Shown here: positions 1 to 64,000 of the stretch, piece by piece
Position numbering within the stretch: position 1 is the first letter of the stretch
Layout of the letters: each line of letters opens with the position of its first letter
DNA from: Pirellulaceae bacterium
Lineage (GTDB): Bacteria > Planctomycetota > Planctomycetia > Pirellulales > Pirellulaceae
Reading direction: 5' to 3'
NCBI GenBank assembly: GCA_022448645.1
Contig: JAKVBZ010000003.1
Span: 84,389 to 148,388, forward strand
Length of the DNA stretch: 64,000 bases
The notes under the pieces: model-generated
Database searches by the model: none
What the model was told of the DNA's origin: nothing
The model's input: the letters and a program-made list of their open reading frames with translations, nothing else
Made by a program: the position numbers and the translations under genes

Positions 1-44
1 ACTGACGGCGTCAAAAAGTTGTAGCTTAGATGGTTCGGATATAT

Positions 45-58
45 AGGGCATTCGCCCT
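45..58 (-). terminator. weak hairpin after the SelW-like gene
   Basis: A 5-bp stem (AGGGC/GCCCT) with a 4-base loop lies just beyond the stop codon of the SelW-like gene on the minus strand, followed by an A/T-rich stretch. It could end the msrB-selW transcript. There is no true T-run, so this is only a weak candidate. Confidence 0.3.
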
Positions 59-64
59 GAGCCC

Positions 65-349
65 TCAGGATGGGAGATCGATGTGTCCCAAATCATGCCC
101 GGGTGCGATACAGTCACGGACACGTTGTTTCAACAGTTTCACATCGGGGAACCCGCCATCGGTAGCTCGAGACCAGACCAACTTATTGCCAACACGAATC
201 TCGTAGACACCACTGTCTCCCGGTACGAGGGCTACCTCGCCGAGTTCAGCTGCGAAAGTACTCAGCAACTCTTGAGCCATCCAAGCCGCTCGTAAAAGCC
301 AGCGGCATTGAGTGCAGTAAACGATCTCGACGCGTGGTGCGTGCGACAT
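65..349 (-). CDS. SelT/SelW/SelH-family (Rdx) thioredoxin-fold protein
   Basis: A 94-residue protein of the SelW-like Rdx family, small thioredoxin-fold redox proteins. The N-terminus places a CxxC motif (C12-T-Q-C15) directly after a beta strand, as in SelW. Here the usual selenocysteine position is an ordinary cysteine. A C-terminal segment FPDVKLLKQRVRD matches the family helix. The start codon directly abuts the msrB stop codon, so the two are almost certainly cotranscribed and translationally coupled. Partnership with MsrB suggests a thiol-redox or methionine-repair role; the actual substrate is unknown. Confidence 0.8.
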   Translation of the reverse strand: MSHAPRVEIVYCTQCRWLLRAAWMAQELLSTFAAELGEVALVPGDSGVYEIRVGNKLVWSRATDGGFPDVKLLKQRVRDCIAPGHDLGHIDLPS

Positions 350-775
350 CTAGTCTATGGTATCCAGTTTCAAGGCAGCAGAATTGATGCAGTACCGCAA
401 GCCGGTGGGCGCCGGGCCATCGGGAAACACATGGCCCAGGTGGGCGTCACATTGGCTACAAAGGACCTCGGTGCGTCGTGTGAACAACGAGTGATCATCC
501 TGTTCGGCGATATTTTTTGTTTGTGTTGGCTCAAAAAAGCTGGGCCAACCGGTCCCCGAGTCAAACTTTGTCTCAGAAGAAAATAGTTCGGTTTCACAGC
601 AAGCGCAACGGTAGACGCCCGAAGTTTTGCAGTCCCAGTATTCGCCTGTGAAGGCTCGTTCGGTCCCTTTCTTGCGCGTGATACGGAATTGCTCCGTCGT
701 TAACAATTCCTTCCACTCGCGATCATTTCGTCGCTTGGAATCTGTCGAATTGGGTAAATCTTGTTGCGAGGACAT
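350..775 (-). CDS. msrB: peptide-methionine (R)-S-oxide reductase MsrB
   Basis: A 141-residue enzyme that reduces methionine-R-sulfoxide in proteins. Two zinc-binding CxxC pairs are visible (CACC and CSQC). The family core GTGWPSF is present, and the catalytic cysteine lies in RYCINS (C129). There is no signal peptide, so it should act in the cytoplasm. Length is typical of single-domain MsrB. It is the first gene of a two-gene unit with the SelW-like protein, whose ATG follows the msrB stop with no gap. Confidence 0.95.
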
Positions 776-883
776 GTACTTGTCCCTCCTTTTGTTTTGC
801 TATTAGCGTATTCGCCGAACATCGGGCAGAAGAAGGCAACCGACAGTGTGGACGGAACGATCGTCACGGGGGATCGTGGCATA

Positions 884-2047
884 TCATTTGTCTTCCAAAG
901 TCGATCGTCGATCGCAATAGGCCAAGGTGAGCAGAACGTACCCGGTTACTAGATTGGTGTCGCCCTCGAACCAACGAGCATGTTCATTGATCCAAGTTCC
1001 GTCTTCACGCTGCCGAGACGCCAACTCTTTGGCCAATTCCAGCCGCCAATCGTGCTTGACTCCTTGGTCGTCAACAAAAACATCTTCGCCCAATGCGTCG
1101 AGTGCTTTGGCAAAGGTGTGGTAATAGTAGTATAGTCCCTGATTTCCCAAGCCCGGATTGGACTTCAGGTCATAGTGCAGTCGTATCCAATTCAGGGCAG
1201 CTTCAACACGAGGATCATCCGGCCCCACGCCAGCATAGAGCATGCTCTTTAAGCCGGCATAGGTCATCGATCCGTATCCGCGTAGTCCTCCATTCGGTGT
1301 CTTGTCCGCCTGACTTTTACCACCTGCAGCGATTGTGTAGTAAAAACTGCCGTCATTGATCTTGGACGCAAACTGAGAAGTGTTGTGTTCGGTTTCCAAG
1401 TTCTGACAGCGCGAGATAAACTTTAATGCACGTTGAATGGCTTGGCAGTCGTCATCGTTGCCGGCTGCGATCATGGCATCAACGAAAAAACTGGTATTGG
1501 ACAAGTCCGGTCGGCCATGTTTCCCATATCCAGCACCGCCGTACGACATGTCTGAGGACTCCGTGCCATTCTTTGGTCCCCACTGAATATCCTGAATAAA
1601 TTGCTGGGCTGCCAGAATGAATTCGTCGTAACGGCCATTCTGGTTGGCTTCTTGAAAACACAGGATTGCCAAACATGTTTCGTAGTTGCGATAAAGAGAA
1701 CCTGGTCGATAGATGCCTCCATCTGGCTGAACGAAATCCTCGAGCCAAGCCAGGCTGCGTTTCACTAGCGGATCTTCGACCGTCCGACCATTGCGGAGTA
1801 CGGCAGTAGTGACCAACGATGTCACGCCGGTACCCAACTGAGCGCTAAACGAACCGTCTTGGGCTTGGCCAGTCGTTCGCAATTGGTTAATCGCACGCGT
1901 GACAACCATTTCGACATTGGGCCGGCTGCCTTGTACGACTTCACCCGTGACTGGTGTTTGCCCTGTTAGCCACGTGGTGCATATGACCAGGTAAAAAGCG
2001 AATAAAACTGTGTGAGAAGAGAACTTCCAGCGGAGAAAAGGTGCCAT
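884..2047 (-). CDS. secreted prenyltransferase/squalene-oxidase repeat protein
   Basis: A 387-residue exported protein. Residues 1-30 form a signal peptide (hydrophobic stretch ending near WLTGQT). The rest is a series of alpha-alpha repeats with QW-like motifs such as QPDGGIY and REDGTWIN, the squalene-cyclase/prenyltransferase fold. Proteins of this type are frequent in planctomycetes and have no known catalytic role. I see no DxDD or DCTAE catalytic motif, so cyclase activity is unlikely. It is monocistronic, with msrB downstream on the same strand. Confidence 0.8.
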   Translation of the reverse strand: MAPFLRWKFSSHTVLFAFYLVICTTWLTGQTPVTGEVVQGSRPNVEMVVTRAINQLRTTGQAQDGSFSAQLGTGVTSLVTTAVLRNGRTVEDPLVKRSLAWLEDFVQPDGGIYRPGSLYRNYETCLAILCFQEANQNGRYDEFILAAQQFIQDIQWGPKNGTESSDMSYGGAGYGKHGRPDLSNTSFFVDAMIAAGNDDDCQAIQRALKFISRCQNLETEHNTSQFASKINDGSFYYTIAAGGKSQADKTPNGGLRGYGSMTYAGLKSMLYAGVGPDDPRVEAALNWIRLHYDLKSNPGLGNQGLYYYYHTFAKALDALGEDVFVDDQGVKHDWRLELAKELASRQREDGTWINEHARWFEGDTNLVTGYVLLTLAYCDRRSTLEDK

Positions 2048-2374
2048 CTTTCAGTTCCTTGTTAGAGCCGCATATCGTACGAGAAAGTATCACTATTGTA
2101 CGACATTGCCCGCGAAAGGAAAACGGAAAATGGCGTGCTCGATCATGCGGTCGAAGTGGTTTCATCCTGAAAGAAACCGACCCCTGCGATCCAGCGAACT
2201 GTGTCGTCCAGCGCCAACGATATGCTCTCCTCAAAATCCAGCCATGGAGCGGCTTCCATCACCTCCACCCAATCCACTGCCTCTTCGACGGCTATATCAT
2301 AGGACTTCCAAGATCCCACTCCTCCGTGGACGGCTGGAATCGCTTCTGGGCGGGGGGGATCCATGCCGATATCC

Positions 2375-2694
2375 TCAGGTGATGGACGTTCCGGTTTCGG
2401 TAACCGTTGTTTCAGTTTCAGCCACTGCTAGATCCCACAAGCCTCTTCTTTGTTCCTCGTGTTCCAGACAGTGACCAGGCTCGAGGTCCCTGGACAGGAG
2501 TGATAAGCATGCAAGAAAAATTCTTGCGTCAGATCCTTCATATCTTGAAAGTTGGCACCCCCCCTGGCGCAAAAAATGGATAACAGGGACTTGGTACTGC
2601 CGAACCAGCTCAGAAAAACTTTCTGCGCAACCGCGTTTGGGGTGCTTGACCATTCATGTCCCAATAAGTGAATATCAAGGGATGGACACAGCAA
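2375..2694 (-). pseudogene. frameshifted remnant of an ECF-type sigma factor
   Basis: On the minus strand one frame reads ESFSELVRQYQVPVIHFLRQ, like the start of sigma-70 region 2. An overlapping frame continues with DLTQEFFLHAYHS, the end of region 2 (consensus DAEDLTQEVFL). The two halves fit together only by changing frame near 2560. The second frame stops at about 2428, before any region 4. It is therefore a decayed gene or a sequence error. It overlaps the first codons of purH on the other strand. Confidence 0.6.
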
Positions 2695-4256
2695 CTCAAA
2701 AAAATGCCCTGATCAGCGTTAGTGACAAGTCGGGATTGGCCCGTTTTGCGCAAGGCTTGGTGGATGTCGGATACACCATTTATAGCACGGGAGGGACTCG
2801 GCGACACCTGGAAGAAGCAGGCATCTCTGTCGTTGATGTAGCTACCTACACCGGATTTCCGGAAATGATGGACGGCCGCGTCAAGACTTTGCATCCCAGA
2901 GTATTCGCTGGGATCCTATGTCGGCATGACCGTGATGACGATTTGGCGGCACTTACGGAACACGACATTCGTCAGTTCAACCTAGTAGTTGTGAACCTTT
3001 ACCCTTTCGAGGCCACCGTGGCACGTGAAGGTGTTACGCTGGCCGAAGCGATTGAACAGATCGACATTGGCGGTCCGAGTTTAGTCCGCGCTGCGGCCAA
3101 AAACCATGCTTACGTGACGATTGCCACAGATCCGGCTCAGTATGATACGATTCTATCAGAGTTGCGTGAGTCAGGCTCGGTTTCGCCAGTGCTCCGACAA
3201 CGGCTTACAGTCGAGGCGTTTTCTCATACGTCTGAGTACGATCACGCCATCACTGCTTACCTGAGCCAGCAAAAAACGGATGCTTCTGGCGGCGCGTCAC
3301 AAACATTGAACCTAAGATTCCAGCACCAAGCAGATCTTCGATATGGTGAGAATCCACATCAGGCAGCTGCCTTGTACGTGGATTCCCACGCCGCAGGTTC
3401 CACCCTGGTTTCCGCACAGCAGTTGAATGGGAAAGAGTTGTCCTATAACAACCTGCTAGACTTGGATAGCGCCTGGAACATGGCCCGCTCGCTGGACGAC
3501 CCCGCAGCGGTTGTCATCAAACACAATAATCCCTGCGGAGCCGCTTGTTCATCGTCACTAGCGGAAGCAACCAAAGCTGCCATGGCCGGAGATCCCTTAA
3601 GCGCTTTCGGATCCATTCTGGGAATGAATCGTAAGGTGGATGCGGCAACAGCCGAAGTCTTGGCGGAACCCGGACTGTTCGTCGAAGCCATCATTGCGCC
3701 GGAATTCGATTCCGCCGCGTTCGAGATCCTCACTACGAAACCGAAATGGAAGAACAACGTACGTTTGTTGCAGATTGGTACGGCGACTGGCGCAGCTGTA
3801 TCTAAGGATTGGCGACGTATCGACGGTGGGTTGTTGGTGCAGGACACAGATTTGGGTGACGATTCTGAGAACGACTGGAAAGCTCCCACGGGGTTACAAC
3901 CTACCGACGAACAAATGCATGAATTGCGATTTGCCTGGCACATGGTTCGATACGTTAAATCGAACGCGATCGTTCTGTCTAAGGGGCGATCACTAGTCGG
4001 CGTGGGTGCAGGACAGACCAGTCGAGTAGACGCCGTAGAGATCTCCATACGAAAAGCTGCCGAGCGAGCCGCCGGTGCGGTGTTGGCATCGGACGCGTTC
4101 TTTCCATTTCCTGATTCCATCCATGAAGCGGCCGAAGCAGGAATTGTGGCAATCATTCAGCCGGGTGGCTCCAAACGGGATGAGGAAGTGATCGAGGCGT
4201 GTAACCAGCGAGAAATCCCGATGATCTTTACGGGGCGACGGCATTTTCGGCACTAA
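2682..4256 (+). CDS. purH: bifunctional AICAR formyltransferase/IMP cyclohydrolase
   Basis: Catalyses the last two steps of de novo IMP synthesis. The IMP cyclohydrolase domain occupies roughly residues 1-200 (SVSDKSGL, GFPEMMDGRVKTLHP). The AICAR transformylase domain follows, with the catalytic KHNNPCG motif at about residue 280. The 524-residue product is close to the usual 510-530. An in-frame ATG at 2637 would add 15 residues unrelated to the family; ATG 2682 gives the expected N-terminus. The stop lies 5 bases before trpC, so the two are cotranscribed. Confidence 0.96.
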   Translation: MDTATQKNALISVSDKSGLARFAQGLVDVGYTIYSTGGTRRHLEEAGISVVDVATYTGFPEMMDGRVKTLHPRVFAGILCRHDRDDDLAALTEHDIRQFNLVVVNLYPFEATVAREGVTLAEAIEQIDIGGPSLVRAAAKNHAYVTIATDPAQYDTILSELRESGSVSPVLRQRLTVEAFSHTSEYDHAITAYLSQQKTDASGGASQTLNLRFQHQADLRYGENPHQAAALYVDSHAAGSTLVSAQQLNGKELSYNNLLDLDSAWNMARSLDDPAAVVIKHNNPCGAACSSSLAEATKAAMAGDPLSAFGSILGMNRKVDAATAEVLAEPGLFVEAIIAPEFDSAAFEILTTKPKWKNNVRLLQIGTATGAAVSKDWRRIDGGLLVQDTDLGDDSENDWKAPTGLQPTDEQMHELRFAWHMVRYVKSNAIVLSKGRSLVGVGAGQTSRVDAVEISIRKAAERAAGAVLASDAFFPFPDSIHEAAEAGIVAIIQPGGSKRDEEVIEACNQREIPMIFTGRRHFRH

Positions 4257-4261
4257 CCCCC

Positions 4262-5047
4262 ATGGCAACCATACTGGACGAAATCGTCGCCACGAAGCGA
4301 CAGGAAATTATCGCCGCACAACAGCGGGTTCCTTGGGAACAACTGCGCGCAGCGGTGGAACAAGCACCGCAGCCGCGCGATTTTTTGGGGGCCCTGGCCG
4401 TCCCCGGCAAGATCCAGCTTATTGCAGAGATTAAACGGGCCAGTCCTTCCGCCGGCCTCATCCGTTCAGACTTTGACGCGGTTTCTATCGCCAACACCTA
4501 CGTCACTCACGGGGCTGCCTGCATCAGCGTCCTCACGGATGAATCTTATTTTCAAGGCAAACTCGAATACCTTACTGCAGTACGGAACGTCGCACCGATT
4601 CCCATTCTGCGTAAAGACTTTCTCTTGGACAGTTATCAGCTATGGGAAGCTCGAGCCGCAGGCGCCGATGCGGTCTTGCTAATCGCAGAATGCCTGGACG
4701 ATTGCCACTTGCGTAAACTGCACAACGAAGCCATCGATTTAGGGATGACACCCCTGGTAGAGTTCTACGAACCGGACAATCTTTCCAGAGTTTTAGATGC
4801 AGGTGCTACGTTAATTGGTGTTAATAACCGCGACCTGCGCACCTTCCAAACCGACCTCAACCACACCTTGCGCATGCGCGACAAGATCCCGGACGATTGC
4901 CTATTGGTTGGCGAGAGTGGAATCCGCACATCGGCCGATGTCAAAAAACTTCAAGACGCTGGAGTCAATGCGATTTTGGTGGGAGAAAGCCTGATGTCAC
5001 AAGACGACATCGGTGTGGCGGTCGATACACTGATGGGCCCAACCTAG
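4262..5047 (+). CDS. trpC: indole-3-glycerol-phosphate synthase
   Basis: A 261-residue (beta/alpha)8 enzyme of tryptophan synthesis that converts CdRP to indole-3-glycerol phosphate. Family motifs are present: KRASPSAGLI, LRKDFLLDSYQ (catalytic Lys), VNNRDLRTF and VGESGI. It follows purH by 5 bases and no other trp gene is nearby, so tryptophan genes are dispersed here and trpC is expressed with a purine gene. Confidence 0.96.
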   Translation: MATILDEIVATKRQEIIAAQQRVPWEQLRAAVEQAPQPRDFLGALAVPGKIQLIAEIKRASPSAGLIRSDFDAVSIANTYVTHGAACISVLTDESYFQGKLEYLTAVRNVAPIPILRKDFLLDSYQLWEARAAGADAVLLIAECLDDCHLRKLHNEAIDLGMTPLVEFYEPDNLSRVLDAGATLIGVNNRDLRTFQTDLNHTLRMRDKIPDDCLLVGESGIRTSADVKKLQDAGVNAILVGESLMSQDDIGVAVDTLMGPT

Positions 5048-5216
5048 TGTGAATGTTTCGCCTGGGATGTGTGAGGAAGACTTTGCCACCAGCTACAGAA
5101 ACGATGACCCCTGAAATTGGCGCCGTGCCTTGCAGCACATTGTCGTAAAGTCTTGGCGAACGTAAGAAATGTGGGTTGTTCAGATTCACTCACATCTATC
5201 GTACTACACGCAATGT

Positions 5217-5474
5217 TCAGCGGAACTTCCACTGTGTGTAGTTCTCCCGCCAACCGTGGGTTTTGACCTTTTGCTGACGCGGTCCTGCGCCAAACCACCC
5301 GTAGGCATAACTTGTTGGTGAGACATAGTGTGGCCTGTTTGGACGGTAGCCTTGCTGGCAACCATGATGATTCCTAGTTGCTGGCGAACGAAGAATCCAA
5401 TAAGTGGGTCTGGCCGCCAAAGCTTGTCCACTAAGGCAAAAAGTCAGAACGGTCACCAGGGCGTACTGTTTCAT
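5217..5474 (-). CDS. small secreted planctomycete protein with YGWFGA motif
   Basis: An 85-residue product starting at the ATG at 5474; a longer in-frame start would put 24 charged residues before a clear signal peptide. Residues 1-20 (KQYALVTVLTFCLSGQALA) form the signal peptide. The mature part is rich in Tyr, Arg and Pro with AYGWFGA and a C-terminal WRENYTQWKFR. I recall similar short YGWFG-type proteins as common in Pirellulaceae. Function unknown. It converges on trpC. Confidence 0.6.
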   Translation of the reverse strand: MKQYALVTVLTFCLSGQALAARPTYWILRSPATRNHHGCQQGYRPNRPHYVSPTSYAYGWFGAGPRQQKVKTHGWRENYTQWKFR

Positions 5475-5783
5475 GCGTCGTCTGTCCCGTTCCCAGGTTG
5501 ATGCGCGAATGTGTGGAATCTGTAACAACCAAGTACCAAGCTCCACTAGTGATCGGTTGCAGATCGTCGTTTCGCTACATCTCTCCTCTAGGTTTCCCGA
5601 AATTGGTAGTAGTTTTAACTGGCAACTGTGTCGACATGGGATGGCCTGCTAAGATAGACAAGGAGGGGGGGTGTCGTTCCCTGGAGATTGGCGGTTGTTG
5701 AGATCTGTCATCGCCTTCAAGATGTTTCCAGGTGAACTGCCTGCCGAAAATATGCCAGCAGCGTTTTGGTGTAGGAACTTTCC
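5475..5783. other. intergenic region, nothing recognised
   Basis: A 309-base divergent spacer between the small secreted protein and the zinc-ribbon protein. It must hold both promoters, but no convincing promoter, RNA or repeat stands out. Short overlapping reading frames here do not look like protein. Confidence 0.5.
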
Positions 5784-6278
5784 ATGACGGCGATGAAGCT
5801 CCGCTGCCGCACGTGTAAGCAACCGTTTGCTCCCAGTCTGGATGAGTGTCGGTTGGGACGTGCGCAGTGTCCCCATTGCGCCAGTGTGGCAGGAATTCCG
5901 GTCTCTGGTGGGACCTTGCCGCCACCCATCGAAGTTGAGTTGCCACCCACATACACGTCGGAGGCGATGCCAGCAAGCGTTGAGGTGTGTCAAACGAATC
6001 GTTCTAACTTATCACCTTCTCACGCGATTCCCGTCGCACCTCCGCCGAATCAAGAAGTCGCGACATCGCATTCGAATATGATCGGTGAACAACCGTTAAT
6101 AGAAAGTGAACCGACAGAGCGAGAAACGCTTGGAAGATTTGACGTTACTACCCGGGCGCAGACGCTGGCTTGCGACAAAGAATCTCAACGACAATGGAAG
6201 AAAAACGTTGTGATCTGGGTGGTGTGCACGTTGATCTTAATAGTAGCGGTAGCGGTTTTGGTGCGGATCACGGGTTAG
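5784..6278 (+). CDS. zinc-ribbon protein with C-terminal membrane anchor
   Basis: A 164-residue protein of unknown function. Two Cys pairs at the N-terminus (CRTC at about residues 8-11 and CPHC at about 30-33) form a putative zinc ribbon. A long Pro/Ser/Glu-rich low-complexity linker follows, then one C-terminal transmembrane helix (VIWVVCTLILIVAVAVLV). The ribbon should face the cytoplasm. The layout resembles the protein at 36540-38039, which also has a zinc ribbon, acidic linker and membrane helix. Confidence 0.65.
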   Translation: MTAMKLRCRTCKQPFAPSLDECRLGRAQCPHCASVAGIPVSGGTLPPPIEVELPPTYTSEAMPASVEVCQTNRSNLSPSHAIPVAPPPNQEVATSHSNMIGEQPLIESEPTERETLGRFDVTTRAQTLACDKESQRQWKKNVVIWVVCTLILIVAVAVLVRITG

Positions 6279-6468
6279 TAGGATCAACTGCCGGGATGCC
6301 GCGATATTGGCCTGATGCTATTCATTTTGAAAACGAACTTTGGTTTTACGCAGCAGGTCGGCGCAAGCCGGCCCGCTTTGTACGAGGATGATGGGCTTAT
6401 CGTAGAATGCCGAACGGCTTGCGCTGTACCGTGCCGCAAAAAGAGCGAAGTCAAATTTGGCCACGAAA

Positions 6469-7350
6469 TCACAGTCCCATTTCGGTAGCCAGATTGTAAA
6501 TTTCTTCGGCGTCGAGTACTAAGCTGTTATTATCAAACAGACGCCTTATGGCAGCCTTGTGGATTTTCATTTTGATGCCTCCGACTCCAATGGCACCGTA
6601 GCAGGAAATACCGTAACGCTCGACCGCTCGGTCGATTACTTCAATACCCTCGATTCCCGAGGGCGGCACGGCATTTAAATCAATGGCCACTTGTAGGTCC
6701 TTGGATGCTTGCAGCAAATCCTCGGAAAGCAATTGTACTCCTGCAGCTCCAGCGGCAATTACGATTTCGGCAGCTTCCATGGCAGCCGAGGTTTCGGTTG
6801 GCGTCGAGGTTGCATGGGGCGTCAAATTTGCATCGGGTACATGCTGCTGGATTTGCTTACAAACCGCGGCCGCCCGTTCGACGGTTCGTGATCCGACTCG
6901 GACACAGGCACCCTCCCTTGCCAGCAGAAGTGCAGCGCGACGGCCAACAGGCCCCGTTCCAGCGAGCACGACAGCGTTCGTGCGATCTAACGGACACTCC
7001 TTTGCCGCCACCCGAACCGCAGCGGCAGCAGTCGTGTTGGATCCGTTTGAATCCAGCATGACCGAGACCCGCATGGGGCCAAAGAACGAGCTGACTGCGG
7101 CTTGCAGGAGTGCTTCTCCTTGAGCCACATCCGAGCCCCCAATAAAGATGGCCGTATTGTGTAAATCCTCAGGACCTCGTGTAAAAATCGCGCCATGAAC
7201 CAAACTTTGGACTTGGTCGGGCGAGACGCTGGCATGCCGCAGTAGAGTCTCTGTACCGGCGTCGACGGCGACCACCGAGTCAAAAACACTAACTTGGGAA
7301 TCTGGGTCGAGTTGTAGGAGGATCCGCTGTTTTGAATCGGAACCGTTCAC
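6469..7350 (-). CDS. mtdB: methylene-tetrahydromethanopterin dehydrogenase (NAD(P))
   Basis: A 293-residue enzyme matching the MtdB family, which oxidises methylene-H4MPT to methenyl-H4MPT in the bacterial H4MPT pathway of formaldehyde oxidation. An N-terminal catalytic domain (AIFIGGSDVAQGE) is followed by a Rossmann NAD(P) motif GTGPVG at residues 131-136 and VRVGSRT after beta 2. It lies 209 bases downstream of fae on the same strand, so a common transcript is plausible. The start at 7350 gives a normal family length. Confidence 0.88.
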   Translation of the reverse strand: MNGSDSKQRILLQLDPDSQVSVFDSVVAVDAGTETLLRHASVSPDQVQSLVHGAIFTRGPEDLHNTAIFIGGSDVAQGEALLQAAVSSFFGPMRVSVMLDSNGSNTTAAAAVRVAAKECPLDRTNAVVLAGTGPVGRRAALLLAREGACVRVGSRTVERAAAVCKQIQQHVPDANLTPHATSTPTETSAAMEAAEIVIAAGAAGVQLLSEDLLQASKDLQVAIDLNAVPPSGIEGIEVIDRAVERYGISCYGAIGVGGIKMKIHKAAIRRLFDNNSLVLDAEEIYNLATEMGL

Positions 7351-7559
7351 GGGACTCGTTGCCGTTCGTTGTGATGCGTTAGGGATATTGACCGGCCTCC
7401 CAGAGCTGGCGGAGCTTTTGGTAGCGCGCTTTTGCGCTTGCTCCGCCGCACTGGATCAGCACCTAGACGGCAATCGTCACACGATCGACCGTCAACAATC
7501 TATCGTTGCGCCATCTATCGTTATGGGCTGGACGAAGATGCAACAAGATTCAGACCTCG

Positions 7560-8057
7560 TTAGAATCCGCGGAACGGATGAGCAGCTGAATCTTTACCCG
7601 CGATCATTTCTTCTGCGGACGGTTTGTGTCCCATCGCATTGACGATCGCTTCTTTCGTGGCTTGATAATTGTAGTCGTAGATTTTCTTGTCGTCTTCTGC
7701 CGCCTTGTGGATGAAAACGCCACAAACGATCACCAGGTCTTCACACTGGTCTTGTGGAATATCGCCGTCAGCAACCGAATCAGCGACGGCTTTCGCGACA
7801 GCCGCTTGTGCGGGGCCAAACATTTGCACCGCTTGCTTGAGGTTTTCCATCGTAAATTTCGTAATCATGACGGTAGAAGGTTTTACGGCCAGATTCGGTT
7901 CCAAGACTGCCAGTAGATTGGTATGTCCCTTGCTTTGACGAGCCAAGGCGTTGGCGAATGCGATACCTACTGGGCCGTCCTTACTGCCGATCATCAAATC
8001 GATGTGTGCAATTTCATTACCGTCACCTACCAGAGCTTCACCAACAAACATAGACAT
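7560..8057 (-). CDS. fae: formaldehyde-activating enzyme
   Basis: A 165-residue cytoplasmic enzyme that condenses formaldehyde with H4MPT to methylene-H4MPT. The N-terminus FVGEALVGDGNEIAHIDL carries the catalytic histidine at residue 18 (His17 in mature numbering). The signatures GPVGIAFANAL and the C-terminal MGHKPSAEEMIAGKDSAAHPFRGF region are near full length. It is the first C1 gene on minus, followed by mtdB, and is divergent from the ATP-grasp gene at 8307. Confidence 0.95.
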   Translation of the reverse strand: MSMFVGEALVGDGNEIAHIDLMIGSKDGPVGIAFANALARQSKGHTNLLAVLEPNLAVKPSTVMITKFTMENLKQAVQMFGPAQAAVAKAVADSVADGDIPQDQCEDLVIVCGVFIHKAAEDDKKIYDYNYQATKEAIVNAMGHKPSAEEMIAGKDSAAHPFRGF

Positions 8058-8306
8058 TTCAATTCTCTCCGTAATCCGAAGGACACAGCATTAAAGACCG
8101 ATTCGCAAATCGATTACCAGCTCGGTCATCACTACTCAATTAGCGAATCACGATGAACACTTCCCGTACCGAAGGCGGGAATAAGAAACTCCCGTTGGCA
8201 CAAGGATGAGCGGGTACCGCACCCGAGCGTAAAAGCCTAAACTCTAGCAAACCAAGCGTTTAATACAAGGACCCTTGGTTCGTCGAGGCGACGAGAAAAC
8301 GAACAA
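8058..8306. promoter_or_regulatory. divergent promoter region of fae and the ATP-grasp gene
   Basis: A 249-base spacer between two outward-facing C1 genes. It must contain promoters for both, which would allow joint control, but I cannot assign -35/-10 boxes or an operator with confidence. Confidence 0.4.
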
Positions 8307-9485
8307 ATGGATCCAACTGTGGTTATTGTGGGGGCCAGCGTAAGAGCACTGGCCCAATCGGCTGTACGGGCTGGACTCAAGCCAATTTGTGCCGATTGCT
8401 TTGCAGATGCAGACCTTTTGCGCATTTGTCAGGCCACGCAAATCAAGCGGTATCCGCAAGATCTGGCCGACTTTGTGCAGCAAGCCCCACAGGCACCATG
8501 GATGTATACGGGGGGCCTGGAAAATTACCCAGAAATTGTACGGACACTGGAAGAACAGCGGTTTCTATGGGGAAATGGTAGTGAGGTTCTACGGGCAGTT
8601 CGTAACCCATTCGTCGGTTTGCAGGCTCTGCGAAACGAAGGACTTTGCGTGCCAGATACTCTGGTCTGGAATCCAGAGATTCCGAACGATGGTGCCTGGC
8701 TCCTCAAGTCAATTCGATCGTCTGGAGGCATGCGAGTCACGGTCCACGCTGGCCAACACCGACTTCGCCCGGGTGATTATTGTCAGAAAAAAATAGACGG
8801 TAAATCTTGTTCGGCCGTGTATCTGGCTACGTCCGAGGACACTCTCGTATTGGGGTGTACCGAGCAATTGATCGATCAAACTTGGACCGGGGCGGCGCCA
8901 TTTGCGTATGCTGGTTCTGTCGGGCCTGTCACTTTAAGTCTTGCTGTCCAGCACGATGTCCTTTGTGTCGGCAATATTTTGCGGGAACAATTTGGACTGC
9001 GTGGCTTGTTTGGCGTGGACGGGATCGTGGCAGATGACCGTTTTTGGAGTGTCGACATCAATCCTCGTTATCCGGCGTCGACCGAGATTCTTGAGCGGGC
9101 GTCTGAATTTTGCGCCGCCGAGTTACACATGGCTGTTTGTCGAGACGACGTGTTACCGGCGCGGCCAGTAACATCGAGTGAGATACTGCACGGTAAAGTA
9201 ATCGTTTTTGCGAAGCATGCTGGTCGGGCACATGCTGAGTTTTGTTCATGGTTGTCGCAAAAAAACAACAGTCATCTCAGGTGGCCACAGTACGCTGACC
9301 TGCCGCAGCAAGCAGTCCAATTTTCTGTGGGGCAACCGATCCTGACCCTCTTTGCAACCGGCCATCGTCGTGGTGATGTCATCGAGCGGTTGGAGAGTGG
9401 AGTGCAAGAAGTGCATCGGAAACTCGTTGGAACGTGTTCACTCAATGCCGCGCATCGCGCTTCCGTCGATCGCTCTCCTCCATAG
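8307..9485 (+). CDS. ATP-grasp protein of the C1/H4MPT gene set
   Basis: A 392-residue protein with an N-terminal pre-ATP-grasp fold (TVVIVGASVRALAQSA) and an ATP-grasp region. Visible elements include WLLKSIRSSGGMRV (phosphate-binding loop) and GLFGVDGIV...WSVDINPRYPAS, with the metal-binding D/N pair. Uncharacterised ATP-grasp genes of this kind accompany fae and mtdB in methylotrophs and planctomycetes and are thought to act in cofactor (H4MPT or methanofuran) synthesis. That role is inferred from context. Its last 44 bases overlap the convergent acyltransferase gene. Confidence 0.75.
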   Translation: MDPTVVIVGASVRALAQSAVRAGLKPICADCFADADLLRICQATQIKRYPQDLADFVQQAPQAPWMYTGGLENYPEIVRTLEEQRFLWGNGSEVLRAVRNPFVGLQALRNEGLCVPDTLVWNPEIPNDGAWLLKSIRSSGGMRVTVHAGQHRLRPGDYCQKKIDGKSCSAVYLATSEDTLVLGCTEQLIDQTWTGAAPFAYAGSVGPVTLSLAVQHDVLCVGNILREQFGLRGLFGVDGIVADDRFWSVDINPRYPASTEILERASEFCAAELHMAVCRDDVLPARPVTSSEILHGKVIVFAKHAGRAHAEFCSWLSQKNNSHLRWPQYADLPQQAVQFSVGQPILTLFATGHRRGDVIERLESGVQEVHRKLVGTCSLNAAHRASVDRSPP

Positions 9486-10167
9486 CTTGAGCAATCTCTT
9501 CGGCTGTCGGTTTCCACCGTCGGCCAGCCAAAGTTGGTTCAAATGAGTGTTCGCCTGCCAGGCGTGCGACTGCTCGCATTGCTTCCAACGTCAAAGAGGC
9601 AGCAGCCTTCGATTCATTAGCGAGCCCCCGATAGGGCGTCGCGTCGACGGGATCTCCAACTCGTACGCGCACACGAGCCGTCATTAAAAACGGGCTGTAC
9701 GGCAATTTGCGATAGGGTGCTCCATCGATGTAACAGGGGATTAAAGGCACGTTGGCGCGGAGCGCTATCAGCGCCGCACCCGGACGCACGGGTAGCAGGA
9801 ACTTGCTACTCATATTAATCCTGCCCTCGGGCAGCATGCCCACTAGCGCTCCAGCTGACGCATAGCGGATGGCTTGTTTGGTCGCGGCTGTGTCGATACC
9901 TGCACGGTTGGTAGGGATGGCTTGTGCTCGATTCAAGAACCAGGCAAATGCCGGATGTTCCATGAACTCTCGGGCGACCATCCAGTGGACCAACTGAGCA
10001 CCAACCGCCAACTGGATGAAGAAAGGGTCGACAGAGCTACGATGGTTCGTGACGATCACGGCGCCCTGTCCGGGTTCTACCGGCAACTGACGGTCAACGG
10101 AACCGCCCCACAGGCTCCGCGTCATGCAGTGTGACAATTGGAACAGGATCCACTGTGACCAAGACAT
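9442..10167 (-). CDS. PlsC-like 1-acylglycerol-3-phosphate acyltransferase
   Basis: A 241-residue acyltransferase of the PlsC/LPLAT family. The catalytic H(x4)D motif is NHRSSVD (H42, D47). The acceptor-binding motif PEGRIN lies around residue 130, and LIPCYIDG corresponds to the fourth block. Members acylate lysophosphatidate or related lipids at the inner membrane. It follows rimI by 26 bases. The 3' end overlaps the convergent ATP-grasp gene by 44 bases. Confidence 0.85.
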   Translation of the reverse strand: MSWSQWILFQLSHCMTRSLWGGSVDRQLPVEPGQGAVIVTNHRSSVDPFFIQLAVGAQLVHWMVAREFMEHPAFAWFLNRAQAIPTNRAGIDTAATKQAIRYASAGALVGMLPEGRINMSSKFLLPVRPGAALIALRANVPLIPCYIDGAPYRKLPYSPFLMTARVRVRVGDPVDATPYRGLANESKAAASLTLEAMRAVARLAGEHSFEPTLAGRRWKPTAEEIAQAMEESDRRKRDARH

Positions 10168-10193
10168 GTGGAATGAAACCGTAAACAGTCAAA

Positions 10194-10715
10194 TCAACCG
10201 GCAAGTCGCGTGATGCGGTTTACGGGCGTGAACGGTTCGGAATCTTTGACCCCATACTCGTAAGACATCAAGTAGGCGTCTTCCGTAGTATCGTCATAGA
10301 AATCTTTCAGTACCGTGGTCGCCCGAAAACCTACATTACGGAAAAACAACTGTGCGGACAAATTTGTTTCGCGGACTTCCAGCAGAATACGGGTTCGACG
10401 CTGTGGTGACAATTTTCCGATCAGCTTATTCGCCATTTGCCGGCCGACGCCGTTCCGCTGAAACTCTTCGTGGACCGCAAAGCTCAGAATGTGCAGACGT
10501 GTTTTGTGCAATTCATAAATCATGAATCCAACAACACGACCGTCGTATTCGGCGACCATACCGATGCAGTTTCGCTGGCGCAAGCAGCGGATGAAGTCAT
10601 CTTCTGTCCAAGGAAACTCAAAACTAGAATTCTCGATTTCGAGTACCTCTGGCATATCGCGCCGTATCATCCAGCGAATATGGACTCGCACATTCTGCTG
10701 CTGCTGGGAGCTCAT
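10194..10715 (-). CDS. rimI: GNAT acetyltransferase, RimI-like
   Basis: A 173-residue GNAT protein. The acetyl-CoA pyrophosphate loop is seen in EEFQRNGVGRQM, preceded by LHILSFAVH. ENSSFEFPWTEDDF is the RimI signature, and ETNLSAQLFFRNVGF covers the C-terminal motif. RimI acetylates the N-terminal alanine of ribosomal protein S18. It is upstream of, and probably cotranscribed with, the PlsC-like gene. Confidence 0.82.
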   Translation of the reverse strand: MSSQQQQNVRVHIRWMIRRDMPEVLEIENSSFEFPWTEDDFIRCLRQRNCIGMVAEYDGRVVGFMIYELHKTRLHILSFAVHEEFQRNGVGRQMANKLIGKLSPQRRTRILLEVRETNLSAQLFFRNVGFRATTVLKDFYDDTTEDAYLMSYEYGVKDSEPFTPVNRITRLAG

Positions 10716-10970
10716 CAGTGTCTCCTTACGCCTTGTCTGGAAACGTCGGGCCGGTACGTTAACAAAAGGATCTTAACGTGCCAAGACGAACTGCGTTGCG
10801 CTAGTAGTAAAGCGCAAAACACTTTTACTTTATAGGGTGTTCGGCGTGTTGCTAGCAGCGTGAAGTTCCCCGACTCGCCAGCTTCCTAATGCCGATATCG
10901 GCATTCTCCCATCAGTACGTATACCTCCGATTATTGACGCCGTGGAGGATTTCCAAAAAAGAAAGTGGAT

Positions 10971-13900
10971 CTATGGCCGCCGTTGCAGGATGACTCGGTG
11001 ACGTTGGGGTGTCCAATCGGACCACAAGATCGTCACAGTGACTGTACCCAACCAACCCAATACGATGACCATGCCAAGCCAACTCGGAGTCAACCACAAC
11101 CACCAGACAATTCCAATAAGAACTCCGTGAAACGCTGGCCATCGTGAGATGTGCACGATCCAATGAGTCCACGGATCAACTTTCCAGCGTAAAATCGAAA
11201 GCACGCCAACCACCAATAAGCCCGCCAGCGACCAACGCACGGCTGTGCTCCTTGGTGACCGTACCGCCGCTTTGAACTCGACAGCTGGACGGTTTCCATG
11301 AAACATCATATGAACGGCTTGAACTCGATCTGCCTGGATGGTGCCGTCAGACCACATTCGCGACGACTCAATCTTCGAATCCCAGTCTGCTTCTGTTCCT
11401 AAGTGAGATGCAATCTGGAGTTGGCGCGAGTCCATCACCGTGAGTTCCTGTGCCAGGAAAGGGTCTTTGCTGGATCGACATGCCTTGCGAAGTGCGCCGT
11501 AGCGGCGAACCCATATGCGATACCAGTTATTCACATCTTCTGGAGTCTGTTCCCCGACAACCTGAGCTGACAGTTCCATCAATTCCGTCAAGGCGCGCAT
11601 GCGAAAAACATGCTGTCGAGACAACGATATCTTATACTCGGTGTCGTATGGCTGATCCACCGCATGAGAGGAGGGACCGGACACCGTCCATAAGGTTCTT
11701 TGCACATCGATGTCTTGGATGATTGGCGCCATGAAACGAGCAGATGTCGAATAGTAACGAGAGGCGAAACAGTCTCCCGTAAATTCAATCTCGATTCTTT
11801 GTGGAAGCCAAGCCGAGACGAGTGCCACGTCCCACTCCGAGTTGTCCACGCGCCGCATACGTGCAGGGAGTCCTCCGATACTTGCATGGATCAAACGGAG
11901 ATCGGCGGGCAATTGTATACGACAGCTTTCGATTCCCGTGGGCTCGAGATCGAAGCTGATGTGCCCCGAATATCGTCCCGTGTCGGCGGTTGGCAAATGT
12001 ACCTGTATGTCGGCTTGTTGGATCTGCGGAACACCTGTCTGGCCGCTGGCGGATCGCTGCTCAGCGCGGAAATCTGGGTCAATCGCGAGGAACGTCAAAT
12101 CGTGGGAACTTTCTGCTGGTTCGCCAGCAGGCAGCAATTCAGCAGGCAATTTTGCAGGTATCATCCACGGAGTATCCCACACGGTTGCCGCAGACGAATC
12201 GTTTTTCGGCAACACGACGTAGTGGGTGCACTCCGACGTGTTCACTAGATGGACATGCGGTACGTGGATGCGTTGGCCAGGTGCAAATGTCAGCGGAACA
12301 CGAAAGCTGAGGTGAAAACTTTTTCTGATCGTCTCTGGGAGCTGAAAACGAACTTGCTTACGAGCTCCTACTTCACCAGACGGCTCCTCCACAGCTACTA
12401 ACACTTCCGACTGGAAAGATTCTGGTTCGCCGCAAGGTGCTCCTAACTCGAAAACCAATTGATCGAAAAAACCATTTTCTAAAGCAATGTGATGATCAAT
12501 TTCGAGCCACCAGCGGCCGTTCTGTGTGGGGATCAATTTGCTGACCTGTACCGATCGTGAAAGCGGATCATTGGCTTTCACCGTGACATGCCCCATGGAT
12601 TGGCTGCGATCTAATTCCCATACACCAACGATTCGTTCCGCTTCGACTGCTAGTGCGTTTTTGGAAGGCAATTCCACCGGCATTTGGCCAATCGCACCTT
12701 CCCACTTTACGGAAACGTTGTTTCGCCGAGCCACAATAACTCGATCGGTTTCATAAGTCGATGCGTTCATGGACACGGATGGAAAGTCCATTGGTTCCCC
12801 TGCGCGCACGCGAGCTTCTCCATGCAAGGTGATGCGTCGCGGAAGGTCATTCCATTGACTGGGAAACACGTGGACTAGGCCCGGGCTAGGACGGGACCAG
12901 CGGGCGGCCACGGAGTGTTCCTTGTCGCTGATCAATATTTGCCGAATGACCACGTCGTCTGGCACTCGGATTGTGTGAATACACTGGGAAGGGTGGCTGT
13001 CCGAAAAATCCACATCGAGTCTCAACTCAATTCGATCTTCTCCATACACCAGGGTGAGTCGTTGCGATACTTGCGTTTCTGTGGGAATAGGACGGACAGT
13101 GATTACTGGCCACGCAAGTGTTGCGTCAGTTTGATCGTACACGCGAGGTGGTTCATTGAGCGTACCCCCCCAATCTCGCACAAATTCCGGTCCTGGAATC
13201 ATCGCATCCAGCTGCAACTCCGCCTCGGGAAATATCAAACTCGGATGCCCTGAAACTGCTAACCAGCAGCGAGTGGTGTTACCTTCCGTCTCCACACGTG
13301 GAAAAGGTATTTCGCCGATACCTCGCGTTTCTGTCACCAGAAAAGATAAGGGTACGGACACCACATCTTCTGTCGGTTCATCCAATTCCAATAGCACACG
13401 ATGAGCATCTTCCGTAGTGACCTCATGGATCTGTTGGACCGGCGAAGAATCCTCCAGAGGAAGTAGCCGTAAGCGAGGGTCGGTGATCAAAGATACGATG
13501 CGCAGCTTGCCATTCAGTACACGAAACGTCAGTTGGGCATCCAGGACGACGGACTGTGGGTTGATCCTAAGCCAGTAGAGCTGCTCCACATCCAGAGATC
13601 GGGAAGGGTTTCCCAGTTCTCCTCCCAACCAGCGCAACGTCAAACGTTCCCGATTACCAAATTCGCCTCGGAGTTGTTGATGCGTATCGTCTAGGTAAAC
13701 CATCCCGGTTGCCCCGATCCATTCCAAACCAGGTGGTTTGGGTGGCAAATCTACCAACACCTTGCTATTCGCTACTTTGGGAATGTCAAAAGACCATTCA
13801 CCAAAGGATTCTACTGTAGGACTTCTGAGTTGCAGTAATAGCTCCAGACGCACAGGTCCGGCATCGGTGACAAGCAACTCCAAGGCTTGACCATCAGCGG

Positions 13901-16900
13901 TCCAACGCACTGTGACCGGTCGCCCATCCAAGTGCGCCGTGTCGGCAACCAAGTCCATTTCCGATCGCCGAAAATTTAGGCGGATCCAACGCTGCGGGAC
14001 AAATGTTTCTAGGTCACACGTTACTTTGACTTGATCCATCCAAAGGCGCCGATCTGGCACCTCCCAATCCAGACGTGTCTGAAGCACCAGACTATAAACC
14101 ATCCAGTCCGGGAAGGTCCGCTGGGTCTGTTGTTCAAAAGCACGCAAGGCCTGAAATACGGGTTTCGGAACGTGATAGTAATCACCAACGACTTCTTTTT
14201 CAGCGTTCACTGGCACCAACACTTGGTACATCGGACTCCGTCTAGGACCAGTTTCCTCCACCGGCTCGACCGCAGCCAATCCCTCCGTGGGAAACAGTCC
14301 CACGAACATCCCCACCAGACTCACGGTGAAGGCTTGCCGCACCGTGGAAGGATCATTTGGGGAAACTGGATGTGGAGGTCGTTGGTGTAACCGTAGAGGT
14401 TGCAGGTATATCAGCGCCCCACCTAATAGCGTGCCCAGAAAAATGCCGCTGAAGATGGGAATGAGTGACGCGGGAACGACGAGTGCTCCGGTTGCACAGA
14501 TGGCCACCATCGCAATCCAAAGCCGCCTTGCAGATCGGCTCCACCACCATACGGCTACCGCCATTATGAACTGACACGCCCAGCCGACCGCTTTTAAGCG
14601 ACGTTGATCGTGGACCGCACATTGAGGAACCGTTTGGGCAGCTATTGGTAGTCCCATATTGTGAACTTGATTTCCATCCGAACTCCAGGAAACTGGCCAG
14701 TCTCTCATCCTGCTTCTCGAGCTCTCTGAGTCATTTCGTTTCCATGGAAAGAAGACAGAATGGCTGTCTTCACGCGCCCAACTTCCAAAGAACCGATGTC
14801 GCCAACTGTGCTGATGACTCGAAGCAGCTGATGGGCCAGGGACGGAAACCTCAAACCCTGGTGGCAAGGCAATTCGCCATTGCCCTTCCAGGCACGGCGC
14901 GTCGACTATGGGAATGGGCGCCTGCAACGAATCGAGTAATCGTAGTGGGTGTCGCTGATGCTCCAACTCGATTACCAGAGTGATCGTGTTGGAATCTTCC
15001 GGTAACTTTACGATCCATTGACCGTCGTCTCCTTTTGCTTGGTCCGAAACTGCTACGTTGTTCACAGTGGTATTTCGCAACGTAGTGCCGCTGGGAAGCA
15101 TCAATTGCAAATCACTTGAGGACCAATTCTCTAGTTCGTAGCGGACGCGATGGCGTGAAAAACCATCCGCCTCAAACCAAGACTCGACGTGGCAACGGCG
15201 TAACCATTGGCGAGTGCGGTAGGAATCCACTGCTACAGGAGAAATTGCCAGTGCGTGTGCGGAGGAGGCAATGGCGTGAGGCGCCGGGTCGAAGCGAAAG
15301 ACGGCGCGAAGCGTATTTCTCCCATCATCATCTTCAGAGAAATCAGCTGGGATTGCTTGCAAATGGCTGTTCTCGATGAGTACATCCGTTTTACCAGCAA
15401 CACGAATCTCGACCTTGCCCGACTGCCGTTCGGCGTTGGTCACTGACGGTAGAGAAATGTATGTGCCAGGTTTCCATTCTCTCGAGCGTATGGCCTGTAG
15501 CACAAAAGGAGTCCGGCGTGGTCGCCGCAAACCCAACTCCCAGGTTTCACCTGCTTCATCGGTGGCCGCCAAGCTACCTTCGTTAGGTTTTAGAAGCTGG
15601 GGGTGAATACTCGTCTCTGGTTCGCCGACAATCGCCCATTGCGTCGTAGATGGTAGCTCTTGTGAAAATCGAATTCTCAAACGGTCTACGTATTCCGGAA
15701 GAACGCGTATGTGGTGAATCTCCCTCAAGCTGGTATCTCCTGCCACCACCTCTGTCTGAATCTCTGTGGTAAATTGTGCCTCTTGATCTGATAACCATAC
15801 TGCCATCGGACTTGTGTCGAGTTGATCGGAGAACACGATCTCTTGTTCCTCGACATCGAGACGAGAAATCTGTTCTTCGCTCAATGCCGTCAGATCTGTG
15901 TGTACTTGCAAGATGCCTGCCGACTTCAGCACACGAGGGACAGCACAGCTTATCGAAACTAAGTGGTCCTCAATATCCACGTCTTCGAACTGGGCAAAGC
16001 ACAGTTCGTTTCTTCCTAATTTCTGTCCGCGAAGCAACGCTGGATGCTTTCCTGAAATGATCAGGCGCAGGTTTTTACCAACTGCAATTGGTTGCTTCAG
16101 TTGGATTCGAAGCTGTCCTGTAATAGCAGAGTGTTCCCAATCGGCGATCATTCCCGCAGGGTCTGCGTCTATCGAATCAATCGTCCATTGTCCAGGCACG
16201 AACGCCAGCAAACGGTACCGTTCTCCATTGAAACATCGAAAATCGACAAGAGTTCTTCCACTCAATGACGACTCGCCGATCTGAACGTTCGTTCCTTGGC
16301 GAACCTCAACACGATCTGGTCGAGTTGCCAACGTGACTGCCATCATGGGATTCGGACGGAATAACTCAAGTTGTAGTTGGTCTGCCTCATCGGGTAGGGA
16401 ACGCTGTAAAGGCGATGTGGGTCGACACCCGTCTACTCGAAAACCTACGATCTGCAGTGGTTTGTCGACGAGGATCTGGGCTGTGCCCTGCTGCCACAGC
16501 ATGTTGCGTGGACGGATCCATGGAATTACCAATTCAGGATCTGCGTTGGAAGAAAAAGCGGTTAGTTCGAGAACCATGTTGCGCCCTCGTACTGGTTCAT
16601 TGAATTCAATGACTAACAATTCGAGCGCGTTCTCTGCAACCTCCTCAATCGACCAGGACACGGGATGCCCATTCAAAGCAACACTCGTAACGTGAAGCTC
16701 ATTTGCCACGTCCATCTGTAATTGATTCAAGGCTTGAAAACGAACGTCCATATGGAGTTTAAATTGTTGCCGAATGCCGAATTTGTCGATCGTCATATGA
16801 CACGTCTGGCGCACCGCCACACGACGGTGTGGTTCCATGGCAAGCGATTCGGGCAAAATGTGCAACGTGGCCGTGTGCCTACCGCCCATCACAATCTGCC

Positions 16901-17717
16901 ATCGTTGCAGTGATGTTTCTTGCGGTTCTTTGGTCAGCCGTGAGAAGGGTGCTGGACCTGTTTGGCCTGCATTCTGGCTCGATGGTGTATCCGGTTTGGC
17001 AGGAAGAGGTGAGCCGGTCGGAGCCTCCTCCGGTATCCCCAAGTTGACAGCGGGATCTTTCAGCGGGCCGCGAACGAGACCGTGACTTACCATCGGGATG
17101 AGTCCTGGCGGTAATTCAAGGTATAGTTCTGTCGCTGCACACGGCATCAGGTTCAGTTCGAATCGCAGGACACCGTCGGTCGTTCGTTCACCGGCTAGCG
17201 ACCAATCAAACGACAACAGTCCAGTCTGATTCACCAAGACCATCAGTTGACCTTCTGCTGTTCGTCCTAACCTCGCAGGTTCTGGATTTCCTTGGTTGTC
17301 CCATCTGGGATGTCCGAGCGGAAGCTGCGGTTCGTTCAACAAGAGTGTGCTAGGCTGATCTCCGTCGTGGACGACATCACCCTGAGCCATGCCTTCCAAG
17401 AAACGGTCTTGAACCAAGCGGGCAGCGTAAACGGTGCGCTCCATCCGTACGAGTGCCTGAGATGGCTTGGTCCCCTGCTCATCCATTTCACGGACTAGGC
17501 GTTCAAAGAGATCCTGCTTCATGGGGACATATGACAGCCCGGCCGCAGGCACTTGAGGCAAATCATCGTGCAATACCTCGACCATCCGATATTGCAACAC
17601 CTCCTTTTCTTCCGAAGATTCGGAAGCTTGGGATATTGCACCGTTGAGATGGGAGTACATGATTGCGAACAGGACCATCCCGCAATGAATACGACCTGGC
17701 ACAGTAGGCATGATCAT
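10971..17717 (-). CDS. giant secreted membrane-anchored protein, two fused modules
   Basis: A 2,248-residue protein of unknown function. It starts with a signal peptide (residues ~1-30). A long, beta-rich extracytoplasmic part runs to ~1,040, and several transmembrane helices span ~1,042-1,110. A second signal-like hydrophobic stretch (AFTVSLVGMFVGLFPTEGLAA, ~1,127-1,147) opens a second extracytoplasmic part, and a second helix cluster (~2,159-2,235) ends the protein. Each half is about 1,124 residues and begins its helices about 1,035-1,042 residues in. The upstream 1,162-residue gene has the same plan. I infer a fusion of tandem duplicates. The gap to that gene is 3 bases, so translation is coupled. 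No enzyme motif is visible; a cell-surface or periplasmic structural role is a guess. Confidence 0.75.
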   Translation of the reverse strand: MIMPTVPGRIHCGMVLFAIMYSHLNGAISQASESSEEKEVLQYRMVEVLHDDLPQVPAAGLSYVPMKQDLFERLVREMDEQGTKPSQALVRMERTVYAARLVQDRFLEGMAQGDVVHDGDQPSTLLLNEPQLPLGHPRWDNQGNPEPARLGRTAEGQLMVLVNQTGLLSFDWSLAGERTTDGVLRFELNLMPCAATELYLELPPGLIPMVSHGLVRGPLKDPAVNLGIPEEAPTGSPLPAKPDTPSSQNAGQTGPAPFSRLTKEPQETSLQRWQIVMGGRHTATLHILPESLAMEPHRRVAVRQTCHMTIDKFGIRQQFKLHMDVRFQALNQLQMDVANELHVTSVALNGHPVSWSIEEVAENALELLVIEFNEPVRGRNMVLELTAFSSNADPELVIPWIRPRNMLWQQGTAQILVDKPLQIVGFRVDGCRPTSPLQRSLPDEADQLQLELFRPNPMMAVTLATRPDRVEVRQGTNVQIGESSLSGRTLVDFRCFNGERYRLLAFVPGQWTIDSIDADPAGMIADWEHSAITGQLRIQLKQPIAVGKNLRLIISGKHPALLRGQKLGRNELCFAQFEDVDIEDHLVSISCAVPRVLKSAGILQVHTDLTALSEEQISRLDVEEQEIVFSDQLDTSPMAVWLSDQEAQFTTEIQTEVVAGDTSLREIHHIRVLPEYVDRLRIRFSQELPSTTQWAIVGEPETSIHPQLLKPNEGSLAATDEAGETWELGLRRPRRTPFVLQAIRSREWKPGTYISLPSVTNAERQSGKVEIRVAGKTDVLIENSHLQAIPADFSEDDDGRNTLRAVFRFDPAPHAIASSAHALAISPVAVDSYRTRQWLRRCHVESWFEADGFSRHRVRYELENWSSSDLQLMLPSGTTLRNTTVNNVAVSDQAKGDDGQWIVKLPEDSNTITLVIELEHQRHPLRLLDSLQAPIPIVDAPCLEGQWRIALPPGFEVSVPGPSAASSHQHSWRHRFFGSWAREDSHSVFFPWKRNDSESSRSRMRDWPVSWSSDGNQVHNMGLPIAAQTVPQCAVHDQRRLKAVGWACQFIMAVAVWWWSRSARRLWIAMVAICATGALVVPASLIPIFSGIFLGTLLGGALIYLQPLRLHQRPPHPVSPNDPSTVRQAFTVSLVGMFVGLFPTEGLAAVEPVEETGPRRSPMYQVLVPVNAEKEVVGDYYHVPKPVFQALRAFEQQTQRTFPDWMVYSLVLQTRLDWEVPDRRLWMDQVKVTCDLETFVPQRWIRLNFRRSEMDLVADTAHLDGRPVTVRWTADGQALELLVTDAGPVRLELLLQLRSPTVESFGEWSFDIPKVANSKVLVDLPPKPPGLEWIGATGMVYLDDTHQQLRGEFGNRERLTLRWLGGELGNPSRSLDVEQLYWLRINPQSVVLDAQLTFRVLNGKLRIVSLITDPRLRLLPLEDSSPVQQIHEVTTEDAHRVLLELDEPTEDVVSVPLSFLVTETRGIGEIPFPRVETEGNTTRCWLAVSGHPSLIFPEAELQLDAMIPGPEFVRDWGGTLNEPPRVYDQTDATLAWPVITVRPIPTETQVSQRLTLVYGEDRIELRLDVDFSDSHPSQCIHTIRVPDDVVIRQILISDKEHSVAARWSRPSPGLVHVFPSQWNDLPRRITLHGEARVRAGEPMDFPSVSMNASTYETDRVIVARRNNVSVKWEGAIGQMPVELPSKNALAVEAERIVGVWELDRSQSMGHVTVKANDPLSRSVQVSKLIPTQNGRWWLEIDHHIALENGFFDQLVFELGAPCGEPESFQSEVLVAVEEPSGEVGARKQVRFQLPETIRKSFHLSFRVPLTFAPGQRIHVPHVHLVNTSECTHYVVLPKNDSSAATVWDTPWMIPAKLPAELLPAGEPAESSHDLTFLAIDPDFRAEQRSASGQTGVPQIQQADIQVHLPTADTGRYSGHISFDLEPTGIESCRIQLPADLRLIHASIGGLPARMRRVDNSEWDVALVSAWLPQRIEIEFTGDCFASRYYSTSARFMAPIIQDIDVQRTLWTVSGPSSHAVDQPYDTEYKISLSRQHVFRMRALTELMELSAQVVGEQTPEDVNNWYRIWVRRYGALRKACRSSKDPFLAQELTVMDSRQLQIASHLGTEADWDSKIESSRMWSDGTIQADRVQAVHMMFHGNRPAVEFKAAVRSPRSTAVRWSLAGLLVVGVLSILRWKVDPWTHWIVHISRWPAFHGVLIGIVWWLWLTPSWLGMVIVLGWLGTVTVTILWSDWTPQRHRVILQRRP

Positions 17718-17720
17718 TTT

Positions 17721-20700
17721 CTATAGCCGTGAATGTGATACGGATGAAGGATTCTTGGCGGTTACCGTAGTAACAACGCGACTGTCTTCACGAGGAAAAG
17801 GTTCTTGTTCTAGACCTGCTTTGAATCGTTCAATCGAAGACCCCGTTGTTCCATGAATGACTCCTTCCCGCCGCTTCCGCCAAATCATTATCCAATGACC
17901 CGTCCGTTGGACGAATATCACGACGACTCCCAACGCTACGGCTTGCCCCAACAAAACGGCTGTTTCTGGATACTGCTTTCCCCAGACAAGGATAGCGACG
18001 GCTGCCAGAAGAAGCACCAGGGGATGACGCAGCGCAGACGCCTGCAGCCAAAGGGCTCCACAAACCAGCGTGGCTCCAGCCACAACAAGTGTCATCATCA
18101 ACTGATTTGTGGTGCGTACTTCGACGACACCCACCTTAGACAAACGACTAAACAAATACTGACGTGTACCCTGTGTAGCGGGTCCTGGTTGCCGGAAATG
18201 TGTCTTCAGATTTTGTTCCATGCGCCGCGTTGCATCTGCCCGACGCGTCGCAAACAGATGAGACCAGGCCCAGTTAAACTCCGGGGTCAGACCGGACGGA
18301 TTCATTAACAAACATTCATGGCGTGGTAGGATCAGTTGCCAATAAGTTCGCCGCGTCCAGCTGCGCCCAGCAATATGCGGCAATTCAATGTGCAGGTTGC
18401 CCATCGTGGACCGGTGGACAGCTGTCTCGAACCAGATTTCGACCAAATGTTCATGTTCTTGTCCTCCTGGTGATCCTAAATCGATGGTGACTGTCGAACG
18501 ATTTAACGGAATTATTTTTGCCGATTGTCCATCAACGAGAATCTTCATTCTACGTTCATTCCCGTCCGTGCCGTCTGGCGTCGTATCAGGCGGTAGCCTT
18601 AGAGGCACTGACCCGCCAGAGGTTGTCAAGCGAAAGGTGGCTCGATCGTGCCGCCGGTCCGCAGTGAGCCAAGTTTGCAGCCATGCCAAATCAACGATTA
18701 CTGTTTCATCTTCCCGAAGTGTCGGGCGACTGACGTTGATGTTAACGTTGGATGATTCACCACTGTTTGTCCAGTGAACCACGTGCGCATCATCTACCGG
18801 TTCCACATCATGTCGAACCCAATCGGGATCTTCCACCACTGCCGTCAACGGTGATTTGGCGTGAACGACAAGCGTGTGTTTTACCGTGTTGGCCCCCGAG
18901 GGTAAGGCAAGCGGTATGGAGGATTTGTCTAGCGTACCTGGCGACAGTGCACCGGTCACCACGTCAAACTTCAATGTCAATACGACGTTTCCCGAACGTG
19001 AGCGTCGTAACGGCACCAGTACTCGGCGGTGTGATGGTTCATCCGCCTCAACCGCATGATCCACGATGCCCGTTCGAGTCCCGGTCGGATTGTTTCCTGT
19101 AGCGCGATTCGCCGTATCGATCGGTTCGACAGACTCTCCATCCACGAAAAACTCGATATTTGATTCTTCCGGCAAAGCAGCAGGAAGAAACAACGGCAAA
19201 TGTTCAATCGGCTCTAGCCGTATGTCGTACTCGAACCGTTGTTCGACCTGGACCAAATCGCTTTGGACAGAAACGGTTGAGTCAATGGTTGTGGCAATCG
19301 AGCCTTTTCGTACAGCGAACTCACCGACAAATATAGAGGGGGTTAACGTTGTCGTCTCGCGATAGAAGAACGGTTCTTGCTGGCGTTCTGGAAGTGGACC
19401 TGAGAATGATGACGATGTGTCCGCCGTCAACCCTTTCAGATCTTGAGTGTTTGGTGTCAACGCGATATTGTCATCAGGGACAACGGCCAGTCGCGCTACG
19501 CGTAAAGATTGACTGTGTGCACGTGGCAGGGTGACTTCGAATGGCTGCTCGGTACCTGTCGGTAAGTCACGAACAGCTCGAATGATCAATTGTAGATTAC
19601 CCGTCGAAGGCTGCTTCAAACGGACCCTCAGTGGGGATGTTTCCTCGAGTACCAATGCGGTTTTGTCTACTAATTCTTCTGGCTGAATATCTTCTACATC
19701 TTCAACCGTCCAACCTTGCATGTCTACGTCCAAAAAGGCTGCTTTGGCTCCTCGTACGGTAACGTCCAGACGAGTTTCCAGGCGCAACCGTTCTTGCTCC
19801 ACCAACAAAACATGAAACGGCTCAATGGTTTCTTTAGATTTCCGGGGTCGAATCTCCACCAACAGAGAACACGGTTGGCGAAAGTACTCGAAACTGGCAA
19901 TGACTGACTCTTGCTGTAAAGATTCGGGCAGAGCGTTGATCCTGCTGACATCTGTGGATCGCTCCTCGTTCCAACGCGGGTAGCTCTCAGAACCGGCGGC
20001 CAATGCCATGTATCCTGACTGTCGAAACGCACCCTCTACACGAAATCCTGCAACATCGATCAGTCTTTCTTGAGATTCTGTCTCCAGCACTCGGTTTGTC
20101 TTCAGCTGGATCTCTGGCGGCGACGAGGTCGGTCGGTCGAATTTTACTTCCACCATCTGTACATCATCTTGTTGCGACGGTTCCAGGCGGTCCTGGACGA
20201 CCTCGACCGTATACCCCGTCTGCTGAGACGGTAAGAACTGGGCGCCCTGAGGAAGTACCACGCGTACCTTGGAAACCGGATTGCCGAAACTTCTCAATTG
20301 CAGCCGTGCCGTCGATTCGATGTTTCCTCGCGCCACTACGTTGACCAAGATCGCACCTTTGACTTCTAGCAAAGAAGACTCAGTCTGAGACCTGACTTCT
20401 TCCTCACGCCAAGCGATCTGCAATTGGCCTTGTACCTCAGTCACATGGAGTCGGGTGCCACCATTGGGCGTGAGCTCTCTGGGTTCCAAAGTGATATCGT
20501 CTGCCACGGTCCCTACGACAATTCGATCCGGAATTTCTAAAGTCATGCGAGTCATGGATGACCTCACAAGGTTGAATGACAGTCGCGTCTCACTGCCAAT
20601 CTGTTCCGTGTGGTAAGCCAGCCGAAGTCGCAGGTTGGTTTCGTGGCCGATTTGGCCACGAAGGAAACAGATATGTCCCTCAGTAGCCGGATCAACCATG

Positions 20701-21209
20701 ACATATGCTGTGGCATCATCGCCCACATCGATGCGCTGTCTCAGATGTCCATCGTTCAACCCGAGCGGAATCCGTACCCAGTCATCCACATGCAGAACGA
20801 GCTTCACGTCTAGATCCAGCAGCACCCGATCCTCTTGCGCTACACCCTGAATCGTGATTTGTTCAATGAGATAGGGTGGTGGTTCATTTCGTCGTACGAT
20901 TCCATCCTGCTGGTCTAGAAGATTGACGAAATCCTCCAAAGGAATATTGAAGACAGGAACGAGTTCCCCATTCTTGTCTTTCAATAAAAATGCCCTGGGC
21001 CCCACCTCTCGTACTACCGGAACACGACTGGCAGCGGTCGAGTCGGTGGTGACGTCGGCAGTAGGAACAGATTTGTCGCTATTGGATGTTTGCCCTAGCG
21101 CAATACCAAAACACGCGCAGTAAAACGCGCATGTGGGTATCACTACCCAACCACGATAAATTGCAGTACGGGGTCGCAACATGAGTCGTGCTGCCGACAC
21201 AATCCTCAC
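17721..21209 (-). CDS. large secreted membrane-anchored protein, single module
   Basis: A 1,162-residue protein of unknown function, first gene of the two-gene unit. Residues ~1-40 hold a signal sequence (GWVVIPTCAFYCACFGIALG). The body is rich in beta strands with repeated patterns ending in LxLEIP- or VVLPxGAxF-like blocks, suggesting tandem immunoglobulin-like or jelly-roll domains. From ~1,032 there are three or four transmembrane helices, then a basic cytoplasmic tail of ~55 residues. The same plan recurs twice in the downstream protein. No catalytic motif is seen. Such pairs appear to be planctomycete-specific, judged from memory only. Confidence 0.75.
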   Translation of the reverse strand: MRIVSAARLMLRPRTAIYRGWVVIPTCAFYCACFGIALGQTSNSDKSVPTADVTTDSTAASRVPVVREVGPRAFLLKDKNGELVPVFNIPLEDFVNLLDQQDGIVRRNEPPPYLIEQITIQGVAQEDRVLLDLDVKLVLHVDDWVRIPLGLNDGHLRQRIDVGDDATAYVMVDPATEGHICFLRGQIGHETNLRLRLAYHTEQIGSETRLSFNLVRSSMTRMTLEIPDRIVVGTVADDITLEPRELTPNGGTRLHVTEVQGQLQIAWREEEVRSQTESSLLEVKGAILVNVVARGNIESTARLQLRSFGNPVSKVRVVLPQGAQFLPSQQTGYTVEVVQDRLEPSQQDDVQMVEVKFDRPTSSPPEIQLKTNRVLETESQERLIDVAGFRVEGAFRQSGYMALAAGSESYPRWNEERSTDVSRINALPESLQQESVIASFEYFRQPCSLLVEIRPRKSKETIEPFHVLLVEQERLRLETRLDVTVRGAKAAFLDVDMQGWTVEDVEDIQPEELVDKTALVLEETSPLRVRLKQPSTGNLQLIIRAVRDLPTGTEQPFEVTLPRAHSQSLRVARLAVVPDDNIALTPNTQDLKGLTADTSSSFSGPLPERQQEPFFYRETTTLTPSIFVGEFAVRKGSIATTIDSTVSVQSDLVQVEQRFEYDIRLEPIEHLPLFLPAALPEESNIEFFVDGESVEPIDTANRATGNNPTGTRTGIVDHAVEADEPSHRRVLVPLRRSRSGNVVLTLKFDVVTGALSPGTLDKSSIPLALPSGANTVKHTLVVHAKSPLTAVVEDPDWVRHDVEPVDDAHVVHWTNSGESSNVNINVSRPTLREDETVIVDLAWLQTWLTADRRHDRATFRLTTSGGSVPLRLPPDTTPDGTDGNERRMKILVDGQSAKIIPLNRSTVTIDLGSPGGQEHEHLVEIWFETAVHRSTMGNLHIELPHIAGRSWTRRTYWQLILPRHECLLMNPSGLTPEFNWAWSHLFATRRADATRRMEQNLKTHFRQPGPATQGTRQYLFSRLSKVGVVEVRTTNQLMMTLVVAGATLVCGALWLQASALRHPLVLLLAAVAILVWGKQYPETAVLLGQAVALGVVVIFVQRTGHWIMIWRKRREGVIHGTTGSSIERFKAGLEQEPFPREDSRVVTTVTAKNPSSVSHSRL

Positions 21210-21360
21210 AGGATTGCCGCAAACCGTTCCGTATTTCGAAAAGGAAAAAAGAAGAGCGTCAAGCTGACGGGGTGCTATATGGTTTAGTTTACCCCGAGTT
21301 GTACTCCATGGTCCAGAGTCTGCTCCGTAGACTATTCGTCAATGTGCTACGAAAAAACGC

Positions 21361-22155
21361 TCATTTTGGCCAGTGGCAACGGATGATCTGGCTCAATTCT
21401 TGACGGAGTGCCTCAGTTGAAGCAGAAATCAATCTGGGATGCTGTAGATCAACCGTTCCACCCTCGGGAGCGGAAAGAATCCCACCGGACTCGGCGACCA
21501 CCAAGAGCCCCGCAGCCACGTCCCAGGGCTTGACGCTCAAGGCCCAATACGCATCCAGTTGCCCAGCCGCTACGTAGCAAAGATTTAACGCTGCTGAACC
21601 AAGGCGCCGAATCGACTGTGTGCGATCTAACAAGTCCAGAAACACCCTCGCTTCCACAGAATCCGCGGTGACGCCAGGAGCAAACCCACAGGCAACCAGC
21701 GATTCACTTAGACTCTGAATGCCACTGACTTGGATCGGATCACCGTTGAGCCATGCTCCTTGATTGCGGATAGCCGTATAACAGTCGTTCGATTCAGGAG
21801 CGAAAACCGCTCCAACGATAACTTCACGATCCAAGCAAAGTGCTACGGAAGTACAGTAATTCTTTAGGCCGTGTACATAATTCGTGGTGCCGTCAAGTGG
21901 ATCTACAACCCAGCAATAACCTTGTTGTGGCAGATTCTCGAAGTTGCCAGCACCAGTGTCTTCTTCACCCAGGAAACCATGTTCCGGAAAAGAGGCTCGA
22001 ATGTGCCCGTGTATCGCTTTTTGCGCCGCCACATCCGCTTCGGTTACCAAATCGAAACGACCTTTTTCTTGTACGAGAAATCTTCCGCGCCAATCCAGTA
22101 GCACTTTCCCAGCCAAGCGAGCTGATTCTTCACAAACCTTTGCTAGATCGTGCAT
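21361..22155 (-). CDS. inositol monophosphatase family phosphatase
   Basis: A 264-residue Mg-dependent phosphatase. All metal-site motifs are present: GEED (63-66), DPLDGT (85-90) and WDVAAG (211-216). The family includes SuhB, histidinol-phosphatase HisN and CysQ; the sequence alone does not settle the substrate. There is no signal peptide. It is transcribed towards the giant secreted genes but stops 151 bases before them. Confidence 0.9.
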   Translation of the reverse strand: MHDLAKVCEESARLAGKVLLDWRGRFLVQEKGRFDLVTEADVAAQKAIHGHIRASFPEHGFLGEEDTGAGNFENLPQQGYCWVVDPLDGTTNYVHGLKNYCTSVALCLDREVIVGAVFAPESNDCYTAIRNQGAWLNGDPIQVSGIQSLSESLVACGFAPGVTADSVEARVFLDLLDRTQSIRRLGSAALNLCYVAAGQLDAYWALSVKPWDVAAGLLVVAESGGILSAPEGGTVDLQHPRLISASTEALRQELSQIIRCHWPK

Positions 22156-22320
22156 TACGTCAAGGAATTCTGGCCTGTCTGTTTTGTAAGTAACTCCGTC
22201 GATTATAGGGACAACGTAGTCTATGGCAACTAACCTTAGATTTTGGTCTCGGTAACGTTACTAAAACTCCTGGCGATTTTTGAAAAATCCGTAACCCGAC
22301 TATAGACATTCGAATTGAAG

Positions 22321-22330
22321 TTGGTATGAT
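22321..22330 (+). promoter_or_regulatory. candidate extended -10 promoter
   Basis: The sequence TGGTATGAT (22322-22330) is an extended -10 element differing from TGNTATAAT by one base. A weaker alternative, TTTTGA-17-TATAGA, ends at 22306. Either would start a plus-strand RNA that ends at the terminator at 22490. This is pattern matching only. Confidence 0.35.
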
Positions 22331-22336
22331 CAAGAA

Positions 22337-22490
22337 CGAACTGGAGAAAAGCCTTTAGGACGGTTGTCAATGATGTCATTGCGACTGTTACCTTGTCCGG
22401 CCTCATATTTTTATTTTTGTTAGTCAGATTTGGCCTCTTCTCTGTTCCGGCCCCGCTGTTTCGCTTAAGCGTAAACGGCGGGGTTTTTTT
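22337..22490 (+). ncRNA. putative small non-coding RNA
   Basis: Predicted from a promoter-like element followed about 150 bases later by a strong intrinsic terminator, with no reading frame between. It lies upstream of, and divergent from, the inositol monophosphatase gene. No known RNA family was recognised. The start is approximate. Confidence 0.35.
22451..22490 (+). terminator. strong rho-independent terminator
   Basis: An 11-bp GC-rich stem (arms 22451-22461 and 22473-22483, with one G-T wobble) is extended by an inner CGC/GCG pairing and followed by seven T residues (22484-22490). Polarity is clearly plus strand. No plus-strand gene ends upstream of it for over 15 kb, since the nearest upstream genes all run leftward. 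Confidence 0.9.
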
Positions 22491-22572
22491 GTTGCGAGTT
22501 GTTTTTTCTTGCGCTATGTGAAACTTCCGATGTACATCGACAGCACATGACATAAGCTTCACAAGACGTACG

Positions 22573-23409
22573 ATGGGCCTTACGCTTTTCAGTCTAAGTG
22601 GCTCGTCGCGCCAAACGACGGAGATTCTCATCTTGTCACACACTACGGAGTCAACCACGACTTGGAAGGTCGATGGCCAGTGCGTCAGCAGTCAAACACA
22701 CGAGTTTTCCGGCACCATCGATTTAGAATCTCCGGAAAGGGGTATCTGCGTGGAACACGTAGCCGGCGGTGTGGCATTACAAGACTGTCGCCTGCTGCAA
22801 TTGAATTCTCTTCGAGATACCGATCGTTTGGGGCGCGTGGAGGAAACGTATACAAGAGGATCGGACGTCGTGGTCACCTACAGCCCAACCCCGTCGGAAA
22901 TTCGACTTCAGATCTATTGGCGGCGGCAACAGTTCCCCGTGGATGGGGGTACGGCGGTCGGCATACAAATGATTGTCTCGGTGCAAACCCATCTGTTGGA
23001 TGTTGATCCCTCGTTGTCCATCGTGAGTTCTTTGCAAGCTGCGGAGTCATGGTCGTATTCCGACAATCCGAATGCTCGATTGGAAACATGCCAGACTATC
23101 CATGCGAATTCGGCCGATGATGCCAGATCCGGATCCTTGTTGACACGCTTGTTTCGACTAGAATCTGCAGACGTAAGCTATGTCGAGATTGTCAGCGAGC
23201 AGGACTGCCATTCCATGTGCTTTGAACAGACCGTTGGTCCACCCACAATGATTCGTTGTGAAACCAAATTGTTCCATGAACGCTTAGAAAAAGGCGTCAT
23301 CCGACGTGCACGCATCTGGGGGATCTTTGTGCCTCGTGGCCAAGACATCTCAGCCATTCGTGATTGCCAAAAATACGTCGCGGCCAACCCCCTTCCGCTG
23401 ACGACATGA
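22573..23409 (+). CDS. hypothetical protein, 278 residues
   Basis: I do not recognise a family. The protein has no signal peptide or membrane helix. It has a beta-rich pattern (alternating hydrophobic residues in VVVTYSPTPSEIRLQIYW and VGIQMIVSVQTHL) and scattered cysteines. The frame is open over its full length with base use like its neighbours, so it is probably a real cytoplasmic protein. It sits about 80 bases after the strong terminator, so it must have its own promoter. Confidence 0.6.
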   Translation: MGLTLFSLSGSSRQTTEILILSHTTESTTTWKVDGQCVSSQTHEFSGTIDLESPERGICVEHVAGGVALQDCRLLQLNSLRDTDRLGRVEETYTRGSDVVVTYSPTPSEIRLQIYWRRQQFPVDGGTAVGIQMIVSVQTHLLDVDPSLSIVSSLQAAESWSYSDNPNARLETCQTIHANSADDARSGSLLTRLFRLESADVSYVEIVSEQDCHSMCFEQTVGPPTMIRCETKLFHERLEKGVIRRARIWGIFVPRGQDISAIRDCQKYVAANPLPLTT

Positions 23410-23879
23410 CCTTTTTAATCCCCCGGCCATTTTTTCTGTTGGTCTGACAGAGAGCCAAAACGGTGGGCAATTTCGCTACCAGGTCGATGTAACGTAGCTT
23501 TTCGATCTGCCGGATGCGCCCAGATTCGACCTGGTCCAAGCGTTAGATTCATCAGATGGCAGGTTGCAAATCTGCGCTACGATCAATCATGCAGCAGTCC
23601 GCAAACTCCAGAGAACATGGTGTCTTCCTATGATTTTGCGGACTGGAGTGACACTCTGACCTACGTCGATGAATGTCCGCGACCACCCTACTCGAACTGA
23701 CTATTCAGCTGAATGATGGTTTTACGGAGGAAGGAGCGCCGACAGGCAGCCTTTTTTCGAATTCGCGCGAACCTTGTGGTCGATGATGCGTCTATAAAAG
23801 GAGTCGTTTCCTCGAGGGGTCAAGATGGTAAGCTTCGGTTGCTTCATCTTCCCAGATCGGACGTCCAGCCAGCCGCACC
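23410..23879. other. intergenic region, possible decayed 5' part of a sigma factor
   Basis: A 470-base stretch without an intact gene. It precedes a sigma-factor fragment that lacks its region 2 start, so the missing part may lie here in decayed form. I could not find a clear region 2 peptide in any frame. Confidence 0.35.
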
Positions 23880-24320
23880 ATGGTCGCGGTAAAAAGCTCG
23901 ATCAGATTTGACCGATTACACTCAGGGACACATCATGGACTTTTGAAGTTGCATCAACTGCAGAATCCAATTTGTTTCGGCGGCTGGTTGCGCTCGATCA
24001 CACGCCGCATGGCTATCAATCGCATGTTGCGGAGTGGGCCGGACATTCCTACTGAACCTGAGACCATAGCCAGCTGCTGTATCGAACGGCAGACTCCGTT
24101 TGCAAATCTGATGGCCCGAGAACGATCGTCACAGGTGCGCGCTGGTCTGGCTCGCTTACGAACGATGGATCGGGACACGTTGATGGCATTTTACGTCTGC
24201 GGTCAGTCACTTACCGAGATGAGTGATGCATTCGACGCGCCGATCGGTACGATCAAGCGACGCTTGCATGTGGCGAGAAAACGATTGGCCAAGGAAGTCG
24301 AGGAACTCGTTGCCGTGTAG
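23880..24320 (+). pseudogene. ECF sigma factor fragment (end of region 2 plus region 4)
   Basis: A 146-residue open frame. From about residue 20 it reads like the end of sigma-70 region 2 (LHQLQNPICFGGWLRSITRRMAINRM). It ends with a clear region 4 helix-turn-helix (GLARLRTMDRDTLMAFYVCGQSLTEMS, then IGTIKRRLHVARKRL). Regions 2.1-2.3, needed for core binding and promoter melting, are absent. The first ~20 residues look unrelated, as if read through a frameshift. A terminator follows at 24363. It could be a pseudogene or a truncated regulator. Confidence 0.6.
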
Positions 24321-24833
24321 AACCGAAATGACAGCAATACCAGCATGCTGTCAAGCAAAGTGCCCCGGACCGGACTACTTCCACCGGTCATGGGGTTTTC
24401 TTTTGAACTGCCGGTGGACATGACCGTATCGAGGGCCCACACGGTTTTCTCCCTTGTGCTGGATGCTCTGCTATGATATTGCCCTCTCTAGTGATGTGTC
24501 GGCCGCCGTGGTGATGGTGGGTGCCAGCATAGCATTTTGCAAATCGCATTAAACGAGCCATCAAAAATCCCGATATACCAATAATAAGTATGGTAGGGAG
24601 AGATCGACGTTTTGCAGTTGGGCTTGGTTGCAAGTTGCGCACCCATGGTCCGTCTGTTCGCTCGGTCTTGCCGACGATACGTCAACAAGCAACAAGTCAA
24701 AAACCAAAACTGTCTAAAATAGGTAAGGCTTTGTGTCAGTAGAAAATGGTCAGACCACGTTAATCGTGTTGTCTACATTGGATAGAACACAATCCTGCAC
24801 CTATTCGTGATAGCGTTCCAAGGACCCTAGCGA
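24321..24833. other. intergenic region before the E1-KAS III fusion gene
   Basis: A 513-base spacer. It begins with the terminator at 24363-24404 and must hold the promoter of the fusion gene. No other feature is recognised; short frames on both strands look random. Confidence 0.45.
24363..24404 (+). terminator. rho-independent terminator after the sigma-factor fragment
   Basis: The arms CCCC-GACCGG (24363-24373) and CCGGTC-GGGG (24384-24395) pair with small bulges around a 10-base loop. They are followed by TTTTCTTTT (24396-24404). Orientation fits the end of the sigma-factor fragment transcript. Confidence 0.7.
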
Positions 24834-27800
24834 GTGGCCATATTGGACCGGGACAAGCTACTTGCGCTCTACCGCGCAATGGCGATGGCACAGCGGATCG
24901 ACGAAGTCGAGCTGCAGCTTACGAGCCGTGGAGAAGCCTTCTTTCATGTATCTGGAAGAGGGCACGAATCCACAGCCGCTCTGGCACTACACCTTACGCC
25001 TGCTGACTGGCTTCATTGTCACTATCGCGACAAAGCTCTGTTGTTGGCCCGTGGTGTTACGCCTGCCGACTTTATGAATGGCTTGTTGTACAACGCTTCT
25101 TCGAACTCCAGTGGCCGTCAGCTCTGCTCTCACTTGAGTGCACCTCATTTGAATGTCATTACGATGGCGGTTCCCGTAGGAAATAATGCGTTACAAGCCG
25201 TCGGCGTAGCCGAAGCTATTCAGCATCGGCCGGGAAACCCTTTGGTACTTTGTGCTGTCGGCGACGGAGCGACCCAAGAAGGCGAATTTTTAGAAGCCGT
25301 GTCTGAGGCGGCTCGACGTCGCTTACCCGTATTATTCCTAATCGAAGACAATCAATGGGCCATCTCGACCCGTACGTCGGGTCAAACGTTTTTCTCGCCT
25401 CCGCAAGGCAGCGCCTCAGCCTTCATGGGCGTTGAAATTCAGAGTTTGGATGGACGCGACGTCATCAGTTCGTATGAACGATTCGGGCAAATCGTGGATC
25501 AGCTGCGAAAAGATCGACAACCGGTGTTGGCGGTCATGCAGGTTGAGCGCTTGACCAGCCATACGAATGCCGATGACCAACGTATTTACCGCAGCGAAGA
25601 CGAGATCCAACGCGCAACGCATTGCGGAGATCCAGTTCATCATCTGAAAACGTATTTGTTAGCGAACTCGATCTCGTCCGCAACACTGGATGCCATCGAT
25701 GAAGAAATTCACGGGATCGTATCCGCGGCCGAATTGCAGGCTTTACAACACGACAATCCCGAGCCCGAAAACTCAGCTAAGATCTCCTTGCCCATTGAGT
25801 TGACGCACCCTCAACGGGAAAACCGCGGTCGTGACGAAGGGCCTCGTTTGGTCATGAAAGATGCCATGCGTGAAGTCCTGCGCAGCAAACTGGCCAGCGA
25901 CGACCGCGTGACGCTTTATGGTGAAGATATCGAGGACCCCAAAGGAGATGTCTTCGGCGTTACCAAGGGGCTCAGCACTGAGTTTCCCGGACGAGTCAGT
26001 AATTCACCTTTGTCTGAATCGACCATCGTGGGTAGCGCAGTGGGACGAGCCATAGCGGGTGAACGTCCTGTGGCTTTCCTGCAGTTTGCCGACTTCTTGC
26101 CTCTGGCTTACAACCAAATCCATTCCGAACTTGGTAGCATTTTCTGGCGCTCTGCCGGAGGTTTTCAGGCTCCCGTCATTGTGATGATTCCCTGTGGCGG
26201 TTATCGGCCAGGTCTGGGACCGTTCCATTCTCAGACCCTTGAAGCCACCATGGCACATACACCGGGTGTCGATGTCTTCATGCCATCGACGGCCACCGAT
26301 GCAGCAGGGATGCTCAACGCCGCATTCGCTTCCGGACGACCTACACTGTTTTTCTATCCCAAAAGCCGTTTGAACGACCCGGAACAGACAGCCCCCTCGA
26401 ATGTTACAGATTTGTTGACACCGATTGGTGTGGCACGTCGAGTCCGCTCGGGGCGCGATATTGCGCTGGTAGCCTGGGGGAATACAGTTAGGCTCTGCGA
26501 ACAAACGGCTGAAACCTTGGAACAGGTCGGCGTGGAGACCGAGATCCTCGATTTGCGTTCGATTTCACCATGGGACGAACATGCAGTACTTTCGTCCGTA
26601 GAGAAGACAGCGCGACTGATCGTCGTCCACGAAGATAGCCATAGTTGCGGTGTTGGCGCAGAAATCGTAGCGACTGTAGCAGAAAAAACTCGCATGCCAG
26701 TTGCCATGCGACGCGTGACACGGCCCGATACGCTGGTACCCTGCAATTTCACTAACCATGTGGAAGCTTTGCCGTCTTATCGCCGTGTGTTGGAAACGGC
26801 CTGTGAGCTGTTGGACGTTGAAATCAAGTGGGAAGCTCCTGCCAAAACGACGGCTGGCTCCCTGCCGGTCGAAGCCGTCGGTTCAGGGCCCTCGGACGAA
26901 ACCGTCACCGTGGTCGAATTTCACGTCCAACCAGGGGATGAGGTGGCTCGTGGAGATTTGTTAGCTACCCTGGAAGCGACCAAGAGTGTCTTTGACTTGA
27001 CGGCACCCGCTGCCGGAATCGTGGAAACACTTGCCGCCAGCCAAGGTGATACGATTGCCGTGGGACAACCGTTGTTATTCTTAGAATGCGCTGAATCCAT
27101 GACTCGCCGGCAATCGGTTCTCAATGAGAATCCCGGCACACCGCATTTGAAACGCACTTCCCAAACAAATGTCGTCTCCATGCCGCGACGAGAAAGCGTG
27201 CGACGCGATTATGCTGTAGGCATGTCTCTCGTTTCTACCGTAACGGGCAGCCGACAAGTCTCCAACGAAGAATTGGCATCACTCGGTGGCCAGATGAGCG
27301 CCGAAGATATCCTCCGGCGAACAGGAATTGAATCACGCCACTGGGCTCAGCCTGGAGAAACTGCCGTCAGTATGGCTGTACAGGCTTGCTGGCAGCTGCT
27401 CGACCAGGAACAACTGATTGTGGACGATCTGGATGCCGTCATCTGTGCTACCACCAGCCCCACGATGATGACTCCTTCGATGGCTTGCCAAGTCCTCAGT
27501 GGGCTTGTTGACGGCCGTACGCCTCCCATGCTGCAGGCCTATGATATTAATGCCGCCTGCTCTGGCTACCTTTATACATTGCAATCTGCTTACGATTACT
27601 TGCAAAGCAGGCCTCGTGGTCGTGTGTTGGTCGTGACTTCCGAATTGTTATCACCATTGCTCGACATGGAAGACGTCGACACCGCCATCATTTTTGGCGA
27701 CGCAGCTTCTGCGACACTGCTATACGGGGAAGAACACCTTTCTCGAGCAGCCGCCCTAGTGCGTCGGCCTGATTTATCTGCCAAGGGCGAGAATGGTACG

Positions 27801-28163
27801 GTGTTGTCCGTTCCGTTTCGTGACCACGGATTCATCCAAATGCAGGGCCGGCGAGTTTTCAGCGAAGCAGTCCGTACGATGATCTCCAGCCTAAGCCGAG
27901 TCTGTGAAGCACAAGAAATCTCACAATCCGATTTGCGAATCGTGGTGCCGCATCAGGCGAATGGCCGGATCATCGATGCTATGCAAAATCGAGTCGATGT
28001 GGATGTTTTCAGCAATATCCGGCATCACGGTAATACTTCTTCTACTAGCATCCCGCTGTGTCTGGTCGAAGTCTTACCGACTCTAGAGAAAAATGACCGC
28101 GTCGCGCTGTGTGCGTTCGGTGGCGGGTTTACATTTGGTGCGGGAATTCTTGAAGCTGCCTAG
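24834..28163 (+). CDS. fused 2-oxoacid dehydrogenase E1 alpha/beta, lipoyl domain and KAS III
   Basis: A 1,109-residue four-part protein with a GTG start. Residues ~1-320: E1 alpha of branched-chain 2-oxoacid dehydrogenase, with the thiamine-diphosphate motif GDGATQEGEF (~143). Residues ~338-680: E1 beta (LYGEDIE, SNSPLSEST, PCGGYRPGLGPFHSQ). Residues ~690-757: a biotinyl/lipoyl-type domain with the modifiable lysine in LEATKS (K717). Residues ~785-1109: ketoacyl-ACP synthase III with the full triad Cys909 (AACSGY), His1040 (PHQANGR) and Asn1067 (HGNTSS). No E2 acyltransferase core or E3 is present. I infer that it makes branched acyl primers and condenses them with malonyl-ACP to start iso-fatty acids. 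It converges on an NtrC-type regulator 8 bases away. Confidence 0.88.
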   Translation: MAILDRDKLLALYRAMAMAQRIDEVELQLTSRGEAFFHVSGRGHESTAALALHLTPADWLHCHYRDKALLLARGVTPADFMNGLLYNASSNSSGRQLCSHLSAPHLNVITMAVPVGNNALQAVGVAEAIQHRPGNPLVLCAVGDGATQEGEFLEAVSEAARRRLPVLFLIEDNQWAISTRTSGQTFFSPPQGSASAFMGVEIQSLDGRDVISSYERFGQIVDQLRKDRQPVLAVMQVERLTSHTNADDQRIYRSEDEIQRATHCGDPVHHLKTYLLANSISSATLDAIDEEIHGIVSAAELQALQHDNPEPENSAKISLPIELTHPQRENRGRDEGPRLVMKDAMREVLRSKLASDDRVTLYGEDIEDPKGDVFGVTKGLSTEFPGRVSNSPLSESTIVGSAVGRAIAGERPVAFLQFADFLPLAYNQIHSELGSIFWRSAGGFQAPVIVMIPCGGYRPGLGPFHSQTLEATMAHTPGVDVFMPSTATDAAGMLNAAFASGRPTLFFYPKSRLNDPEQTAPSNVTDLLTPIGVARRVRSGRDIALVAWGNTVRLCEQTAETLEQVGVETEILDLRSISPWDEHAVLSSVEKTARLIVVHEDSHSCGVGAEIVATVAEKTRMPVAMRRVTRPDTLVPCNFTNHVEALPSYRRVLETACELLDVEIKWEAPAKTTAGSLPVEAVGSGPSDETVTVVEFHVQPGDEVARGDLLATLEATKSVFDLTAPAAGIVETLAASQGDTIAVGQPLLFLECAESMTRRQSVLNENPGTPHLKRTSQTNVVSMPRRESVRRDYAVGMSLVSTVTGSRQVSNEELASLGGQMSAEDILRRTGIESRHWAQPGETAVSMAVQACWQLLDQEQLIVDDLDAVICATTSPTMMTPSMACQVLSGLVDGRTPPMLQAYDINAACSGYLYTLQSAYDYLQSRPRGRVLVVTSELLSPLLDMEDVDTAIIFGDAASATLLYGEEHLSRAAALVRRPDLSAKGENGTVLSVPFRDHGFIQMQGRRVFSEAVRTMISSLSRVCEAQEISQSDLRIVVPHQANGRIIDAMQNRVDVDVFSNIRHHGNTSSTSIPLCLVEVLPTLEKNDRVALCAFGGGFTFGAGILEAA

Positions 28164-28171
28164 TTGGCGAA

Positions 28172-29575
28172 TTACACGTTTTCTGCAGCACTCATCGGAA
28201 AACGCATTCCCCGTTGCTCTTCCAGCCCTAGCCGTTTCATTTTCTTGTATAGTGTCGTCCGGTTGATTCCGAGTATGTCAGCCGTCGTATTGCGGTTCCA
28301 ATTATTCTGTTCTAATACTGCCAAGATGATTTGGCGTTCCGGACCTGCCAACGCTTCTTTTAAAGTCCTTCCCATGACCGGTTTGGCGACCACAGGTGTG
28401 GTGGAAACCAATTCGCTCGGCAAATCGTCCAATTCGACTTCATGTCCCTTGCCTAAAAGTACAGCGCGTTCCACCACGTTTTGGAGCTCGCGAACATTGC
28501 CAGGCCATGGGTGCCGCTGTAACGCGGCCATGCTTTCGTCTGAAAAGCGATGGACCTGCTTGCCCGTTTCCTCACACACCGATTGTAAAAAGTGTTCGGC
28601 CAACAACGGGATGTCGGAAATGCGCTCTCGCATGGGGGGCAATTCGATGTTGATGACATTCACTCGGTAGAATAGATCCTGACGAAAGCGGCCTTCGCTG
28701 ACGGCGTGATTCAAGTTTTCGTTCGTAGCCAGGATGACTCGCGAGTCGACGTTGAAGGTCTTGGTCCCACCGACTTGTTCGAATGCAAATTCTTGCAACA
28801 CACGTAATAGTTTCACTTGCATGCCGGCCGATGCTGTTCCGATTTCGTCGAGAAAGATCGTGCCACCATCCGCTTGCATGAACTTGCCAACTTTGTCGGA
28901 CGTGGCACCCGTGAATGCTCCTGCAGTATGACCGAAAAGTTCACTTTCCAATAGTGTCTCAGGTAATGCCCCACAGGCGACTTCCACAAACGGTTGTTCA
29001 CTGCGTGAGCTGGTTCGGTGAATGGCCCTTGCCACCAGTGATTTTCCCGTACCACTTTCGCCCGTAATGAGCACCGTGGCCTTGGTGTCCGCGATACTGT
29101 CGATCATTTCGAACACCCGCTGCATGCGGTGGTCCCGGCCGACGATGTTCGACATGCCAAAGCGAATGTCGAGCTGTGCCTTGAGAGTCTTGTTTTCTTC
29201 AATGACTTGTTGTTGAGACAGCGCTCGATTGATAGCCACCAAAAGCTCTTCATCGATCAATGGTTTGGTTAACAGATCAAAAGCTCCAGCACGGATGGCC
29301 TCAATCGCCGTATCCACGGTGCCGTAGCCCGTAATCAAAACAACCGGTACGTCTGGGCAATGTTTACGACAATGAGACAGGATGTCAAAACCGTCACCAT
29401 CTTCCAGGCGAATATCGGCCAACACTAAGTCGAAGTTCGTTTGAGATAACCGTTGAATGGCCGTCTCGCAACTTGTTGCCTCGTTGACATCAAAGCCCTG
29501 TTCACGCAACCAACCGGCCATGGATTCCAGCACGTGGCGGTCGTCGTCGATCAGTAATAACGAGCGGTTTTTCAT
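28172..29575 (-). CDS. NtrC-family sigma-54-dependent response regulator
   Basis: A 467-residue transcription activator. The receiver (1-120) has a complete site: D10-D12, phosphoacceptor D54, T82 and K104. The AAA+ domain has Walker A GESGTGKS (172-179) and the sigma-54 contact loop GAFTGA (219-224). A Fis-type helix-turn-helix ends the protein (NRNTTADILGINRTTLYKKM). No histidine kinase is next to it, so it is an orphan here. It must act at sigma-54 promoters; none was convincingly found in this window. Confidence 0.93.
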   Translation of the reverse strand: MKNRSLLLIDDDRHVLESMAGWLREQGFDVNEATSCETAIQRLSQTNFDLVLADIRLEDGDGFDILSHCRKHCPDVPVVLITGYGTVDTAIEAIRAGAFDLLTKPLIDEELLVAINRALSQQQVIEENKTLKAQLDIRFGMSNIVGRDHRMQRVFEMIDSIADTKATVLITGESGTGKSLVARAIHRTSSRSEQPFVEVACGALPETLLESELFGHTAGAFTGATSDKVGKFMQADGGTIFLDEIGTASAGMQVKLLRVLQEFAFEQVGGTKTFNVDSRVILATNENLNHAVSEGRFRQDLFYRVNVINIELPPMRERISDIPLLAEHFLQSVCEETGKQVHRFSDESMAALQRHPWPGNVRELQNVVERAVLLGKGHEVELDDLPSELVSTTPVVAKPVMGRTLKEALAGPERQIILAVLEQNNWNRNTTADILGINRTTLYKKMKRLGLEEQRGMRFPMSAAENV

Positions 29576-30033
29576 AGGATTGTCTGCTGGATGGTCTCTG
29601 TAATTCCCCGCCGTATCGGCCCGACATGAATCGCTACCGCTTTTGGCAATTCGGTGTAGCTACAAAATTCAACATCGCCCACGGCTGTCGTAAGTTATCT
29701 ACGTCACCGGTTCAAGAACGTCAACGTGATCGATGACTTCTGGAGAACAAACCATGCCCTCGAAGCGTCTTGGTCACCTCAACCCACGAACAATCGTTAC
29801 CAGCGATATAATCGGATCATCCTGATGGTCCCGTCAGTCCTTGCCGATATTCGACCGACGATAAATTACTCCTCGAATGGATGAAAACGTCGAGCCAAAA
29901 CGTGGGTGGCAACCAGGAGGACTTGCGGTAAGCCGCAATTCGGCGGCCAACTGACTCGTATCCGGTTAGTGATGAGGCTCCGTCTCGTTAGGATGGAGGG
30001 GTCATTCAGAAGGCGCCAGGATTATTACATGTT
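29576..30033. other. intergenic region between two divergent response regulators
   Basis: A 458-base spacer that must contain the promoters of both regulators. No reading frame, repeat or RNA is recognised. Confidence 0.45.
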
Positions 30034-30669
30034 ATGGCCATCCAAATTATTGTAGCGGATGGACAGGAAGTCATTCGTGCCGGTCTAGTTCATTTGTTTC
30101 GCGGATCAACGTTGAACGTTGTTGCTACTGCCTGCAGTGTGCGCAACCTCTTGCAACAGGTTAATACACATCAACCTGTGTGTGTGCTTACCGATATATT
30201 CCTGCGCGGTGATGATGGATTGAAGGCCATCCAAAAAATCCAGGACAAATGTCCCACAACTCGTGTGGCCGTATTGACCGCACACGACAACCCAACGTAT
30301 GTGGCCCGCGCTCATGCCTGGGGCGCGGCTGACTATTTGCTCAAGGGTCTGCTACGTCGGCAACTCATCGAAGCCGTCACCCATGTGTGTCAGGGTCAAT
30401 CGCCCACCACCCAGGGCTTGCTTAAACCAATGCAGGAAACACTGCATGAGAAGCACATCAATGGCGTTCCCACAAGCATACCGCTTACGTTGCGTGAGTC
30501 GCAGGTCCTACGTCATCTTGGGTTTGGTTTGAGCAATCGAGAAATTGGCTATTCGATGTTGATCAGTGTCGAGACGGTCAAAGAACACGTTCAAAACGTC
30601 CTGCGCAAACTCAATTTACATGATCGCACGCAGGCGGCTGTTTGGGCAGTTCGGAAAGGGATTATCTAG
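30034..30669 (+). CDS. NarL/LuxR-type response regulator
   Basis: A 211-residue receiver-HTH protein. The receiver has phosphoacceptor D54 (LTDIF), T82 and K104. The N-terminal acidic pair is incomplete: ADG (D9, G10) where most members have two acidic residues. The LuxR-type helix-turn-helix spans about 150-205 (LTLRESQVLRHLGFGLSNRE and SVETVKEHVQNVLRKL). No partner kinase is nearby. It is divergent from the NtrC-type regulator. Confidence 0.88.
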   Translation: MAIQIIVADGQEVIRAGLVHLFRGSTLNVVATACSVRNLLQQVNTHQPVCVLTDIFLRGDDGLKAIQKIQDKCPTTRVAVLTAHDNPTYVARAHAWGAADYLLKGLLRRQLIEAVTHVCQGQSPTTQGLLKPMQETLHEKHINGVPTSIPLTLRESQVLRHLGFGLSNREIGYSMLISVETVKEHVQNVLRKLNLHDRTQAAVWAVRKGII

Positions 30670-30912
30670 GGGGGAAGGCATCTGGGGGCCTTCGACACTT
30701 TTCACCATTGGCGAATCGTACGCGAAATTAAGATTTAGGTTGTTAAAGACGAGATGCAACCAAACACATTCGCGCACGTTTCCTGGACTGTCAGTACCAC
30801 AAGAGCCATAGGGTTGTGCGCCACCAGGTTCGTATCCATGTTGCTCGGTGGCTTACAAACCGCATCCTGGATCGTGCAGCCAGGAAATTTTCATGGGTGA
30901 TTCGAATTGCCT

Positions 30913-31836
30913 TTAGCCCGCTCGTGGATGCGCCTTTTCATAGACCGCTTTCAAGCCGGTAGTACTGACGTGCGTATAGATCTGAGTGGTCACCAGGCTC
31001 TTGTGGCCCAGCAGCTCCTGGACGCTACGGATGTCGGCACCACGATCCAACAAATGGGTCGCAAAACTGTGCCGTAAGGTGTGTGGCGTGGTGCGAAGGT
31101 CAAGTCCTGTCGTTTTTAGATGCTTTTCCAACATCCGAGCGACACTTCGCGTCGTTATGCGACGGCCGAATTTGTTGACATAAATTGGAGCTTGGCGGCC
31201 TGGAGATTCTTTGGCTGAAAGCTGACGTCGTTGCATCCAGGATCGCATCGCTTGGATGGCATATGATCCCAGTGGTGCTAGGCGTTCTCGACGCCCTTTG
31301 CCATACACGCGTAACAGCCCAGCTTTCAAATCCACATCTCCTTCACTTACCTGTACCAATTCGCCCACCCGCAGGCCTGCAGAATACATGGTTTCCAAGA
31401 TCGAGCGGTCGCGCAAGCCAAGCGGATTGTCGCGTGGCGGTGCGTTCAATAAACGCCCAATTTCTTGTGTGGATAAGAAATGTGGAAGCTGTCGTGAGGC
31501 GCGCGGATTGCGGAGTGGCTTTGCGGGGTTAGCATCGATACGTCCCTCGCGCTGTAAGAAACGATAAAAGCTCCGTGTGGATGCCAACCGTCGTGCAATC
31601 GAAGTCCGCGCATATCCAGCATCGTGTAGCGCAGACACATATCCGCGCAAGTCCAAGGTGGATACATCCGCCGGGTCAGGGGTACCTTCAAAGCTTTCAG
31701 TAAGATAATCGCTCAGAGCCGTCAGGTCTTCTCGATAACTCTTGATGGTAAGATCCGAGGCATTGCGTTCGAATCGAAGGTAATCGAGAAAGCGTCCCAC
31801 GGCATCCACCATCGTGATCCCGCCTTTCCTGCGCAA
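30913..31836 (-). CDS. xerC: site-specific tyrosine recombinase XerC
   Basis: A 307-residue recombinase for resolving chromosome dimers at dif sites. An N-terminal SAM-like core-binding domain is followed by the catalytic domain. Catalytic residues are visible: Arg in SAGLRVGEL, Lys in YGKGRRER, His and Arg in HTLRHSFATHLL, His in LLGHKSL and the nucleophile Tyr in TQIYTHV. The ATG of MVDAV (residue 9) is an alternative start. A small conserved-looking protein lies upstream on the same strand. Nothing suggests an integron or prophage, so this is the housekeeping enzyme. Confidence 0.92.
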   Translation of the reverse strand: MRRKGGITMVDAVGRFLDYLRFERNASDLTIKSYREDLTALSDYLTESFEGTPDPADVSTLDLRGYVSALHDAGYARTSIARRLASTRSFYRFLQREGRIDANPAKPLRNPRASRQLPHFLSTQEIGRLLNAPPRDNPLGLRDRSILETMYSAGLRVGELVQVSEGDVDLKAGLLRVYGKGRRERLAPLGSYAIQAMRSWMQRRQLSAKESPGRQAPIYVNKFGRRITTRSVARMLEKHLKTTGLDLRTTPHTLRHSFATHLLDRGADIRSVQELLGHKSLVTTQIYTHVSTTGLKAVYEKAHPRAG

Positions 31837-31913
31837 ACAAGGAATCAGAGATCATCACCGTTGCGGCAGCGACTGTCTGCCGAGGTGAATTGAGCATCCA
31901 AGATACCTGAAGG

Positions 31914-32174
31914 TTAAACCATTTCGTCACGGTCCAACTGGTCACTTGACTCAGGCATGCTGAAACGTGGCGAATTCTCAGACGACGAAGCATGGTGGTT
32001 CTGTCGAACTTTTTGACTGAGAACGGCCGCGTCGTACCAGGTAAAGCTCAGGTCTGGATTGGAAGCGTACCGGCCCAATATCCGCAACGTTTCCGCTCGC
32101 TTGTCGTCATCGTACAAGAAGATGTAACGCTCGGACCCTTTCACCAATGCCAATACATTTACGTCTTGTGTCAC
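31914..32174 (-). CDS. small hypothetical protein upstream of xerC
   Basis: An 86-residue soluble protein with a compact N-terminal domain (VLALVKGSERYIFLYDDD, TLRILGRYASNPDLSFTWYD) and a polar tail. The well-formed N-terminal half and the position 77 bases before xerC support a real gene. I recall similar short proteins in planctomycetes but know no function. Confidence 0.6.
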   Translation of the reverse strand: MTQDVNVLALVKGSERYIFLYDDDKRAETLRILGRYASNPDLSFTWYDAAVLSQKVRQNHHASSSENSPRFSMPESSDQLDRDEMV

Positions 32175-32272
32175 AGTCCAAGCTCTCCTAAGGCGAAAAG
32201 GCGTGCGCTAAACGAGCGGGCGGGGCCGAGTGCTGGTGGGTCCGTCCAGACAGTTTGTGAATCCTATTGATC

Positions 32273-33301
32273 CTATCGGCCAATCGGCCAGCGCAACGCC
32301 ACTTGCGTTTTGCTTGTCCCTCCGCGAGCTGAGAGCATTTCTGTCAGATGTAGATAGCAACAGAAGCGGATGAAGTCGTCGCTACGTTCAAGATAACTCT
32401 GCCAACCACCAAATCGTGCGTCATCGCGAAAGAAATAATAGTTTTCCAATGCGGCGGTGAAGTCATCGTTATGGCCGTTAAACGCACGAATGTGCGTCAT
32501 GATCGGGTCGTGGTGAGGCGTACACAAAGGACGCTGACTAGATGGGCTACGCGGTACGAATCCGCTCGGATCGGGCCAATCGGACGGCACTTCAGATTCT
32601 GTTGTAGCGAAAGGATCGATTGTATCGGGCACGGGCAATGCATGCGTTGCCTGCTGGACTTTGCCAGAAGGTTCCGTAGCCGGGCGGCTGTGGGCGAAGC
32701 CTGCGGGTACCGTAGGTGTCTGGGTCGCCAGTTGCTCCCGTGCCAGTGCGAATTCGGCTTCGTACACCAGTGCATCCGGGATGTATTCTTCTTCGGGTGT
32801 TCCCCAAGGCAGCCCATATCCGGGTGGTATGGGGTGAAAACATGGATTGGCAGCGTACCAGTTGACCGCCATCGTCAGGCGAGGAGGATAATAGGGGTCG
32901 AAATCGGTTACCGTTCCCACCACCACAGCATCAACACCCAACATGCGGGCGATGGCTTGATAGTCTGTCACACGGTTCAAATCGACCCGGTTCGCCAGCA
33001 ATCTATTTTTAACGACCCCAACTGGCATCACCTCAAACCCGCGTATCTGTTGTAGTTCGTTGTAATATGCTTGCGCCAGCTTATCTTGATTCAAATGAGG
33101 TTCGTCCGATTGGTTGAAAAACGGCAGGACGGCCACGCGGTGCAATTGTGGAAACGGGTTGTGGAAACGAGGCTCGTGCGCCACTTCTGGTATCACGGCG
33201 CACCCAGAAACCATTGCCAGAGCGCTGCAGACCAGCAGATTGCGGACATGGATTCCGATCGTCTGCTGTCGAAAAGGCGGTGTTGAGTCGATGCCGAACA
33301 T
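32273..33301 (-). CDS. lipoprotein with LpoB/CsgG-like domain
   Basis: A 342-residue predicted lipoprotein. A signal sequence ends in a lipobox (AMVSGC, Cys at ~34). Residues ~50-150 (LHRVAVLPFFNQSDE, FEVMPVGVVKNRL, ARMLGVDAVVVGTVTDFDPYYPP) match the fold of LpoB, CsgG N-terminal and GNA1162-type proteins. These sit at the outer membrane and help envelope assembly. The C-terminal half is Pro-rich and then unassigned. It is a single gene downstream of bshB1 on the same strand. Confidence 0.75.
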   Translation of the reverse strand: MFGIDSTPPFRQQTIGIHVRNLLVCSALAMVSGCAVIPEVAHEPRFHNPFPQLHRVAVLPFFNQSDEPHLNQDKLAQAYYNELQQIRGFEVMPVGVVKNRLLANRVDLNRVTDYQAIARMLGVDAVVVGTVTDFDPYYPPRLTMAVNWYAANPCFHPIPPGYGLPWGTPEEEYIPDALVYEAEFALAREQLATQTPTVPAGFAHSRPATEPSGKVQQATHALPVPDTIDPFATTESEVPSDWPDPSGFVPRSPSSQRPLCTPHHDPIMTHIRAFNGHNDDFTAALENYYFFRDDARFGGWQSYLERSDDFIRFCCYLHLTEMLSARGGTSKTQVALRWPIGR

Positions 33302-33400
33302 GCAAGCAAGGTGACCAAAGGGGGCGCGTCCGTGGACGCTCGTTGAAAACGATTCGCCATGGTCCGCTTGATCGGCAAACTCGCCGTAGCCTCTCCAGTA

Positions 33401-34102
33401 TTAAAAGAAATCTCGCATGCTAGTGACAGCAATCGGTTCTCTCGACGCGAATGGCTCGCCGTAACCCGATCCAATCACCTTCCCCCAATAGGCAGCTTCA
33501 TCTCGCATACGATCCAAGAAAGTTGGTGACTGATCTGACTTGCCTTCGATGAATTGGCTGCGATAGCACTGCATGGCTTGCAGCTTTTGGGGCCACTGCT
33601 CACTGATGTCTAAGATAAACTGTGGCTGTGGCACAAGTTTTAAATGCACACAGTAATAGTAATAAATCCGCTCGGGGTGATATGGTTCGCCAGGCATGTC
33701 CGTTTTCGTCAGTTTGGCCCAAAAACGAGCTGCCTCAATCAGTTGCGTTGCCGCCACATGGTCAGGATGCGCGTCTTCCCAGTAGGGAGCAAACAACCAT
33801 CGGGGACGAACTTGTCGAATCACACCTGCCAATTGAGCACGGGCTTCCAGGGTCGGTTCCAGAGCTCGATTCACCAAACCAAGATTGGCTCTCCAAGAGA
33901 CATTCAATACCTCGGTGGCAGCGCGGCATTCCTCAGCACGCCTCTCGGGTGTGCCTCGTGGAGTTGGTTCCCCGTTGGTTAAATCGAGGATACCGACTGA
34001 CAGACCTTCTTCCCGAAATCTGGCAATGGCTCCTCCCATCCCCAATTCAGCATCATCCGGATGTGGCGCCACTACCAAGATGTCCAATTCGATTGTGTCC
34101 AT
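33401..34102 (-). CDS. bshB1: bacillithiol biosynthesis deacetylase BshB1
   Basis: A 233-residue PIG-L-type zinc deacetylase that removes acetyl from N-acetylglucosaminyl-malate in bacillithiol synthesis. Metal-binding motifs are PHPDDAELG near the N-terminus and HPDHVAA near residue 112. YYYYCVHLKLVPQPQFILDIS matches the BshB1 subgroup better than generic PIG-L proteins. Partners bshA and bshC are not in the window. Confidence 0.85.
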   Translation of the reverse strand: MDTIELDILVVAPHPDDAELGMGGAIARFREEGLSVGILDLTNGEPTPRGTPERRAEECRAATEVLNVSWRANLGLVNRALEPTLEARAQLAGVIRQVRPRWLFAPYWEDAHPDHVAATQLIEAARFWAKLTKTDMPGEPYHPERIYYYYCVHLKLVPQPQFILDISEQWPQKLQAMQCYRSQFIEGKSDQSPTFLDRMRDEAAYWGKVIGSGYGEPFASREPIAVTSMRDFF

Positions 34103-34265
34103 TGAATCATTGCTTTCTTAGCTTCGAAGGTTGGCAAATTGCCATCGACAGGGTTCTAGACTTCTGCGACAGTCCATCACTTCAGAATCACCCATTCCTG
34201 GCTGACTTGCAACGGGCGAAGTGATCCGTGCCTTATTTTTGCTACATATTTTTTCTCCGCATGCA

Positions 34266-34475
34266 ATGGTGCGCACCGTAGAACTGGTGATTTTGGGCTT
34301 GGTATGGGGAACGGTTGTCGGCTGCCAAACGTCCCGTTTGACACAGCGCGATTCCTCTGCGATCGGCCCAGTTCGTCAAAAATTAGCTCCAGGTCGAGAG
34401 CCGATATGGAGTTTGGATCCGCGCGCTCGGCAAATCGAACACAACCTGAATTCGGCCCGGGAAGCAATTCCTTAA
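34266..34475 (+). CDS. small lipoprotein
   Basis: A 69-residue product if started at ATG 34266; an upstream in-frame ATG at 34221 would add 15 residues before the signal sequence. Residues 1-20 form a lipoprotein signal (VELVILGLVWGTVVGC, lipobox VVGC). The mature part is short and charged (PIWSLDPRARQIEHNLN). No family is recognised. A hairpin with a 7-bp stem (CCTCCA/TGGAGG) lies just after the stop near 34478-34497 but has no T-run. Confidence 0.5.
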   Translation: MVRTVELVILGLVWGTVVGCQTSRLTQRDSSAIGPVRQKLAPGREPIWSLDPRARQIEHNLNSAREAIP

Positions 34476-34670
34476 GCCTCCATCTTGAAAGTGGAGGGGG
34501 AAGCAGATTAAACCGAGAGGCAGTTGCATCCTGTACGATTTCCTCCCTTCCAGGGTCGTTGATGCTTTCCAAGCCTGTGTGGTGATGGGTTGTGGAACGC
34601 ATCGTGCGATTTTTCGGACATTCATCTGGCATTGTCCATGTCAAGTTTTATAGGAGTGACTTGATCAGCT

Positions 34671-36194
34671 ATGGCTCCATCGCCCAACGATCTTTTTGAC
34701 CAAATCTGCGAGCATGCCCGGCAAATCGCGTTACTTTCATCAGCCAGTTCTTTATTGCAGTGGGACGAACGAACCCTGCTACCCCAACGAGGAGGAGCGT
34801 ACCGGGCGGAACAAGTTGCGCATTTGGCGGGTGTGATCCACTCCCGACAAACAGATCCCCAGTACGGCCAGTGGCTGGACGAAATGGAAGCACACTGTGC
34901 CGATTTGGAGGCCACTCACGAGCATTCCGTTACCGTCCGCGAATTAAGCCGACAGTACCGGAAGCAGACACAGTTACCGCGCCGCCTGGTCGAAGAACTC
35001 TCCCGCGCCGCCGTGTTGGGTCAACAAAACTGGGCAGCAGCTCGACAGGACAAAACCTACGAGACCTTTGCCCCACACCTGCAAACGATTTTTGATCTCA
35101 AGCGGGAACAAGCGGAAGCAGTTGGATACGAAGATTGCGCTTACGATGCGTTGTTGGATGATTTCGAGCCGTTAGAGCGCACGAGCAATGTCTCCCGCGT
35201 ACTGTCAGATTTGCGAGAGTCTTTGGTGCCGCTGGTGGCAGCCATTCAGGCCTCTTCACGTGTTCCGCGGCGAGATATCCTGACACGTCCGTTCCCAGTC
35301 CCACAACAACGAGAGATCGGTCGATTGGCAGCACAACGGATCGGATTCGATTTCGACCGCGGACGTTTGGATGAAACAGATCATCCCTTTTGTTCGACCA
35401 TGGGACCGCATGATTGCCGCATCACGACGCGCTATGATGAGGCATTCTTTCCCATGGCATTTTTCGGCACACTCCACGAAGCAGGGCATGGAATTTACGA
35501 GCAAGGATTGCCCAGCGATCAGTATGGGCTACCGCTGGGGAATTTCGTCTCGTTGGGGATACACGAGTCTCAATCGCGACTATGGGAAAATTTTGTTGGC
35601 CGCAGCCTGCCGTTTTGGCGCTTTTTCTATCCGCTACTACAACAACAAATCCCACACACATTTTCGTCTGATGGGCTCGATGATTTTTATTTTTCTATTA
35701 ACGACGTGCGACCTTCGATGATTCGGGTTGAGGCTGACGAAGTAACATACAACCTTCACATTATTATTCGATTTGAATTGGAACAGGCACTTCTTACGGA
35801 AGACCTATCGGTGTGGGAATTGCCTGGAGCTTGGAACGAACTTTACGAAAAATATCTCGGAATCCAACCGGCAAACGTCGCCGAAGGCGTGCTTCAAGAC
35901 ATTCATTGGAGCGCCGCATTAATCGGGTATTTTCCAACCTATTCTCTCGGCAACCTTTACGCCGCCCAACTATTCGAGTCGGCTCGCGAGGAATTAGGAG
36001 ATCTGGACCATATGTTCTCCCAAGGTGATTTTGTCCCCTTACTACAATGGTTGAGAACTCATGTTCATCGTTGGGGACAAACATTCACCACAGCCGATTT
36101 GGTGGCGAAAGTGGTTCGGACTCCACTTTCTCACGAGCCACTGGTACGGTATCTCGTCGACAAATTGGGGCCGTTGTATCAATTTGAGATGTAG
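34671..36194 (+). CDS. M32-family metallocarboxypeptidase
   Basis: A 507-residue zinc carboxypeptidase related to Thermus/Pyrococcus carboxypeptidase 1. The HExxH zinc motif is HEAGH (269-273), followed by GIYEQGL and, after a helix, the third ligand region IHESQSRLWEN. The DVRPSMIRVEADEVTYNLHI block is the M32 signature. The protein is cytoplasmic and close to the usual ~500 residues. It is probably monocistronic. Confidence 0.94.
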   Translation: MAPSPNDLFDQICEHARQIALLSSASSLLQWDERTLLPQRGGAYRAEQVAHLAGVIHSRQTDPQYGQWLDEMEAHCADLEATHEHSVTVRELSRQYRKQTQLPRRLVEELSRAAVLGQQNWAAARQDKTYETFAPHLQTIFDLKREQAEAVGYEDCAYDALLDDFEPLERTSNVSRVLSDLRESLVPLVAAIQASSRVPRRDILTRPFPVPQQREIGRLAAQRIGFDFDRGRLDETDHPFCSTMGPHDCRITTRYDEAFFPMAFFGTLHEAGHGIYEQGLPSDQYGLPLGNFVSLGIHESQSRLWENFVGRSLPFWRFFYPLLQQQIPHTFSSDGLDDFYFSINDVRPSMIRVEADEVTYNLHIIIRFELEQALLTEDLSVWELPGAWNELYEKYLGIQPANVAEGVLQDIHWSAALIGYFPTYSLGNLYAAQLFESAREELGDLDHMFSQGDFVPLLQWLRTHVHRWGQTFTTADLVAKVVRTPLSHEPLVRYLVDKLGPLYQFEM

Positions 36195-36539
36195 ACTGGA
36201 CGTTTTCTTTACGGTTTTTCTGGTCGATGGTTGCGAGGATCACTTTCATTCCGATGGACCAGACGTTCTTGACGCCGCTGCGGAATTCACTTTTTTCAAC
36301 ACGGCGATGCCATAACCACAGTGATACTCACTGGATGCGTATGCGTTGAAAACTGCCGCCGTGCGCACGCTGTGACAATACCGGACAGAATTCGCCGATC
36401 AGCGAAACGGTGACTTGGTAGTCCCTGAGCTGAATTTCTTGGCAAGTGAGTCGCGACGTTGCTAAACTAACTGTCTTCTCTGGCAACTCCGATTGAGATT
36501 CGCAATTCGCGAACGCGAAAACTTGAGAGACCCGTACGC
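36195..36539. other. intergenic region, nothing recognised
   Basis: A 345-base spacer between two plus-strand genes. No coding frame, RNA fold or repeat stands out; the promoter of the next gene should lie here. Confidence 0.45.
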
Positions 36540-38039
36540 ATGAACAGGCGTGTATGCCCACATTGTCAGCATGTGATAACCGCTATTTCTACTGCAGGAG
36601 CTGCTGTTGATGCATGCCCGCAATGCGGAATTGCCTTGGAAATACAAAGCGCTCTCGAGGAGACCGGAAATGTTGCGCTGGAGGATGTGGATTTGGAAAC
36701 GCTTGTCGCTGCGGAAGCTTCGGAACCCGAGGATTCTGACGAGTCAGAACAAACCTGTCCTCAAGATGCCGATACGTCTGTGGACATCGTCTCGCCCACA
36801 CTGGAAACTACTGGACCATTTCCTCGGGAACCAGCAGTTCCTCGGGAACCAGCAGAGAACGTTGCCGCATCCGTTACAAGACGAGAACCGTACGCCGGTA
36901 TTTCGGTTGCTAGATTTTGTCCGCAGAAAAACAAGAGCCGCCTCCGCACATTCGTTGCCTGTCTATTGTTGGCGATCGTAATCGTTCCAGTTGCTCAAGG
37001 TGTTCTTTGGTGGTTGCCCGGGAATTGGGGACAAGATCCTTTGGGATTGGCACCTGTGGTTAGTGGGTATGTTCCCTCGATCGTACCGGCTAAGTTCTAT
37101 CTGTCTGATGACAGCAAGGCCTCCCGCCCCAATCGGTTGCAGAGCCTATCGCATGTCGAGCATTCGAGTGGGGACTCGGATGAGGCGACTCCGCCGACCC
37201 AACTCGTCGACGAATCCAGCAATGCTATGAGGTCCCAACACGGGGAAACGACGGTTGTGCGCGTCGATCCAGGCCAAGTTGTAGTTCTTTCCCATACGCA
37301 AGAAGATTCGGGGGTCGCTGCCATTCAGCCTGCTGAGGAACTGACGGATCCCGCCCATCTGATCGCTGGCAACGAATTCGCAGAGGAAAAAGATTTAGCA
37401 GATCTACAAGCGGACTTAACGGCAGAAGAAGAATGGGAGGAACCAGAGATTGCCGTTTTGCCCTCGGTGATGAGTGCACCAACGTTCATCGCCGAAGACC
37501 TGCATGAAGTGTTCCGTCGTGCTGAGCAGTTTCACGCTGAATTCATGTTGGCGACGATGGATGACAAAAGAAGCATGGTATCCGACTGGCAGTTGGCACT
37601 GAACGAACTAGGTGAAAAGGTGGCTTACTTAGAAGGCTCTGCCCAGGATACCTCGTCAGCATTGACCATGTTGACGGATTGGTGTCTGGAACTTGCTACT
37701 GACGAAAAGGCATTGAATCTGGTGTCTCGCAGCGCAAGATCGTGGCTCTCCGTTCCCAATCGAACGCACTCGGGGATCTTCCTGGCTGGTACGGTTCAAG
37801 CAGTCAGGAATCAAGCCAGGTATCAAGAGCTTTACGTAGTGCAACCGTTGAAGACGGGGCGTGCTCTGGAAACATTCATCCTGTTTCCACAACAGGATCC
37901 TGAATCGAGGTCTTGGGGTACAGGTGACAAGGTCATCGTTTTGGGGGCCATCATCGAAGATCCAGAGATCCGGGTGTCTGGATATGAAGGCCCTTCCAGG
38001 CCCTTGATTTGGACTGGGCTCATCGTGCCGGTTGAATAG
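36540..38039 (+). CDS. zinc-ribbon membrane protein, unknown function
   Basis: A 499-residue protein. Two Cys pairs (CPHC at 5-8 and CPQC at ~27-30) form a putative N-terminal zinc ribbon. An acidic low-complexity linker and a Pro-Arg-Glu-Pro-Ala repeat follow. A transmembrane helix at ~140-160 (TFVACLLLAIVIVPVAQGVLWWL) comes next, then a long extracytoplasmic part. Its C-terminal ~100 residues look beta-rich and OB-like (GIFLAGTVQAVRNQARYQELYVV, TGDKVIVLGAIIEDP). The topology puts the ribbon in the cytoplasm. Function unknown. Confidence 0.65.
   Translation: MNRRVCPHCQHVITAISTAGAAVDACPQCGIALEIQSALEETGNVALEDVDLETLVAAEASEPEDSDESEQTCPQDADTSVDIVSPTLETTGPFPREPAVPREPAENVAASVTRREPYAGISVARFCPQKNKSRLRTFVACLLLAIVIVPVAQGVLWWLPGNWGQDPLGLAPVVSGYVPSIVPAKFYLSDDSKASRPNRLQSLSHVEHSSGDSDEATPPTQLVDESSNAMRSQHGETTVVRVDPGQVVVLSHTQEDSGVAAIQPAEELTDPAHLIAGNEFAEEKDLADLQADLTAEEEWEEPEIAVLPSVMSAPTFIAEDLHEVFRRAEQFHAEFMLATMDDKRSMVSDWQLALNELGEKVAYLEGSAQDTSSALTMLTDWCLELATDEKALNLVSRSARSWLSVPNRTHSGIFLAGTVQAVRNQARYQELYVVQPLKTGRALETFILFPQQDPESRSWGTGDKVIVLGAIIEDPEIRVSGYEGPSRPLIWTGLIVPVE
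36820..36855 (+). repeat. 18-bp tandem repeat inside a coding region
   Basis: Two perfect adjacent copies of TTCCTCGGGAACCAGCAG (36820-36837 and 36838-36855) encode consecutive PREPA-like peptides in the linker of the zinc-ribbon protein. The copies keep the frame. Such a repeat can expand or contract by slippage. Confidence 0.9.
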
Positions 38040-38168
38040 TGGACCCCGACAACCGATCGCACGCGGCTACTGAAGACTAGCCAACAAAAGAGGTACAACA
38101 GGTCGTTTGTCTAGCAACGCTCGCCTGTGTGTCTCATTCCTCGTCCTTACTTAGATTTACCCTGTCGA

Positions 38169-39158
38169 CTAACGGGAGGATGTAACGATGTTCCCCGTAG
38201 CCAGGAATTCTGCCGTGGATCCACTTCCCAAATCGGTTTCAATGTGAATCCGCTCGTTGACCTTTCTCGGTTTACCCTGGGCAGCAAAGGTAACGGGTAA
38301 GATATGGGTCCGTTGAGGCTCGGCCGAAGTCTCAAATTCAAAAGAGTCGTCTTCACATTCAATGTTGACGATGCGAAACGGCTGGTCTCCACGGACAACG
38401 ATCTTTTTGGATTTCTGCTCACCAATGGGAATGTCTCCCAAAGCTAGCGATGCCGGACTTACGGTGATCGAGCTGAGTACACGTCCTTCGACTGGTAATT
38501 CAATCGTGCGTGCCTTGGCATCGTTGGTAACCAGGGTCAATCGGTCATGGAGATATCCCGGCTCGGCGGTAGGCTTAAGACGTACGAGCATTACATAACT
38601 GACTCGTTCGTCGGTCCGCACAGACTCTTCCAGTTCGACTTCATAGTTGGAATTCGTGCTCCGGACGTCGACGATCTGCCAATCGGGACGCCCCGCATAT
38701 TCAATGGCGATTGTTTTTTCCGTCGTCACACCGCGACGTACTTTGCCGAATTCAACGACACCCGGCTGCATGACAACATCGCGCCGGACATGACCACGGA
38801 TGTTCAATTGCACTTCGGCCGGAAACGGCTGATCGAAGGTGACGGTTACCACCGATGTTTTTATACCGATGTGAGCCACGGTGTCGAATTGGCATACGAT
38901 CTGGCCCGTTTCCCAAGTTTTGAGAGTTTGTTGTGAAATGACGGGAATCGTACAGCCACAACTCGAGCGAACACCAGTAATGTGAACATCTTCTTCATAC
39001 TCGTTCGTCACTTCGAAGATGAATTCAGGTTTGCTGCCTCGAGCCAAGACTCCAAAGTCGTGGGTTCTTGTTTTAAACATCTTTCGCGCCCATTCTTGTC
39101 CACTGCTGACGTTCCCAGTCAACAGCACCACGAATGGAATCACCCACAGTGTCCGCAT
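38169..39158 (-). CDS. secreted DUF1573 protein
   Basis: A 329-residue exported protein with a signal peptide (1-20, WVIPFVVLLTGNVSSG). A DUF1573 domain has the hallmark SSCGCTIP motif at about residues 64-71. Two further Ig-like segments follow (VVEFGKVRRGVTTEKTI, SLALGDIPIGEQKSKKIVV). DUF1573 proteins are ASH/Hydin-like beta sandwiches, abundant in planctomycetes and Bacteroidetes, with no defined function. Monocistronic. Confidence 0.85.
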   Translation of the reverse strand: MRTLWVIPFVVLLTGNVSSGQEWARKMFKTRTHDFGVLARGSKPEFIFEVTNEYEEDVHITGVRSSCGCTIPVISQQTLKTWETGQIVCQFDTVAHIGIKTSVVTVTFDQPFPAEVQLNIRGHVRRDVVMQPGVVEFGKVRRGVTTEKTIAIEYAGRPDWQIVDVRSTNSNYEVELEESVRTDERVSYVMLVRLKPTAEPGYLHDRLTLVTNDAKARTIELPVEGRVLSSITVSPASLALGDIPIGEQKSKKIVVRGDQPFRIVNIECEDDSFEFETSAEPQRTHILPVTFAAQGKPRKVNERIHIETDLGSGSTAEFLATGNIVTSSR

Positions 39159-39664
39159 AATTTACACGCCTCCGTTTCGTGTATGTAGCCAAATAACCTG
39201 CCGGACAGCGGCCAGCCCCTGTAGGTGGCACGGACGTTACCATTCACGTATCGGTAAAATCGTGATGGATCGTGAAACGTCGACAATCTGCATGCAGCAA
39301 GCAATGAACGCATCATGGATCGTCACTGGAGTGGATTCTAGCACCAACAGCGGTAACCACGTTTAGTGACATTCTTAAATATTAGTATTGATGGCACGAA
39401 TTCGGCAAGAATGAATCTTCCTGCTAGGACCATAAACCCACGGAGGATTTAACTTTCCCCCGAGTGACGCTAGAATACTCGACTTGGCCGTCGTCACTCG
39501 ATTCCTCGCTAGATGCGTTCGATTATGCGTGGTACACGGTAAATTCGTAACGTGGGAACCGTGCTGACTGAGCGTAACAGCCGGTTGGCTCCACGGCACA
39601 TTATCCACTTGCTAGCAGCACTGCTAGCAAGCTCGCACCAAAAAAAAGCGACCTGAAAGAAGCC
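39159..39664. other. intergenic region upstream of ffh
   Basis: A 506-base divergent spacer between the DUF1573 gene and ffh. It contains a perfect 11-bp inverted repeat 34 bases before the ffh start (separate entry). Otherwise no gene or RNA is recognised. Confidence 0.5.
39608..39631 (+). promoter_or_regulatory. perfect inverted repeat in the ffh leader
   Basis: The arms CTTGCTAGCAG (39608-39618) and CTGCTAGCAAG (39621-39631) are perfect complements separated by CA. The element ends 33 bases before the ffh ATG and is followed by an A-run, not a T-run, so it is not an intrinsic terminator. It may be an operator or a leader hairpin affecting ffh expression. Confidence 0.55.
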
Positions 39665-41149
39665 ATGTTTGAATCTCTGCAAGACAGCCTGCAATCGGCG
39701 ATGAAGAGTTTGCGAGGCAAAGGCAAGCTCACCGAAAATAACATGCGAGATGGACTGAATCTCGTAGAACAAGCGCTGTTAGACGCTGACGTGAGTTATT
39801 CGGTGGTGACTGACTTCATGGCTCGGGTCAACGAACAGGCGATCGGTCAAAAGGTTTTACTTTCACTCGCGCCTGACGAGCAGTTGATGTCGATCGTGTA
39901 CCAGGGTTTGGTCGACATTTTGGGGCCCGTCGACCCGTCACTTCATTTGCGAGGTGATGTCACCGTCCTCATGCTATGTGGCCTGCAAGGTTCCGGTAAA
40001 ACCACGACCTGTGGAAAACTCGGACGTCTCATCCAGCAAGACGGCAAACAAGCGATGCTTTGCGCGGCCGACTTGCAACGGCCCGCCGCCGTGGAACAGC
40101 TTCACGTCATTGGTCAGGAGCTAAACATTCCAGTTTACTCCGAAGAAGGCGCAACTGACCCCATCCTTGTCTGTCAGAACGCCGTCAAAAAGGCAAAGGC
40201 CGAAGGAATCTCGGTATTAATTCTCGATACGGCCGGTCGTCTCGCAATCGATGAAGAACTTATGGATCAATTGTCTACTATCGATAAGCGAGTTGGGCCG
40301 GACCAAGCATACCTTGTGGTCGATGGCATGACCGGACAGGACGCCGTCAACAGCGCCCAAGCCTTTAACGAGGCACTGGAACTGGATGGCGTCATTATGA
40401 CCAAGCTAGATGGAGACGCACGTGGCGGGGCACTGTTGTCGGTCAAACACGTCACCGGAGTACCAGTCAAATTCATCGGTACTGGTGAACGTTTCGATGC
40501 CCTGGAACCGTTCCACCCAGATCGAATGGCAGGTCGAATTCTGGGTGAAGGTGATTTGATGACGATGGTTGAAACAGCTCAGCGTGAGTTGGACCAAGAA
40601 GCACTAGCAGAAACAGAAGCCCGTTTACGAGAAGGCGTCTTTACCCTTGACGATTTCCGCAAACAACTTTCACAAATCTCCCGTCCGGGTTTAATGCAAA
40701 AGATGGTTGGAATGCTGCCAGGAATGGGCGACATGAACAAAATGATGGGGGACGTCGATGAGTCCGATTTTAAGCAGCTGTTTGGAATCATCGACTCGAT
40801 GACTCCAGAGGAGCGACGTAATCCCAGTCAAACCATTGATCCCAGCCGTCGTCAACGCATTGCCAACGGGGCTGGTGTCGATCCTAGCCAAGTGAATGAA
40901 CTCGTTAAACAGTTTGATGGTATGGCGAGTATGGCAAAGATGATGGCAGGCAAAGGTATGGGAGACCGTATGAAAATGGTGCGGGAAATGCAAAAAGGGG
41001 GCATGATGGACCCAGGACGCAAATTGGCCCGCCCCAAACAGAGTACCGGCAAACGTCTCACTCCCAAAGAACGAGCCAAGCTCAAGAAGCAACGTGAACG
41101 GGAAAAACGCAAACGCAATCGCGAAAAACGCGATGGCTCGGCCAGTTGA
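39665..41149 (+). CDS. ffh: signal recognition particle protein Ffh
   Basis: A 494-residue SRP54 GTPase that binds signal peptides and SRP RNA. It has an N domain, then a G domain with P-loop GLQGSGKTTTCGKL at about 104-117, DTAGR and TKLDGDARGG. A Met-rich M domain starts near residue 330 (MQKMVGMLPGMGDMNKMM). The C-terminus has a strongly basic tail (KKQREREKRKRNREKR), somewhat longer than in E. coli. A hairpin follows at 41179-41212. Confidence 0.97.
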   Translation: MFESLQDSLQSAMKSLRGKGKLTENNMRDGLNLVEQALLDADVSYSVVTDFMARVNEQAIGQKVLLSLAPDEQLMSIVYQGLVDILGPVDPSLHLRGDVTVLMLCGLQGSGKTTTCGKLGRLIQQDGKQAMLCAADLQRPAAVEQLHVIGQELNIPVYSEEGATDPILVCQNAVKKAKAEGISVLILDTAGRLAIDEELMDQLSTIDKRVGPDQAYLVVDGMTGQDAVNSAQAFNEALELDGVIMTKLDGDARGGALLSVKHVTGVPVKFIGTGERFDALEPFHPDRMAGRILGEGDLMTMVETAQRELDQEALAETEARLREGVFTLDDFRKQLSQISRPGLMQKMVGMLPGMGDMNKMMGDVDESDFKQLFGIIDSMTPEERRNPSQTIDPSRRQRIANGAGVDPSQVNELVKQFDGMASMAKMMAGKGMGDRMKMVREMQKGGMMDPGRKLARPKQSTGKRLTPKERAKLKKQREREKRKRNREKRDGSAS

Positions 41150-41530
41150 TGCCCAAATAGGACGATTGGGTGATCTTTAATGAGCTGCTATGGAGACTGG
41201 GAGCAGCTCATTTCGGCAGTGCCGGCCTCCTGCAGGGCATGCCCGCGCTCGTCATGAAACTAATCGGAGGAGGCTAACCCCCGGTTCCTGAAGGCGGAAA
41301 CAGCGGAAATTCCCCGAGTATGTGGTCTCCAGCCGACTCTTCCGGACGCCAATCGGTTGAACTATCCCTCCAACTTCGCCCGAGTTAGAAATGTAACCTC
41401 CAATAGGGGTAGTCAAGCCAAGAAAAATTCGCCAAAATATTGGGCTTGGCACAAAGTGGCTTCCGACGGAGTCACGGCCGCCTGTTGTCGTATTGCACCT
41501 AACGATCACTATTCTTCCGGAGACACACTT
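41150..41530. other. ffh-rpsP intergenic region
   Basis: A 381-base spacer. It starts with a terminator-like hairpin (41179-41212) and must contain the promoter of the rpsP-trmD-rplS operon. I looked for SRP RNA here because of the ffh context and found no conserved SRP RNA loop sequence. Confidence 0.45.
41179..41212 (+). terminator. hairpin after ffh
   Basis: Perfect 11-bp arms AATGAGCTGCT (41179-41189) and AGCAGCTCATT (41202-41212) enclose a 12-base loop, 30 bases after the ffh stop. Only TT follows, so termination would be inefficient or factor-assisted. Confidence 0.55.
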
Positions 41531-41950
41531 TTGGCAGTTCGCATACGCATGAAACGATTAGGACGCCGGCACCGACCATTTTTTCGGATTTGTGCAGTCG
41601 ATAGTCGACGTCCCAGGGACGGCCGAGTGCTAGAAGAACTAGGCACTTATGATCCTATGGTGAAGGAAACGGATGCAAGAGCTGTGCTGAACGGTGAACG
41701 AATCGATTATTGGTTGGGTGTTGGCGCCCAACCGAGTGATAAGGTAAAGGTTCTCATTAAGAAGTACGGCAGTAGTGGAACTCATTTGGAACTACAAAAA
41801 CAGGCGCTCGAACGGTTGCAACCTAAGCCTAAGCCGGTTGTTCAGCCAAGTGCTGCATCCACCACAGATTCAGAAGACGATGCTTCTAGTGGTGATGAAG
41901 CAGGCACGGGAGAAGCCGCTGATTTAGAAGAGTCAACGCAGGCTGAATAG
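41531..41950 (+). CDS. rpsP: 30S ribosomal protein S16
   Basis: A 139-residue protein. The family N-terminus AVRIRMKRLGRRHRPFFRI fixes the start at TTG 41531, with GGAG 8 bases upstream (41519-41522). The frame is open further upstream to ATG 41357, but those 58 residues do not belong to S16. The S16 core covers ~1-80. A Pro/Lys stretch and a very acidic tail (~95-139) follow, much longer than the ~82-residue E. coli protein. First gene of the rpsP-trmD-rplS-yraN operon. Confidence 0.95.
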   Translation: MAVRIRMKRLGRRHRPFFRICAVDSRRPRDGRVLEELGTYDPMVKETDARAVLNGERIDYWLGVGAQPSDKVKVLIKKYGSSGTHLELQKQALERLQPKPKPVVQPSAASTTDSEDDASSGDEAGTGEAADLEESTQAE

Positions 41951-41999
41951 CTGCTGCTACACGTGTCGCTTGTGGGCCAGCAGCAGTCAGGTGACCGAC

Positions 42000-42695
42000 A
42001 TGCGATTCGATGTGTTGACGCTTTTTCCGGAAATGTTTCCGGGCTACCTCGGACAAAGTGTCCTAAGACGCGCAATCGACAATGCCTTGGTGGATGTTCA
42101 ACTGCATAACATCCGAGACTGGGCGAACGACAAACACAATATGGTAGATGATCGGCCGTTCGGCGGCGGTCCCGGGATGGTCTTGATGGTCCAACCGGTC
42201 GTCGAGTGTGTCGAAGCAGTCCAGGCCATGGGACAACAACCAGGTCACTTGATTGCCTTGACCCCCAGTGGTCACCGACTTGATCAAGCGACCGTCGAGC
42301 GACTTGGTCGTTGTCCTCGTCTGGTACTCCTTTGCGGACGCTATGAAGGGTTCGATCAACGAGTTTTCGATATTTTACAACCTGAAGAAATCTCCATTGG
42401 TGACTTTGTTCTCAATGGAGGTGAAGTGGCAGCCATGGTCATGATCGACACTGTGGTTCGCTTGGTGCCGGGCGTCTTAGGAGACGCACGCAGTAACCAA
42501 TTGGACTCGTTTTCTGGCCATGATCGTTGGCTAGAACACGCACAATATACGAGGCCGCGCGAGTTTCGCGGACTCCAAGTGCCCGAAGTTTTGCTGGGCG
42601 GAAATCACGAACAGATCGAACGCTGGCGCAGAGAGCAAAGTTATCAACGCACGTTGGACCGGCGATCCGATTTATTGGACACCGAACCCCACTAA
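42000..42695 (+). CDS. trmD: tRNA (guanine-N1-)-methyltransferase TrmD
   Basis: A 231-residue SPOUT methyltransferase that makes m1G37 in tRNA. The start at ATG 42000 gives the family N-terminus MRFDVLTLFPEMF, with AGGTGA 6 bases upstream. The trefoil-knot motifs LLCGRYEGFDQRV and ISIGDFVLNGGEVAAMV are present. It follows rpsP by 49 bases; rimM, usual between them in many bacteria, is absent. Confidence 0.96.
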   Translation: MRFDVLTLFPEMFPGYLGQSVLRRAIDNALVDVQLHNIRDWANDKHNMVDDRPFGGGPGMVLMVQPVVECVEAVQAMGQQPGHLIALTPSGHRLDQATVERLGRCPRLVLLCGRYEGFDQRVFDILQPEEISIGDFVLNGGEVAAMVMIDTVVRLVPGVLGDARSNQLDSFSGHDRWLEHAQYTRPREFRGLQVPEVLLGGNHEQIERWRREQSYQRTLDRRSDLLDTEPH

Positions 42696-42785
42696 TAAAG
42701 AAACCTCGATTTTTGCAATACTGTCGAATATATTTCCCTAGTAGTATTGTGAAAAAAGATCCTGCTTCATTGGAGATCATCGAAG

Positions 42786-43145
42786 ATGAGCCAACAACTC
42801 CTGGAAAAAGTTGAAGAATCCAGCCGTAATGAAAACGTTCCCGAATTTGAAATCGGGGATACTGTGGATGTACACACACGTATCCTCGAAGGCGACAAAG
42901 AACGGATTCAAGTCTTCAACGGAGTCGTCATCGCACGCAGCGGTTCTGGAACACGCGAAATGTTTACCGTACGGCGCATCGTAGCTGGCGAAGGAGTTGA
43001 ACGAAAGTTTCCCGTGCTTTCACCGCGGATTGCGAATATCGAAGTCAAACGATCGGGTATTGTACGGCGTGCAAAACTTTACTTTCTCAGAGATCGCGTC
43101 GGTAAGGCGGTACGATTGAAAGAACGCCGCCGCAAAACGTCTTAG
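42786..43145 (+). CDS. rplS: 50S ribosomal protein L19
   Basis: A 119-residue ribosomal protein with typical L19 motifs: [39 protein letters not shown] and [20 protein letters not shown]. Normal length. It lies 90 bases after trmD and 25 bases before yraN, on the same strand. Confidence 0.97.
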
Positions 43146-43170
43146 TCAGACGTCTTGGTCGATCGTAACT

Positions 43171-43602
43171 ATGAATCCGCTTAACGCGCTCTTCGCCTGG
43201 TGGAATGTCACTACCCAAGCCTCCTCTTCGTTGGGTCAACGAGGTGAAGCTGTAGCTGAGAAGTTTCTCCGAAAACTAGGGTACCGCATTCTTGCGCGTA
43301 ACTATCGAAACAAACTGGGAGAAATTGATCTGATTGCTATCGACGGACACACAGTTGTCTTTGTCGAAGTGAAAACCCGCACTGATCACCGAGCCGGGTG
43401 TCCGACCGAAGCGGTGACAGCCGACAAACAACGACAGCTGACCAAGCTCGCACTCAGCTACCTAAAACGCTATCGTCTGCTTGAACATGCGGCCCGATTC
43501 GATGTCGTTGCCATCACCTGGACTGAGCCTGCCGAGACTCCCGCTGTAACGCACCTACAGCACGCGTTTCCGGCGATTGGGCTGAGACAAATGTTCAGCT
43601 GA
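43171..43602 (+). CDS. YraN/UPF0102-family nuclease-like protein
   Basis: A 143-residue protein of the UPF0102 family. It has a PD-(D/E)xK-type nuclease core: GQRGEAVAEKFL, NYRNKLGEIDLIAIDG and VVFVEVKTRTD. The exact function is unknown, with a role in DNA processing often suggested. It commonly follows rplS or rnhB, as here. Confidence 0.9.
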   Translation: MNPLNALFAWWNVTTQASSSLGQRGEAVAEKFLRKLGYRILARNYRNKLGEIDLIAIDGHTVVFVEVKTRTDHRAGCPTEAVTADKQRQLTKLALSYLKRYRLLEHAARFDVVAITWTEPAETPAVTHLQHAFPAIGLRQMFS

Positions 43603-43787
43603 AACGACAGCGTCAGTAAGTTGGAGATTTCGAACGCTCCATGCCACTCATTATGGTGGTGCCAAAGTGGGTAGTGTTGGGCTTGTGCCGGACTGCTTCT
43701 AAGCGAGGCACATTCTTTCTATTCCCGGAGGTACATTTATTCTGATCGTAAGGATTGTTCAAGCTGTACCAATTGTATGACCGAAGA

Positions 43788-43811
43788 AACTAGACAACAT
43801 TACGTCTAGTT
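43788..43811 (+). promoter_or_regulatory. inverted repeat in the leader of the BBP7 gene
   Basis: The arms AACTAGAC (43788-43795) and GTCTAGTT (43804-43811) are perfect complements around an 8-base loop, 31 bases before the BBP7 start codon. The element could be an operator or a 5'-UTR stem. There is no T-run. Confidence 0.4.
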
Positions 43812-43842
43812 CTCTAGATATGTACAGAGGGGTGCAGTACCG

Positions 43843-45465
43843 ATGGCTCTGCAAGCAAACACATTTCGAGCTGTTATCGATCTTCGGCAAACCATTCGCT
43901 GGCTAGCGCTCGTCGCAATCGTCAGCCTACCCTGGATCACGCCAGGACGCGTGCTAGCGGAAGAGTCAAAGTATTCGTCCGACGAGTTAGCCAATTGGTA
44001 TGGCACTGACGGCATGATTCACTCCGGCAAAAGGAGTAACTCTATCCGCCGAACCGTTCCACGTGTTCAGCGACCCCAGACTAGGGCCAAGCGTGCTATC
44101 GATGGTTGGTTGTCCAAGGAAAGCCCACAGCATTCGCAGCTGAAATCAACGGGTGCCTTAAATGAATCTACGGACACCGAACAGCTCAAGGCGGCCAGAG
44201 GAAATCTCGCCCAACGAATTGGTTCTTCTGTGTCATTGCGCAGAAATGCTATCCAGTCAGCATTGGAAGAAACCGTTTTGGAACCGGAAGCCGACAGCGA
44301 AGAGTTGGTACTGATTACTCCAGAAAAACTGGATGATGCTGGATTGGCCTGTGATGGCTGTGACCTGGATGGCGCGGGATGCTGCGACGGTTGTGATACG
44401 ACCTGTCAGGACTGTGTGATGGGATTGGAAGTTCGCGTGGAAGGTCTGTTGTGGTGGACCGACGGCTTTGACTCGCCACCACTTGTCACTACCAGTCCTT
44501 CAAACACTCCAGACCCGAGTACCGCAGGTGTTTTGGGGCAAACGGGCACGAGTATCCTTTTTGGTGGCGACGACATGACGGGTGGCATTCGAGCGGGTGG
44601 GCGTTACTCGGTCACAAAATGGCTCAGTCCCTGTAGTGCCATTGATGCCAGTTACCTGCACTTGGGCCGTAAGCGAGAAGATTTTTCCGTCGGTGGAAGC
44701 GATGACCCTATCGTAGCGCGACCGTTTTTTAATGTAGAACTCGGAGCAGAAGGCTCAGGTATCACGGCCTTCCCTGGTGTCTCTTCCGGAACACTTGATG
44801 TTGTCGCCACGTCCGAATTCGACCTGTTCGATGTCAATTTCCGTCGATCTATGTGTCAGGGTTGTGGTTTTCGCGTCGATCTACTTGCCGGTTACCGCTA
44901 CAGTCGACTGAATGAGGATCTCAACATCCACGATGTGAATGAAGCAATCTCCGATCTGGCCGCCGGTACGATCTTCGATATTCGCGATTCTTTCGATACT
45001 GAAAGCCAGTTTCACGGTGGACAGTTGGGATTGCTTGCCGAAATCCAGCAGAACTGCTGGACTTTTGAATTGCTCATGAAGGTTGCGCTCGGTAATACTC
45101 AGTCAACAGTCGATATTGACGGATCTACTATCACCACACCAGACGTCGGTGATGCTGTCAATCTAGACGGTGGTTTCCTCGCGTTGCAATCCAACATGGG
45201 AGAGGTGACCGATAACGACATAGCAGTCCTGCCAGAGTTTGGAGTAACGATCAGCAGGCCTTTCGGATGCTGGCAAATTTCCGCCGGCTATTCATTCCTC
45301 TACTGGAGTCGAGTAGTGCGTCCGGGTGATCAGATTGATCGGAACTTGGATCCACGACAATTCCCACCGTCCGATGGTGGCAACCTACCTCAGCCTGAGC
45401 CTCGCTTTGAGTATACCGACTTTTGGGCTCAAGGAATCCGTCTAGGACTGGAGCGTGCTTGGTAG
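43843..45465 (+). CDS. BBP7-family outer-membrane beta-barrel protein
   Basis: A 540-residue protein. A long N-terminal signal region (~1-45, WLALVAIVSLPWITPGRVLA) is followed by a low-complexity linker. A Cys-rich block (CDGCD, CCDGCDTTCQDC, ~166-190) comes next, then a barrel-like domain of alternating beta strands (LEVRVEGLLWWTDG, TGGIRAGGRYSVTKWL, FRVDLLAGYRYSRL, WQISAGYSFLYW). This matches the BBP7 family found in planctomycetes. AGAGGGG about 11 bases upstream supports the start. It converges on the Calx-beta gene. Confidence 0.85.
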   Translation: MALQANTFRAVIDLRQTIRWLALVAIVSLPWITPGRVLAEESKYSSDELANWYGTDGMIHSGKRSNSIRRTVPRVQRPQTRAKRAIDGWLSKESPQHSQLKSTGALNESTDTEQLKAARGNLAQRIGSSVSLRRNAIQSALEETVLEPEADSEELVLITPEKLDDAGLACDGCDLDGAGCCDGCDTTCQDCVMGLEVRVEGLLWWTDGFDSPPLVTTSPSNTPDPSTAGVLGQTGTSILFGGDDMTGGIRAGGRYSVTKWLSPCSAIDASYLHLGRKREDFSVGGSDDPIVARPFFNVELGAEGSGITAFPGVSSGTLDVVATSEFDLFDVNFRRSMCQGCGFRVDLLAGYRYSRLNEDLNIHDVNEAISDLAAGTIFDIRDSFDTESQFHGGQLGLLAEIQQNCWTFELLMKVALGNTQSTVDIDGSTITTPDVGDAVNLDGGFLALQSNMGEVTDNDIAVLPEFGVTISRPFGCWQISAGYSFLYWSRVVRPGDQIDRNLDPRQFPPSDGGNLPQPEPRFEYTDFWAQGIRLGLERAW

Positions 45466-45482
45466 AAGATTCGTTTGGAAGG

Positions 45483-45526
45483 GTGATGCCGGTGCGATGG
45501 ATTCGCTTTCCATGCACCAGCATCAC
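45483..45526. terminator. long bidirectional hairpin between convergent genes
   Basis: Near-perfect arms of about 18-19 bases (45483-45501 and 45509-45526; GTGATGC...GATGGA pairing with TCCATGC...GCATCAC) with one bulge and one mismatch. It lies in the 75-base gap where BBP7 and the Calx-beta gene meet. It probably serves both transcripts. Confidence 0.7.
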
Positions 45527-45540
45527 GCGAAAACGTTGCT

Positions 45541-48500
45541 TTAGCTACCGAGCCAATTTCCGTTCAACTGCAGTACGTAGTCGGCCAGGCTACTGCCAGT
45601 CACCGTGTCCGTTCCACCTGATCGGGATACGGCCCGCACCAAGTCGAAATTCACGACTTGATTGGCCAATTGTTCCCCACTCAGGTGAGCGATGCTTGGC
45701 TGAATTTGCAGACTGTCGTTGCCGATAGAATCGAACACGTCGGCAGTGTTGAAGCCACCTCCGCCGTCAATCGAGATCTGATCGATTCCAGACAAGTTGA
45801 CCAGATAGTTTTCACCCGAGTCTTGTAATGTTGCCGTACCTGGTGACAGCTGGGCTACTTCGTCGCTTGGTCCACCCAGCAGATTCACGGTATCACCTCC
45901 GCCACCGCCCTGCAGATTCACCTGAGAGACATCATCTAGCGAAAATGACTGTTCTTGGTCATTGACGGTAATGGACAGCTCTGAAACACTGACTTCGATC
46001 TCAAATTCGTCGTATCCGTCCGACCCGATGATCGTTACCGTATCCTGCTGAACAACAACTTGCGGATCGACGATCGCGCTGATGGAAGAGACAGGACCGG
46101 GTACCACTCCGTTGCCGTTCGTAGTAGAGCCACCGCCCAACAGGTCCGCCAGGAACTGCGCTGGTGGTGGCGTCGAGTTCAACAACAATCGCTTGGACAA
46201 AAGTGTTGGCTGCAGGGCAGATTCCGTGAACTCATTGGCGGTACCCACCTCACCGGGCTCTATGTCAATATTGAAGAACTGGTCATTTGCCGTTTCGCCA
46301 CCCTGTGTTCCGATCTGATCCGGTCCGTCAATGAACAGGGTGCTGATGTCGCCTTGAGAAATCTGATAACTGTCAGCCATCAAGTCAGTGAATGAGTAGT
46401 GCCCTGTGGAATCCGTCAACACGCTTTGGGCAGTATCCAAGTTGTTCCCTATGAGTGTCACCAACACGTGAGGGATTCCGATCACGTCATTTCCAAACGG
46501 CAAAGTCACACGGCCACTCAGTGAAGCCGTTCCCAAATCGGAAAGGATGGTGCCGATACCGTCATCTGCACCAACATCCAAAGTTGTGCCTTGAGCATTG
46601 GACAAGACGACGTGGAATGTTTCTGGAGTTTCCTCAGCGTCGTCCGCATTCACCTCAATGGTAATCGTTTGTTCGAGGGAAGTGGCGAGATCATCGACAA
46701 ACGTCAGGGTCCCGCTGTGGGACTGGTAGTCTCCGCTACCGTTTTCGTCTTCAGCCGAAATGTCCTCAGTCGTGAAATCGAGGGTGACTGTTTCGGAGCT
46801 AGGGTTCGACAGAGAAACGGTAAAAGTTGCTGTTGCTGTGCCAAATTCCGGTTCATGGACCGACACGCTGTTAATAGAAACCGTCGGCCGATCATCATCG
46901 TCATGGATGGTCAGTGTCGCCTCGGAATCCTGGATGGTAACGTCTGCTGAACCAGCATTCGCGTTGCTCAGCATCACGGTCAGCGTTTCGTCACTCTCAA
47001 ATTTGTCGTCTCCCTGAATCGTAATGGATAGCGTTTCGCTGGTTGACCCCGGTGCGAAAGTGACCGTACCGGTATTCATGAAATAGTCTTGGTCAGCAAC
47101 TTGTGCTGACCCGTCTGCTGTGGCAAAGTCCACCGTAACCGTTTCGCTGACTTCCCCCGTCAAACTAACTGTTACGTTGGCGATCAACGTACCAGAATCA
47201 CCTTCTGTGATTGCCACATCATCGACCACGATGCCAACGATATCATCGTTCTCGATCGTGCCGGTACCCGTATGATTGTCGATTGAGACATGCCGACCGC
47301 CGTGCTGCAAATTGCTCAGCTGTACGCTCAGCGTTTCATCCGCCTCGGCGTTATCGTCACCATTGACGGTAACGGTCACATGCTGTGAGGTACTGCCGGC
47401 GGGAATGGTTGCCATGCCACTGTTGGCAGCGTAATCGTTATTCGAGACAAGCGCTGTGCCATCGTTCGTGGCAAAGTCGACATTCACATCGTGATCGACC
47501 ACGTTGTCCAGCATCACCGTAAAGGTCAACGTCGAGGTCGAACCACTGTTGCCTTCGACGACACTGGCACTGTCGATCGAAACAGTGGCCGCATCGTCGT
47601 TTTCAATCGTTCCCAAAGCGGAACCATTGACGATCATGATATTTGTGGCATTGGTAGTCAGATCAACGGTGAACGATTCGTTCAGCTCCACGCCATCGTC
47701 GCCATTCACGAGTACGGAGACAGTTTGGGTGGGATTCTGGTCATCGAACATTAGGCTTAGATTCTGAACGGCCACATAGTCACCGTCCGCCACGGTAGCC
47801 GTGCCGTCTGCCGTATTGGCAATCACTTCAATCGCAGGACCCGCAGGAACCTGTTCGGCGGTCACCGTAAATTCGAGTACTGTCTGCCCTGAATCTCCTT
47901 CCACCACGGTAGCATCACTGATGAAGATAGCCGTATCGTCCGCAACGATTGTTCCTATGCCTGTGGCACTCGTGAGTGTCACATCGCGACCACCGTTTTG
48001 TAAGTTCGATAGGTCGACGAAGAAACGCTCCGTTGCTTCGGCCACGTCATCGCCATGGACGGTAACATCGATCATTTGCGAAGCGGTGCTACCTGCCGGA
48101 ATCGTTAGACTACCTGAATAGGCCTGGTAATCGTTGTCGGCCGTGGTGGCCGTATCGTCACGAGTCGCAAAGTCAAGCGACACGTTCGTATCTACTGGAT
48201 TGTCCGAGGATACTTCAAACGAAAATATGGTCGTCGAGCTTGCGTCTCCTTCGTCCATGGTTATGTTGGCTATGGATAACGTCGCGGTATCATCGTTCGT
48301 TATTTGGCTGGATGCATTAGAAAGACCCAGCGTGATGTTGCGATCCTGATTGACCAGATTGCTTAACGCCATGGTAAGCGTTTCGTCTAATTCCACCGTG
48401 TTGTCATCATGCAACGTGACAGGTGCACTCAGGGGACCTGTTTGTCCCGCCGTAAAAGTTAAAGTGCCGTTGGCAGCCGCATAGTCTGAATCGGCCGTGG

Positions 48501-49734
48501 TCGCAGACCCATCACTCGAATCAAAGTCGATCATCACGTCCACGTCGACAGGATTGGTCAGCTCGACCATAAAATTCAGCGGTCCACTGGCTTCGTTGGT
48601 AGCCAAGCTCGCACTCGTGAACTGCAGCGTGGCTGAATCGTCATTAGAAATTGTTGCCGTACCACTGCCATCTCCCAGCACAGCATCCGGACCGGCAATG
48701 CCGGCAGAATCATTCGTCACGACGATATTAGTCAGATCAACGACAATTGTCTCGTCGCGCTCGACGGTGGAATCAGCAACCACGACCATTTCAATTGTTT
48801 TGCTGGTTTCACCAGGCTGAAAATTGACTGGGCTGGTGGAAGTTACCGTAAAGTCGCTGCCTTGATCGGCACTGCCTCCGGCAACTGCAAAATCGACGTC
48901 GACGATAGAAGGCAAGGCGTCGGTCAAACTTACGTCGAAACTAAGATTTGTTGTCCCGTTCGTGCCTTCGGTGAGTGTTGGATCGTTGATATTGACGACG
49001 GCTGCAGTATCATCGGCGATAACCGTTACGCTTTCTGGCTGCAGTAGCTCAACAAATGCATTGGGGTTCGTGAGGTCAGTAATACCGCCTGAACCATCCA
49101 ATGTGATCATGGAATCGACTGCTGGTGCGTCGGCGCGGAAGTACAATAGAAAAAATCGCTCGGGTGCATTTTCACCCACGGCAAAATGCAATTGCGTGGT
49201 CCCACCAGATAAAGCCTCGATTTGACCTGCTGCATTGTCAGGGGTGCCGAAGAAAAAACTGAATCCAAGGGGTACTGTGTGCAGGTTCGGGAAGGGATTG
49301 TCAATTTCTTCTAATACGTTGGGATCCCAGCCCACGTTTACCTGCATCGAAAAGACGCCACCTGGATCTTCTGTGTCCCCTTGCTCTTGGATAGGTTGTA
49401 CGGCAATTTCGGCGAAGAATGTGTCACCAACGTCAACCGTATCGTTCGCGATCAACGCACCTGGTGATCCATTGTTGTCTTCGAACAGATTGATTTCTGC
49501 TGCGATGACGGCTAACAGCCGTCGAGGTTCTAGCGGTTGCATTGACAACAACCGTCCGTAACGCGAATTGTGGCGCGCAGGTCGCTTCGTTTGTTTTACT
49601 TGGTTGCTGGCCGTCAAGAATCCGCCTGTACCCAATAAGTTGTAACGAGGACGATTGCTATTACGTCGAAACCACATCACTGGGAAAACCTCCATTCCTG
49701 AGAAACATCGGAGCTGTAAAAACGATGGGGACAT
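45541..49734 (-). CDS. Calx-beta repeat exoprotein with planctomycete LEPRRLLA motif
   Basis: A predicted exported protein of up to 1,397 residues. A basic N-terminus contains MQPLEPRRLLA, the motif typical of planctomycete surface proteins. A cohesin-like segment follows (~85-240, VGDTFFAEIAVQP, VNVGWDPNVLEEI). Next are seven Calx-beta repeats of ~115 residues, each with TxxEGxSG, a DFAT/DGTA core, DYxxxxGTLTFxxG, DETLxVxLSN and a closing NDD. An SdrD B-like domain (ISGRVTLPFG-type, GHYSFTDLMADSYQI) and a beta-rich C-terminal part end the chain. Calx-beta repeats bind calcium and act in adhesion. The start is uncertain; ATGs at residues 14 and 20 are alternatives. Confidence 0.85.
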   Translation of the reverse strand: MSPSFLQLRCFSGMEVFPVMWFRRNSNRPRYNLLGTGGFLTASNQVKQTKRPARHNSRYGRLLSMQPLEPRRLLAVIAAEINLFEDNNGSPGALIANDTVDVGDTFFAEIAVQPIQEQGDTEDPGGVFSMQVNVGWDPNVLEEIDNPFPNLHTVPLGFSFFFGTPDNAAGQIEALSGGTTQLHFAVGENAPERFFLLYFRADAPAVDSMITLDGSGGITDLTNPNAFVELLQPESVTVIADDTAAVVNINDPTLTEGTNGTTNLSFDVSLTDALPSIVDVDFAVAGGSADQGSDFTVTSTSPVNFQPGETSKTIEMVVVADSTVERDETIVVDLTNIVVTNDSAGIAGPDAVLGDGSGTATISNDDSATLQFTSASLATNEASGPLNFMVELTNPVDVDVMIDFDSSDGSATTADSDYAAANGTLTFTAGQTGPLSAPVTLHDDNTVELDETLTMALSNLVNQDRNITLGLSNASSQITNDDTATLSIANITMDEGDASSTTIFSFEVSSDNPVDTNVSLDFATRDDTATTADNDYQAYSGSLTIPAGSTASQMIDVTVHGDDVAEATERFFVDLSNLQNGGRDVTLTSATGIGTIVADDTAIFISDATVVEGDSGQTVLEFTVTAEQVPAGPAIEVIANTADGTATVADGDYVAVQNLSLMFDDQNPTQTVSVLVNGDDGVELNESFTVDLTTNATNIMIVNGSALGTIENDDAATVSIDSASVVEGNSGSTSTLTFTVMLDNVVDHDVNVDFATNDGTALVSNNDYAANSGMATIPAGSTSQHVTVTVNGDDNAEADETLSVQLSNLQHGGRHVSIDNHTGTGTIENDDIVGIVVDDVAITEGDSGTLIANVTVSLTGEVSETVTVDFATADGSAQVADQDYFMNTGTVTFAPGSTSETLSITIQGDDKFESDETLTVMLSNANAGSADVTIQDSEATLTIHDDDDRPTVSINSVSVHEPEFGTATATFTVSLSNPSSETVTLDFTTEDISAEDENGSGDYQSHSGTLTFVDDLATSLEQTITIEVNADDAEETPETFHVVLSNAQGTTLDVGADDGIGTILSDLGTASLSGRVTLPFGNDVIGIPHVLVTLIGNNLDTAQSVLTDSTGHYSFTDLMADSYQISQGDISTLFIDGPDQIGTQGGETANDQFFNIDIEPGEVGTANEFTESALQPTLLSKRLLLNSTPPPAQFLADLLGGGSTTNGNGVVPGPVSSISAIVDPQVVVQQDTVTIIGSDGYDEFEIEVSVSELSITVNDQEQSFSLDDVSQVNLQGGGGGDTVNLLGGPSDEVAQLSPGTATLQDSGENYLVNLSGIDQISIDGGGGFNTADVFDSIGNDSLQIQPSIAHLSGEQLANQVVNFDLVRAVSRSGGTDTVTGSSLADYVLQLNGNWLGS

Positions 49735-50224
49735 GCTCCAGTCTGAACTTCAACATTGACCGTACTGTACGAATACGATGTTGGCACGGTTGCACACGGT
49801 TGCACGACGTGAACCTAGTACGTCGCAGCCAGGTCGGTCCCCTCGAGACAGTGCGAAAGAGGCTTGTCTTCTTGACCGATGAAAGGTCCGTCGTCGCACT
49901 GCCTTTGACCTGGACTACTCATTTCATGATAATCAGCAATCGACAAAATGTCATGAAATCTGAACAGTATTTCATATACTGGCCAAGGCGTGGTGTGATG
50001 TAAGCTGTTGTGAGGATTACACCTGGGACGTTGCGAATTCACCACATGCTGGGGCGCCGTACAGACCCTAAAATGGTTCCATCCCGACCGATGTCAGTAC
50101 GATTACACGAAGTCGTCTCCAGCGACGGCCAAAACCGTTTTACAAAGAGGACGGATCTCCAAGTCCATCTAGATGCTCTGGTGCTCCACCCTGCCTGTAT
50201 TTGCCAGCGTTTGGTGGGCCGGGT
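49735..50224. other. intergenic region with a short tandem repeat
   Basis: A 490-base stretch upstream of the Calx-beta gene. It holds two adjacent copies of CACGGTTGCA (49785-49804), which could be part of the Calx-beta promoter region. Otherwise no gene is recognised; short frames here look random. Confidence 0.45.
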
Positions 50225-51007
50225 TCATTCCGTGCACTTGCGATCCAGATGTGTATAACCACCATCGACGACCACAATTTGTCCCGTGGTATGTGCGGAT
50301 CTCGGCGAAGCTAGAAAAACGACCATGTCTGCGATTTCGTCCGAGGTGGTGAATCGCTGACCGAGGGGTACCTTTCGCTCGATCGCCCTCTTCGTAGCTG
50401 CTGGATCGGGCATCGTCTTCAACCAATTTTCGTACAAGGGTGTCCATGTTTCGGCTGGCAATACCGTATTGACGCGCACACCATGGGGAGCGAATTCCAC
50501 GGCCCATTCGCGCGTCAATCCATTGATTCCGCCTTTTGCGGATGCGTATCCAGAAGTACCTCCTTGTCCTGTCAGGCTAACTTTGGAGCCGACATTGACC
50601 ACCACACCGCTACTGGAAATCAAAGCTTCGCGAGCGTAGTGCACCATCGCGTAGTAATGTACGAGGTTTCGTTCCAAAGATTTCACAAATTCACGCGGTC
50701 CCGCGTCCAGTCCAACCCCGTCGTTGACTCCTGCATTGTTCACCACGGCATCGATGCGTCCAAATCGCTGGATGGTCTTTTGAACAGCATGTTCGCACGC
50801 TTGGATGTTCACCAAATCAGCCTGAATAAAATGGCATTCCTTACCCTTGGCTGCATACTCGGCTGCTAATTGTTGACCTTCCTCGACGCTACGGTTCACG
50901 TTTGCCACACGGCATCCCTCGGCCAAGAAGCTGCGCACAATGGCTTGACCTATTCCCTTGGAACCTCCGGTAACGATGACGACTTTGTCCTGAAGTTGCA
51001 AATCCAC
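50225..51007 (-). CDS. short-chain dehydrogenase/reductase
   Basis: A 260-residue classical SDR. Cofactor motif TGGSKGIG (13-20), NNAG (90-93), catalytic Ser141, Tyr154 and Lys158 (YASAK), and a C-terminal GQIVVVDGGYTHLD. The sequence resembles L-fucose or sugar dehydrogenases of this class, but the substrate cannot be fixed. It follows the PHP-type hydrolase gene by 27 bases on the same strand, so the two likely work together. Confidence 0.85.
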   Translation of the reverse strand: MDLQLQDKVVIVTGGSKGIGQAIVRSFLAEGCRVANVNRSVEEGQQLAAEYAAKGKECHFIQADLVNIQACEHAVQKTIQRFGRIDAVVNNAGVNDGVGLDAGPREFVKSLERNLVHYYAMVHYAREALISSSGVVVNVGSKVSLTGQGGTSGYASAKGGINGLTREWAVEFAPHGVRVNTVLPAETWTPLYENWLKTMPDPAATKRAIERKVPLGQRFTTSDEIADMVVFLASPRSAHTTGQIVVVDGGYTHLDRKCTE

Positions 51008-51034
51008 AATGTTGATTCCTGCGAAAAAATTGGG

Positions 51035-52480
51035 CTACTTGGATTCCACTCGCCCGGCCCAACCGACCGGTTGGGTCCAAGCTTGCTCTGTCTGTTGCTC
51101 GAAAGATGGTCGTTCATGGGGTTTGGTGGATGTCACCACGGCGCGCACGTACAACTCATTTCCCGTTAAACGATAGGTGGCGGTCAAACCTTCTTGTGTT
51201 GCCAGTACCTGACCGATTTCAGGCGCATACTCGCGCAGCCCCTCCATGGGCTGGCCTTGGTCGTCGATCATGGGCCAGCTTAGCGTGTCGATTCCCGCTG
51301 GCGTACCAATGAACTGAGTTTTGTAACGGACATCCTCCTCAGGCTTGATCGTAACTTGCAATTCACCCGTGGATTCGTCCCAATTTACATCCTGCAGTAC
51401 AACGCCGTTGGACGCATAAAAATCTCCTCGCCGAATAGCTCGAATGATTCTAGTGGGTGTCAAATGCCGCGCACGGACGACAATCCAACCTCGTCCAGGA
51501 CGACTCGCGCTGTTGTCGGCGCCGTGGTATTCATGGCTGTCATCGGTCGCAATGCCGTACAGTGGAGGGGTGTCAGTGCGATCTAAACGAATCGTATTGG
51601 CAATGTCCCACATGCGCTCGACGCCCGGGTGCAAGTCGTCCCCTTGATGATTGACAGATGGATGACCGTTGAACACCTCGACAAAGCGCTCCTGAAAAAC
51701 AGCCGCCAGGTCTTCGGGAGTTATCGCGTACTCGTAATTGGGATGATTGACGTGTGTCAAGATTTCACGTCCTGTTCGTCGAGCCTGCTGCTCGACAGCT
51801 CGCAAATTGGCAGCGATTGCCTCACGTATGGTACTTCCGCTTAATGGTTGAATGGTCTCTTGCAGGTTCGTGGCGTTCATATGCACTGGGGCACCTTCCA
51901 CATTGTCCGTAATTTCTTCACCCGGCATCATGATGAATTCGCCTCGCTGTTCTACCAATGCACGGAATTCATCCAATGGTTGCAGGCGCACTTCAAATGT
52001 CTCGGTTCCTGGTTCTCCACGGGTTTCCACCCAATGGCGGCCAAATCGAGCAAAGTAATTGTCCAGTGCCGGTTGATACGCGTCGGCTCCCAATCGCTTT
52101 ATCATGGCTGCTTGACCGATCCATTTGTCACCTAGGCTCATGATGTTGTGGTCGGACAATGCGAGAAAATTGTATCCGTGAGTCCGATACCATTCAGCAA
52201 CCATTTCTGGAAAATCGTTACCGTCACTCCAGAAAGTGTGCGTATGGATATTTCCCTTCCACCAACGAAGAGGTGGATCGTTGGGAATCACCTCGTCAGC
52301 GGTGGCAACGTCCGCCGACACGAACAACGCCATGCAGACAAATACGAGAAACCGTTTTAAAAAAATGAGTCCGAGTGGATTAGTATCCGGTCTTTTCGGA
52401 AAACTAGAGACTCGCCTCCCGTAGCTGACGGGTTTTGAAATGGCATGTAGACAGAGACGCTGGCATCTTGTTTGCGACAT
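51035..52480 (-). CDS. exported PHP/CehA-McbA-type metallohydrolase
   Basis: An up to 481-residue protein. A hydrophobic export signal (FLKRFLVFVCMALFVSADVATA) begins about 40 residues after the first ATG, so the true start may be later or the segment may be an internal anchor. The PHP-type metal motifs are clear: NIHTHTFWSDG, ALSDHNIM, LTHVNHPNY and ATDDSHEY. Related CehA/McbA proteins are phosphoesterase-like hydrolases. The C-terminal ~110 residues are a separate beta-rich domain. Cotranscribed with the SDR. Confidence 0.8.
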   Translation of the reverse strand: MSQTRCQRLCLHAISKPVSYGRRVSSFPKRPDTNPLGLIFLKRFLVFVCMALFVSADVATADEVIPNDPPLRWWKGNIHTHTFWSDGNDFPEMVAEWYRTHGYNFLALSDHNIMSLGDKWIGQAAMIKRLGADAYQPALDNYFARFGRHWVETRGEPGTETFEVRLQPLDEFRALVEQRGEFIMMPGEEITDNVEGAPVHMNATNLQETIQPLSGSTIREAIAANLRAVEQQARRTGREILTHVNHPNYEYAITPEDLAAVFQERFVEVFNGHPSVNHQGDDLHPGVERMWDIANTIRLDRTDTPPLYGIATDDSHEYHGADNSASRPGRGWIVVRARHLTPTRIIRAIRRGDFYASNGVVLQDVNWDESTGELQVTIKPEEDVRYKTQFIGTPAGIDTLSWPMIDDQGQPMEGLREYAPEIGQVLATQEGLTATYRLTGNELYVRAVVTSTKPHERPSFEQQTEQAWTQPVGWAGRVESK

Positions 52481-52547
52481 GGAAAATTACTCCTCAAGGC
52501 AAATGGCACGTCAGACAAAGTGGTTGCATGGTAATCCAACAACCACT

Positions 52548-52739
52548 TTACATCGACCAAGCAGTGATGGCTAGAAACATCAACCAGATTGCCAGCAACA
52601 ATGAACTAATGATTAGCAACACAGGCTGTCGCTGGAAAGGCCGCGCTGGAGGAGGTGTACGGCTTGCCGAATTTGTCGACGGCGCTGAGTCTCCCGTTCG
52701 GGCTTGACTGGGAGGGTGGCTCTTTTTACGCTTGGTCAT
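52548..52739 (-). CDS. small single-helix membrane protein
   Basis: A 63-residue product with a basic, Pro/Ser-rich N-terminus and one C-terminal transmembrane helix (PVLLIISSLLLAIWLMFLAI). It starts 6 bases after the stop of the Minf_1886 gene, so it is probably the third gene of the RicT operon. No family recognised. Confidence 0.5.
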   Translation of the reverse strand: MTKRKKSHPPSQARTGDSAPSTNSASRTPPPARPFQRQPVLLIISSLLLAIWLMFLAITAWSM

Positions 52740-52745
52740 CGGGTG

Positions 52746-53165
52746 TTAGTCGGCAGAGGAGATATCGAATTGCTGCTGGAGTGCTTCTTTAAAATCGTAC
52801 ACATCGTCGAAATCTTCACGTCGATCCGACTCGGATTTCTTCATCAATTCATGCTCAATCATGTTATAGACGACATCACCAAAGTGACCTGTGGTTTCCA
52901 ATCCCCAGCTATTGAGCACGGTCATTGCCATATAACCGTATTGGTCGAGTGCGTACAAGCGCAGAGCTTCACATAGCTGTTGTCCGGTCAGATGACGGTC
53001 GACTTGTTCTTCTTCCACATCAGGCCGATCCTCGCCTTGGTCTCGATTGGTGTCCAATACTTCTTGCGCGTAGGCCAAGCCGTCGCGTACGAAGATATAG
53101 GCATCCAATTTGAATCGGGGATCCGACTTCACTAATTGTAGCAGGATGCGTGTCGCATCATTCAT
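52746..53165 (-). CDS. Minf_1886-family protein
   Basis: A 139-residue acidic protein. LTGQQLCEALRLYALDQYG, VLNSWGLETTGHFGDVVYNMIE and DFKEAL match the Minf_1886 family (TIGR04138) known from Planctomycetes and Verrucomicrobia, of unknown function. It lies 147 bases after the RicT-like gene and just before a small membrane protein, all on one strand. Confidence 0.85.
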   Translation of the reverse strand: MNDATRILLQLVKSDPRFKLDAYIFVRDGLAYAQEVLDTNRDQGEDRPDVEEEQVDRHLTGQQLCEALRLYALDQYGYMAMTVLNSWGLETTGHFGDVVYNMIEHELMKKSESDRREDFDDVYDFKEALQQQFDISSAD

Positions 53166-53312
53166 TGAACTGTCCTTGCATCGGCTTATCGATAAGTGTG
53201 AAAAAGTATGAAATCACTGTCGTTTGAACAGACCTTAGTCAATGATCACTGGAACTGTCATTGCCAATTTCGGAATGAGACTTCCATGAATCCGAAAGTG
53301 TTTGGCCAAGTG

Positions 53313-54311
53313 TTACGCATCGGTTGCTGAATCATCCCGTTTTTCGTTGTCGCCAGCATGATCACGGTTACTCACGTTGCCACGTAACGACTCTTCGGAT
53401 GAATTCTTATCCGAGTTGTCATTGTTTTCTACAGTATTTGTTCCTTTGGACGATGATTGTTCGCGAGAGTTGTCATCCTTAGCTCGCTCTGTTTTTGACT
53501 GATTCACCTTGAGCACCGTCAGCACTTGGCTGGCATCGATCATCATCCGTCGATGGTCTTCGGTTTCGACCAAAAGCTGACTAGCAAGAATCTCATGATT
53601 AATCACCCGAGCTCGACCCGAATCAGTAACGACGTCTGCGCCAATCGGTGGAAGTTCCTTTTGCAGATCGACGTAGGTGTCGTATTCGTAGCGCAAACAA
53701 CATTTCAAACGGCCGCAGCGTCCGGAAATCTTGTTGGGATCCAACGTAGCCTTTTGCAACTTGGCCATCTTCATAGAGACTGGCGACATTTCAGACAAAT
53801 GAGTGTTGCAACATAGCGGTTTTCCACAATCTCCGTAGTCGGCCAACAACTTGGCTTCATCACGAACACCAATTTGCTTCATTTCGATGCGAGTTTGAAA
53901 CTCCGAGGCAAGGTTCCGCACCAACTCACGAAAATCAACTCGACCGTCAGCCAAATAATAGATGACAATTCGCTCGCCACCAAAAACATGTTCGATGTCA
54001 ACCAATTGCATCGCCAATCCAAGTTCTTCGACGTGACGACGACAAGTTTCAAACACGTCTCCGTCCTTGGACCGTATGTGTACTATTTCATTCGAGTCGT
54101 TATCGGTCATCTGACGAAGGATTTGACCATGTACGGGATTCTTTAAAGATTTCACCGCATCTTCCGTGGCCTCACACAGCACCTCGCCTACTTCCAAACC
54201 TCGGTTGGTACGTGAGATGACACGTGACCCACGTACGAATTCGTCGCCACCGCGGGTGCCGAATACCCCCAGCGATCTCATAGAGCCATAGCGAACAACG
54301 TATTTGGGCAC
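53313..54311 (-). CDS. PSP1-domain protein, RicT (YaaT)-like
   Basis: A 332-residue protein with a PSP1/RicT core. The conserved cysteines DCGKPLCC (~162-169) and RCGRLKCCLRYE (~197-208) bind Fe-S clusters in Bacillus RicT, part of the Y-complex that promotes RNase Y mRNA maturation. The last ~60 residues are a polar, Ser/Asn/Asp-rich tail outside the family. First gene of the unit with Minf_1886 and a small membrane protein. Confidence 0.88.
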   Translation of the reverse strand: MPKYVVRYGSMRSLGVFGTRGGDEFVRGSRVISRTNRGLEVGEVLCEATEDAVKSLKNPVHGQILRQMTDNDSNEIVHIRSKDGDVFETCRRHVEELGLAMQLVDIEHVFGGERIVIYYLADGRVDFRELVRNLASEFQTRIEMKQIGVRDEAKLLADYGDCGKPLCCNTHLSEMSPVSMKMAKLQKATLDPNKISGRCGRLKCCLRYEYDTYVDLQKELPPIGADVVTDSGRARVINHEILASQLLVETEDHRRMMIDASQVLTVLKVNQSKTERAKDDNSREQSSSKGTNTVENNDNSDKNSSEESLRGNVSNRDHAGDNEKRDDSATDA

Positions 54312-54810
54312 GGTAAATTGACCAGGAAAAGAATGGCTTAGGGTGACTTTTCAAATGGGTGGTCGAAGATGAATCGAATCGGTTAAAGAACCAAGTACGG
54401 CCTCAAGGCAGTCCAAGTCCAGTTGCGGATAAGGGTAGTATACCCTGCTCAAAAATCCCCGCAAAGGGACAGAGAATATGCTAGCATTCGATCGGTTGGG
54501 AAGCTGGTTGAACATTCACTTGCTCCCAGATCGTAAAGCCCAATTGCACTTGTTTTTGGCAATAAACTCTCTTTCGGCCTGAGGGGTGGATGCGATCGCG
54601 GCCGTGGAGGATACAACGATTTTTCTCGCCTTGGAAGGTCACGTATCGCTCTGCCTTCCTTGCTCGTTCCTTGCGAGCCTCCCGGAGGGAAAGTGAATAA
54701 AAACAAAGGAAGTGGTCTCCGACGCCAACGGTCTGGCTCAGGTTTCTGACGCCCTCCGTCAATGCTGGTAGGCTTGCGCCGTTTCGCGAGAACGGTACCG
54801 CCATATTCGA
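54312..54810. other. intergenic region, nothing recognised
   Basis: A 499-base stretch between the tkt stop and the RicT-like gene start. One minus-strand frame (54481-54804) is open for 107 codons, but its peptide has no domain-like pattern and I do not call it. The promoter of the ricT unit should lie here. Confidence 0.4.
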
Positions 54811-56874
54811 CTATTCGTTGGACAAAAGATCGATCGCTTCGCGGACGATCCGATCGGGCGTAATTTGAAAATGTGTGAATAAATGTTTGGCGGGGGCGGA
54901 TGCGCCAAACCCGGACATACCCACAAAACGACCATGGTTCCCCAGGTATCGTTCCCAACCTAAGCCAACTGCCGCTTCTACCCCAACACGCGCTTTCACG
55001 TTAGACGGAAGAACCTGCTCTCGATAAGCAGGATCCTGTTCCTCAAACAGCTCCCAGGAAGGCATACTTACCACACGTACTCGGTGTCCTCGGCTCGACA
55101 ATTCCTGTTGGGCTGCAACGCAGAGTGACACTTCGCTTCCGGTCCCAATCAAGATAATCTCGGGATCCCCTTCCTGTGAATCCAGCAACACATAAGCTCC
55201 ACGAGCTGCCTCGGTGGCAGATGTCATCGCGCTGCGATCCAACGTTGGTAAACCTTGACGTGACAAAATCATGGCGGCTGGTCTATCCTGGATTGCTAAA
55301 ACAGTTCGATAAATTTCAGTCACTTCATTTGCGTCCGCCGGGCGCGCCACGATCAAGCCAGGAATGGATCGACAAGCTGCCAGATGCTCGACAGGTTGAT
55401 GAGTAGGCCCATCTTCACCTAGCCCAATTGAATCATGAGTGTAGATGTACAAAACGGGTTGGTGCATTACCGCACTCAACCGCATCGCAGGCCTTAAATA
55501 GTCGCTGAACACGAAAAACGTTGCCACATAAGGTCGCAGTCCCACTAGGGACATCCCATTTCCCATGGCGGCCATCGCATGCTCGCGTATGCCAAAATGA
55601 AAGATTCGGCCGCGGTAAGTATTGGCACCAAAATGGCCCGCGTCGTCGTCCTTAAGATCGGTATTGTTTGAGGGTGCCAGGTCTGCCGAACCACCCAGCA
55701 TCCAGGGAATTCGGGCAGCTAGTGCGTTCAACGATTTTCCCGACGAAGCGCGGCTGGCCAAACCTTTTTCATCGGCATCAAAGATTGGCAAATCGGCGTC
55801 CCAACCACTTGGCAGGCGACGTAGATGAATGTTGTCCAATTCAGTCGATTTTTCCGCGTGCTTCTTGCGATACTCCGCAAAGGTCGATTCCCACGCCTCT
55901 CGCAATTGCCGACCTCGCTTGCCAATTCCTTCGGCAAAATGTTCGATTACTTTCTCTGGTACCTCGAACTGACTATCCTCGGGCCAGCCGTATGCTGCTT
56001 TGGTCAAGCGAACTTCTTCTTCTCCAAGAGCTGCTCCGTGGGCACCAGCCGTGTTCGCCTTATTGGGAGAACCAAATGCAATCACACTCCGCACAATAAT
56101 CAACGTTGGCGCGTCAACATTCGATTGAAACGAATCGAATGCTTGACGAATGGCAGCCAAGTCATTGGCGTCCTTCACTCGGAGAACGTTCCAACCAAGG
56201 GCTTCGAATCGTTGGCCCACATCTTCACTAAAAGCCAGATCCGTGTCGCCTTCGATTGTAATGTGATTGTCATCGTAGATCCAACATAGGTTGGATAGCT
56301 TGAGATGTCCTGCCAATGACGCTGCTTCGCAACCGACACCCTCCATCAAGTCACCGTCACTGCACAATGCGTAGACGTTGAATTTGCAAATATCTAGTTC
56401 GGGCTGATCATACCGAGCCGACAGCCAACGGCTACCGGCAGCCATGCCTACGCTGGACGCCACACCTTGTCCCAATGGTCCGGAAGTCATTTCGATTCCG
56501 GCGGCGTCGCCCCACTCAGGATGTCCCGCGCAGGGACTTCCTAGCTGGCGGAACTGCCGGATGTTGTCGAGTGAAATCGCTGGCGCGTCCATGACTTGTC
56601 GGTCCTCATCTACCGCTCGAACGTTCGCCAGATGAAGAGTGCTGTACAGCAACATCGACGCGTGTCCACACGACAGCACGAAGCGGTCACGAGCGAACCA
56701 GTTTGGTTCTGCTGGGTCATAACGCAAGTACTCATTCCACAACGCATAGGTCACCGGTGCCAACGCCATGGGCGTACCCGGATGTCCACTATTTGCCTTT
56801 TGGACAGCGTCCATCGACAAAGTTCGAATGGTATTGATCGATAACTGTTCGATGCTGGTGGTCATGACAGACAT
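54811..56874 (-). CDS. tkt: transketolase
   Basis: A 687-residue thiamine-diphosphate enzyme of the pentose phosphate and related pathways. Motifs: SGHPGTPM near residue 29, GPLGQGVASSVGMA, the cofactor motif CSDGDLMEGVGCEAASLAGH, HDSIGLGEDGPTHQPVE and SMPSWELFEEQD near the end. Full length. MSVMTTS gives two possible starts three residues apart. Monocistronic. Confidence 0.96.
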   Translation of the reverse strand: MSVMTTSIEQLSINTIRTLSMDAVQKANSGHPGTPMALAPVTYALWNEYLRYDPAEPNWFARDRFVLSCGHASMLLYSTLHLANVRAVDEDRQVMDAPAISLDNIRQFRQLGSPCAGHPEWGDAAGIEMTSGPLGQGVASSVGMAAGSRWLSARYDQPELDICKFNVYALCSDGDLMEGVGCEAASLAGHLKLSNLCWIYDDNHITIEGDTDLAFSEDVGQRFEALGWNVLRVKDANDLAAIRQAFDSFQSNVDAPTLIIVRSVIAFGSPNKANTAGAHGAALGEEEVRLTKAAYGWPEDSQFEVPEKVIEHFAEGIGKRGRQLREAWESTFAEYRKKHAEKSTELDNIHLRRLPSGWDADLPIFDADEKGLASRASSGKSLNALAARIPWMLGGSADLAPSNNTDLKDDDAGHFGANTYRGRIFHFGIREHAMAAMGNGMSLVGLRPYVATFFVFSDYLRPAMRLSAVMHQPVLYIYTHDSIGLGEDGPTHQPVEHLAACRSIPGLIVARPADANEVTEIYRTVLAIQDRPAAMILSRQGLPTLDRSAMTSATEAARGAYVLLDSQEGDPEIILIGTGSEVSLCVAAQQELSSRGHRVRVVSMPSWELFEEQDPAYREQVLPSNVKARVGVEAAVGLGWERYLGNHGRFVGMSGFGASAPAKHLFTHFQITPDRIVREAIDLLSNE

Positions 56875-57791
56875 AGAGGCCTTTAATTTGTTCTAAATGC
56901 TTATTGCATAATCGTTTGCCGCTCAATCCAAACCCGAAAGTGTAACGTGCTCAACTCACACTGGTCAACATTTGTTGGGATCTTGGGCCCACAAAGGTTA
57001 GATAGGGAGCGAGCTGGCTAGAGTTTCTTTCGACGTTTGCTCTAAAAAATACCTAGGAAATAACCCCCGAGAAATCTGGCTCCAACATTGTCAGACTCCA
57101 AGTAATCTCGCAATGAGACGTTATTGGGACAGGCCGTTTCGTAGCTTCTAAATGCAATGCCCATGTCCACTTCGGTCGATGATTGCACTTAAAACAACCG
57201 TAATTCTTGTAGATGTCCGCTGTCAGAAACCATGCCATCCTGTTCCCGTGGATGGCCCAGTGGACATGACGAAACGATCAAACTCCAGCAAAGGGGGTTA
57301 GTTCGTGCAGGACGATGCCAGGAAAATGGCGTTTACTCGTAGAGGCCGATATTCCAAGGCGATCGCCGTAGCCCAAACCCCAAACCATGCTGCGACGGCA
57401 GGACGATCTTCCACCTTAGTTTAATCGGTTGCTGGCCTTCTCAGGACTTTTCTTGATACTCTTTGGTGTCGAAAAAACCGACGCCGATGCACGGTCCCAA
57501 GAACAATCGGTACCTGTGGATACACCCTCAGGACGTCAGTCATTCTGTGGATAACTTGTGTTGATCGGGCCAGCATTAGCGTTCTTCCAATGTTCAACAG
57601 CTGCTAACGTGGTCAACTATTTCCTCCTAAAGTGCAACCAATCCGAAGATGATCTACGTTGAATTCAGGGAGCGGAAACCTGTCCTCGATGGAAATGCAA
57701 CACCAGTCAGACGCTTTGTTTCCGTCCACCTCGATCATGGCAGAACCGAGTGAAACGGTTTATCATAGTAATCCGGAGGGAGACACTGCTT
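56875..57791. other. long intergenic region with DnaA-box-like sites
   Basis: A 917-base gap with no convincing gene. It holds the tkt promoter on the left and that of the enolase-superfamily gene on the right. Two DnaA-box-like sites lie at 57515-57523 and 57546-57554. No AT-rich unwinding region or further boxes were seen. Confidence 0.5.
57515..57554. other. pair of DnaA-box-like sequences
   Basis: TGTGGATAA at 57546-57554 is a perfect reverse DnaA box (TTATCCACA). TGTGGATAC at 57515-57523 differs by one base. They are in the same orientation and 31 bases apart, about three helical turns. They may be chance, a DnaA titration site or a DnaA-controlled promoter. Confidence 0.35.
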
Positions 57792-58904
57792 ATGCAAATA
57801 TGTGAGATTCTGACACACCGTTTAGTTGGCGGTACTGTTGATGGCGGATGGCCGAACGGTCACGAGCCCGAGGACGACTTGCATACGCTTGTCGAAGTCA
57901 TTGCAGATGACGGATGTTCGGGGGTTGGTAGTGTTTTTACGTCATCTGGGTTAACTCAAGCTGGTGTCGAACAGCTAAGACCACTTTGGCAGAACGAATC
58001 GGCTATCGAACCAGAGAGAGTCTCTGAAAAGCTCCGTCAATGCTCGTTTTGGCAAGGACGTGGCGGTACCTTGGAACACGTTATCTCAGGCATCGATATT
58101 GCACTGTGGGATCTGTTTGGAAAAGTATGTGGTCAGCCGTTGAAGCGATTGTTGGGAGGAACGTATCGTGACCGCATCGCACCGTATGCATCTGTCCTAT
58201 TTGACAAACCGGAAGCGCTTGCTGAGCGTGTGCAATGGGTTGTGGGCCGAGGGTTCCGTGCCATCAAACTCGGTTGGCGTCCTTTCGGCCGCGTCAGTCA
58301 GCAATACGACGAGAGATTGATTCAAACAGCTCGAGAAGCGGCCGGACCCAATATTGATATTCTTGTCGACGCGGGGGGATCGGAACAGTTCTGGCCACAC
58401 GGTTACAAGTGGGCATTCCGCACAGCGCAGATGTTGGCAGCCTACGACGTCGGTTGGTTTGAGGAACCATTGCCACCAGACGACCTAGAGGGATTTCGGC
58501 GTCTGCGCGAACATTCTCCGGTTCCTATTGCCGGTGGAGAAGTATTGACTCGACGACAATCCTTTTTGTCTTGGATCGAACAAGGGGCGTTTGACATTGT
58601 TCAACCTGATGTCACGAAATGTGGAGGACTGAGCGAAGCACGTCGTATTGCCTGGTCCGCGTTAGACCACAACGTGCAATTCGTCAGCCATGGCTGGAAC
58701 ACTGCCATAGGTTTGGCCGCCGATCTTCATTTGGCAGCTGCAATTCCGGTGGCCAAGTACGTAGAGTTTTTGACACCGGCACCCTACATTGATGAGATTC
58801 TCTTGGCCCCCTTCGAGTTGGATGACGAGGGAATGCTCGCAGTTCCCGATGGACCAGGGCTGGGTGTGGAGCTAAACCGAGAAGCATTGCAGCGATTCAC
58901 TTAG
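57792..58904 (+). CDS. enolase-superfamily (mandelate racemase/MLE) enzyme
   Basis: A 370-residue enzyme from ATG 57792, chosen because GGAGGGAG lies ~10 bases upstream; a longer frame begins at 57750. The superfamily residues are present: Lys159 (AIKLGW), metal ligands Asp193 (VDAGG), Glu224 (FEEPLPPDD) and Glu250 (AGGEV), then Asp273 and His300 (SHGWNT). This pattern fits acid-sugar dehydratases or racemases; the substrate is unknown. It stands alone between tkt and a response regulator. Confidence 0.85.
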   Translation: MQICEILTHRLVGGTVDGGWPNGHEPEDDLHTLVEVIADDGCSGVGSVFTSSGLTQAGVEQLRPLWQNESAIEPERVSEKLRQCSFWQGRGGTLEHVISGIDIALWDLFGKVCGQPLKRLLGGTYRDRIAPYASVLFDKPEALAERVQWVVGRGFRAIKLGWRPFGRVSQQYDERLIQTAREAAGPNIDILVDAGGSEQFWPHGYKWAFRTAQMLAAYDVGWFEEPLPPDDLEGFRRLREHSPVPIAGGEVLTRRQSFLSWIEQGAFDIVQPDVTKCGGLSEARRIAWSALDHNVQFVSHGWNTAIGLAADLHLAAAIPVAKYVEFLTPAPYIDEILLAPFELDDEGMLAVPDGPGLGVELNREALQRFT

Positions 58905-59055
58905 GCAAATCGCAAAGCATACTCAGCCCAGCTATCTCTCATTCTGCCACAATGCACGTCACTCCTAAGTCACAGAGAATCGCATCAGCCCGAAAGCTAC
59001 ATCGTTACGGGACCTCTGTTGTCTACTTGAAGTGGCCTAGTATCACTTGGCCGAA

Positions 59056-59481
59056 TCAGGACTTGGAACCAACTTCATAGGCACCTGCCACATGGGGGAG
59101 CCAAAGAGCTTTGTCCACAAGTTCATTGAGAACGCTGGGATCGAATGGTTTACGGAGATAATAGGAACCACCGGCTGCGTGGGCACGGCGAATGATGTTG
59201 GGGATCTCGGCGCCGGACAGAAAGATCACGGGCACGTGTGCCAAATCGTAGGTCTTTTTAAGTTCTCGGCAAAGTTCCAATCCACTTTCTCCGTCCAGAT
59301 TGATGTCGGATATAATCAAGTCTGGATTTCGCTCGGCCATGCCTTGGCGAGCGCTTTCGGCACTATCAAACTCATGGCAAACGTACCCCTTATCACCCAA
59401 GATCTCGATGACTTCGGCACGCACATTCGCTTCATCGTCGATAACTATGATTTCAGCATTCGTGGATTGGAACTGGTTCAT
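59056..59481 (-). CDS. stand-alone response-regulator receiver protein
   Basis: A 141-residue single receiver domain without an output domain. The site is complete: D15-D16, phosphoacceptor D59 (ISDINLDG), S89 and K111 (RKPFD). It could act like CheY or in a phosphorelay. No kinase gene is adjacent. It converges on the enolase-superfamily gene and is divergent from the thioredoxin-like gene. Confidence 0.9.
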   Translation of the reverse strand: MNQFQSTNAEIIVIDDEANVRAEVIEILGDKGYVCHEFDSAESARQGMAERNPDLIISDINLDGESGLELCRELKKTYDLAHVPVIFLSGAEIPNIIRRAHAAGGSYYLRKPFDPSVLNELVDKALWLPHVAGAYEVGSKS

Positions 59482-59761
59482 GACTGTAAGGCTCCCCGTA
59501 CACAGCAGTAAACGTTTCCTCTAGAAAACACATGTCGCATTGAGGAAACATACGTTTGAATTGGCGGTTGACAAAAAGAATTAGTTGTTGCCGGAGAAGT
59601 TTGATTACGGGTAATGTCCACCAACTGTCTTGATTGTTACAATCGTTACAGTAGGCGCATGCAATCTTGTTTGACAGGTTACGCTAAAATAAGAGTGCGC
59701 TCGACGCTTGAGTTTCACACACTGAACAGAACCATTCACTGTCCCTCACCGTAAAACAATC

Positions 59762-60799
59762 ATGAAAAAATCAATGACACGAATTGGCTTGACCGTTTTG
59801 ATCTTCCTGACCCTGACCGGACATCCGGCGTTCGCGGTGATCGGGGGGTTTTCCGTTGATGTTGAAGCTGCCATGGCCAAAGCAGAGGCGGAGAACAAAG
59901 ATGTGTTACTCAGTTTTAACGGTTCGGATTGGTGTGGTTGGTGCATAAAGCTTATCGATGAAGTCTTCGGGAAACCAGATTTTCAGTTGGAGGTCAAGAA
60001 GCACTTTGTGCTGGTGGAATTAGATTTCCCCAATGATGATTCTCAGCTGGATCGAAAAACAATCCTGCAAAATGCTAAATGGCACGACAAACTGTCGGTC
60101 GAAGGTTTTCCCAGCGTCTTCTTGCTGGATGCGAAAGGGCGGCCCTACGCCAAGACGGGCTACGAATCGGGAGGCCCGCAGCAATACTTGCAGCACCTAA
60201 GTAAACTGCGAGAAATCCGCGAACAGCGCGACGAACTCTTTTTGTTGGCCGAAGGCGTTGCTGGCGGTGAGCGGGCCAAATACCTTGATTTGGGCCTGAG
60301 AACAGTCGGGATGGAATTTGCCATGGTTGGATACGCCGATTTGGTAGATGAGATTGTCACGTTGGATGCCGACGATGTGTTGGGATTAAAGTCACAATGG
60401 CAAGAACCAAAGATGCGAGGTGTCTATCGCAAAATTCTTCCAGAGATTTTCCAAGCTGCTTCGGAGCAAGGTCCCCAAACGGCTCTCCGTCAATTGGACG
60501 AGGCAGAAAAGAAATACCCTCCAATCGGAGCACTCACACAGCAATTGCTTGCTGTTCGGTGCCACTTTATGGGAGAGTCAGGTCAATTAGTCGAGGCGAT
60601 TCAACTGTTCGATACAGAGATCGAGAATGTAGAAAACAATCAGGACAAGTTACATCTTCATCTTATGAAAGCTCGATTGCTGGCCGACAATGAGCGGACT
60701 GAAGAGGCAGCTGTAGCTATCGACGCTGCTATCGATTTGGCCGAAAATCCCAATGTAAAACGGAACATCGAACGACTGAAAAAGACGATGTTGCAATAG
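59762..60799 (+). CDS. exported thioredoxin-like protein with helical repeat tail
   Basis: A 345-residue protein. Residues 1-25 are a signal peptide (cleavage after AFA). A thioredoxin-fold domain follows with the redox motif WCGWC (C58, C61) and cis-Pro region VEGFPSVFLLD. From ~180 onward the chain is helical, probably TPR-like (AIQLFDTEIENVENN, AVAIDAAIDLAENP). It likely acts as a periplasmic thiol oxidoreductase. Single gene, converging on the SHD1 protein. Confidence 0.85.
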   Translation: MKKSMTRIGLTVLIFLTLTGHPAFAVIGGFSVDVEAAMAKAEAENKDVLLSFNGSDWCGWCIKLIDEVFGKPDFQLEVKKHFVLVELDFPNDDSQLDRKTILQNAKWHDKLSVEGFPSVFLLDAKGRPYAKTGYESGGPQQYLQHLSKLREIREQRDELFLLAEGVAGGERAKYLDLGLRTVGMEFAMVGYADLVDEIVTLDADDVLGLKSQWQEPKMRGVYRKILPEIFQAASEQGPQTALRQLDEAEKKYPPIGALTQQLLAVRCHFMGESGQLVEAIQLFDTEIENVENNQDKLHLHLMKARLLADNERTEEAAVAIDAAIDLAENPNVKRNIERLKKTMLQ

Positions 60800-60845
60800 G
60801 TCCCAACGATTGTGTTTTCGGTCTACGGATGGTATCGAAAGGTGG

Positions 60846-61598
60846 TTAGAAAGACGGTTGTAGAGGATCCTGAGCGGCGATTTGCTGTTTGATATAGTCA
60901 AGATCTTCTTTGCTCAAACGACTGTTTGGTACCGTGGTGGTGTGCCCGTTTTGCTTCAGCAGACGCACGTGAGATCCAATCACGGCCACCAATTTTCCTG
61001 ACGTACTGAAAGTGCCGGTGTTGTCGACCCAGCGTCGCACCTTCAGATTTTCGTCATCGGCATCAAAGTGCACTTCCAACTCTTGTGTCCCACTAAAAGT
61101 CTGTTCTGAATCCTGATGTGATTTGGGTAGCAGATTTCTGGGTTTGCGAATCAGCTGGATATCAGGAGCTACATTTCGTGTGGGATTCAAACCGGTGGCA
61201 GACAGCGGACCAGAAGGATGCAATTGTTTTCGCGGTGAAACAGGGCGCTGCGTGCGCGTTGTGGATTTCCCTTGTTGCCGTGCCAGTTTCGACTGTTGCA
61301 TCTTACGAAATTGATTAAGGCGAGGTGAAGTGCGCTCGCGAGGCGTGCGAGGTGTATTAGTACCCTGGAAAAACTGCGGTGATGGTGCTGGGCTATAAGA
61401 GCGCTGCAGTCCTTCAAAACCTGGTACCTGTGGCGGGCGAAACTGTGGATCGGAATTCCCGTTTCTGTTTTGAGACTGAGCGTGTGCCGCTAGGACGCCC
61501 GCTCCTATCAAACCGAAAATCAACCAGAAAAAACTGGTTGCTTGCCAGAATGCACGAACGCCTGTTGGCATTTTCTTCTTAGTCAAAGGCATGACCAT
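60846..61598 (-). CDS. exported SHD1-domain protein
   Basis: A 250-residue protein. A hydrophobic export segment (~18-40, FFWLIFGLIGAGVLAAHA) is followed by a long, basic, Pro/Gln/Arg-rich disordered region. A C-terminal SHD1 (Sla1 homology) domain (~185-245: VRRWVDNTGTFSTSGKLV, VRLLKQNGHTTTVPNSRL, LSKEDLDYI) ends the chain. SHD1 domains occur widely in planctomycete secreted proteins with unknown function. The ATG at residue 3 or 10 could be the true start. Confidence 0.82.
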   Translation of the reverse strand: MVMPLTKKKMPTGVRAFWQATSFFWLIFGLIGAGVLAAHAQSQNRNGNSDPQFRPPQVPGFEGLQRSYSPAPSPQFFQGTNTPRTPRERTSPRLNQFRKMQQSKLARQQGKSTTRTQRPVSPRKQLHPSGPLSATGLNPTRNVAPDIQLIRKPRNLLPKSHQDSEQTFSGTQELEVHFDADDENLKVRRWVDNTGTFSTSGKLVAVIGSHVRLLKQNGHTTTVPNSRLSKEDLDYIKQQIAAQDPLQPSF

Positions 61599-62319
61599 GG
61601 TACAGTACCTTTCTCAAGCTGGTGATCGGCTCCAGAAACCGTAATTCGGTTCTGGGTGCGAGAAATACGTCATGAAACTACATCCCATACCATAAGAGAG
61701 ACCAGATAGGCAATGGTTAGATTGGGTAATGCTAGCAGCAACAATATAACACACCTGCTTCGGCCACCGAAGAACGATTGCACTGGTATTTGATGGATCT
61801 GAGTTTTTTAGGGACAAAACATAAAACTGATTCATCATGGCGGGCACAACGGTTCATCCTTGCTTGTGGTTTGCAGTTCGATTCAGGAAGAGGATACTGA
61901 TCGTCATCCGAATCTAGAGTTCGAATTCGATCTCTAAGGTATTGAGACGCTGTTGTTGATTCGCGTTCACATCGATCGTGTTGTCCGTTTGCCTTATCCT
62001 ATTCGTGCCAAAATCTACCCCTGTGAAAATGTTTGGAACAAGCTGGTTGCCAAGTATGGTAGTAGGCCGATTAGCAAGCCATGCCAGTCTAGTGATAAAG
62101 ATGATGCTTGTGGTCTATCGGATGTTGAATCATCGGATGGAAAGTCCTGGTTGCTCGGCCCTCTCGGCATTGGACGTTTACTCGAACTTGGGGGCCAAGC
62201 TGCGAATCTACGTTGTTTGCTTGTGAATCAAATGAAGATGCCATCTGCAGAAAACCTATTGTCCATAAGTACTAGGCTGGCAGGTGCAAACCTGTTACGC
62301 TAGAAGCGATTTCAAAACT

Positions 62320-62345
62320 CCGTACAATGGCCCCGTACAATGGCC
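62320..62345 (+). repeat. perfect 13-bp tandem repeat
   Basis: CCGTACAATGGCC occurs twice without a gap (62320-62332 and 62333-62345), about 100 bases upstream of the small membrane protein gene. It could be a double binding site or a slippage product. Confidence 0.9.
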
Positions 62346-62365
62346 GTTGTAGGCCGTCGTACATT

Positions 62366-62385
62366 CCGTCAACAGTTTTTGACGG
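62366..62385 (+). terminator. short hairpin upstream of the small membrane protein gene
   Basis: The arms CCGTCAA (62366-62372) and TTGACGG (62379-62385) pair perfectly around a 6-base loop. No T-run follows, so it may equally be a regulatory stem. Confidence 0.3.
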
Positions 62386-62446
62386 CGCTTCTAACCTCTC
62401 TGTATCATTCTAGATTCACTGCAAGATCGAGATTTGTGAGACCATC

Positions 62447-62857
62447 ATGGCTGATGAAAATACTTCTTCTGTTTCCGTGGCCCGAATTCGTCAAGTTGTT
62501 CTATTGATCATTCTAGCGTTGGCTGTCGTGGCACTTATTTTCGAGTTCACGGTAGTCCGGCCGAAAGTTTTTGCTGCTTGGGATGCGGTAAGTGAATTGA
62601 TCGAGACCAACTATGCCAATCCGGGACAGGTCACGAACACGGATAAAAATGTTCAAGAAAAAATTGGTAGAGCCCCTTCACGCACAACATCGAAGGAAAA
62701 TAGGCATGTCGAGATTTACGAATTTCGACGCGGTATCCCGTTTTTGGTTTATGCGTTTCGTGTGGAATACGACACGCAGGAAGACGGGACGCAACTGTTG
62801 AGCTCCGCACAGGCAGAAAGACTTCCCAGTCGAAGCGAGAAAGAAGCTGGCGGTTGA
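62447..62857 (+). CDS. small membrane-anchored hypothetical protein
   Basis: A 136-residue protein with one N-terminal transmembrane helix (~15-37, VVLLIILALAVVALIFEFTVV) and a soluble, charged C-terminal part with a short beta pattern (VEIYEFRRGIPFLVYAFRVEY). It resembles no family I know. The base use and helix placement support a real gene. It converges on the MnmE-like gene. Confidence 0.6.
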   Translation: MADENTSSVSVARIRQVVLLIILALAVVALIFEFTVVRPKVFAAWDAVSELIETNYANPGQVTNTDKNVQEKIGRAPSRTTSKENRHVEIYEFRRGIPFLVYAFRVEYDTQEDGTQLLSSAQAERLPSRSEKEAGG

Positions 62858-63087
62858 TGCGGAAGTTTTACGTCCGTCAGCAGAGGGAGGCTTCCGTGAG
62901 GTCGTGAAAGTGGTTGCTCCGCTAGCGCATGTGCGACAAGTTCGAGAATAAATTCGAATGGTATTGAGATGCGGAACAAGCGGGCAAAGCTCTGGAGCTG
63001 AGTGCATTTGCTCCTTCCTGCCTGCGAATACGGTATCGACTGGCCCCTATCAATCCTTGCGCAAACACTTTCCAAAACGGCAGTCGT

Positions 63088-64000
63088 TCAACCGATGATG
63101 TCCAAGATGGATCGCGACGCCTGATCCGGTTGTTTGTTGTGGATCGCAAGCCTTGCTTGATGGATTCCTGCTGTCTGTTCTGGCAAATACGGCACTGCAG
63201 CTCCGGGCGGAGGGATGGATGGAACGAGTGCCTGCAGCAGGTGCTGCCACAACGGTTCGATACCGAATCCAGTAAGCGCCGAGATGGGTTCTCCATGAAA
63301 AACAGTGCTCTGGTCCGATTCCACCAGGTCGATTTTATTGTAGGCTACGAGAGCGTCGGGATGGCGCTCTCGAAGGTGATCCATCAGAGGCAGGTTCGGT
63401 TCGGTGATGTCGAAAACAAGCAAAACCAGATCCACACTGTCTTCGTACGATAACGCCAACTCGATACCAGCATGTTCCAGTGCGTTTTTGCTCTCGCGTA
63501 AACCAGCTGTGTCGGTGAGTACGATTGGCCAACCGTCGTAGGCCGTCTCAAATGTCAACAGATCACGTGTTGTCCCCGGTTGGTCCGACACGATGGCACG
63601 TTCGAATCCGAGCATGCGGTTAATGAGACTACTTTTTCCTGCATTGGGTGGACCGGCAACGGCCACGCGAAATGGTTGGGTCAGTGCCCGCCCGACAGGC
63701 TCGTATGCCTGTAAGTCTTGTAAGGCCTCATCCGCCTCACGCAAGTGGCCCATCTCAATGGAAACTCTCACTCCATCCAAGGCTTCCTGGAGTGCGCCGT
63801 TAAGCTGATCGATCAGTATTTGTGCCGTTACTTCCGTACGTGTCGTGGCCAAAGCGACTCGAGCGGCCACCTGCAACGGAGGGAGTGTATGTGTCGCCGC
63901 CCAGTCTTGCCATTCGACAGGCCTGACACCTAGTGAACCCAATGATTGTATGATGCTGTCCTGAGCCACCCGTCCACCGTGTGAGTGAATCTCAAAGGCA
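63088..64000 (-). CDS. divergent MnmE-like GTPase, partial
   Basis: The gene runs off the right edge; about 304 codons are seen and the N-terminal part is missing. FEIHSHGGRV at the edge matches the MnmE N-domain (consensus EIxxHGG). The G domain has GPPNAGKSSLINRML (P-loop), DQPGTTRD, DTAGLRES and NKID. It differs from true MnmE in two ways: the FxxRAFxNGK-type block is not visible, and the chain ends at SRSILDIIG without the C-terminal CIGK cysteine motif. It may be a planctomycete MnmE variant or a paralogue. Confidence 0.75.
   Translation of the reverse strand, partial: AFEIHSHGGRVAQDSIIQSLGSLGVRPVEWQDWAATHTLPPLQVAARVALATTRTEVTAQILIDQLNGALQEALDGVRVSIEMGHLREADEALQDLQAYEPVGRALTQPFRVAVAGPPNAGKSSLINRMLGFERAIVSDQPGTTRDLLTFETAYDGWPIVLTDTAGLRESKNALEHAGIELALSYEDSVDLVLLVFDITEPNLPLMDHLRERHPDALVAYNKIDLVESDQSTVFHGEPISALTGFGIEPLWQHLLQALVPSIPPPGAAVPYLPEQTAGIHQARLAIHNKQPDQASRSILDIIG

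Follow-up and report, generated by a model that had tools for sequence, protein, structure and literature searches.

Described systems for acyl hand-over

Branched fatty-acid synthesis is primed through free acyl-CoA, which is made by E2 and taken up by FabH (KAS III). The branched-chain 2-oxo acid dehydrogenase complex (E1 alpha/beta, E2 and E3) shares its E1 alpha/beta sequence, catalytic residues and lipoyl domain with the protein described here, and the Thermus branched-chain enzyme is the nearest E1 of solved structure. The complex differs in that the present protein is one chain, in which no E2 catalytic or subunit-binding domain was reported and which ends in a KAS III domain. The fold, the Cys-His-Asn triad, Arg249 and Asn247 are common to this domain and to FabH/KAS III enzymes (NF006829, TIGR00747); unlike them, it is joined to an E1-lipoyl module, has Trp32 and Arg151 replaced, and belongs to a clade apart from the cells' own KAS III.

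A second set of relevant systems comes from natural-product pathways. The accessible text of PMC5384830 and PMC6335953 states as shown that in QncN/QncL/QncM an E1-type thiamine enzyme with a lipoyl domain passes its acyl group to an acceptor other than CoA, and gives a similar CoA-free hand-over as proposed for scleric acid (SclQ1-4) and pepteridine (E1 and E2-T-C proteins). The view of the first-pass annotation that a CoA bypass is new as such was therefore overstated, loading from a lipoyl arm onto a carrier protein being described in those parts of both papers. In the Qnc, Nap and Scl cassettes and the pepteridine proteins the E1-type thiamine enzyme and lipoyl domain are as in the fusion, and the acyl group likewise goes to a non-CoA acceptor; this acceptor is, however, a carrier protein reached through an E2-like acyltransferase or fusion, whereas here it would be KAS III. 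The Nap proteins in question are NapB and NapD. All of these lie in secondary-metabolite clusters, whereas the fusion gene stands alone. A literature search over titles and the beginnings of abstracts, with few subscription papers covered, found no published description of an E1-lipoyl-KAS III protein, nor of a direct link from 2-oxo acid dehydrogenases to fatty-acid synthesis via the lipoyl arm.

The fusion protein and its proposed reaction

The window, a stretch of 64,000 nucleotides from a Pirellulaceae bacterium, carries at 24834-28163 on the forward strand one gene whose product has the domain order E1 alpha, E1 beta, lipoyl, KAS III in a domain search (Table 1). The same search of the 1109 residues found no E2 acyltransferase core (PF00198) and reported no E2-type subunit-binding domain. 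The first-pass annotation had described an intact four-domain chain in which the E2 core is missing and KAS III directly follows the lipoyl domain, and both parts of that description stand: the domains are present, and in an alignment of 68 sequences E395, H465, H243, K717, C909, H1040, N1067 and R1045 never vary. A fold search gave good coverage only for residues 336-662 and 791-1109, the lipoyl domain and E1 alpha being barely covered.

Table 1. Features of the fusion gene; positions refer to the window
Feature	Residues	Position	Strand	Remark
Whole fusion gene	1-1109	24834..28163	+	1109 aa + stop, single gene
E1 alpha domain, PF00676	13-311	24870..25766	+	GDGATQEG at 143-150
His243	243	25560..25562	+	Aligns with phosphate-loop histidine of Thermus and human E1 alpha
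E1 beta domains, PF02779 and PF02780	341-514, 532-640	25854..26753	+	
Glu395	395	26016..26018	+	Aligned with E59-beta
His465	465	26226..26228	+	Aligned with H128-beta
Lipoyl domain, PF00364	689-748	26898..27077	+	
Lys717	717	26982..26984	+	Predicted lipoyl attachment site, in EATKS
Linker, lipoyl to KAS III	778-789	27165..27200	+	Low-confidence, probably flexible
KAS III domain	793-1109	27210..28160	+	
Asp825	825	27306..27308	+	At Trp32 position of E. coli FabH
Thr880	880	27471..27473	+	At Phe87 position of E. coli FabH
Cys909	909	27558..27560	+	KAS III nucleophile
Val948	948	27675..27677	+	At Arg151 position of E. coli FabH
His1040	1040	27951..27953	+	KAS III triad
Asn1067	1067	28032..28034	+	KAS III triad

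This architecture suggests a one-chain, CoA-independent primer that would turn a 2-oxo acid into 3-oxoacyl-ACP for fatty-acid (or polyketide-like) synthesis, with the lipoyl arm acylating the KAS III cysteine directly, a reading that we favour with moderate confidence. E1, whose domains and catalytic residues are in place, would decarboxylate the 2-oxo acid, probably a branched-chain one, with thiamine diphosphate and reductively acylate the presumed lipoyl group on Lys717. The arm may then reach KAS III over the short flexible linker, where Cys909 would accept the acyl group by thioester exchange, replacing both E2 and CoA. Condensation with malonyl-ACP on KAS III would yield the 3-oxoacyl-ACP that feeds fatty-acid synthesis, and the ordinary E3 of the cell could reoxidise the arm. 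The CoA-bypassing transfer proposed in the first-pass annotation thus appears to be the best reading of the sequence, and it is strengthened by three features: KAS III holds the E2 slot of a sister protein, the residues that contact the CoA adenine (Trp32 and Arg151) have been replaced, and 31 of 68 relatives carry DKA, the canonical lipoyl motif.

The fusion omits the E2 step and joins both ends of priming in one chain, in several phyla. If the proposed reaction is true, a lipoyl arm feeds a condensing enzyme directly, linking 2-oxo acid dehydrogenases to fatty-acid synthesis. The design makes a CoA-free start of fatty-acid synthesis directly testable, and a self-contained single primer enzyme could serve branched-acid production in laboratory hosts.

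The E1 and lipoyl modules

The thiamine diphosphate motif and the catalytic Glu and His residues of E1 alpha/beta are present in the fusion. According to the accessible portion of PMC2663715 on pyruvate dehydrogenase E1, E59-beta activates thiamine diphosphate, H128-beta acts in the reductive acylation of lipoate, and H271-alpha has a role in lipoyl acylation; on our reading of the alignment, His243 probably corresponds to the last of these.

Comparison with solved structures places E1 alpha nearest to branched-chain E1 (129 and 107 bits, and 82 for the Pseudomonas enzyme, against 71 and 67 for pyruvate E1), and E1 beta narrowly so (198 bits to Thermus branched-chain E1, against 192 and 179 for chains annotated as pyruvate dehydrogenase). 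The 2-oxo acid is probably branched-chain. It is possible, if rather doubtful, that the proposed route instead starts from pyruvate or another 2-oxo acid and delivers a straight-chain or unusual primer, a variant that overlaps with the preferred reading and is not exclusive of it. The small difference for E1 beta leans this way, as does the closest NCBIfam model for E1 alpha, which is a pyruvate dehydrogenase one although far under its cut-off (194 of 411 bits), and an SDR neighbour in Spirochaetota has mycolate reductase as its best match, also under cut-off. The E1 alpha scores argue against it, as does the KAS III pocket. Phe87 of E. coli FabH, which we take to be an acyl-pocket residue, is Thr in 76 of 80 fusion KAS III domains, and Thr in place of Phe87 should widen the acyl pocket; this is a weak point, since the separate KAS III have Phe there in only 13 of 29 cases.

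The closest matches of the lipoyl domain are those of E2, with biotinyl domains matching more weakly. Throughout the 68 aligned fusions the lipoyl site has a lysine and reads xKA or xKS, and the biotin-type MKM motif is absent from it. Among the 20 carrier genomes, LipA is above cut-off in all and E3 in 17.

Origin of the fusion

One-chain E1 alpha-E1 beta-lipoyl-E2 proteins occur in Planctomycetota, Verrucomicrobiota and others, with the same order as the fusion and a similar length. Their E1 modules are sister to those of the fusion and the lipoyl domains align, but they end in the E2 acyltransferase (PF00198) where the fusion has KAS III. In one sister protein of this kind, E2 lies exactly at the KAS III position. 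The E1 trees place the KAS III fusions, those of Gloeobacterales included, in one group (100/97) that is nested among the E1-lipoyl-E2 chains (100/99). The position of E2 in the sister chain and this nesting together suggest that the fusion descends from a one-chain E1-lipoyl-E2 protein whose E2 catalytic domain gave way to KAS III. If true, this would be a clear case in which a swinging-arm machine exchanged one acyl-acceptor module for another, and relatives with either module still exist.

All KAS III fusions except those of Gloeobacterales form one clade (100/100). In the KAS III tree the two Gloeobacterales fusions join the others weakly (56/89), and they may have acquired their KAS III independently.

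The KAS III domain

Against curated models, the KAS III domain of the fusion scores over the cut-off of NF006829 (260.6 of 249) and under that of TIGR00747 (225.3 of 292.1). The fold and the Cys-His-Asn triad are both present; all 80 fusions retain C112, H244, N247 and R249, and 79 retain N274, the remaining one having a gap. The CoA contacts have fared differently. In FabH the CoA adenine is stacked between Trp32 and Arg151, as described in the accessible part of PMC4606726. Neither residue is retained in any of the 80 fusions, against 24 (Trp32) and 23 (Arg151) of 29 separate KAS III. As these fusions constitute a single clade, the 80 losses count as one ancestral event, not 80, and since the fusion has lost 19 of the 75 columns that separate KAS III conserve, the chance probability of losing both residues together is about 0.06. 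Loss of Trp32 in every fusion was rejected, because it is present in two Gloeobacterales (cyanobacterial) members (P0297 and P0298), in which Arg151 is gone.

These residues bear on an alternative in which E1-lipoyl and a separate E2 working in trans make acyl-CoA, which the attached KAS III uses nearby, so that the fusion serves proximity and not a CoA-free route. We regard this as unlikely. It would fit with the E2 catalytic domain that each of the 20 carrier genomes encodes, with the full retention of Asn247 and Arg249 and the Trp32 of the two Gloeobacterales fusions, and with Arg36, another CoA contact kept in 71 of 80 fusions. However, the loss of both adenine-stacking residues in the 80 fusions, the position of KAS III in the E2 slot of the sister chains and the lack of any reported E2-type subunit-binding domain speak against it.

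It is more doubtful still that the KAS III-like domain works as an acyltransferase instead of a condensing enzyme, moving the lipoyl acyl group to ACP or another acceptor in the manner of the Qnc/Scl E2-like domain. KAS III-like acyltransferases do exist (CerJ and similar), and transfer from lipoyl to ACP has precedent in the accessible text of PMC6335953 and PMC5384830. Against this, the full triad needed for decarboxylative condensation is found in 68 of 68 sequences, and the glycine-rich KAS III end is kept in all 14 sequences of alignment A1. Direct transfer from the lipoyl arm to a condensing KAS III remains the preferred reading.

Genome context

In 19 of 20 carrier genomes a separate KAS III is encoded besides the fusion, so the fusion is an extra KAS III and not the sole one of the cell. 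There is accordingly less need for a second FabH fed by CoA, and the fusion would act as an accessory primer beside the normal FabH. The window gene stands alone, its neighbours being an inositol phosphatase, a sigma-factor-like fragment, an NtrC-type regulator and a LuxR-type regulator. At the other loci flanks of at most 10 kb per side were considered, shorter where the contig ended, with neighbours annotated from a sample. Neighbour families present in most loci are each confined to one clade. The clusters that cross groups, identified from samples, are two-component sensors/regulators (16 genes, 11 loci), ABC-transporter genes (9 genes, 6 loci) and AhpC/TSA redoxins (6 genes, 6 loci); we read them as background, since such families are widespread and the genes often lie kilobases from the fusion. 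An operon or gene-cluster explanation was therefore rejected. Neither the window nor the sampled neighbours elsewhere gave a neighbourhood clue to the product, and no dedicated cluster with an ACP or E2-like acyltransferase was found among the window genes scanned or those neighbours.

A gene adjoining the Xenococcus fusion, initially taken for a leucine dehydrogenase (Pfam ELFV), was withdrawn as support for a branched substrate, because its nearest NCBIfam model is glutamate dehydrogenase, below cut-off. Nor are iso-fatty acids, the putative product in the first-pass annotation, known to be abundant lipids in Pirellulales or Devosia, which counts against the preferred reading. At the Devosia locus 10 ORFs were scanned, 5 of them without a Pfam match, and codon usage suggests that several of the neighbouring ORFs are antisense shadow frames.

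Distribution of the fusion

The search for this domain architecture proposed in the first-pass annotation found the E1-lipoyl-KAS III order in 120 listed of 1728 relatives, and the same join is present in 80 of 80 kept loci, of 544 genome loci. The design recurs across several phyla, and for some of the loci (L032, P0017, P0052 and P0085) the contig is complete or very long. Culturable carriers include Rosistilla carotiformis, Lignipirellula cremea and Devosia insulae, and Anthocerotibacter panamensis has a homologue. The joining of separate genes by a sequencing or assembly error, which had been named beforehand as refuting, is ruled out for practical purposes by this shared design. In a search for split versions, the best 120 of 5063 matches include many short ones, several of them marked partial or lying on short contigs. 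Two long frames (G637 and G564) seemed to carry extra domains, a reading that was rejected because the added stretch looks, as judged by eye, like a non-coding frame extension.

Occurrence of the fusion

The E1 alpha-E1 beta-lipoyl-KAS III fusion is a real and widespread protein. The domain set of the window fusion is common to the 120 listed of 1728 relatives in a protein search, which are 58–100% identical to it (the first listed is the window's own protein) and, where organism names are present, planctomycete, e.g. Rosistilla carotiformis and Lignipirellula cremea. In the best 80 of 544 relatives from a scan of GTDB genomes, E1 through KAS III is present and the frame is open over at least 892 residues in every locus, two of them (L048 and L055) being clipped at contig ends. 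Most of these 80 loci are from metagenome bins; their phyla include Planctomycetota, Spirochaetota, Sumerlaeota and Verrucomicrobiota (Kiritimatiellae, Lentisphaerae), and a Xenococcus bin, Devosia insulae and a deltaproteobacterial bin are also among them. Two further fusions belong to Anthocerotibacter panamensis, a cyanobacterium, and to one of its relatives (Gloeobacterales). The single chain of four domains described in the first-pass annotation is thus borne out, and the domain-architecture search it proposed recovered the same order across several phyla.

Despite this wide phylum range, the distribution is patchy. Counting full-length matches and including the centre genome itself, the fusion occurs in 2 of 199 sampled genomes in the phylum of carrier G001, 5 of 198 in that of G007, 20 of 194 in that of G020 (2 of the 20 partial) and 5 of 146 in the order of G004, while among 386 genomes in the phylum of G006 there was no match besides the centre genome. 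The fusion gene is an accessory gene.

Catalytic residues of the E1 and lipoyl domains

Tyr64, Arg65, His243, Glu395, His465, Lys717, Cys909, His1040, Arg1045 and Asn1067 are invariant in all 68 aligned fusions from across phyla, so that the predicted lipoyl lysine (Lys717) and the Cys909-His1040-Asn1067 triad, initially reported as intact in one protein, are intact throughout. According to the available text of PMC2663715, E59-beta is responsible for thiamine activation and H128-beta and H271-alpha for reductive acylation of lipoate. By alignment, Glu395, His465 and His243 would be the respective equivalents, and with these residues invariant the first, E1 half of the fusion is predicted to be capable of acylating a lipoyl arm. 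The lipoyl domain best matches E2 lipoyl domains and more weakly biotinyl domains; its motif is DKA in 31, TKS in 25 and another xKA or xKS in 12 of the 68 fusions, and the biotin-type MKM motif is absent from all 68. The E1 alpha bit scores are 129 and 107 for branched-chain E1 structures (82 for the Pseudomonas one) and 71 and 67 for pyruvate E1 structures. The E1 beta scores are less decisive, with 198 bits to the Thermus branched-chain E1 and 192 and 179 bits to chains whose name is pyruvate dehydrogenase. A branched substrate is the likelier one.

Probable replacement of the E2 domain

Five genomes in the phylum of G001 encode a one-chain E1 alpha, E1 beta and lipoyl protein about as long as the fusion. 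The three chains scanned with Pfam all end in the E2 acyltransferase PF00198, and a fourth, L129, has a C-terminal sequence pattern like theirs. The sister chains L127 (G191), L129 (G096), L130 (G161) and L131 (G076) are each E1 alpha-E1 beta-lipoyl-E2, an entire 2-oxo acid dehydrogenase minus E3 in one polypeptide; they carry DHRPFNG in place of the DHRxxDG motif that is usual in E2. In L128 (G130) the frame becomes arginine-rich after the E1 part, probably through a frameshift in the assembly. The sister lipoyl domains can be aligned with that of the fusion. A protein search gave 1403 relatives. PF00198 is present in 114 of the 120 shown, and the names of these 114 are from Planctomycetota and Verrucomicrobiota and include the protist Anaeramoeba ignava; another two of the 120 are the KAS III fusions of Gloeobacterales. 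The presence of PF00198 in the sister chains agrees with the first-pass annotation, which had noted a missing E2 core and KAS III directly behind the lipoyl domain. Since it lacks this core, the fusion is an incomplete member of the 2-oxo acid dehydrogenase complex family.

A tree of 45 E1 modules unites the fusions with the E1-lipoyl-E2 chains (27 rows, 99/97) and keeps 18 E1 alpha-beta chains separate. A wider, midpoint-rooted tree has 53 rows; in it, one clade of E1-lipoyl-E2 chains is outermost (100/99), a second set of such chains is nearest to the fusions, with support as a group of just 93/86, and the KAS III fusions, Gloeobacterales included, form one inner group (100/97). One E1 alpha-beta chain without E2 sits inside the outer clade, and one of the 23 rows for E1-lipoyl-E2 chains comes from an incomplete protein that lacks the E2 part. 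The plain reading of this topology would be that KAS III took the place of the E2 catalytic domain one time. The Gloeobacterales may instead have acquired KAS III separately, as their weak grouping with the remaining fusions in the KAS III tree (56/89) would allow.

KAS III domain and proposed mechanism

In E. coli FabH, as described in the available text of PMC4606726, Trp32 and Arg151 sandwich the CoA adenine. Neither is found in the 80 fusions, where the Trp32 position is Asp in 63, Ala in 8, Glu in 5 and other residues in the rest, and the Arg151 position Phe in 39, Pro in 22, Gln in 7 and others in the rest. Among 29 separate KAS III proteins (26 from the same genomes and 3 solved structures), Trp is present in 24 and Arg in 23. 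The acyl-pocket position Phe87 is Thr in 76 of the 80 fusions and Phe in just 13 of the 29 separate proteins. The triad, Asn247 and Arg249 are retained. The KAS III domains of the fusions group in a single clade (100/100), so the loss of Trp32 and Arg151 counts as one event. Of the 75 columns that are conserved among separate KAS III proteins, the fusion has lost 19, and the chance that both positions fall among the 19 is about 0.06. The two Gloeobacterales fusions retain Trp32 and have both lost Arg151. Without the CoA-adenine feature, the fusion is an atypical FabH.

E2 ordinarily takes the acyl group from lipoyl and passes it to CoA. In the fusion the KAS III domain holds its place, with the adenine site lost and the residues for malonyl-ACP condensation kept. 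On these sequence features, the most economical route would run from acyl on a lipoylated Lys717 by direct transfer to Cys909 and, by condensation, to 3-oxoacyl-ACP, with E3 supplied in trans; the fusion would then work much as a 2-oxo acid dehydrogenase coupled to KAS III. The domains, residues, distribution and tree topology are observed, and lipoylation, direct transfer, condensation and the substrate are predicted from them. Of all steps, bulk iso-fatty acid as product has the weakest support.

Starting from 20 of the 80 loci, 20 carrier genomes were compared: lipoyl synthase and an E2 catalytic domain are present in all 20, a separate KAS III in 19 and lipoamide dehydrogenase above the curated cut-off in 17. 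The fusion is the sole strong E1_dh match in six (G001, G009, G011, G014, G016, G020), except that three of these also have a frame of 952–1025 residues, by its size a putative 2-oxoglutarate dehydrogenase.

For pepteridine, hand-over of an E1-type-made acyl group from lipoyl to a non-CoA acceptor has been proposed, and naphthyridinomycin, pristinamycin and N-acyl-amides are cited alongside it (PMC5384830, available text). The available text of PMC6335953 gives such hand-over as demonstrated for the quinocarcin enzymes and as a proposal for scleric acid. As these sources describe them, such systems deliver the acyl group to a carrier protein by way of an E2-like domain, whereas the fusion has KAS III as putative acceptor in the same chain. 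Our literature search found no description of a KAS III acceptor fused in one chain outside a secondary-metabolite cluster. Of the CoA bypass first put forward as new, the hand-over thus has precedents and the fused acceptor appears to be the novel part.

Gene neighbourhood

The fusion gene is solitary in the window, and comparison of the neighbours of fusion loci found no fatty-acid-synthesis gene recurring across phyla. The families that do recur across groups are three common ones: two-component regulators, ABC transporters and AhpC/TSA redoxins. In several unrelated groups a redoxin gene is found no more than about 10 kb from the fusion; this is probably background, although the cofactor on the lipoyl arm is a thiol. 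In L015, the one locus scanned for PF00936, a protein with two of these microcompartment shell domains directly follows the fusion; the gene cluster to which it belongs is present in eight loci of one clade (L015, L020, L023, L025, L026, L028, L030, L031). Loci from Spirochaetota have an aconitase gene divergent from the fusion and, downstream, a gene for a short-chain dehydrogenase. The nearest models of this dehydrogenase are mycolate reductase, with a score below cut-off, and it could be the reductase of the 3-oxo product. The window and L001, a close relative, share the same NtrC-type regulator, convergent with the fusion.

Features near the fusion gene in the window and in related loci
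Feature	Locus	Coordinates	Strand
1162-residue protein, no Pfam match at E 0.001	window	17721-21209	-
278-residue open frame, no Pfam match	window	22573-23409	+
NtrC-type regulator	window	28172-29575	-
NtrC-type regulator	L001	13443-14846	-
AhpC/TSA-type redoxin	L072	8024-8584	
AhpC/TSA-type redoxin	L068	4628-5176	
AhpC/TSA-type redoxin	L015	7403-9802	
AhpC/TSA-type redoxin	L042, L061, L070, L076		
Protein with two PF00936 domains	L015	13328-13954	
Aconitase	L034	7140-10013	
Short-chain dehydrogenase	L034	13565-14395	
Aconitase and short-chain dehydrogenase, alike	L033, L035, L040, L042, L070, L074
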